From assembly GCA_025774545.1 (NCBI GenBank), contig JALGVU010000011.1:1-32217 (forward strand): a DNA stretch of 32,217 nt, in the 5' to 3' direction. Positions 1 through 32,217 of this stretch are shown here, piece after piece (position 1 is the stretch's first letter; every line of letters starts with the position of its first letter). The translations under genes and the position numbers were made by a program. Source of the stretch: a bacterium (lineage in GTDB: Bacteria; Joyebacterota; Joyebacteria; Joyebacterales; Joyebacteraceae). The notes below the pieces were generated by a model, which saw nothing but the letters and a program-made list of their open reading frames with translations, was not told the DNA's origin and did no database searches.

Positions 1-1
1 C

Positions 2-1588
2 GAGTGGCCGACCTACGAGTGGGGATGGCCCGGCCTCGTGGCGCCGACGCCCGAGTACACGAGCTACCCGCTCGGCGACGGTGCGTTCGTCGTGTGCATG
101 CAGCGTGGCGACGATTTCACAATGATCGACCAGTGGTCGGACCCCGTCGGCAGGGCAACGTGCCTGAACGCCGCGCAGGCGGCCGTCCACGTGCTCGATC
201 TCATGATCGGCTACTGGAGCACGACCGAGCTGTCGGAGTACCCCGATTACGTCTCGATCTCAGGAACGCGCGCGAACCAGCTCTGCGTCGATCTCCGTCA
301 GGGCAAGCCGGAGCGCTTCGTCGACCGGTATTGTGAGCTCATGAGCGCCGACGCCGACGAGTTCGCCGACTGGTTCTGGGAGGGCGGCGTCCCCTCGTCC
401 GCGCCCGAGGAGTTCCTCGAGGCGGGCGCCTGGCTCTTCGGGAAGACGAGCTTCGTGCTCGACCTCCTGAGCCTGACGACTGACGAGGGACCGTTCTTCT
501 GGGACTGGGCCTTCGCCGACGAGAACCTCTGCTACGAGCTGACGCAGGCGGCGGGCGTCGTTACCCAGCTTGACGACTTCTACGCGCCCGACGCCGAGTT
601 CGACGTCGACCCGCCGGCGGGCGTCGTCGGAACGGAGTTCACGTTCGACGCGTCGCTCACGCTCGACGATCAGGATCCGCTCGCCGAGCTCGCCTTCCGT
701 TGGGACTGGAACAGCGACGGCACGTGGGACGCCAACTGGAACAGCGCCCAGCAGGCCACCCACATCTACGGGACGGCCGGCGCCTACACGGTGACGATGC
801 AGGCCAAGGACACCGACGGGATGATCGGCACGATCACTCACGTGCTGAACGTCGGAGGAGGAGCGGGTACCGCGACGCACGTCAAGCTCTTCCGCGACCA
901 GCTGCCGTGGTACAGCACCGCGACCGTCGACGTGCTCGAGGCGCTCGGATTCACCGAGGGGGTCGGACCGGACACCTACGAGATCCTGTCGTCGTCCGAC
1001 ATGGCGACGGCCCCTCTCGTACCGGGAAGCGACCTGGTCATCATCTGCAACGATCAGCCGCAGTCGTTCTACAACGCCTACGGGGCGAGCCAGATCCGGT
1101 TCAACAGCTTCGTCTACCAGGGCGGCGCGCTCCTGTGGGAGGCGTGCGACCAGGGCTGGAACCTCGGATCGATGGCCGACGCCGGGATCGTCCTGCCGGG
1201 CAACGTCGGAACGATCTTCGACTACGACTACTACAACTACGTCACCGACCAGAACCTGCCGTTGGTCGCCGGGCTCCCGGACCAGCTCGACCACAACTAC
1301 GCGAGCCACGAGAGCTTCACGAACATCCCCGACGGCACCACGGTCTACTGCCGGGACGAGAGCTCGAATCCGACGCTCGTGGAGTACTCGCTGGGAGGCG
1401 GCTGGGTCGTGATGTCCGGCCAGCCTCTCGAGCACCAGTACGACAACATCTACATCAATGAGGACATGGAGGAGCTCCTCCCCCGGATCATCTCGTACTT
1501 CACCGGAAGCCCGCTCATGAAGTCGGTACCTGGCAAGGAGCCGACCCTCTCCAACGAGAGGCCGAGCGGCCCTCCGACAGACGAGTAG
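2..1588 (+). CDS. Secreted PKD-domain protein, 5' end outside the window
   Basis: The reading frame is open from the first bases of the window, so this is the 3' part of a longer gene (528 codons visible). The GTG at 38 is an internal valine, not a supported start. A PKD-type Ig-like domain spans roughly visible residues 198-284, with the typical RWDWNSDGTWD and TAGAYTVTMQAKDTDG strands and loops. The region before it (about 1-190) is a globular domain I do not recognise, rich in aromatic and acidic residues. The region after it (about 290-505) reads like an alpha/beta domain of the kind that follows PKD domains in secreted proteins of this type (LVIICNDQPQSF, GGALLWEACDQGW, GGGWVVMSGQPLEH), resembling class I glutaminase-like folds. 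The last 25 residues are polar and low in complexity, with no FlgD-like or SWGAIKAMYR-type tail. PKD domains usually serve in surface adhesion or carbohydrate/protein contact, so an exported location is inferred. The exact function is unknown. Confidence 0.8.
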   Translation, partial: EWPTYEWGWPGLVAPTPEYTSYPLGDGAFVVCMQRGDDFTMIDQWSDPVGRATCLNAAQAAVHVLDLMIGYWSTTELSEYPDYVSISGTRANQLCVDLRQGKPERFVDRYCELMSADADEFADWFWEGGVPSSAPEEFLEAGAWLFGKTSFVLDLLSLTTDEGPFFWDWAFADENLCYELTQAAGVVTQLDDFYAPDAEFDVDPPAGVVGTEFTFDASLTLDDQDPLAELAFRWDWNSDGTWDANWNSAQQATHIYGTAGAYTVTMQAKDTDGMIGTITHVLNVGGGAGTATHVKLFRDQLPWYSTATVDVLEALGFTEGVGPDTYEILSSSDMATAPLVPGSDLVIICNDQPQSFYNAYGASQIRFNSFVYQGGALLWEACDQGWNLGSMADAGIVLPGNVGTIFDYDYYNYVTDQNLPLVAGLPDQLDHNYASHESFTNIPDGTTVYCRDESSNPTLVEYSLGGGWVVMSGQPLEHQYDNIYINEDMEELLPRIISYFTGSPLMKSVPGKEPTLSNERPSGPPTDE

Positions 1589-1640
1589 CCGGGAGGACCT
1601 CGGTCGACGCGCCGACAGCGCGCGACAGCTCACGAACGAA

Positions 1641-1675
1641 CGAGGCCGCGGGTTCGACCCGCGGCCTCGTTTCAT
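1641..1675. terminator. Strong hairpin terminator between convergent genes
   Basis: A perfect 12-bp stem (CGAGGCCGCGGG, 1641-1652, pairing with 1658-1669) closes a TTCGA loop and is followed by TTTCATT on the plus strand. It lies between the ends of the PKD gene (plus) and the NlpC/P60-like gene (minus). The A-rich 5' flank (ACGAACGAA) would give a weaker U-tract for minus-strand transcripts, so it may act in both directions. Confidence 0.8.
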
Positions 1676-1765
1676 TCCGTCGCCCATGAACCCGAGCCGC
1701 GACGCGTCCCTGCGCCGCGCCCCCCACGCCGCCGTGGCAGTTCTGACAGATCATCCGGGCTGGGC

Positions 1766-2899
1766 TCAGAACCGATCGTGGAACCTCAGCACCGCGACGT
1801 GGCCGTTGACGCACGCCCCCGGAAGGCCCGTCACGACGAGCGGCATCGGGCCTGCGTGCATGACGCGATCCCCTCGATCGAGGCGGCCGTCGCCGTTCGC
1901 GTCCGAGAGGAGCGCCGCGATGTGGCCGTACTGCCGGGATCCCTTGTACCGAACGGCGATGAGATCGCCCGGCCTGATGTCCTCGCCCCAGAGGACCCGC
2001 CTCGTCGGGTTCCCGAGCCGGACGTCGAACTCGTCGATCTTCGTCAGCTCGTCGACGAGCATCGCGACGCTGTAGTTCGTGTCGATCGTCTTACCCTTCC
2101 ACCCGGAGTACGCCGCGACGAGCACGTCGGCGCAATCCACGCCGATGTAGTTCTCGCTCTGATACGTCGACGATCCGAAGACACCGGGGACGTTGAAGTA
2201 CGACGCGAGGTGTCCGAGAAAGCCGTCGCCGTCGCGGATCGAGAGACGGAAGACCGACGGCGGGAGGCCGCGGTGGTCGGCGTCCTCGAGGCCGGGCGAA
2301 CGGTCGACCTCGCCGTCTCGTTCGATCTCGACCTGGAACCAGAAGCTCCCGACGTCCTTGCGGTCGCGGACGGGCCTTCCGAAGACGCGGGAGAGTGATC
2401 GCAGCCACCGCCTCACGCCCTCGACGGGACCGACGTGGGAGACGACGCGGAGGGGCTCGATCTCCCATTCCCCACGGAAGCTCTCGAGTTCGACCCTCTC
2501 GTATGCGATGCGGTCGTAACCGTTCCACTCGTGGGCGCCGCTCGCGCGGCGCCGCGCGTTCGAGTAGCAGTGGGACACGTCGGGGATGATCCGGTACCAC
2601 CTGATCTCGGCGTCCGGCGCCTCGTCGACACGGAGGAAGACGCGCTCCCCCTTCACGGGGGAGACGGCCGAAACGCTCCGCCACTGCCCGTCGCCGATCC
2701 GCGACTCGATCGTGACCGCGGCGTGGAGATCGCGCGCGGCCGGGAGCGCGGCGACGCACGTGAGCGCGAGCGCGAGAAGCACCCTCGCTGTACGGCCGAC
2801 GCGGCGGGGTGCGCGCGGAGCCCGGCCAGGTGCGCACGGGGCCCCGCCGGGTGCGCACGCGGCCCGGCCAGGTGCGCCCTCAGCGCGAGTGGTGACCAT
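1766..2899 (-). CDS. Secreted NlpC/P60-like cysteine hydrolase (putative)
   Basis: A 377-residue protein from the ATG at 2899, five bases past the stop of the CCA enzyme gene, so it is probably co-translated with it. A GGAGG lies about 16 bases upstream, a long spacing. The C-terminal 130 residues hold the features of an NlpC/P60-type papain-like fold: a cysteine in GVDCADVLVAAYSG, GDLIAVRYKG, and a histidine in YGHIAALL. The acidic DANGDGRLDRGD loop resembles a calcium-binding or dockerin-like loop. Family members cut peptidoglycan peptides or act as amidases; the substrate here is unknown. A hydrophobic segment (VLLALALTCVAALPAA) looks like a signal peptide, but about 38 residues of Ala/Pro/Gly repeat precede it. 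The true start may therefore be the GTG at 2782, although that codon has poor ribosome-binding spacing. The middle region (about 65-230) is unrecognised. Confidence 0.7.
   Translation of the reverse strand: MVTTRAEGAPGRAACAPGGAPCAPGRAPRAPRRVGRTARVLLALALTCVAALPAARDLHAAVTIESRIGDGQWRSVSAVSPVKGERVFLRVDEAPDAEIRWYRIIPDVSHCYSNARRRASGAHEWNGYDRIAYERVELESFRGEWEIEPLRVVSHVGPVEGVRRWLRSLSRVFGRPVRDRKDVGSFWFQVEIERDGEVDRSPGLEDADHRGLPPSVFRLSIRDGDGFLGHLASYFNVPGVFGSSTYQSENYIGVDCADVLVAAYSGWKGKTIDTNYSVAMLVDELTKIDEFDVRLGNPTRRVLWGEDIRPGDLIAVRYKGSRQYGHIAALLSDANGDGRLDRGDRVMHAGPMPLVVTGLPGACVNGHVAVLRFHDRF
2808..2891. repeat. 21-bp tandem repeat at the start of the NlpC/P60-like gene
   Basis: Three near-identical 21-bp units (2808-2828, 2829-2849, 2850-2870), each opening with GGTGCGC, plus a degenerate fourth unit to about 2891. 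The period is seven codons. On the minus strand it encodes an Ala-Pro-Gly-Arg-rich stretch before the signal-peptide-like segment. It either lengthens the N-terminus or lies in the untranslated leader if the start is at 2782. Confidence 0.8.
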
Positions 2900-2904
2900 C
2901 GATC

Positions 2905-4314
2905 TCACTGCCCGTCCTCCGACCTCACGCGTTCGATGACGCCTCTCGCGTGGTCGAGCCCGCCGTCGAGCGAGTCGAAGACGCCGTCGAGCTGCGCCTC
3001 GTAACAGGCGTTCAGGATCGCAGAGAAGTGCGGACCCGGCTCCTGCCCGAGCTCGATCAGATGACGACCGAGCACGATCCGCACGGGCGCGGCGTCCGCG
3101 ACGGAGAGGGCACGCGCCCGCTCCAGAAGCCACTCCCCCTCCGGGAACTCGTCGAACGGCCTCGGAGGGCATCCCTTCTGATCCGCGCGCGCCACCCGCA
3201 CGAGACGATCGATGCGACCGACACGCCGCGCGAGCCGCCGGATCGCTGCGTTCCCGGCCTTCGCCCGGTACAGCTCCTTCGGCTTCAGGTGGTGCGCCAC
3301 GAGCGGCGCGACCTCGTCGATGAGCGCCCTCTGCCGCGTCATCCTCCTGAGGAACGACGTCGTCAGATCCACCCCGGCGGGCTCGTGCCCGTACGACCGG
3401 ATCCTCCCGTCGACGCATTCGGTCGTCGACGGCTTTCCCAGATCGTGGCAGAGGACGGCGAACCCGACGACGAGATCCTCCCACTCGTCGCCGATCCGAT
3501 CGGTCGCGAACGCGTCCATCGAGTGGAGCGTGTGCGTCCACACGTCGCCTTCCGGGTGCCACTCCGGCTCCTGCTCGCATCCGACGAGCGCCTCGAGCTC
3601 CGGGAAGTGCCTGATCCAGCCCGACTCGCGGAGGAACGTGAGCCCCTTGGAGGGCCTCACCCCCCGAAGGATCAGCTTCCTCCACTCCTCGAAGACGCGC
3701 TCGGCGGCCAGCCCCTCCGGGGCGACCGAACGGCAGAGCTCGACGGTCTCGGGCGCGGCCGTGAGATCGAAGCGGGCCGCGAGCTGCATCCCACGAAGGA
3801 CCCGGAGCGGATCCTCGCCGAACTTCTCAGTCGTGTGCCGGAGCACCCGCGCCTCGATGTCGGCGAGTCCGCCGTAGAAGTCGAGGACCTCGCTCGTGAG
3901 TGGATCGAGGGCCATCGCGTTGATCGTGAAGTCCCTCCGGCCCGCTGCCTCCTCGAGCGGCATGTCGGGATCGGACATGATCTCGAACCCGCGATGCCCG
4001 AGCCCCGCCTTCGACTCCCGCCTGGGGATCGAGACGTCGATCGGGAGGTCTTGCACCTTGATGACCCCGAACGACTCCCCGACGAGATCGATCGAGAAGC
4101 GCGCCGACAGCACATCGATGAGCCGCTCGCTCGGCAGTCCGTGGACCTCGATGTCGAGGTCCTTCGCCGGAATCCCGAGGATCGCGTCGCGCACGGAGCC
4201 GCCGACGAGATAGGCCGCGCCTCCGGCCTCACGCACGTCGGTGCAGATCGCCGCCTGCGCGTCGCGGAGCGCCTCATTCTCGATGAGCATATCGATGTGT
4301 CGCCGTTCGGTCAT
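2905..4314 (-). CDS. cca: CCA tRNA nucleotidyltransferase / poly(A) polymerase family protein with HD domain
   Basis: A 469-residue class II nucleotidyltransferase. The N-terminal catalytic head shows GGSVRDAILG followed by KDLDIEVHG, the two-aspartate metal site. RRDFTINAMA and EDPLRVLRGMQLAARF are the usual neck motifs that select CTP/ATP and contact tRNA. An HD phosphohydrolase domain follows, with HTLHSMDAF and CHDLGKPSTT (about residues 245-340). The enzyme adds or repairs the 3'-CCA of tRNA; members with an HD domain can also remove 2',3'-cyclic phosphates. The length suits the HD-containing bacterial type. The start is the ATG at 4314, with a GGGGATCGGGA purine stretch upstream; an in-frame ATG eight codons later is possible. 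The stop is five bases before the next start. Poly(A) polymerase cannot be excluded by eye, but the tRNA role is likelier in a genome segment with no second copy visible. Confidence 0.9.
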   Translation of the reverse strand: MTERRHIDMLIENEALRDAQAAICTDVREAGGAAYLVGGSVRDAILGIPAKDLDIEVHGLPSERLIDVLSARFSIDLVGESFGVIKVQDLPIDVSIPRRESKAGLGHRGFEIMSDPDMPLEEAAGRRDFTINAMALDPLTSEVLDFYGGLADIEARVLRHTTEKFGEDPLRVLRGMQLAARFDLTAAPETVELCRSVAPEGLAAERVFEEWRKLILRGVRPSKGLTFLRESGWIRHFPELEALVGCEQEPEWHPEGDVWTHTLHSMDAFATDRIGDEWEDLVVGFAVLCHDLGKPSTTECVDGRIRSYGHEPAGVDLTTSFLRRMTRQRALIDEVAPLVAHHLKPKELYRAKAGNAAIRRLARRVGRIDRLVRVARADQKGCPPRPFDEFPEGEWLLERARALSVADAAPVRIVLGRHLIELGQEPGPHFSAILNACYEAQLDGVFDSLDGGLDHARGVIERVRSEDGQ

Positions 4315-4410
4315 GATCGTCCCGATCCCCGCCGGCCACGATCCCGCGGCTCCCGCCGCGCGCCGGTCGTCCTCTCTGCCGATCGACCCCTCTGTCCTGT
4401 CCTCGTCTCC

Positions 4411-5518
4411 CTACGACACGGGAGTGCCACCCTCCGCCCGGTCCTCCCCTTCGTGCAGGTGAATCCAATCCCACACGTGCTGTGCCGAGTCGGCGTCGAG
4501 CGACTTCATGATCTCGAACGCCTCGTCGCGTCTCCCGAGCGAGTAGTAGAGCTCCGCGAGATGGGCCTTCGCCAGAGCGAAGTCCGGACGCCTCCGAATC
4601 GCCTCCTGGCAGCTCTCGACGGCAAGCTCTCCCTCACCGAGGAACGAGTACGTGAGCGCCATCGCGTCGTACGCCTCCGCGTAATCCGGGTCGAGCCTCG
4701 CGGCCTCCCGGTACTCTCCCACGGCGTCCTCGTAGCGGTCGAGGCTGACGTAGGCGTGGCCGAGCGTCTGGTGCGCGTGTGCGAGGTCCGGCTCGAGGTC
4801 GACGGCCTTCGCCGCGGCGTCGACCCCCTTCTCTATGTGTCCGGCGTCGATGTAGGCCTCGGCGAGGTGCACGCGGGCCTCCGCCGAATCGGGCATGAGC
4901 CGCACGACCATCTGCCGCGCCGCGACGGCCTCGTCGTGCCGTCCCAGACTGGTGCACGCGACAGACCTGAGCCAGTGCGGCTCCCAACGCTCTGGATCTC
5001 GGCGAATCGCCTCGTCGAGGGGCTCGAAGGCCTCGCCGTATCGCTCGAGTCTGACGAGCGTGTTCCCGATCGAGAACGGCGGGCCGAACTCATCCGGCGT
5101 CTGCGCGCCGGCGCGCCGGAAGCACTCGAGCGCCTCCACGAGCTCGCCCTCCTGTGAGTGCAGCTCCCCGAGGTTCATGAGCGCCACGGGGTCCTCCGGG
5201 GCGAGCTCCACGGCGCGCTCGAGCGGCCGACATGCCTCCTCCGGGCGCCCGATCCGCATGAGGGTCACCCCGGCGAGCTGGTGCGCGAACGAGGAACTCG
5301 GTGCGAGCCGCGCCGCCTCCTCGTACTCCCGGGCGGCGTCCTCGAGCCAACTCCGCCGCGGCCTCCTCGAGGCGCCCCGCCTTGAGATGCCCCAGCCCCG
5401 TGTTGTTGTGGGCCATCGCCTCAGGCCCGACGACGCCAGGCGTTCTGACGCGTCGAACCACGGAGACCAGGATCAGAATCCCGACGAGCATCAGGATTCC
5501 GATGAGCGCTTCGTTCAT
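4411..5518 (-). CDS. Membrane-anchored TPR protein, frameshifted near its 5' end
   Basis: The start is the ATG at 5518, behind a good AGGGAG site. It encodes MNEALIGILMLVGILILVSV, a membrane anchor, then the first TPR unit (AHNNTGLGHLKAGR). The frame is lost around 5347-5371 and resumes one base off, continuing through about seven more TPR units to the stop at 4411. The downstream part alone (from 5268) is 285 residues. The break is explained by a 25-bp near-duplication: 5347-5371 and 5322-5346 match at 19 of 25 bases. Removing one copy restores the frame and gives a first TPR of exactly 34 residues, like the second. TPR arrays are protein-docking scaffolds; no partner is evident. Either the gene is newly broken, or the short form starting near 5268 is still made without its anchor. 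It lies between the broken lipoprotein gene and cca on the same strand. Confidence 0.75.
5322..5371. repeat. 25-bp imperfect tandem duplication that shifts the TPR reading frame
   Basis: On the minus strand, two adjacent 25-base segments both begin CTCGAGGA and share GCCGC and GGAGT blocks. They match at 19 of 25 positions. As 25 is not a multiple of three, the second copy throws the downstream TPR coding sequence out of frame. Part of the likeness could come from the Glu-Ala-Ala-rich TPR helix code, but the exact restoration of a 34-residue repeat on removing one copy favours a real insertion. Confidence 0.65.
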
Positions 5519-5625
5519 CGAATCTCCCTCGCGCGGCGGGAGCGGCCGGCCCGTTCCGGTCGCCGAGCGTCTTCGTCGCCACGTCTCCTGGATCCTCGCG
5601 CCGGAGCCGCTCCACGCGGCCGCCG

Positions 5626-6468
5626 CTACTGAAGCGACTGGACCGTCAGAATAGTCGCCACCGCGAGACCGACCAGCCCGAAGACGAGACGCAGCGTCCC
5701 CATCGCGTCCGCCGGCTCCGCCGCCCCGTGAACCCGCCGCTTGTAGGCCTCGGCGTTCATCTGAAGCGGCGAATCGGACGGGAAGTACGAGTAGTGGAAG
5801 TTGGCCAGGTCGTAGACGAGCGACTTGGCGATCTACGTTGTTCGCGTAGACGATCTCACCCGTCGCGGTGTCCTCCGCTCGCATGTGGAGGCGGACCATT
5901 CCCTCTCGCTTCTTCTTGCCCACGGACGAGCCGTCGCGGTACATGAGCCCGCACTCGAGCACCCGATACGACACCAGATAGTCGGCCGGCGTGAGCTGCG
6001 TGTCGAAGACGACGACCGAGTCGAGGTCCGCGCCCCGCACCTCGGTCGTGCCGTAGCTCCCGACCGCGTAAGGAGCCGTGTGCAGCTCCCCGAGCGCTCC
6101 GACGTAGCCTCCCCTGCTCGTTCCGGCCGAGGCCACCTTGATGCCCGTCGGCACGTAGACGAGGCGATACCGGTCGCCGGAGCGTTCCGCCACGAGGCGC
6201 CTCACGAGGTCCTCGTCCCGCTCGTGGACGCGGTATCCCTCGGGTCAGGGTTCGTGGGATCCTCCATCGAGGCGACGCTGATCGAGCTTCCCTCAGGGAT
6301 CGCGCGTCCGACGGTGCCCGCCACGTCCAGCTCGGCGACCGTCTGCTCGATGAAGTAGTGGTTCGAGTCCTCGAACCGAGGCTCGACCTTCGCCGCGCAG
6401 CCCCAGAAACAGACGGGCGCAGCGAGGATCAGCGCGAGAATCGACAGAGCCCTGCGTTTCGTGGACAC
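5626..6468 (-). pseudogene. CsgG/FlgO-like lipoprotein gene carrying two frameshifts
   Basis: Three frames join into one plausible protein of about 280 residues. The GTG start at 6468 lies six bases after AAAGGAG. The signal peptide ends in a lipobox-like FWGC, then SSISVASMEDPTNP, typical of CsgG/FlgO/LPP20-like outer-membrane lipoproteins. Near 6242-6244 the frame slips by one; one extra G on the plus strand would restore it. The protein then continues with EGYRVHERDEDLVRRLVAER and later SYRVLECGLMYRDGSS and DTATGEIVYANNV. A second slip near 5834 leads into AKSLVYDLANFHYSYF and ends with a C-terminal membrane segment (GTLRLVFGLVGLAVATILTV) before the stop at 5626. The family builds or senses cell-surface structures; pairing an N-terminal lipid with a C-terminal helix is unusual. 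Both slips could be sequencing errors, since each flank still reads as good protein. Confidence 0.65.
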
Positions 6469-6932
6469 GCCGTTCTCCTTTCCTCGCGCACCGGCGGAAC
6501 CGCGGGCGGTGTCGCTCGTCGCACCCCCCACGCCTGCCCCGCTGACCTCCGGCCGATGCGTCCTTCGCCTAGTGTGACTTCTCCCCCAACTCGATCTTGC
6601 GCAGTCTCTTCCGGGCGTGCTCGTCGTCGATCACCTCGAGCGCGAGCCGGAACAGCCGCCACGATCCTGAACCCACGCAAGCACCTGATCGCGGGCTTCC
6701 CCAGCGCGCCGGAACACGAATCGAGCCCCGAGGACACGTCAAACACCATCACGGCGCTCCAGCCGAAGCGCCGCAACGACACACACTATGCGAGTGTCTA
6801 TCGCATGGACTCGCACGTGTCAACGGGAATCAATGAGTCGAGCCGTGAGGGGACCGCCACGTGGGGCAGCCGATCAGTGGAGGCGACGCGCCCTCGTCCG
6901 CAGACGCACGGCGCTCTCGCCGGGCCGCGCGG
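6469..6932. other. Intergenic stretch of 464 bases with a possible gene remnant
   Basis: It lies between the glycosidase stop and the lipoprotein start, both on the minus strand. On the minus strand, 6569-6661 reads as a short coding-like tail (WRLFRLALEVIDDEHARKRL and nine further residues) closed by TAG at 6569-6571. It has no convincing upstream part, so it may be the end of a decayed gene. The 6700-6850 part is lower in GC than its surroundings. I see no convincing promoter or terminator here. Confidence 0.35.
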
Positions 6933-9900
6933 TCAGCGCAGAAGCACGAGCTTCCGTTCGTCGACCCCGGCCGCCGTCTCGAGCCGCGTGAAGTAGACGC
7001 CCGCCGGAAGCAGCCGGCCGCCGTCGCCGCGTCCGTCCCAACGCGCGACGTGCTCCCCCGCAGGAAGCACGCCCTGGTCGAGCCGCGCGACGAGTCTCCC
7101 GCGGAGATCGTAGACGGAGAGCGTCGCCCACGCTTCACGCGGGAGCGAGAACCGGATACGCGTCGCGCCCGTGGTGGGATTCGGCGACGCGGCGTGAAGC
7201 ACGACCTCCACGGCCGGCACGTGATCGGCGACGCCCGTCCCCGGTGTGAGATGGAGAACCACGTACTCGGACAGCTCGACGTGGCCGTCGCCGTCGCCCG
7301 AGGGCGCCTGCGCGAGGAGCGCACCCCCGTCGGGCGATTCGTATCCCGCGACGGCGACGAAGACGGAATCCGGCACGGTCCCGTAGAGGCCCTCGAGCCT
7401 CATTGCCCCTTCGAGGTACTCCCCGCTCGCGTTCTCGAGATCCGCGGACGCGAGCACCGTCTCGCCCGCGTCGAACCACCCCGTCCAGTTGTTGCCGTCC
7501 TCGTTCGCGAGGAAGTGCTCCCACCCGGCGGTGGTTCCCGCCTTCGCCCACGGCGCGCCGTGCGACCCTCCGGGGGCGCGGTCGACGAGGATGAAGTGAT
7601 CGAGCCCGGACGTCGAGCCGACGCCCTCGGTGGCCAGGTAGAGCCACGTGCCGTCCCACGCCCAGGAGAGGTTCACCCCCGTGCCCGCTGCCGCGAGCTC
7701 GGCCTCGGGATCGAGCGCGCCGTCCATCTCGAACCCCGGATCGACGACGCCGCCCGTCACCGGCACGTGCCAGTCGGCCCCGCCGTTGCTGTCCCAGTCC
7801 CCCTGGCCGTCCGTGAAGACGAAGTCGACCGTGGTCGCCGACGAAGGAACCGAGTAGGTGTACCGCCAGGCTTCTTCCGCCGGCTCCCACGTCATCGCCG
7901 GGTCCGGCGAGATCACGTCCTGCCATCCGCTGTGTCCGATGTGGATCACGACCGGGGAGGTCGTCGGCGGCAGCACGTTCCTGCACTCCAGATCGTACCA
8001 GATCGTGACGAGATCGCCCGCCGCGGGCTCCTCGGGACTCCACCAGACGCACGTGTCCGGGACGACTCCCCCGCCGCTCCCGACCCAGACGTGCTGGATC
8101 GGCGATCGCTTGACGTGCCCGAGGCTGTCCTCCGCCTCGACGTAGTAGTCGAGAAGCTCGTCCTCGAAGCCGTCGAGGTGCGCATGGTACTCGTCGGCGA
8201 TGTAGTCCGGCATCACCGTGAAGTCGATCGAGGGATCGCCGTGGACGTTCTCCGCGGGAAACGCCCGCCGGGTCATCGGGTGCGGCTGCCAGGCGCCCAC
8301 GCCGGCGCCACCGTCGTACGTCTCGTTCGCGTCGTCGGTCATCGGGTTCTCGCCGTCGTCATCGACTCGCACCATGAGATCGACTCTCGCCACGCCCGAC
8401 ACGTCGTAGACGAACGTCCAGACGTAGAAGTCCTGGCTCATCGGCAGACCGGCGCCGCCGGGGTATCCCCAGAGCGACCCGCCGCCGTACCCGCCCGGAT
8501 TCCACGGGAGCCGCTGCGGAATCCAGATCGTGGGCGCGACCTCGTCTGAGCCTCCGCCGATCACCGGGTCCGCGTGCGCGACCGCGTTGTTGCACGCGAG
8601 GGTCTGCTTGATCTCCATGTCGAGCGCCGTCCCGTAGTACATGTACCCACTCTCGTAGCCCGCGAGCAGGAAGTGCCACGCGATCTCGGCGTCGTTCGCG
8701 CCGAGCGACGGCCTCTGGATTCGCGAAGGATCGAGCGGCCCCGCGATCGCCTCGGCCGTCTCGACACGGTTCTCGGCGGCCGTCAGCACGGCCCAGTTCC
8801 TCTCGTCGACGGCCCACCCGCCCGGGATGTCGAACCCGCCGCCCCCACCGTAGAGCGGCCAATTCCAGTTGATGAACTGGGGACTGCCGAAGTCGCCGTC
8901 GGCGTTCACCCAGCCACCGTCCTCGACGTGAACAACGTCGGACGGATCGACAGGATGGTCCGCGAGGTACTCGGCGACGGTCGTCGGTTCGTACCCCTGA
9001 GCGACCGCCGCGTGAGAGAACTGCGACACGCCCTCATACCAGTACGAGTACCCACCCGACCACGCGTTGTCGCCGTCGTGCGCGAACAGGATCAGCATCG
9101 GGTGGGCGGGGTCGTTGTGCGAAGCGATGGCGTCGATCTCCCCCGTCCCGTACAGGCCGTAGCCCTCGTTCCACGACATCGCGTTCGCGGCGGGCACGAC
9201 GACGATGCGCGACTCGTCGCCGGTCGTGGGATCGACGTAGCGCGCGTAGTGCGGCCGGAAGCCGTAGGGCGGCGGCACCTTCACCGTGACACCGCGCGGG
9301 ATGGTAATGCCGTAGTAGTACCCCTGCGCCGGGTTGAGCCGATCGGCGCGGTTCGGAGGATCGCAGTTGTCCTCGTTCGCGTGGTACGGGTAGTCCTCGC
9401 AGGCGCGCGCGATGTGAAGGTCCGGAACGATCGTCCAATCGACGCCCTCATCGACGAGGACCGGGATGAGCCGCTCAGAGAAGCACGTCTCCGCGGGGAA
9501 GAACCCGACCGACGGGTCCGAGTCGCCCCACGCTGAAGGGGTAGCCGCCTTCTGGATCTGCAGTTCCTTGCGGAATGCGTTCTCGTCCATGAGGGGACTG
9601 ATCGCGTGGTGGTGGCCGACCAGCACCATGTCGCAGCGGGTGCGGCCGCCGGAGGTCGTCCAGTCGCGTGCCTCGCGGTACCACTGCCACCAGTCGGGCG
9701 CGTAGAGCCCCCCGCTCCACCCCGCGTCGCCGAGGCTTGTGATGTTCTCGATGAGGCTTCCCGCGAAGCTCACCTGCGCGCCGGCGTCCGGGATGTCGAG
9801 AATCGAGGAGAGCGCGTCGTGCGGGTAGTGCTGATAGTCACCGACGCGGTCGGGCTTCCCGAAGATCTCGGCCTCGTCGTTCTCGGAGTGCCCCGTGACG

Positions 9901-10139
9901 ATCGTCTCGTACGCCTTCTCGTACTCGCCCGCGGTCCACGTGGATTCGTTCGGCCAGTAGATCGGCTGGTGCATGTGCCACAGGTAGGTCGTGTGGACCG
10001 GCGCCGCGGCGGCGGGCACCGTCACGACGAGCAGGAGAAGCGCGGCCAGAGCGGCCGCCGACGCCGCCCCAGCAACGCGCCGGGGCGTCGTCCAGACGGC
10101 CCTCACACTCGTCCGCGTGGTGTGTTCCGAGTTCCTCAT
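6933..10139 (-). CDS. Secreted GH57-type glycosidase with CBM25-like domain and FlgD-like C-terminal sorting domain
   Basis: A 1068-residue exported enzyme. Residues 1-46 form a long signal peptide. The GH57 catalytic barrel follows, with HMHQP at 55-59, the likely nucleophile Glu217 in GFFPAETCFSE, and acid/base candidates Asp355/Asp357 in LFAHDGDNAWSGG. GH57 enzymes are retaining amylases, pullulanases, galactosidases and branching enzymes, so an alpha-glucan substrate is likely but unproved. A middle beta-rich region is followed, around 690-790, by a CBM25-like starch-binding module (VVIHIGHSGW, TVDFVFTDGQGDWDSNGG). An unrecognised domain follows at about 800-970. The last 87 or so residues (SPNPTTGATRIRFSLP to VYFTRLETAAG) are a FlgD-like domain of the kind used as a C-terminal secretion signal in FCB-type bacteria. 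The start overlaps the 3' side of a promoter only seven bases away, so translation may be leaderless. Confidence 0.88.
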   Translation of the reverse strand: MRNSEHTTRTSVRAVWTTPRRVAGAASAAALAALLLLVVTVPAAAAPVHTTYLWHMHQPIYWPNESTWTAGEYEKAYETIVTGHSENDEAEIFGKPDRVGDYQHYPHDALSSILDIPDAGAQVSFAGSLIENITSLGDAGWSGGLYAPDWWQWYREARDWTTSGGRTRCDMVLVGHHHAISPLMDENAFRKELQIQKAATPSAWGDSDPSVGFFPAETCFSERLIPVLVDEGVDWTIVPDLHIARACEDYPYHANEDNCDPPNRADRLNPAQGYYYGITIPRGVTVKVPPPYGFRPHYARYVDPTTGDESRIVVVPAANAMSWNEGYGLYGTGEIDAIASHNDPAHPMLILFAHDGDNAWSGGYSYWYEGVSQFSHAAVAQGYEPTTVAEYLADHPVDPSDVVHVEDGGWVNADGDFGSPQFINWNWPLYGGGGGFDIPGGWAVDERNWAVLTAAENRVETAEAIAGPLDPSRIQRPSLGANDAEIAWHFLLAGYESGYMYYGTALDMEIKQTLACNNAVAHADPVIGGGSDEVAPTIWIPQRLPWNPGGYGGGSLWGYPGGAGLPMSQDFYVWTFVYDVSGVARVDLMVRVDDDGENPMTDDANETYDGGAGVGAWQPHPMTRRAFPAENVHGDPSIDFTVMPDYIADEYHAHLDGFEDELLDYYVEAEDSLGHVKRSPIQHVWVGSGGGVVPDTCVWWSPEEPAAGDLVTIWYDLECRNVLPPTTSPVVIHIGHSGWQDVISPDPAMTWEPAEEAWRYTYSVPSSATTVDFVFTDGQGDWDSNGGADWHVPVTGGVVDPGFEMDGALDPEAELAAAGTGVNLSWAWDGTWLYLATEGVGSTSGLDHFILVDRAPGGSHGAPWAKAGTTAGWEHFLANEDGNNWTGWFDAGETVLASADLENASGEYLEGAMRLEGLYGTVPDSVFVAVAGYESPDGGALLAQAPSGDGDGHVELSEYVVLHLTPGTGVADHVPAVEVVLHAASPNPTTGATRIRFSLPREAWATLSVYDLRGRLVARLDQGVLPAGEHVARWDGRGDGGRLLPAGVYFTRLETAAGVDERKLVLLR

Positions 10140-10146
10140 ACTGTCT

Positions 10147-10175
10147 ATTCTACATCACCTGCGCCGAGGCGCCAA
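10147..10175 (-). promoter_or_regulatory. Sigma70-type promoter of the glycosidase gene, near-leaderless
   Basis: On the minus strand, TTGGCG (10170-10175) and TAGAAT (10147-10152) are separated by 17 bases. Only seven bases separate the -10 box from the ATG at 10139, so the transcript would start at or beside the start codon. No ribosome-binding site precedes that ATG. Confidence 0.55.
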
Positions 10176-10284
10176 CGGGCCCCGGCGCCGTTCGGGCGGT
10201 CGCCCCCGCCCGAGCGATCGCTGCCACCCCCGCCGCCCCCCCGTCCCGGCCCGCGAACGAGGCATCCTCACCGGAAATGAACGA

Positions 10285-10313
10285 TTGACAGTCAGCTTCT
10301 GTGATGCTATGAT
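10285..10313 (+). promoter_or_regulatory. Consensus sigma70 promoter for the cysteine-rich secreted protein
   Basis: TTGACA (10285-10290), a 17-base spacer and TATGAT (10308-10313) form a near-perfect housekeeping promoter on the plus strand. It fires away from the glycosidase gene. The inferred start near 10320 leaves a leader of roughly 238 bases before the ATG at 10558. Confidence 0.75.
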
Positions 10314-10319
10314 CTTGCA

Positions 10320-10557
10320 TTGGCATGGCATGCTACTGCCCTGCCGTTCCGAGCTGCCTTCGTCGTTCGAAATGTTTGCCGGGCGTCTCGCCCGCTCGTG
10401 GCCCCAGCGTGCCCATCGTGCACCGTGGGGGCGTCGCGACCGACGAGAGGCCGGCGTGACGCGCCGTCGGCGCGAGGGGAGGGCGATGGACTGCTGGCGA
10501 TCGATGGGCGAAGAGAGCAGGATCACGAAGCCAACCTTCGAGACAAGGAAGATAACC
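10320..10557 (+). other. Long 5' leader of the cysteine-rich protein gene, possibly structured
   Basis: About 238 bases lie between the inferred transcription start and the start codon. The leader holds GC-rich inverted segments, for example CCCCAGCG to CGTGGGG near 10400-10430 and GCGCCGTCGGCGC near 10460. I do not match it to a known riboswitch class. An in-frame ATG at 10487 behind GAGGGGAGG could extend the protein by 24 residues. Otherwise I see no gene in 10140-10557. Confidence 0.4.
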
Positions 10558-11226
10558 ATGTTGAGAACTGCACTGGGGATCACCGTGGCCGTTGCGCTCA
10601 CGCTCGTGTTCGCGGGTCCGGCGGCCTGTGACGAGTGCTATGGTCTGAACCGCTGGGACTGCAATCAGCATGCGGGATGCACCACCTTCCAGGGGGACCC
10701 CGGGGAGTGCTATTTCGTGTACCACAGCTTCTGCGAGTGCCGCGCGCTCTGGCGGGTCGTCGTCGATGAGCACCTGGAATCCGTCGAGCTGACGGACGGG
10801 CCCTACAGCTACACGTACAACTCAGGCGAGATGGCGAACGACTACGCGCTGGTGTACGGCAACGACTGTACCGGCTACTCCACGAACGGCCCGGACGCCG
10901 TCGCCTACGTCGCCCTGGCGCCGGGAGGCACGGTCGAGGCTCACATGATGCCGATGGACACCGGGCACGACTGCAGCATCTATCTGATCACCGACCCCGA
11001 GGATCCGGAGGGCTCCTGCGTCATCGGCGCCGATGACACGGTCGGCATGGACGAGGAGTGGTTCTTCTACGAGTCCGTCGAGGGCGGCGTCTACTACATC
11101 ATCTTCGATGCCTATTCGTCCTCCCCGCCCGAGATGGAGATTCAGGTGTGGGGCGACGTCTCAGGCTCCATGCCGGTGGGTGTCGAGGACGCATCGTGGG
11201 GCGCCATCAAGGCGATGTACCGCTAA
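10558..11226 (+). CDS. Secreted cysteine-rich protein with PPC-like domain and SWGAIKAMYR tail
   Basis: A 222-residue exported protein. The ATG at 10558 has AAGGA eight bases upstream and opens a classic signal peptide (MLRTALGITVAVALTLVFAG, then PAA). The mature N-terminus is packed with cysteines at 24, 27, 35, 41, 51, 59 and 61, likely a small disulfide-bonded or metal-binding module. Residues of about 75-205 look like a PPC-type beta-sandwich (GPDAVAYVALAPGG, CSIYLITD, GGVYYIIFDAYSS), a domain found at the ends of secreted peptidases and binding proteins. The last residues, VEDASWGAIKAMYR, closely match the end of the next gene's product, which suggests a shared C-terminal signal. The signal end PAAC is a poor lipobox, so lipidation is possible but unlikely. 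Exact function is unknown. A long leader and consensus promoter precede it. Confidence 0.85.
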   Translation: MLRTALGITVAVALTLVFAGPAACDECYGLNRWDCNQHAGCTTFQGDPGECYFVYHSFCECRALWRVVVDEHLESVELTDGPYSYTYNSGEMANDYALVYGNDCTGYSTNGPDAVAYVALAPGGTVEAHMMPMDTGHDCSIYLITDPEDPEGSCVIGADDTVGMDEEWFFYESVEGGVYYIIFDAYSSSPPEMEIQVWGDVSGSMPVGVEDASWGAIKAMYR

Positions 11227-11253
11227 CACAAGCGACCGACCTCAGATCGGTTC

Positions 11254-11287
11254 ACGGGGCCCCCGCCGACCAAGGCGGGGGCCCCGT
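11254..11287. terminator. GC-rich hairpin between the two secreted-protein genes
   Basis: A 14-bp perfect stem (ACGGGGCCCCCGCC, 11254-11267, with 11274-11287) closes a 6-base loop. No T-run follows, so it may act as an attenuating or 3'-protecting hairpin between two co-oriented genes rather than a full terminator. Confidence 0.6.
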
Positions 11288-11388
11288 CGTCCGAGGCCGG
11301 TGAACACGAACGGTGCTGAGAACCGCACCGCCTCCCGTCCGGTTTCCCCGTCCGCGCGGCGCGCGCATCAGTAGAAGGAGGTCGCATC

Positions 11389-12744
11389 ATGAGGAAGGTC
11401 GCGCTGTTCGTCACATGCATCACTCTCCTCCCCTGCGCCCAGGTGGAGGCGCTCATCATCCACGTGCCGGGAGACCAACCGACGATCCAGGGCGGCATCG
11501 ACGCGGCGTCGTACGGCGACACGGTGTTGGTCACATGCGACACTTACTCCCCGGACAACCAGATCTTCCTCACCGAGTCCGGCATCTGTCTCAGGAGCGA
11601 GACGGGCGAGGCCGACTGTGTGACCATCAACGGTGACAACCACGGTGGCGCGGTCCTGTTGTGCGCCGGCGTCGACAGCTCGACCTCGGTGATCGGCTTC
11701 ACGATCGCCGACGGCAATCAGTACTACATGGACATGGCGGGGGGCGTGCTGGTCGCAGGCTCGCCCAAGTTCAGGAACGTCCACGTGCGCGACTGCGTAG
11801 GGACGATCTACGGCGGGATGGTGTGCGGCGCCGGGGAGCCTACACTTACCGACGTCACGTTCACGAGCAACCGCGGCGACAACGGCGGGGGCCTCTACTG
11901 CACGACGGACTGCTCGGCCCGCCTGACCCGGGTCACCTTCTACGGCAACAGAGCGTACATCGAGGGCGGCGGGATGGGGTGCATCAGCTGCACCCCGACC
12001 CTCGAGGACGTCGTCTTCGACAGCAACCAGAGCGACTACATCGGAGGCGGCCTCTACTGCCACAACGCATCACCTGTCCTCACGAACGTTCGGTTCGCCG
12101 CGAACACCGCCGACCACACCGGCGGCGGCATCCACTGCGAGAACGGCTCGTCTCCCGGGCTCACGGGCGTGGTGATCGTCGACAACTCGTCGGACCTCTT
12201 CGGGGGCGGTCTCTACTGCCAGGGTTCCTCGTCGCCGACGCTCACCTACGCGGCTCTCCTCGGAAACAACGCCATGATGGGAGGAGGGATGTACTGCGAG
12301 GACGGTTGCGACCCCGTGCTCACGAACGTCACCTGCGCCAACAATCAGGGGAGCGCAGGAGCCGGGATCTCCTGCCAGATCGACTGCGATCTGACGATCG
12401 CGAACACCATCGTCGCCTTCAACGAGCTGTCTGAGGGCGTGCTGTGCTCGGGCGGCTCCGCGGCCACCGCCACATGCTGCGACGTCTACGGGAACTCGGG
12501 AGGCGACTGGGTCGGGTGCCTCTCGGGCCAGCACGGCGCGAACGGCAACATCAGCGAGGATCCGCTCTTCTGTGGCGGTGCGAACCCGTACTTGAACTAC
12601 TCGCTCGATCTGGGCTCGCCCTGCACGGAAGCGAACAGCGCTTGCGGTCTCGTCGGCGCGTGGAGCGTCGGGTGTCCGGCGACGTCGGTCTCAGGAAGTG
12701 AGGAGGAGACCAGCTGGGGCGCCCTGAAGGCTCTGTTCCGCTGA
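11389..12744 (+). CDS. Secreted cysteine-laddered parallel beta-helix protein with SWGALKALFR tail
   Basis: A 451-residue exported protein with an ideal AAGGAGGT site six bases before the ATG. A signal peptide (MRKVALFVTCITLLPCAQVEA) leads to IIHVPGDQPTIQGGIDAA, the usual opening of right-handed beta-helix proteins. Residues from about 115 to 340 form at least seven coils of about 31-32 residues, each closing with GGG plus a short turn and a cysteine (GGGLYC, GGGMGC, GGGLYC, GGGIHC, GGGLYC, GGGMYC). The cysteines would stack along one face of the helix. Such helices occur in polysaccharide lyases, adhesins and outer-membrane repeat proteins. No catalytic residues stand out, so binding or structural roles are as likely. 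The C-terminus, GSEEETSWGALKALFR, parallels the neighbouring protein. It lies 162 bases after that gene with no clear promoter, so co-transcription is plausible. Confidence 0.87.
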   Translation: MRKVALFVTCITLLPCAQVEALIIHVPGDQPTIQGGIDAASYGDTVLVTCDTYSPDNQIFLTESGICLRSETGEADCVTINGDNHGGAVLLCAGVDSSTSVIGFTIADGNQYYMDMAGGVLVAGSPKFRNVHVRDCVGTIYGGMVCGAGEPTLTDVTFTSNRGDNGGGLYCTTDCSARLTRVTFYGNRAYIEGGGMGCISCTPTLEDVVFDSNQSDYIGGGLYCHNASPVLTNVRFAANTADHTGGGIHCENGSSPGLTGVVIVDNSSDLFGGGLYCQGSSSPTLTYAALLGNNAMMGGGMYCEDGCDPVLTNVTCANNQGSAGAGISCQIDCDLTIANTIVAFNELSEGVLCSGGSAATATCCDVYGNSGGDWVGCLSGQHGANGNISEDPLFCGGANPYLNYSLDLGSPCTEANSACGLVGAWSVGCPATSVSGSEEETSWGALKALFR

Positions 12745-12791
12745 CACGCGGCGAGTCCACCCCCGCGCTCCTCCCTCGCGGCGACACAAGA

Positions 12792-12826
12792 AACGGGGCC
12801 GTTCCGCTCAGACGGACGGCCCCGTT
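12792..12826. terminator. Hairpin between convergent beta-helix and GGDEF-type genes
   Basis: AACGGGGCCGT at 12792-12802 pairs with ACGGCCCCGTT at 12816-12826. One G-T pair and one further C-G pair extend the stem. The A-rich left flank and T-ended right arm suit termination from either side, though the U-tract is short. Confidence 0.6.
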
Positions 12827-12916
12827 CTGCGATGCGATCTTCCCTGTCTCTCAATCCTCGGCGTCCGAGCGCCGATCCTCCCCCATCGATCCCGGGAGTC
12901 TCCGGCAGACGTCGAG

Positions 12917-13828
12917 TCATCTCCCTTCGATGCGCACGCGGTTCTTGCCTCCGACCTGACACTCCGAGAGCATCCGGTCCGCGCGCTCGAGAAGCGTCTC
13001 CACGTTGTCGCCGCGTCTGGCGATCGCGCCGCCGATCGAGACGCCCGGCTTGAGCGAACCCTGCGGGAGACTGACCTCGGTCTTCTTGATGAGGAACCTC
13101 AACCGCTCCGCGGCCTTCAAGAGCCCCGAGCGACCGACGTTCCTGATGATCGCGAAGAGCTCATCGGAACTCCAGCGGCCGAGCGCGTCCATCGGGCGCG
13201 AGTGCTCCACGAGTGCCTTCGCGACGGCGCCAATCACGTCGTCCGACGCCTCCGGGCTGTGCGTCTTCCTGATCTCGGCCAGCTGCTCGACGCGCAAGAA
13301 GAGAATCCCGAAGGGCGTTCCGAGACGATCCAGCTCGCTCAGGCGAACGGCGAGTTCGTCCTCGAGGTATCTTCGATTCGGAAGGCTCGTGAGCGGGTCG
13401 AGCAGCTCGGCGTCTCCGGACTCCCGGAAACGCTCGCCCGACATCATCCTCGGCACCGTGTCGAAGAAGATCTGCACGACGCCGCGGATCTCGCCGAAGC
13501 TCCCGTCGTCCTCAATGGCGGAGTAGCGAACGTGCACCGAGAGCTTGCGCCCGTCCTTGTGGCGAATGAGGAGTTCGGCCTGCCGCTCCTTGCCATCCTC
13601 GAGAGTCGACACGAGGGGACAGCCCGCGTCGCAGAGACACACGTCGTCCTTGTCGGCGCAGGCGAGAAGATCATCGACGCAGCGCTTTCCAACGACGTCG
13701 TCGCTCGAGAACCCCGTCATCCGCTGAGCCGTGCGGCTCCAGAAGCAGACCTTGAGATCCCGATCAACCAGGCAGACGCCGTATGGAAGCTGGTCGAGGA
13801 TCGTACGATAGAGATCGGGCTCCTGCAT
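12917..13828 (-). CDS. PAS domain protein with degenerate GGDEF domain
   Basis: A 303-residue cytoplasmic-looking protein from the ATG at 13828, which has AGGGGG about nine bases upstream. A PAS domain covers roughly 5-125 (LDQLPYGVCLVDRDLKVCFWS) and carries a cysteine cluster, C50, C57, C64, C66 and C70. A GGDEF-type fold covers about 140-300 (DPLTSLPNRRYLEDEL, PGVSIGGA, ADRMLSEC). The signature loop is SSDEL (220-224) instead of GGDEF, and the metal-binding aspartates expected in the first strand are replaced (FLRVEQL). Diguanylate cyclase activity is therefore unlikely. It may act as a nucleotide or protein sensor whose PAS cysteines bind a metal or respond to redox state. It is monocistronic, and a weak promoter lies upstream. 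Confidence 0.85.
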   Translation of the reverse strand: MQEPDLYRTILDQLPYGVCLVDRDLKVCFWSRTAQRMTGFSSDDVVGKRCVDDLLACADKDDVCLCDAGCPLVSTLEDGKERQAELLIRHKDGRKLSVHVRYSAIEDDGSFGEIRGVVQIFFDTVPRMMSGERFRESGDAELLDPLTSLPNRRYLEDELAVRLSELDRLGTPFGILFLRVEQLAEIRKTHSPEASDDVIGAVAKALVEHSRPMDALGRWSSDELFAIIRNVGRSGLLKAAERLRFLIKKTEVSLPQGSLKPGVSIGGAIARRGDNVETLLERADRMLSECQVGGKNRVRIEGR

Positions 13829-13935
13829 TTCGTCGTACCCCCTGAGACGGCCATCGGATAAGGCAGCCCGCAGTCCTCGAGAGCCGGGCAGCCGCGTACT
13901 ACCCCACGATGCAGGAACCATGCCATCTTCAACGT

Positions 13936-13963
13936 TCTATGAAGTCTACGTGAGGCCCGTCAA
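13936..13963 (-). promoter_or_regulatory. Candidate promoter of the PAS/GGDEF-like gene
   Basis: On the minus strand, TTGACG (13958-13963) and CATAGA (13936-13941) are 16 bases apart, about 108 bases upstream of the start codon. The -35 is good and the -10 is weak. The rest of 13829-14080 shows no gene. Confidence 0.35.
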
Positions 13964-14080
13964 CCCGTTCCGACCCGACCGCAGAAGGCCAGCGCACCGG
14001 GCGTCCCAAGCTCGGATGAGGCGGTCGGTCAGCGGTCCCAAGGGCGCAACGACGCCACCTTGACTGGGCACCGCGGCCCG

Positions 14081-14194
14081 GCAACGCCCGGCCTACCTCG
14101 CAACGTTCGCCGCACCTCGCAACGCCAGGCCTACCGCGCAACGCCCGCCGCACCTCGCAACGCCCGGCCTACCTCGCAACGTTCGCCGCACCAT
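14081..14194. repeat. Six-unit 19-bp tandem repeat (three 38-bp repeats) downstream of groEL
   Basis: Six 19-bp units run without gaps and alternate between GCAACGCCCGGCCTACCTC and GCAACGTTCGCCGCACCTC types, so the higher-order period is 38 bp. A seventh GCAACG at 14195 runs into the terminator stem. The array fills the gap between the ends of the groEL terminator and the promoter region of the GGDEF-type gene and encodes nothing recognisable. Confidence 0.88.
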
Positions 14195-14198
14195 GCAA

Positions 14199-14229
14199 CG
14201 AGGCCGCCTCCCATCGGAAGACGGCCTCG
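14199..14229 (-). terminator. groEL terminator hairpin
   Basis: CGAGGCCG at 14199-14206 pairs with CGGCCTCG at 14222-14229 across a 15-base loop that can pair further. It lies 53 bases past the groEL stop. On the minus strand the right side continues TTGCATGG, a weak U-tract. Confidence 0.6.
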
Positions 14230-14281
14230 TCTTTCGCAATGCCTGCCGGCCCGCCGCTACCAGTGCCAGGGGGCCTTCGGG

Positions 14282-16241
<1,960 letters not shown>

Positions 16242-16280
16242 CTCCATCCTCCTCTGGGTCGTGTGACCTGACCAGTGACT

Positions 16281-16307
16281 CTAGCACTCCTTATGGCAGA
16301 CTGCTAA
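16281..16307. promoter_or_regulatory. CIRCE operator (HrcA binding site)
   Basis: CTAGCACTC, nine bases, then GACTGCTAA matches the consensus TTAGCACTC-N9-GAGTGCTAA with one mismatch in each arm. It sits 40 bases upstream of the groES start and overlaps the promoter -10 box by two bases, as expected for repression by HrcA and release on heat shock. No hrcA gene is in the window. Confidence 0.9.
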
Positions 16308-16334
16308 TGTAGGCACATTGCGGCCCCGATGCAA
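16306..16334 (-). promoter_or_regulatory. groESL promoter
   Basis: On the minus strand, TTGCAT (16329-16334) and TACATT (16306-16311) are separated by exactly 17 bases. The boxes match the consensus only in part, but the spacing and the CIRCE element directly downstream support the call. Confidence 0.55.
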
Positions 16335-16422
16335 GCCCTTTCTGGTCCCGAGCGCACCGGTCTGACCCCACGGACGGCGACAGCGGATCACATCCGCGGG
16401 CGGGGTCGCCCTCACCAGAAAC

Positions 16423-17205
16423 CTAGGCCCCGCCCTGCGCCCCGCTCACCCGCTCGTGGATGATCGCCAGACCGAGCAACGTGAGGTCGGGCTCGACGAT
16501 CTGGATGGCCTTCGAGAAGATCGAGAACTTCTCCGCGAGCCCACCGGTCGCAACGACCGTCGGCTCCTCCTCCCACTCCTCCCTGATCCGACGGACGATC
16601 TCGTCGACCTGCCCGACCACGCCGAACACGATCCCCGAACGGAGCGACTCCTCGGTCGACCTGCCGATCGCCGACGACGGCGGATCGAGCGCGACGCCGT
16701 GCAGAAGAGCGGCCCTCGTGAAGAGGTTCTCCGCCGACGTGAGGACACCCGGGGCGATCGCGCCGCCGAGATACCGCCCGTCGGCCGACACGACGTCGAA
16801 CGTCGTCGCGGTCCCGAAATCGACCACGATCGCGGGCCCGTCCACGAGCTCGCGCACGCCCACGGCGTTCGCGAGCCGGTCGGGGCCCACCTCCGAGGGA
16901 TCCCGATAGTCGATCGCGATCCCGAGATCCAGGTCCGGACCCACCACGATCGGGTCCGCCTTGAGGGCCGACTCGGCCATCGCCACGAATGCGCCCGTCA
17001 GCGCCGGCACGACCGAGCAGAGCGCGACCCCGGTCACACTCCCGAGCTCGACCCCCGCGGGAACGGTCAGCTCCCGAAGCAGCACGGCGAACTCGTCAGA
17101 CGTGCGACGCGCGTCGGTGCTCACGCGCCAGCGGAAGAGGAGCTCCCTTCCCTCGAGGATCCCTATGACCGTGTTGGTGTTCCCGATGTCGACTGCGAGC
17201 AGCAT
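16423..17205 (-). CDS. coaX: Type III pantothenate kinase
   Basis: A 260-residue enzyme of the ASKHA fold that phosphorylates pantothenate in the first step of coenzyme A synthesis. The start is the ATG at 17205, behind GAAGGAAAG. It opens with the phosphate-binding LLAVDIGNTNTVIGI, then DPSEVGPDRLANAVG, VVDFGTATTFDVV with the conserved acidic residue, GGAIAPG, and VVATGGLAEKF near the end. Length and motifs are typical. In many bacteria coaX follows birA; here the satD-DUF3307 pair lies between them. It starts 43 bases after the DUF3307 stop and could share that transcript. A 115-base gap separates its end from the groES promoter region. Confidence 0.95.
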   Translation of the reverse strand: MLLAVDIGNTNTVIGILEGRELLFRWRVSTDARRTSDEFAVLLRELTVPAGVELGSVTGVALCSVVPALTGAFVAMAESALKADPIVVGPDLDLGIAIDYRDPSEVGPDRLANAVGVRELVDGPAIVVDFGTATTFDVVSADGRYLGGAIAPGVLTSAENLFTRAALLHGVALDPPSSAIGRSTEESLRSGIVFGVVGQVDEIVRRIREEWEEEPTVVATGGLAEKFSIFSKAIQIVEPDLTLLGLAIIHERVSGAQGGA

Positions 17206-17248
17206 CTTCTCTTTCCTTCGCGAGGAGTTGCGCGCCTGTGCCGCGCTC

Positions 17249-18127
17249 CTACGATACCGCGGCGTTGGTGATGATTGCCGTGACAACGGCGATCAGGATG
17301 CTCCAGAGCGTCCCGATGAGGTAGTAGTCCGAGAAACCCTGCGACTCGAGCTCCCGGAATCGCGCGATCGACTTCGCAGCGAGCACCAGACCGAGTGCCC
17401 CCCACTGCCCAAACAGCACGAGCGTCAGCACCAGTGCCCGCTCGAGTCGCCCGATCATCATGCCCATTCGGTAGGCTTGGGTCTCTGCTGCCCCGCCAGG
17501 GCGACCTGTCTCGGCTTCGCTGGGGCCCCGCCCAGCCGCACACGAGCCCTTCTCCACCACGAGTTCACTCTCCCGAACACTGAGACGGTAGAGCGTCGCG
17601 GAACTCGCCGTCGCCCGCGGGTACCGCTCCAGCGCCTTCGCGACGATCATCGACCCTCCCCAGATACTGAACACGTACGCGGTCCCGACGGTCACCCACC
17701 GCTGAAGCGTAGGTACCCACATGGTTCCGTGTGGAAGAAGGACGTTCCTGTGAGCACCCACCCGGTAGAGAACCAGCCAGGCCACGGCCACGAGCAAGAC
17801 ATGCAGCGTCTGGTCGACCGCGAAGCCAGCGAGGGACTTCCCCCACGCCCCCCCCAGCCTGACCCTGAGGGAATCCTGGATCGAATGCACGAGCGCGAGC
17901 ACCGCCGCCAGGAGCACGAGGGACCCACTCAGGAAAGGGATCAGGAACGCAGCGTGCGACAGGAACATGACGAGGCCGTGCTGGACCATCACCTTCGGCC
18001 GCGTCTCCTTTTCCACGGCGACACGCTCAGTTTGGAGAAGGAAGTCCCCGAACACGTGCCCCGCCAACAGAAGGGTGAAGAGGAGTACCGCCCCCTCGCT
18101 CGGCCCCAGCGATAGATGCACCGTCAT
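17249..18127 (-). CDS. DUF3307 multispanning membrane protein
   Basis: A 292-residue membrane protein. The N-terminal part shows FTLLLAGHVFGDFLLQTERVA, KVMVQHGLVMFLSHAAFLIP and LVLLAAVLALVHSIQDSLRV, the hallmark of DUF3307, which often sits beside SatD. Further helices follow around 110-160, then a polar cytoplasmic stretch rich in Gly/Glu (SCAAGRGPSEAETGRPGG) and two or three helices (RALVLTLVLFGQWGALGLVL, WSILIAVVTAIITNAA). The start ATG at 18127 overlaps the satD stop by four bases (ATGA), so translation is coupled. The biochemical function of the family is unknown; its steady pairing with SatD suggests the two work as a unit at the membrane. Confidence 0.85.
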   Translation of the reverse strand: MTVHLSLGPSEGAVLLFTLLLAGHVFGDFLLQTERVAVEKETRPKVMVQHGLVMFLSHAAFLIPFLSGSLVLLAAVLALVHSIQDSLRVRLGGAWGKSLAGFAVDQTLHVLLVAVAWLVLYRVGAHRNVLLPHGTMWVPTLQRWVTVGTAYVFSIWGGSMIVAKALERYPRATASSATLYRLSVRESELVVEKGSCAAGRGPSEAETGRPGGAAETQAYRMGMMIGRLERALVLTLVLFGQWGALGLVLAAKSIARFRELESQGFSDYYLIGTLWSILIAVVTAIITNAAVS

Positions 18128-18801
18128 GGCTTCCCCCCTCCCTCCTCCCATCCCCGGGACTCCGCGTCCTCACCGAAGACGGCGAGCGCGACGACAAGAC
18201 CTCTCTCTGCTTCCAGCACGGGTGTGAAGAGCGCCGCCGCCAGCGCCTCACTTACGACAGACGGCACCACGCCGAGATCCTCGGCAACCTCCTTGCGGGT
18301 CTGTGCTCGCCGCGTCAACGCGACCGTCTGCGCCTGCTTCGCTGTCCAGCCCGCATGCACTGCGCCGATCAACGAGAACAACCCGTTCAGGATCTTGCCC
18401 CCGTCCGTCCCGAACCCTCGGGCCGTTACCCACCTCTCCTGTTCCTTGCTCTCGTTCACCGCGTCTCGCGCAAGGTAGTAGCAGGGGCCGTCCATCCCCA
18501 CGGACTCAGCCCTTGGGTCTGTCCCCAGCGGCCCCCATCCCAGTCCGTAGCGAATCGGAATCCCCCGCATCCACTCGTCGATGCTGACAATGACCTCGAT
18601 CGCCGCCGTCGGGTTCTTGAGAAGCCCCTGGAACTCGTCACCAAGGGTGATCTGGAAGTCCGACTCCAGTTCCCCAGGACCCAGGGCGCTGTTGAGGTGA
18701 GCCAGCGCGGAATCCAGACGGTTCTGCACCTCCGCTCGGTCGTCGAGCTCCCGTGAGGCGCGGATGTCCCCGATCACCACCAGTCGCCAGAGTTCGGTCA
18801 T
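18124..18801 (-). CDS. satD: SatD family protein
   Basis: A 225-residue soluble protein. The start MTELWRLVVIGDIRASRELDDRA, the GELESDFQITLGDEFQGLL segment and the RYGLGWGPLGTD strand are typical of the SatD family, named for a streptococcal acid-tolerance operon. The core resembles a nucleotidyl-cyclase-like or other alpha/beta sensor fold; I cannot see an assigned activity. The C-terminal part (AQTRKEVAEDLGVVPSVVSEA) reads as a helix-turn-helix, so DNA binding is plausible, possibly to the repeated ATTCGGC sites directly upstream. The start at 18801 follows GGAGG by 11 bases; one half-site overlaps this ribosome-binding region. Coupled to the DUF3307 gene by a 4-bp overlap. Confidence 0.85.
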   Translation of the reverse strand: MTELWRLVVIGDIRASRELDDRAEVQNRLDSALAHLNSALGPGELESDFQITLGDEFQGLLKNPTAAIEVIVSIDEWMRGIPIRYGLGWGPLGTDPRAESVGMDGPCYYLARDAVNESKEQERWVTARGFGTDGGKILNGLFSLIGAVHAGWTAKQAQTVALTRRAQTRKEVAEDLGVVPSVVSEALAAALFTPVLEAERGLVVALAVFGEDAESRGWEEGGGKP

Positions 18802-18804
18802 TTT

Positions 18805-18943
18805 GCCGAATTCCTCCGTGATTCGCCGAATCCGCCGAATCATGAGTCATCAACCGGGAATTGTCCTACAACTCACTATGAGTATCGCTCGCTATTCGGC
18901 ATATTCGCCGCACCCCTCCCAGATTCGGTAAATTAGCCGAATC
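18805..18943. promoter_or_regulatory. Cluster of ATTCGGC/GCCGAAT operator-like sites upstream of satD
   Basis: At least seven half-sites occur within 140 bases: GCCGAAT at 18805-18811; a 13-base palindrome GATTCGCCGAATC at 18820-18832; GCCGAATC at 18834-18841; ATTCGGC at 18894-18900; ATTCGCCG at 18903-18910; and a spaced palindrome GATTCGG-N8-CCGAATC at 18922-18943. The region is lower in GC than its flanks. The layout looks like a multi-site operator, perhaps for autoregulation by the helix-turn-helix of SatD. Confidence 0.65.
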
Positions 18944-18970
18944 ACGACCCCTTGTCAACCGCAAATCACC

Positions 18971-19750
18971 CTAGCCTGCCAGCACACGGAGCGTCACCTC
19001 CCCCGTCGGAAGGACCCGTTCCTGCCGACCGTCGTGGAGCCTCAGCACGAGCGCACCGTCGTCGTCGAGCCCGTGGGCGGTCCCCTGGATCTCCCGGCCT
19101 TCTCTCGTCACGACCACCTGCTCCCCGACGACGAGCGACAGCTCGCGCCACTCCTCGACGAGGGTGTGGTGATCGGAGCTCCGGAAACGGAAGTAGCGCG
19201 GCTCGAACTCACGTACGATGAGCGCGAGGAGCTCCGCTCGCATGAACCGCCGGCCCGCCTCCCGCGCGAGCGAGGTCGCCTCGTACCATTCGAGCGCGGG
19301 CAGCTCCTCGGGGCCGAGATTGAGGTTCAGGCCCACGCCCAGAACGAGCGCCCCCGAACCTGCCCTCTCGGCCATCGCTCCGGCGAGCTTCCGTCCCGAG
19401 ACGAGGACGTCGTTCGGCCACTTGATCCGTGCCGCGACGCCCGCGGCGCCACGCGCGGCTCTCGCGACGGCGATCGCCGCGACGACCGAGAGCCCGGCCG
19501 CGCGCTCGGGAGCGAGATGGGGCCGGAGGACCAACGAGAACCATAGGCCCCCCGGCGGAGAGACCCAGACGCTCCCGCGTCTCCCCCGTCCGCGACGCTG
19601 GCGCTCGGCGAGGACGACCGTGCCCTCGGGCGCGCCCGCGTGCGCGAGCCGCCGCGCGATGTCGTTGGTGGAACCGACCGAGCCGAACGCGTGGACCTTC
19701 CAGTGGATGCGCGGAGCACCGTCGAGCGGCGCGCGATCGTTCCTCGTCAC
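18971..19750 (-). CDS. birA: Biotin--[acetyl-CoA-carboxylase] ligase, monofunctional
   Basis: A 259-residue ligase that makes biotinyl-5'-AMP and transfers biotin to the carrier lysine of acetyl-CoA carboxylase. Motifs in order: GSTNDIARRL, the biotinyl-AMP loop GRGRRGSVWVSPPGGLW, KWPNDVLVSGRKLAG with the catalytic lysine, GVGLNLN, and a small SH3-like C-terminal domain (VVGEQVVVTREGREIQGTAHG). The N-terminal helix-turn-helix of repressor-type BirA is absent. The GTG start at 19750 overlaps the nadC stop by four bases (GTGA), so it is translationally coupled to nadC. Confidence 0.95.
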   Translation of the reverse strand: MTRNDRAPLDGAPRIHWKVHAFGSVGSTNDIARRLAHAGAPEGTVVLAERQRRGRGRRGSVWVSPPGGLWFSLVLRPHLAPERAAGLSVVAAIAVARAARGAAGVAARIKWPNDVLVSGRKLAGAMAERAGSGALVLGVGLNLNLGPEELPALEWYEATSLAREAGRRFMRAELLALIVREFEPRYFRFRSSDHHTLVEEWRELSLVVGEQVVVTREGREIQGTAHGLDDDGALVLRLHDGRQERVLPTGEVTLRVLAG

Positions 19751-20595
19751 GGTCGCTCCTCGAGATCGAAACTGAGGTCGAGCGCCGCCGCCGAGTGCGT
19801 GAGCGCGCCGACGGACACGAAGTCGGGACCGAGCGCTCCGATCTCACGAAGCTCCGGGAGCGTCACGCCGCCCGAGACCTCGATCGCGGGCGCAGGATCA
19901 CACGCCCTCGCCAGCGCGATGGCGTCGCGCATCTCAAGCATCGACATGTTGTCGAGCATGACGCGGTCGACGCCCGCCTCGAGCGCTTCCCTGAGCTCGT
20001 CCAGGCAGGTGACCTCGACCTCGATCGCGAGCCCCGGGTGCCGCGAGCGTACGCGGTCGACCGCCCGGGTGATTCCCCCGGCCGCGGCGATGTGGTTGTC
20101 CTTGATGAGAGCCATGTCCCAGAGGCCCATCCGGTGGTTCCCGCCCCCTCCCACGACGACGGCGTATTTCTCGAGGGCGCGAAGTCCGGGCGTGGTCTTC
20201 CTCGTGTCGAGGAGCGTGGTCCCACTTCCGGCGAGCTCCGCGGCGTGGCGCGCCGTCGTGGTCGCGATGCCTGACAGCCTCTGCAGGAAGTTGAGGGCGA
20301 GCCGCTCTCCGGTCAGGAGCGACCGCGTGCTCCCCTCGACCGTCGCCACTACGGTGCCGGAGCGGATCCTCGTCCCCTCCTCGGCGAGCGCGCGAACCGC
20401 GACCGCCGGGTCCAGCTCACGGAAGACGGCCTCGACGAGGGGCATCCCGGCGAGGATCCCGTCCTCCTTCGCGACGATGCGCCCGATCGACACGTGACCC
20501 AAGGGGATGGTCGAGTCGGTCGTGGCGTCGCCCGTACCGACGTCCTCGTCGAGCGCCCGTCTGATCAGCTCGCGCGTGCTCTCGTCGATCGTCAT
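19747..20595 (-). CDS. nadC: Nicotinate-nucleotide pyrophosphorylase (quinolinate phosphoribosyltransferase)
   Basis: A 282-residue type II phosphoribosyltransferase converting quinolinate and PRPP to nicotinate mononucleotide in de novo NAD synthesis. Clear motifs are [77 protein letters not shown] and IEVSGGV near the end. Length is normal. The ATG at 20595 overlaps the uvrB stop by four bases, and its own stop overlaps the birA start, so uvrB-nadC-birA is a tightly coupled run. nadA and nadB are not in the window. Confidence 0.97.
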
Positions 20596-22706
20596 GACCG
20601 CTGTCCTCGCTTCCGTTTGCCCTTGATGACGCCGTCCGGCTTCTTCTTCACGCCCGTCCCGCGCTTGCCGCCGCGTCGTCGCGGACGCGGCGCGCGGTCG
20701 GCGGTCTTCCCGTCGTCGTCGAGCGCCGCCGCCATCCGGAGATCGTCGATCCGATCGCGCAGCGAAGCCGCCTTCTCGAATTCGAGCCGCGCCGCCGCGT
20801 TCATCATCTCCTCCTCGATGATCGCGATCATCTGTTCCCGATCGAGGCCGGGCTCGAGATCGAGCATCTCGACGTCGCCCTCGACGTCGACCTTCGCGTC
20901 GGCGATGGCCGTCGCTCTCATGATCTCGTCGATCGACTTCACGATGCTCTTGGGCTCGATGCCGTGCTTCTCGTTGTAGGCGATTTGGAGATTTCGGCGG
21001 CGCGACATCTCCGAGAGAGCGCGCTCCATCGAACCGGTCATCCTGTCGGCGTAGAAGATCACCTTCCCGCCCAGGTACCTCGCCGCGCGACCCGACGTCT
21101 GGATGAGCGACGTGTCGGAGCGAAGGAAACCCTCCTTGTCCGCGTCGAGCACCGCGACGAGCGAGACCTCCGGCAGATCGAGCCCCTCACGCAGGAGGTT
21201 GATCCCGACCAGGACGTCGAACTCCCCGAGCCTCAAGCCCCGGATGATCTCGACACGTTCCAGCGCGGCGATGTCCGAGTGAAGGTAGCGCACGCGGACG
21301 CCCAGTCCCTGGAGGTAGTCGGTCAGATCCTCGGACATCCGCTTCGTGAGCGTCGTGACGAGCACCCTCCCACCCGCGGCGGCCTGCGCTCGGATCTCCT
21401 CGAGAAGGTCGTCGACCTGCCCGGTGACAGGGCGCACGACGATCTCGGGATCGACGAGTCCGGTCGGACGGATGATCTGCTCGACGACGACTCCCTCGCT
21501 CTTCTCGAGCTCGTATGGGCCCGGCGTCGCGGAGACGAAGAGGACCTGGTGCATGAACTTCTCGAACTCCTCGAAGACGAGCGGGCGGTTGTCGAGCGCC
21601 GACGGCAGGCGAAAGCCGTACTTCACCAGGGTCTCCTTGCGCGAGCGATCGCCCCGGAACATCCCGCGGAGCTGTGGCACGCCGACGTGCGACTCGTCGA
21701 TGAAGAGGAGGAAGTCGTCGGGGAAGTAGTCGAGAAGCACCGCGGGGCGCGAGCCCGGCTCGCGACCCGACAGGTGTCTCGAGTAGTTCTCGATCCCCGA
21801 GCAGTAGCCCATCTCGCGCATCATCTCGATGTCGAAACGGGTCCTCGTCTCGATCCGCTGCGCCTCGAGGAGCTTCCCCTCGGCCTTGAACGCCGCGAGC
21901 TGCTGCTCGAGCTCCGCCTCGATGCTCTTGATCGCGAGCTCGATGTTCGACTGCGTCGTGACCCAGTGCTTCGCCGGGTAGATCGCGATCTCCTCGAGGC
22001 TCTCCACGGACCTCCTGGTGACGAGGTCTATGATGGAGAGCTTCTCGACCTCGTCGCCGAAGAACTCGATGCGAATCGCGCGTTCCTCGTAGGAGGGCCT
22101 GATCTCGACGACGTCGCCCCGCACTCGGAACGAGCCGCGGACGAAGTCGTAGTCGTTCCTGTCGTACTGCATGTCGACCAGCTCGCGCAACATCGCGTCG
22201 CGGTCGCGCCGCTGCCCAACCTTGAGCGAGAGGAGCATCTCACGGTAGACCTCGGGCGAGCCGAGTCCGTAGATACAGGAGACCGACGCGACGATGACGA
22301 CGTCGCGACGATCGAGGAGCGAGGCCGTCGCCCTCAGGCGGAGCCGGTCGATCTCCTCGTTGATGTCGGCGTCCTTCTCGATGTAGGTGTCGGAGACCGG
22401 GACGTACGCCTCCGGCTGATAGTAGTCGTAGTAGCTCACGAAGTACTCGACGGCGTTCTCGGGGAAGAACGACTTGAACTCGGCGAAGAGCTGCGCGGCG
22501 AGCGTCTTGTTGTGCGAGATGATGAGGGCCGGGCGGTTCACCTGGGCGATGACGTTCGCCATCGTGAACGTCTTGCCCGAGCCCGTGACCCCGAGCAGGG
22601 TCTGATGCCGCGTGCCCCGCTCGATCCCCTGGACGAGCTCGGCAATGGCGTTGCCCTGGTCGCCCTGGGGCTCGAAGCCGGAGACGAGCTGGAAGTCCTT
22701 CGCCAT
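20592..22706 (-). CDS. uvrB: Excinuclease ABC subunit UvrB
   Basis: A 704-residue damage-verifying helicase of nucleotide excision repair. It is loaded on DNA by UvrA and recruits UvrC. Walker A is GVTGSGKT (39-46), the beta-hairpin is [13 protein letters not shown] (91-103), and [13 protein letters not shown] is the DEAD-like motif. [30 protein letters not shown] and [19 protein letters not shown] are helicase motifs V and VI. A UVR domain ([25 protein letters not shown]) precedes an extra basic tail rich in Arg/Lys/Gly, making it slightly longer than usual. The ATG at 22706 is chosen because GGAGG lies four bases upstream and [11 protein letters not shown] is the standard family start; the open frame upstream is non-conserved. 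Confidence 0.98.
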
Positions 22707-22872
22707 GCGTCCTCCGATCGCGCCGCGTCGCTGCAGGCGCGGCGCGCCCGTCACGCGCTCACCGCTCGCGCACCCGCCGACCCACGGGCGGGCCGAGCCG
22801 CGCTCGAGGTTCACCCGAACGCCCCGGCGCGCCGAACGCCCCGGGTGCGGGATCGTGAGTGGTCACGGAAGG

Positions 22873-22892
22873 AGACGGAGGGAACCTCCGCC
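22873..22892 (-). terminator. Hairpin terminator after the RodZ-like gene
   Basis: On the minus strand, GAGGCGGAGG pairs with CCTCCGTCTC across a TTC loop (one G-T pair), followed by the pyrimidine-rich CTTCCGTG. It lies just past the RodZ-like stop and ahead of uvrB. Confidence 0.5.
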
Positions 22893-22908
22893 TCGGGCGT
22901 GCGGGTCT

Positions 22909-23649
22909 CTAGCGGGACATCCCGTCCTCGGTGATCACGAGGCTATCGACAACGCCCCGGCCCACCCCGGCGGTTCCGAGGAGTTGGCCATCGAGGTAGA
23001 ACTCGATGGCCTCAGCCGTCCCGACCGACACCTCGAACCACTCCTCGGCCTCCCACTCGCGCCGCTGCCCCTGCTCGAGCGTGAGATCGGCCAGCGGCGT
23101 GCCGTCGACCGAGACGCTGATCCACGTGCGCTCGAGCGCGACGGCCTGAAGCTGCAGCCGGTGCCACTCGATCGTCGTGTCCTGCGCCGCGGCCTCCGTG
23201 GGATCCGCAGACGTCACGAGCGGCACGTCCTCCGCCACCCGATCCGGCATCCCGTCCGACGTGTCGCGCCCACCAAGAAGCGAGAAGCCGACGATCGCCA
23301 CGACGATGACCGCCGCCGCGATGGCGATCGCGCCCCACCGCCTTCCCACGCTCTGCCTGTGGTGATGGATCTCCACCTCGACGGCGTCCCACTCGTCGAG
23401 GTCAGCGGGCTCCTGCTGCTGCGTGAAGCGGAGGTACTTCTGAACGACCTCCTCCTCGTCGAGCCCGAGGTGCCTCGCGTAGGTCCTGAGATGCCCCTTC
23501 ACGTAGACCGGAGCCGAGAGTTCGCTGAAGCGGTCGTCCTCCAGCGCCTCCAGGGTGCGCCGGCTCACCTTCGTGATCTTGACGACTTCCTCGAGGGTCT
23601 TCCCCTGGGCCTCTCGTGCCTTCCTCAGGAGTTCGCCGACCGACTCCAT
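22909..23649 (-). CDS. rodZ: RodZ-like helix-turn-helix membrane protein
   Basis: A 246-residue protein with the layout of RodZ. The N-terminal Cro-like helix-turn-helix (GELLRKAREAQGKTLEEVVK to YVKGHLRTYARHLGL, about 1-65) binds MreB in the family. A short basic linker follows, then one membrane helix (WGAIAIAAAVIVVAIVGFSLLG, about 105-127). The periplasmic C-terminal beta domain of DUF4115 type (WISVSVDGTPLADLTLEQG and EFYLDGQLLGTAG) follows. RodZ links the MreB cytoskeleton to cell-wall growth in rod-shaped cells. It starts 19 bases after the DUF4139 gene stop, in the same transcription direction as the envelope genes upstream. No mre genes are in the window. Symbol by architecture only. 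Confidence 0.82.
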   Translation of the reverse strand: MESVGELLRKAREAQGKTLEEVVKITKVSRRTLEALEDDRFSELSAPVYVKGHLRTYARHLGLDEEEVVQKYLRFTQQQEPADLDEWDAVEVEIHHHRQSVGRRWGAIAIAAAVIVVAIVGFSLLGGRDTSDGMPDRVAEDVPLVTSADPTEAAAQDTTIEWHRLQLQAVALERTWISVSVDGTPLADLTLEQGQRREWEAEEWFEVSVGTAEAIEFYLDGQLLGTAGVGRGVVDSLVITEDGMSR

Positions 23650-23668
23650 GGTGTCCTCCGGCAGGCGT

Positions 23669-25024
23669 CTAGTACTCGTAGCGAACCGTGTACGTCAGCT
23701 TCGTCTCTCCGTCCTTCTCGACGGGGATCGTGAACTCGATGCGGTTCGCCTCTACCTTCTCATGCTCGTGCGAGCTCTTCGTCACGCTCCAGAAGCCGTG
23801 CGGGTGGTCGATGACCTTGACGACCACGCCCTCGTCCTTGTGGTTCCTGAGCGTGACCTCGTAGTCCTCCTCGTGAACCTTGTTCGTGATCTTCCTCGAC
23901 GCCATCGTCTTGCGCTCGGCCGTGACGTCGAAGGCGTTCCCCATGTAGAGCTCGACGTCCTCGTCCTTCGGCGTGTGGTCGACCGCGTCCTCCCCGATGA
24001 ACTGCAGATCGCCGACCGAGTCCTCCTTGTACATCCGGACCTTGCCCGCCGGCAGCGGGATTCCGAGCCCGGCCTTCTTGGAGTTCTCGAACTCGAGGAG
24101 GACCCTGACGTCGCCTCCCCTCCGCCAGTCGAACTCGAGCATCTTCACGACGTCGACGCCCGTGCTCGGGAAGAACGTCAGCTGCTTGATCTCCCGGTCG
24201 GCGACCGTCGAACGCCCGTCGAGCTTGTAGAGGTGATACTCGAAGAGCGCCTCCTCCTCGAAGCTGGGCGGCGCCTTGGCCATGGCCATCTCGACCATGC
24301 CCGCGCCCCTGTCGTAGCGCTGCTCCCTGATCTGATGCACGTCCCCCGCGACGAGATCGAGCTTCGCGTTCTCGTACGACGCGCCGGAGCGGTTGTCGAT
24401 CGAGACCCACGCCGCGAGATCGATCGACGTGTCGTCGTCGGACACGACGCCGACGTACTCCGCGTGCCAGTTGATGCTCGACGTGAGGTAGGTCACCTCG
24501 ACGAGCCTCTCGCCTCCCCGCTCGGCGCCGATCTTCCACACGAGCGTCGGCCGCGAGATGAGCCCCTCCGGCAGAGCCGGGAATCGCATGTACATCACCT
24601 TCTCACGATTCACCGACACGACGGGCCCCGAGCCGCGTCCCTGGTCGAGCACGATGGCGTTCCCGTCGACGCTGATGAGCGTTCCGCTGAAGAGATCCGC
24701 CTCCTGCGTGACGACATCGATGTCCTTCTCGAGGTAACGCTCGAGGATCTTCGACGAGCTCGCGAGGTCGAATCGATAGTTCTGCTCCCACACCGCCGCG
24801 TCGGGCCCCTCGACGACCTTGAAGTGCACGCTCGTCGGATCGATGCGCTCGGCGACGTCGGTGAACTTGACGTCGGCCACGCCCTCCCTGACGTCGATCC
24901 GCCGGACGTCCTTCACGAGCGCAAGGTCCGTGTTGTAGACGGTGATCGCTATGCCTGGCTCCGCCGCCCCCGCGCCCCCGTACGCGAGCAGGATAGGCAG
25001 GATCATGATCAATCCGGTCCTCAT
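23669..25024 (-). CDS. Secreted DUF4139-type protein
   Basis: A 451-residue exported protein with a GGGGG-rich ribosome site before the ATG at 25024 and a signal peptide (MRTGLIMILPILLAYGGAGA). It starts ITVYNTDLALVKDVRRIDVREG, the typical opening of DUF4139 proteins. SSINWHAEYVGVVSDDDTSIDLAAWVSIDN and NRSGASYENAKLDLVAGDV are the core conserved strands. The C-terminal half is a mucoidy-inhibitor-like beta-rich region (LLEFENSKKAGLGIPLPAG, ELYMGNAFDVTAERK, YEVTLRNHKDEGVVVKV). Family function is not established; a periplasmic or outer-membrane role is inferred. It lies 27 bases after uppP and 19 before the RodZ-like gene, probably in one operon. Confidence 0.85.
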   Translation of the reverse strand: MRTGLIMILPILLAYGGAGAAEPGIAITVYNTDLALVKDVRRIDVREGVADVKFTDVAERIDPTSVHFKVVEGPDAAVWEQNYRFDLASSSKILERYLEKDIDVVTQEADLFSGTLISVDGNAIVLDQGRGSGPVVSVNREKVMYMRFPALPEGLISRPTLVWKIGAERGGERLVEVTYLTSSINWHAEYVGVVSDDDTSIDLAAWVSIDNRSGASYENAKLDLVAGDVHQIREQRYDRGAGMVEMAMAKAPPSFEEEALFEYHLYKLDGRSTVADREIKQLTFFPSTGVDVVKMLEFDWRRGGDVRVLLEFENSKKAGLGIPLPAGKVRMYKEDSVGDLQFIGEDAVDHTPKDEDVELYMGNAFDVTAERKTMASRKITNKVHEEDYEVTLRNHKDEGVVVKVIDHPHGFWSVTKSSHEHEKVEANRIEFTIPVEKDGETKLTYTVRYEY

Positions 25025-25051
25025 TTCGTTCCCCCTTTCACAGCGTCCCGT

Positions 25052-25852
25052 CTAGCTTCTCACAATCGAGACCACGAGTCCAATGATCCCGACGGTCCAG
25101 CAGTAGTAGGCGAATCGGGAAAACGTCCCCGCCTTGACGACCCGCAGGAGAAGTGCGATCGCAGGAATGGCGGCGGCGAACGCCGCGACCGTTCCGGCGA
25201 CGATGGCGGGCCCGAACGAGACACCGGCCGCTCGCGCGTCGCCCAGGCTGGCCGCCGTCGCCCCGAGAATGATCGGAACCGAGAGCAGGAACGCGAACTC
25301 GGCGGCCTGGGCCCGCTTGAGGCCGAGGGCCAGTCCGACCGAGATGGTCGCCCCCGATCGCGAGATCCCCGGGAGGACGGCGAACGCCTGCGCCGCCCCG
25401 ATGGCGAGCGCGTCCCGCCACGTCTCGCGCGCCCTCGCGCCCGGCGCGAGACGGCGCGTCGACCACAGGATCACTCCCGTCACGATGAGCAGGACGGAGA
25501 CGAGCACCGGGTTACCGAACGCAACCTCGACCCGCTCTGCGAGGAAGTAGCCGACGAGAGCCGCCGGCACGGTCCCGAGGATCAGATGGAGGCCGAGGCG
25601 CGCGTCGTCCCCATCGTGCTCGCGCCTGAGCAGAAAGCGGACGACCGACGCGACGATCGAGGCGACGCGCCTCCAGAAGAAACAGACGACGGCGACGGCC
25701 GTGCCGAGGTGCACGAAGACCTCGAACGTGACACCGGGGCTCTCGACGTCGAAGAAGGCCTCGGCGAGCGCGAGGTGCCCGGAGCTCGAGACCGGAAGGA
25801 ACTCGGTCAGCCCCTGGAGGACACCCAGCACGATCCCCTCGAGCACGGTCAT
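25052..25852 (-). CDS. uppP: Undecaprenyl-diphosphate phosphatase
   Basis: A 266-residue polytopic membrane enzyme (BacA type) that recycles undecaprenyl pyrophosphate to the lipid carrier of cell-wall synthesis and can confer bacitracin resistance. The first signature is EGIVLGVLQGLTEFLPVSSS with GHLAL; the second is LPGISRSGATISVGLALGL, holding the active-site Arg/Ser/Gly. Hydrophobic helices fill the rest. The ATG at 25852 is used; the open frame further upstream only translates the 29-bp tandem repeat and is not conserved. AAGGGG lies nine bases upstream. Confidence 0.95.
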   Translation of the reverse strand: MTVLEGIVLGVLQGLTEFLPVSSSGHLALAEAFFDVESPGVTFEVFVHLGTAVAVVCFFWRRVASIVASVVRFLLRREHDGDDARLGLHLILGTVPAALVGYFLAERVEVAFGNPVLVSVLLIVTGVILWSTRRLAPGARARETWRDALAIGAAQAFAVLPGISRSGATISVGLALGLKRAQAAEFAFLLSVPIILGATAASLGDARAAGVSFGPAIVAGTVAAFAAAIPAIALLLRVVKAGTFSRFAYYCWTVGIIGLVVSIVRS

Positions 25853-25876
25853 GCGCCACGCCCCTTCCACGTCGGT

Positions 25877-25992
25877 GGCCGCGGTCCCACCTGCCGCACG
25901 TCGCTGGCCGCGGTCCCACCTGCCGCACGTCGCTGGCCGCGGTCCCACCTGCCGCACGTCGCTGGCCGCGGTCCCACCTGCCGCACGTCGCT
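25877..25992. repeat. Four perfect 29-bp tandem repeats between ubiA-like gene and uppP
   Basis: Four identical 29-bp units (25877-25905, 25906-25934, 25935-25963, 25964-25992), each beginning GGCCGCGGTCCCACCTGCCG and ending GCACGTCGCT-like. Partial units flank them (CACGTCGGT before, GGCCGCCGCT after). They lie between the UbiA stop and the uppP start. Period 29 is not a multiple of three, and no spacers separate units, so neither coding nor CRISPR. Confidence 0.92.
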
Positions 25993-26000
25993 GGCCGCCG

Positions 26001-26867
26001 CTACACCGTTCCCACGGCGATGGCCGCGAGACCGACGAGCATCACTGCCTTGAGAGCGAGCGAGAGCCGGCCGAATCCCTCGCGCGTCGCCTCGGGCGGC
26101 GCGATCACGAAGCGCCACGCGAGGATCGCCTCCGCGACGGCGACGACGCCCAGGTACCACCACCCGTAGAGCCGGTACGCGAACGGCAGGAGCGCGGCGA
26201 CCATCAGGAGCACCGCGACGAGCCGAGCGAGCGCGAGCGTCGCGAGCGGGCCGGCGGCGACGGCGAACGTCCTCACTCCCGCGGCCGCGTCTCCCTCCCT
26301 GTCCTCCCCGTCCTTCACGACCTCGCGGGCGAGGTGGACGAGGAACGCCAGTCCCGCGGGCACGAGCGACGGCTCGATGCGCGCCTGCGAGATTCCGCCC
26401 ATCAGGAACGGCGACGACGCGACGACGGCGACGACGACGTTCCCCAGAAGCTGCACCCCCGAGAGGAAGCGCGAGTAGACGATCGTCGCGACGACCCAGG
26501 CACCGGCGAGCCCGAGGGCGCTCGGGGACACGAACGCGGCGAGAACGAGACAGACGACGTACGCCGCGGCCGCCAGCCTGAGCGCCGCCGCGGGCCGCGT
26601 TCGCCCCGACGGGATCGGCCGATCTGGCCGGTTGACGCGGTCGGCCTCGCGGTCGACGAAGTCGTTGAACGCGTTGGCGCCGGAGGCGGCCGCGAACGCC
26701 GACGCGGCCCCGAGGAGCGCGGGCCCGACGTGCAGCGAGTGCGCCGACAGATGCGCGCCCACGAGGACGGCCGCGGCGGCGATCGCTCCGTTCTGCGGGC
26801 GGACGAGCGAGACGATCGCGGCCGGCTCAGATGTGGAATCGCACGCCGGCCCAGATCTCCCAGCCAT
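26001..26867 (-). CDS. UbiA-family prenyltransferase, digeranylgeranylglyceryl phosphate synthase-like
   Basis: A 288-residue membrane prenyltransferase. The first metal-binding motif is NAFNDFVDREADRVNRPDRP (NDxxD type) and the second is HLAREVVKDGEDREGD. LVRPQNGAIAAAAVLVGA at the start and REVVKDGEDREGD recall archaeal DGGGP synthases and their homologues in FCB-type bacteria, which attach a second prenyl chain to prenylglyceryl phosphate. Menaquinone or heme prenyltransferases remain alternatives. About eight membrane helices are visible. The ATG at 26867 is chosen because GGGGAGG lies six bases before it. It overlaps the end of the Wzi-like gene by 41 bases in a different frame. Confidence 0.85.
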   Translation of the reverse strand: MAGRSGPACDSTSEPAAIVSLVRPQNGAIAAAAVLVGAHLSAHSLHVGPALLGAASAFAAASGANAFNDFVDREADRVNRPDRPIPSGRTRPAAALRLAAAAYVVCLVLAAFVSPSALGLAGAWVVATIVYSRFLSGVQLLGNVVVAVVASSPFLMGGISQARIEPSLVPAGLAFLVHLAREVVKDGEDREGDAAAGVRTFAVAAGPLATLALARLVAVLLMVAALLPFAYRLYGWWYLGVVAVAEAILAWRFVIAPPEATREGFGRLSLALKAVMLVGLAAIAVGTV

Positions 26868-28677
26868 CGTCGTCCTCCCCGATCGCGTTGCCGCGGTTCT
26901 CCGCCGACTCGTAGGCGACACCGAGACCCGCCGAGAACCCCTCGAGGTTCTGATACCCGGCTTCGACCGCGAGTCGGTTCACGGTCTCGACCGTCCCCGA
27001 CGGGAAGGTCGGCTCCGGGTTCGCGCCGTCGACGAAGGGGTCGGTGATCCTCCCCTCGCCCTTCCGCGAGTGGGTGTACGTGAGCCCGACCGTCCACTCG
27101 ACCGACGGGTGGACGCGCGCCTCGAGAACGGCGCGATCGACGTCGGGACCGAGCCGGAAACCCAGCGGCACGCCGTCGTGCGCGAAGCGGTGCTGCACGA
27201 CGCGGCTCGACGACGTCCACTTGCGGACGTTCGTGTACTCCGCCGTGAGTTCGGCATCGAGTCCGAACGCGTCTCCGAAGTACGTCTGTCCGACCGTGAC
27301 ACCGTACTTGTCGGGGAAATCCCGATCTCGATCGTACTGAAGGTCATCGATCAGGAACTCGCCGTACACGTCGAGACCCCGGAGCGGCCGGAAGAGGAAG
27401 TCGAACGACCACTGAACGTTGTCGTTCTCGCGCTCGTTGTGCTGCGCGAGGTAGTACGGGAAGAGCGGGTTCAGGTAGACCGGCTCCGGAATCGTCGAGC
27501 TGTAGACGACGGCCTCCGAGAGCCCGACGCTCCCCCAGCTCGCCGAGATCACCATGCGGTGCGCCGCGAGGTAGGCGCGCTCGCTGTTCTCGAGCTCACC
27601 CGGAACGCCCAGCTCGTCGACGGCGAGCATCGCGTGGAGCGCGTGGAAGGTGACCGGCCCCACGCTGAACCTCGCGTCGATCTGATCGAGCGTGGGCGCA
27701 TTGCCCGAGATGAGAAGCCGTCCCCAACGCGAGCGCCCCCAAGCGGGCCCCCGCCGGCCGGCCGCGACCGCGAAGTGGGGCCGCTCGAGCATGAGATAGG
27801 CGCGGTCGATCGACGCGGCGATCCCGCGCCACGTCCTGCTCCGGCTCGACAGCTCCACGACCCTCGCCCCGTCCTGGCCTCCCAGGAGCACGCGGGGCTC
27901 GGCGTAGAACCCGACGAGATCGCGGACGCCGCCCCAGAGCTCGGCCGCGATCTCGCTCGAGACGTCGAGCGCGTCGTCGGAGTCGCCGCGCCCGGAAGAC
28001 GCGCCCCGCCCGGAAGGCACCGCCGGGCCTCCGCCCGGGTCCCTCGCGTCGGTCGCCCCGCCCGGGGTGGTCCCCGGCCAGAAGTCGCGGACCTCGACCG
28101 GCGCGCCGTATCGCACCGCCGTCAGCGCCTCGAGCCCGACGCCCACGGACGCCCGGCCGTCCCTCGCGCCGAACGTCGCGCGCCCGATCTCGCCGTCCAT
28201 GAACTCCGCCCTCAGGCGCTCGATCGCCCAGACCTCGCGCTCGGTGAGCCATCCGGCGATCGGCCGCCCCGGGCCCGTGCCCAGCGACACGGGTCGCCGG
28301 CCCGAGTCGACGTCCCCCGCGGCGCTCCCCCTCGCGGCGTCCCGCGCGGCGCTCCCCCTCGCCGCGGTCCCGGCGCGCGCGGGGAAACGGACGGCCGCGA
28401 GCGCCGCAGCCACAGCGACCCTCGACACGGGACGAGTCGTGAGATCGATCGCGAGCACGCCTCGGGCCGCGAGCCGCTCGAGGAGCGGATAGGCCCAGTG
28501 GTCGAGCGGCACGTCCTGGGGCGTCCGCGGGTTCTCCCACGGCGGTTCCACGCGAGCGGGCTCCCCTCCCGCGGCCGCAACCTCGACCGCGGGGCGCCGG
28601 GCCGCGAGCGGCCCCGGGTGAGCGAGGACGGCCGCGCAGGCGAGGACAAGGACGCCTCGAGACAGGGTTCCTCTCAT
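26827..28677 (-). CDS. Wzi-like outer-membrane beta-barrel protein
   Basis: A 616-residue exported protein. A signal peptide (MRGTLSRGVLVLACAAVLAH) is followed by DVPLDHWAYPLLERLAARGV, an S-layer-homology-like helix pair. Such segments often contact peptidoglycan at the base of outer-membrane barrels. Two low-complexity inserts follow (GSAARDAARGSAAGDVDSGR near 105-130; GGGPAVPSGRGASSGRGDSD near 215-240). The barrel region resembles capsule-assembly protein Wzi (GRRGPAWGRSRWGRLLISGN APTL, with alternating aromatic strands such as VQWSFDFLFRPLRGLDVYGE), and it ends WAGVRFHI, the expected closing strand. Wzi helps surface polysaccharide attach to the outer membrane. Polysaccharide-export genes are absent nearby, so the partner polymer is unknown. 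Confidence 0.82.
   Translation of the reverse strand: MRGTLSRGVLVLACAAVLAHPGPLAARRPAVEVAAAGGEPARVEPPWENPRTPQDVPLDHWAYPLLERLAARGVLAIDLTTRPVSRVAVAAALAAVRFPARAGTAARGSAARDAARGSAAGDVDSGRRPVSLGTGPGRPIAGWLTEREVWAIERLRAEFMDGEIGRATFGARDGRASVGVGLEALTAVRYGAPVEVRDFWPGTTPGGATDARDPGGGPAVPSGRGASSGRGDSDDALDVSSEIAAELWGGVRDLVGFYAEPRVLLGGQDGARVVELSSRSRTWRGIAASIDRAYLMLERPHFAVAAGRRGPAWGRSRWGRLLISGNAPTLDQIDARFSVGPVTFHALHAMLAVDELGVPGELENSERAYLAAHRMVISASWGSVGLSEAVVYSSTIPEPVYLNPLFPYYLAQHNERENDNVQWSFDFLFRPLRGLDVYGEFLIDDLQYDRDRDFPDKYGVTVGQTYFGDAFGLDAELTAEYTNVRKWTSSSRVVQHRFAHDGVPLGFRLGPDVDRAVLEARVHPSVEWTVGLTYTHSRKGEGRITDPFVDGANPEPTFPSGTVETVNRLAVEAGYQNLEGFSAGLGVAYESAENRGNAIGEDDDGWEIWAGVRFHI
28317..28366. repeat. 27-bp in-frame direct repeat inside the Wzi-like gene
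   Basis: GGCGCTCCCCCTCGC occurs at 28321-28335 and again at 28348-28362, with similar flanks, so the period is 27 bases or nine codons. It encodes the ARGSAA-type low-complexity insert between the SLH-like segment and the barrel and keeps the frame. Confidence 0.7.
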
Positions 28678-28762
28678 GCGCTCTCCTGTGTCCTGGGGGA
28701 GATCGGCGATGGGCGGCCTTCGGAGATCGGGCCGCTTACGCAGTGGGACGCGTGCGGCGCCG

Positions 28763-29869
28763 TCAGACCTCGCGCTCGGCGCGGGCGTGCAGCTCGTCCG
28801 CGCGACGGTACGCGTCGACCGCCTCGACGCTTCGTCCCATCCGGTCCATCAGTATGCCGATCTGGTAGTGGATCTTCGGGTCATCGGAGGCCGCCTGGGC
28901 GGCCCTTCGGAGGTAGCGCTCCGCGTCGTCGAGCCTGTCGAGGGCCGCGAGCGCGACGCCGATCTGGTAGCACGTGTCGACCGACTCGCCCTCGAGCGCG
29001 ACCACCCGCTGGAACTCGGCGACGGCGCGGCCGAACCTCCCCTTCCGGGAGTAGACGAGCCCGAGCTGATAGTGGGCCATCGAGTTGTCGATCGAGTGCC
29101 TGACGGCAAGCTCCAGCTCGACGAGCGCCTCGTCGTCCATCTCCTGTCCGAGAAGGGCCGTGCCCAGATTGAAGTGCGCCTCGGCGCTGGCCGGATCGAT
29201 CTCGGCCGCCCTCCTGAACTCCTCGATGGCGTCGCCGAGCATTCCCTTCTCACCGAAGATGGCCCCGAGGTTCAGGTGCCGTTCGGCGTTGTCCGGATCG
29301 ATCTCGATGGCGCGCTTGAACTCCAGGATCGCCTCGTCGGTCCTCCCCGTGCGATCGAGGGCGTAGCCCAGATTCGTGTGCGCCTTCGCGCACCCGTACT
29401 CCGCCTCGATCGCCCTCCTGTACCACCGCTCGGCCTCCTCGAACTCGTTCCGGCGGGCGTACGTCACCCCCAGCCGGTAGTAGCTCTCGGGATCGTCGGG
29501 GTCCAGCTCGATCGCCCGCGTGTGCAGGGCGACCGCCTCCTCGTGCTTCCCCATGAGGTCGTACACGCGCCCGAGGTTGTACCGCGCCGACGCGCTCGAC
29601 GGATCGGCCCGCCCGGCGCGATCGAACTCCGAGGCCGCCGGATCCAGAAGACCGAGCCTCCGGTAGCACGTGCCGCAGTCGATCATGGCGCCGGCGTCGG
29701 TCGGTCTCCGCCCCAGAAGCTGCTGGAGAACGACGACGGCGTCGGCGTACCGGCCGGAGGTCATGTAGGTCGTCGATAGATCGCGGAGCGCCTCGACCTC
29801 GTCGGGAGCGGCCCTGATCCGCCTCCTGAGGTCGAGAAGCTCGCGGTGCGTGGTGCTCCGCTTCGCCAT
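28763..29869 (-). CDS. TPR repeat protein downstream of two-component genes
   Basis: A 368-residue soluble protein made almost wholly of TPR units, about ten, each of 34 residues (for example SARYNLGRVYDLMGKHEEAV, SYYRLGVTYARRNEFEEAER, AHTNLGYALDRTGRTDEAIL). There is no signal peptide or membrane segment. The ATG at 29869 lies 11 bases after the response-regulator stop, with an AAGGAG that overlaps the regulator's last codons. TPR arrays bind protein partners. The position as the last gene of a kinase-regulator-TPR run suggests it is an output or scaffold partner of the regulator, which has no output domain of its own. That link is inference. Confidence 0.88.
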   Translation of the reverse strand: MAKRSTTHRELLDLRRRIRAAPDEVEALRDLSTTYMTSGRYADAVVVLQQLLGRRPTDAGAMIDCGTCYRRLGLLDPAASEFDRAGRADPSSASARYNLGRVYDLMGKHEEAVALHTRAIELDPDDPESYYRLGVTYARRNEFEEAERWYRRAIEAEYGCAKAHTNLGYALDRTGRTDEAILEFKRAIEIDPDNAERHLNLGAIFGEKGMLGDAIEEFRRAAEIDPASAEAHFNLGTALLGQEMDDEALVELELAVRHSIDNSMAHYQLGLVYSRKGRFGRAVAEFQRVVALEGESVDTCYQIGVALAALDRLDDAERYLRRAAQAASDDPKIHYQIGILMDRMGRSVEAVDAYRRADELHARAEREV

Positions 29870-29880
29870 CGGTCGGGATC

Positions 29881-30246
29881 CTACTCCTTCCCCCTCGCGG
29901 TGAGGACCTCCTTGATCTTGTCCTTGAGCTCGGTGAGATCGGCCGACTTCACGACGTACGCGTCGGCCATCCAGGACGCGAAGTCCTGCTTGTACGTCGA
30001 GTAGGCGGAGTTCAGGATGACGGGGAGGTCCCTCCGCTTCTCCATGATCGTCCTCAGACAATCGATCCCGTCCATCCCGTCGAGCCGTATGTCGAGGACC
30101 ACGAGATCGGGCGTCTCCCGCTCGATCTGATCGAGCGCCTCCTCCGCGCTCTCGACGCTCGTGACGTCGTAGCCCTCGCGCTTGAGCTCGGACTCGTAGA
30201 GCTTCCGGATGTTCTTCTCGTCGTCGACCACAAGGAGCTTCGTCAT
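29881..30246 (-). CDS. Single-domain response regulator
   Basis: A 121-residue CheY-like receiver with no output domain. Acidic pocket D8/D9 (LLVVDDEKNIRKLY), phospho-acceptor D52 (LVVLDIRLDGMDG), switch residue S80 (PVILNSAYS), and K100 in DAYVVKSADLTELK are all present. The YSTYKQDFASWMADAYVVKS end is typical of the stand-alone regulators paired with PAS kinases, such as TrrA of Thermotoga. The ATG overlaps the kinase stop by four bases, so synthesis is coupled to the kinase. It probably signals through protein contact, with the TPR protein encoded next as a candidate partner. Confidence 0.95.
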   Translation of the reverse strand: MTKLLVVDDEKNIRKLYESELKREGYDVTSVESAEEALDQIERETPDLVVLDIRLDGMDGIDCLRTIMEKRRDLPVILNSAYSTYKQDFASWMADAYVVKSADLTELKDKIKEVLTARGKE

Positions 30247-31523
30247 GCCGTGCCTCCGGTCTCGTCCAGTGCGCCATCCGTGGAATCGCTCCCCCGCGCG
30301 TCTCCCGCGTCCAGGAGCTTCTCCTGTTCGAATTCCTGCGACGTTCTCACGATCGGCAGAGACACCTCGAACGTCGTCCCCTGACCGACCTCGCTCATGA
30401 CCTCGATGTCGCCACCGTGGTTCTCGACGATCCGCCTCGTCACGGCGAGCCCGAGGCCCGATCCTGCCTTCCTCGTCGTAAAGAAGGGAACGAAGAGCTT
30501 GCTCATCACGTCGCCGGGAATGCCCGGGCCGGTGTCGTCGATCCGCACGACGATGTGATGGCCCTTCTGCGCGGTCGAGATGCGGAGCGTCCCGCCGTCG
30601 GGCATCGACTGTATGGCGTTCGTGATGATGTTCAGGAAGGCCTGCTTGAGCTGGTTGGCGTCCCCCATCGTGACGGGAAGGCCGTCTGCCAGCGCGCCCG
30701 TGAGTCGTATCTGCGACGAGAGGATTCCGTGCGAGAGGAGCTTCCTCACGTCCTTCAGGATCTGGTTGATCTCCACCGGCCGCAGGACCGGCTGGAGGTG
30801 CCGCTCGAGCGTGAGCTGCTCCCGGAGGATCTGCTCGAGCCTGGTTACCTCCTCGAGGATGATGCCGGTGTACTCGCGCCGGGGATCCTCGGGGTCGAGG
30901 TCCTCGTGGAGCTGCCGCGCGAAGCCGCCGACCGCGATGAGAGGATTCCTGATCTCGTGCGCCACGTTCGCGGCCATCTGCCCGATCCCCGTCAGCTGCT
31001 CGACCGCGCGAAGCTGCCTCTGGAGCTTCACGCGATCGGTCACGTCCTTGATGTACTGAATCGCCTGCACCGTCTCGCCGCGCTGATCCCTCACGGGAAA
31101 CGTGTAGACGTCGACGCCGCGGCGATGATAGCCGACCGCCGTCTCGAGCCGCGAGATCATCGCGGGCTTCCCGGTCGCGAACGTCTGGTGCGCAGGGCAC
31201 TCCTCGCACGCGTGGTCGCCGCGGCAGTAGACCTCGTAGCAGTACTTCCCAACGACGTCCTGCGGCTCCCGTCCCAGGAAGGCCGCCTCGGCCTTGTTCA
31301 CGGCTGCGATGCGAAACTCCCGGTCGACGATGATGAGCCCGTCGGTGATCCCGTCGAAGATGGCCTGGAGCTGGCGCTTGCTCCTGAAGACGTCGCTCTC
31401 CTCGCGCTCGAACCGCCGCCAGCGCCAGGAGAAGACGAGCGCCGCGACGCCCGCTCCGACGGCCGCGAAGGCGAGCGCCCAGAGCACGGCGCCGAGCGCA
31501 CTGGCCGAGCCTCCGAAAGGCAT
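30243..31523 (-). CDS. Membrane-anchored PAS sensor histidine kinase
   Basis: A 426-residue kinase from the ATG at 31523, behind a GGGGGAG site. One membrane helix (about 8-32) leads to a PAS domain (about 47-165) with a cysteine/histidine cluster, C95, C100, H104, C106 and C109 (CYEVYCRGDHACEECPAH), of the type often seen in PAS domains of this bacterial group. The dimerisation/phosphotransfer H-box has H189 in AANVAHEIRNPLIAVGGF. The catalytic ATPase shows the N box NIITNAIQSMP, G1 DDTGPGIPG, F box FVPFFTTRKAGSGLGLAV and a polar tail. The sensor is cytoplasmic, so it probably reads an internal signal; the cysteines may bind metal or respond to redox state. It is the first gene of a kinase-regulator-TPR run. 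Confidence 0.95.
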   Translation of the reverse strand: MPFGGSASALGAVLWALAFAAVGAGVAALVFSWRWRRFEREESDVFRSKRQLQAIFDGITDGLIIVDREFRIAAVNKAEAAFLGREPQDVVGKYCYEVYCRGDHACEECPAHQTFATGKPAMISRLETAVGYHRRGVDVYTFPVRDQRGETVQAIQYIKDVTDRVKLQRQLRAVEQLTGIGQMAANVAHEIRNPLIAVGGFARQLHEDLDPEDPRREYTGIILEEVTRLEQILREQLTLERHLQPVLRPVEINQILKDVRKLLSHGILSSQIRLTGALADGLPVTMGDANQLKQAFLNIITNAIQSMPDGGTLRISTAQKGHHIVVRIDDTGPGIPGDVMSKLFVPFFTTRKAGSGLGLAVTRRIVENHGGDIEVMSEVGQGTTFEVSLPIVRTSQEFEQEKLLDAGDARGSDSTDGALDETGGTA

Positions 31524-31608
31524 CCCGCGCTCTCCCCCGCCCTTGGATAGACCGATCCGCAAGGCCCCAAGCGACCGTCGGGATCGCGGGGCCTCCCTTT
31601 GCCGCGTC

Positions 31609-31637
31609 ATACTATTGCGAAGTCACCGAGGTGTCAA
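31609..31637 (-). promoter_or_regulatory. Sigma70-type promoter of the kinase operon
   Basis: On the minus strand, TTGACA (31632-31637), 17 bases, TAGTAT (31609-31614). The inferred transcript start near 31602 leaves about 80 leader bases. In the leader, AGGCCCC and GGGGCCT (31562-31595) can pair and form a hairpin. Confidence 0.7.
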
Positions 31638-31768
31638 GGTGGATCGCCCCGCGACCGAGCGGCCAAGTCCGTGCCGCCTCCGCGACCCGCGCGCGAGCCG
31701 GAATCGGTGTCGGCGCCGTCGCGTCACCGCGGACGAACGCGATGCCCCGGCCGCCTTCGGGATTCCTC

Positions 31769-31797
31769 TTGACAGCCGCGAAGCGACCTCCTAGATT
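31769..31797 (+). promoter_or_regulatory. Sigma70-type promoter of the MscS-type gene
   Basis: TTGACA (31769-31774), a 17-base spacer, TAGATT (31792-31797). It fires away from the kinase promoter; about 130 bases separate the two -35 boxes. The rest of 31524-31891 holds no gene I can support. Confidence 0.7.
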
Positions 31798-31891
31798 GCC
31801 AGCACTCGTGAACAGAGTCGATCCGTAGAACGAACGGAGGCCGGCGCGGGCGCGCGATGGCACGGCGCTCGAGCGGGCAAGGAGGTATGCG

Positions 31892-32217
31892 GTGAGCTGG
31901 GAACAGACCATTCCTCACACGAGCGTCACGCTCATCCAGGTGCTGACCGCGGTCATCGTCTTCGCCGCGGGCCTCATCGTCTCGAAGATCGTCACGACGG
32001 TCTTCAAACGGCAGCTCAAGAAGACGAACCTCTCCGACGTTCTGGCCGAGTTCCTGGGCAGGTTCCTCTCGATCCTGCTCTTCGTGACCGTGATCCTCCT
32101 CGTCCTGGTCTCGCTCGGCGTGACCGTCGGGTCGCTCCTCCTGAGCCTGTCGGCGGTCATGGGCCTGATCCTCGGCTTCGGCATGCAGAACACGATCAAC
32201 AACATCGCCTCGGGGAT
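31892..32217 (+). CDS. MscS-type mechanosensitive channel, 3' end outside the window
   Basis: The first 108 codons of a plus-strand gene that runs off the window. The GTG at 31892 is the start: AAGGAGG lies six bases upstream. The ATG at 31887 is not used, because it is followed by CGG and then TGA. Two or three membrane helices are visible (VLTAVIVFAAGLIVSKIV, FLSILLFVTVILLVLVSLGV). The segment SAVMGLILGFGMQNTINNIA then matches the pore-lining helix of the small-conductance mechanosensitive channel family. Such channels release solutes under hypo-osmotic shock. Transcribed divergently from the kinase operon. Confidence 0.9.
   Translation, partial: MSWEQTIPHTSVTLIQVLTAVIVFAAGLIVSKIVTTVFKRQLKKTNLSDVLAEFLGRFLSILLFVTVILLVLVSLGVTVGSLLLSLSAVMGLILGFGMQNTINNIASG

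Follow-up and report, generated by a model that had tools for sequence, protein, structure and literature searches.

Background

The type A signal of T9SS (TIGR04183, Por_Secre_tail), with its PorV shuttle, is found at the C terminus of many unrelated Sec-exported proteins. It is an Ig-like beta-sandwich of 70-80 residues that is removed on the cell surface (PMC4560394), and it tolerates small changes at its end: in PPAD, neither a His-tag extension nor the loss of the last two residues affects secretion and attachment (PMC11285876). The type B C-terminal domain (CTD; TIGR04131), which functions with PorP/SprF, represents an alternative signal class with shuttles of its own (PMC12618676) and provides a precedent for the existence of more than one class of T9SS signals. 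Short C-terminal tags, often present in many copies per genome and attached to unrelated exported proteins, are also known from the PEP-CTERM/exosortase, GlyGly-CTERM/rhombosortase and MYXO-CTERM/myxosortase systems (PMC1569441, PMC3237569, PMC11980579); here, a motif is combined with a transmembrane helix and a basic cluster.

Here we describe a tag of ~13 residues, hereinafter the SWG tag, which is shared by dozens of otherwise unrelated exported proteins across four or more related phyla. In its use, the SWG tag resembles many-to-one C-terminal sorting tags, and it falls outside the described families against which it was tested, namely, T9SS type A, T9SS type B and PEP-CTERM. With the type A signal, it has in common the C-terminal position on many unrelated exported proteins, the tolerance to small changes at the end, the occurrence in the same genomes and the attachment to homologous protein bodies; it differs in its small size, in lying outside the fold (pLDDT < 50) and in that it can be accommodated in an internal loop. 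The type B signal requires a long domain, often with the shuttle genes adjacent, whereas the SWG tag has no recurrent neighbor. Unlike the PEP-CTERM, GlyGly-CTERM and MYXO-CTERM tags, it lacks a transmembrane helix and can be internal; with respect to PEP-CTERM, the differences are that exosortase is not obligatory and that some copies are not C-terminal. A literature search, conducted mostly outside subscription journals, yielded no description of the tag. If the sorting function is real, this would be, to our knowledge, the first short, non-domain, non-transmembrane many-to-one sorting tag on Gram-negative exported proteins.

Two neighboring exported proteins with the same tail

The window, i.e. 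the whole stretch of bacterial DNA that was analyzed (32,217 nucleotides), contains two adjacent genes on the forward strand whose products end in the SWG tag. The first gene (10558..11226) encodes a protein of 222 amino acids with a hydrophobic, signal-peptide-like N terminus, MLRTALGITVAVALTLVFAGPAA (10558..10626, the end being approximate, at a cleavage site predicted from the sequence with a heuristic), and the C-terminal tag VEDASWGAIKAMYR (11182..11223, followed by the stop codon through 11226). The second gene (11389..12744) encodes a right-handed beta-helix protein of 451 amino acids, also with a hydrophobic, signal-peptide-like start, MRKVALFVTCITLLPCAQVEAL (11389..11454, with a similarly approximate end at the putative cleavage site), and the tag EEETSWGALKALFR (12700..12741, stop codon through 12744). 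The pattern of the tail followed by a stop codon has only these two matches in the window, ending at 11226 and 12744, and none in 100 dinucleotide shuffles of it; hence, the matching tails of two neighboring proteins, which the initial annotation had pointed out from the translations, are real. Both proteins are, as had been proposed, predicted to be exported and rich in cysteine, with 10 and 28 Cys residues, respectively.

The assignment of the second protein to the beta-helix fold is supported by the Beta_helix/NosD matches of its relatives in Pfam and by the AF2 model, in which the beta-helix spans residues ~23-370, mostly with high confidence. In the same model, residues 433-451 have pLDDT < 50, so that the tail lies outside the fold; within it, residues 443-450 (WGALKALF) form a short helix after the linker, also at pLDDT < 50; a helix in the tail is plausible at most. 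The first protein had been described as PPC-like, a label for which there is no support, as it has no Pfam or NCBIfam match at E<=0.01. The tail had also been considered distinct from the FlgD-like C terminus of the glycosidase encoded next door on the reverse strand (6933-10139), and this distinction holds: the glycosidase ends in a T9SS type A sorting domain (6945..7187, reverse strand; TIGR04183 at residues 985-1065 of the ORF 6936-10139, 28 bits with a cut-off of 23).

The motif and its conservation at the protein level

Read from the N to the C terminus, the consensus is P-V-E, two variable residues, [ST], and W-G-x-[IV]-K-[AGS]-[LM]-[YF]-R, with the core V-E-x-x-[ST]-W-G-x-[IV]-K-x-x-[YF]. 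The search pattern dictated W, G, K, [YF] and R but left position -10 free; this position is S or T in all 62 tails, V is present at -14 in 40 of the 62 and E at -13 in 43. Even among the hits of a profile search, W, G and K barely vary, and small residues dominate at -4. The third codon positions, in contrast to the amino acids, vary freely, with Gly-8 using all four codons (25/13/12/12). Since the wobble positions are free while the amino acids are fixed, selection must act at the level of the peptide. The 10-residue core includes K and R, and the tag contains neither a stretch long enough to span a membrane, such as a transmembrane helix, nor Gly-Gly. In its hydrophobic moment, the core does not stand out from shuffled sequences.

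The end of the tag is far less constrained. When the stop codon is omitted from the pattern, 78 sites are found in the source genome, of which 64 end at R, 12 extend by 1-8 residues and 2 lie inside proteins. Further endings are seen among profile hits and homologues (SLYK, ALYQ, SLYE, AMFN, AMYLN, GLYAPKR), so that [YF] can be followed by nothing, R, K, E, Q, LN or up to 8 residues; in G090 and G088, the stop codon can come directly after Tyr. Given this variation, the core ends at the aromatic residue, a free C-terminal Arg is dispensable, and the varied endings and extensions rule out a requirement for a strict C-terminal Arg or for an exact stop. Thus, the observation that the proteins stop exactly at the decapeptide is correct for the two proteins of the window and fails as a genome-wide rule. 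In three genomes (G050, G090, G088), the endings are lineage-specific (a stop after Tyr, or SAN/THN), which suggests that the residue after the aromatic one drifts between lineages.

In some profile hits and homologues, W-G is replaced by W-S. One locus of the source genome (L043:1-7001, contig C95 of G000) encodes a run of paralogous exported proteins, mostly with W-S (SWSTIKGLYR, SWSAIKGMYR) and one with W-G; as these paralogues mix the two variants, Ser can replace Gly.

Copy number and distribution

The strict pattern, W-G-x-[ILMV]-K-x-x-[YF]-R-stop, is found 64 times in the source genome (4.1 Mb) and in each of the 20 genomes of the source phylum (16-71 copies per genome); the reversed pattern, used as the control, gave 0 in all of them. 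In two further phyla, the tail is present in 44 of the 47 genomes of records labelled Eisenbacteria (the phylum of G039) and in 78 of the 80 genomes of records labelled Krumholzibacteriia (Krumholzibacteriota, the phylum of G033), the controls being near zero; in a fourth phylum (that of G026), a relaxed form occurs in all 8 genomes. The absence or near absence of matches in the reversed-pattern controls and in the shuffles rules out a chance origin. A wide scan of 84,980 species genomes with the stringent form [ST]WGAIKALYR* returned 38 stretches; the 21 genomes that contain them carry the labels Eisenbacteria, Effluviviaceae, Krumholzibacteriia or unnamed bacterium; the confinement to these relatives applies to the strict Arg-ending form, and phyla with other endings may be missed.

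Low strict counts are in part an artefact of the Arg demanded by the pattern, as profile search recovers more tails: at E<=1, it finds 128 in the source genome, 97 in the relative G003, and 15-38 in G050, G088, G090, G086, G100, G102 and G118. Hence, the genomes with a strict count of zero are mostly false zeros, with variant tails in G050, G088 and G090. G076 has one plausible tail by this search, and only G081 (1.4 Mb) looks truly tail-empty, both of its profile hits being unrelated proteins. The counts come from fragmented MAGs, in which several carriers are cut or frameshifted.

Carrier proteins and the exchange with the T9SS type A domain

Outside the tail, the bodies of the carriers are largely unrelated to each other. 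The 49 carriers that were scanned include proteins with beta-helix/NosD/PMP repeats, FG-GAP, PKD, nidogen-like, InhA MAM-like, lamin-tail, CBM and DNRLRE domains; for many others, there is no match in either Pfam or NCBIfam, and no model of either collection covers the tail in any of the 49. Signal-peptide-like N termini were detected in 47 of the 55 complete carriers (85%) as compared to 48 of 123 control ORFs (39%; Fisher p ~5e-9), with a detector that is a crude heuristic and a control set that includes other secreted genes. The median Cys content is about three times higher in the carriers (3.2% vs 1.1% in the control ORFs). In Krumholzibacteriota with low counts, the tail proteins are, likewise, mostly predicted to be exported and varied in fold; one of them (L133) is lipoprotein-like.

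The unrelated bodies, the lack of a matching model and the location of the tail outside the AlphaFold fold rule out that the tail is part of a larger domain or the mark of one protein family; accordingly, it is confined neither to close homologues of the two proteins in the window nor to a conserved domain, which was the outcome initially regarded as refuting. The source genome does contain, as had been anticipated, tens of proteins that have signal peptides and unrelated domains and share the tail alone, and the tail extends to four phyla. The proposal of a second, compact C-terminal module that exists beside the FlgD-like T9SS tail is thus well supported.

The relationship between the two modules is illustrated by homologous proteins that bear one or the other. 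A protein with the SWG tail (L060) and a protein encoded at L074:3890-5794 share 42% identity over 518 amino acids, up to just before the tail, where the latter continues into a TIGR04183 domain (31 bits, cut-off 23) instead. The same kind of exchange, with FlgD-like ends, is seen in two more pairs of homologues, L054/L032 and L074/L078, the TIGR04183 model having been run on one of the three FlgD-tailed partners, the L074 protein. None of the 49 carriers matches TIGR04183 at E<=0.01, and TIGR04131 (type B) is absent from their NCBIfam hits. Since homologous bodies bear either the SWG tail or the T9SS type A domain, the modules serve as alternatives on equivalent passengers.

Internal copies of the motif

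On one contig of the source genome (C337; L145:80-4046, G000), the motif of three tandem MAM-like paralogues resides in a first-domain loop (VATEERSWGTIKARYRNGVP, VVTEDRSWGTIKARYRDGVP and VAAEDRSWGSIKARYQDGVP, of the type VxTEDRSWGTIKARYR), and these proteins have no C-terminal tail. In contrast, a homologue that is about 55% identical (L050) lacks the loop insert and has SAVEETTWGRVKALYR at the C terminus. In the three paralogues, the core of the motif is nearly identical, whereas the residues after it diverge. The predicted structure of a protein with the internal motif has pLDDT 28 and was derived from only four sequences. Cleavage or attachment via the C terminus is an unlikely function of the tag because the loop copies would then split the protein, whereas a binding motif tolerates a loop. 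Together with the variable endings and the 12 carriers that run past the R, the internal copies argue against a processing signal for which the exact C terminus would be essential.

Secretion machinery of the tail-bearing genomes

SprA (TIGR04189) was found in 62 of the 63 genomes of the panel, above the cut-off in 57, and in none of the 14 controls. All panel genomes encode T9SS type A tails, at least 9 and mostly 40 or more; the source genome has at least 76. G076 possesses SprA and type A tails even though the SWG tail is nearly absent. It thus appears that T9SS is near-universal in the tail-bearing phyla; in the source genome, an SprA-like T9SS translocon of 2284 residues is encoded at G000:C185:12627-17246. 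The paper on Effluviviacota does not seem to discuss T9SS, and neither 'sorting' nor 'outer membrane' occurs in its text (PMC11323493).

Exosortase (PF09721), in contrast, is missing from 22 of the 63 genomes of the panel, including at least 11 that are tail-rich (G026, G033, G036, G120-G123, G132, G134, G136 and G155, with 13-51 strict tails), and is therefore ruled out as a required partner. Around about 120 tail loci, clustering of genes reveals no recurrent neighbor gene family. Hence, the co-occurring processing enzyme that the initial annotation had envisaged was not found. The source genome encodes a single exosortase (G000:C215:11481-12239, PF09721, E 1e-65), so that a PEP-CTERM-like system probably coexists there with T9SS and the SWG tag.

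A putative docking function and its alternatives

We are inclined to view the SWG tag as an uncleaved docking or sorting label on Sec-exported proteins, an alternative to the T9SS type A CTD that would be read by a common, putative receptor. The tag itself is a portable short linear motif, tethered at or close to the C terminus by an acidic, disordered linker. Under this scenario, after Sec export, it might fold as a short amphipathic helix in a groove of one common receptor, which, residing outside the inner membrane, would deliver the protein to the cell surface or hold it there; the tag would stay on the mature protein and never be cut off. Most likely, this receptor would be a shuttle or acceptor in the outer membrane, acting together with the T9SS translocon. 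We favor such a T9SS-linked receptor because T9SS is known to use several classes of signals, served by different shuttles, and because the translocon is almost always present; nevertheless, the link to T9SS is the weakest step of the scenario inasmuch as it is based on co-presence and the tail swap. The chances seem about equal for and against a separate sorting pathway that would run parallel to T9SS type A in at least four phyla, with an uncleaved, position-tolerant motif of ~13 residues and an outer-membrane receptor of its own.

If such a pathway exists, about 15-130 exported proteins would use it in most of the genomes checked by profile search, and a short linear signal would take its place alongside the known T9SS signals, which are C-terminal domains. 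The tag can also serve as a marker for annotating surface and secreted proteins in uncultured phyla with a nearly unexplored surface biology, and it points to a missing receptor that can be sought by genomics. The exchange of tails and the relocation into a loop amount to experiments performed by nature, and the signal is directly testable by moving a 15-residue peptide.

Dockerins with their cohesins and the targeting peptides of encapsulins and microcompartments are short portable docking elements, tethered by linkers, that bring diverse cargo to one partner. Dockerins are calcium-binding domains of about 60 residues; the cargo of encapsulation peptides is cytoplasmic, whereas the SWG carriers are predicted to be exported. 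The likeness is functional only. It could be envisaged that the SWG tag is, similarly, a surface-retention motif independent of T9SS, which docks proteins exported by another route onto a large surface scaffold or S-layer. The occurrence of one motif on many bodies, as with dockerins, as well as the placement in internal loops and the flexible ends, would suit such a simple binding motif, and the lipoprotein-like carrier L133 implies that membrane anchoring is not necessarily what the motif is for. However, no scaffold gene was found, and the swap with the T9SS CTD suggests that the tail replaces a secretion signal rather than mediating retention alone, which renders this possibility rather unlikely.

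Direct binding of an interfacial amphipathic helix to the outer membrane or LPS, with no protein receptor involved, is suggested by the composition of the tag (a face of W, I, L/M and Y/F, plus K and R) and by the short helix predicted at pLDDT < 50. We consider it improbable, given that much more variation would be expected in a lipid-binding helix than the near-invariant W, G and K, the [ST] at -10 and the small residues at -4 allow, and given the unexceptional hydrophobic moment. A signal cleaved by a sortase-, exosortase- or rhombosortase-like enzyme, of the PEP-CTERM, GlyGly-CTERM or MYXO-CTERM kind, would fit the many-to-one use on exported proteins and the one exosortase of the source genome, but is very improbable in view of the lack of a transmembrane helix, the internal copies in three paralogues and the tail-rich genomes that lack exosortase. 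Short exposed C-terminal peptides are known to mark proteins for tail-specific proteases, and the SWG tag might, by analogy, be recognized by a periplasmic or surface protease as a degron, or by a chaperone; yet, many of its carriers have stable structural folds, e.g. beta-helices, and it is exchanged with the T9SS CTD and tolerates internal sites, so this option has, if anything, even less to recommend it. Finally, a DNA repeat, mobile element or recombination artefact that spreads the sequence, which the high copy number might bring to mind, can be dismissed because the synonymous positions are free while the amino acids are fixed, the tail occurs in four phyla and the frame is correct at the stop.

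Gene neighborhoods

At three loci (L031:1-7993, L084 and L116), a tail-bearing beta-helix gene is preceded by lpxK-nadA-nadB, a Memo+AMMECR1 fusion and a radical SAM enzyme; this block, the only conserved neighborhood among the tail loci, was considered as a linked partner of the tag and rejected as plain synteny of orthologues. At the same loci, the fusion protein has a lipoprotein-like N terminus and the radical SAM enzyme an N-terminal hydrophobic segment, so that, with gene names assigned by reading the sequences alone, the cassette looks like an exported system of the AmmeMemoRadiSam type.
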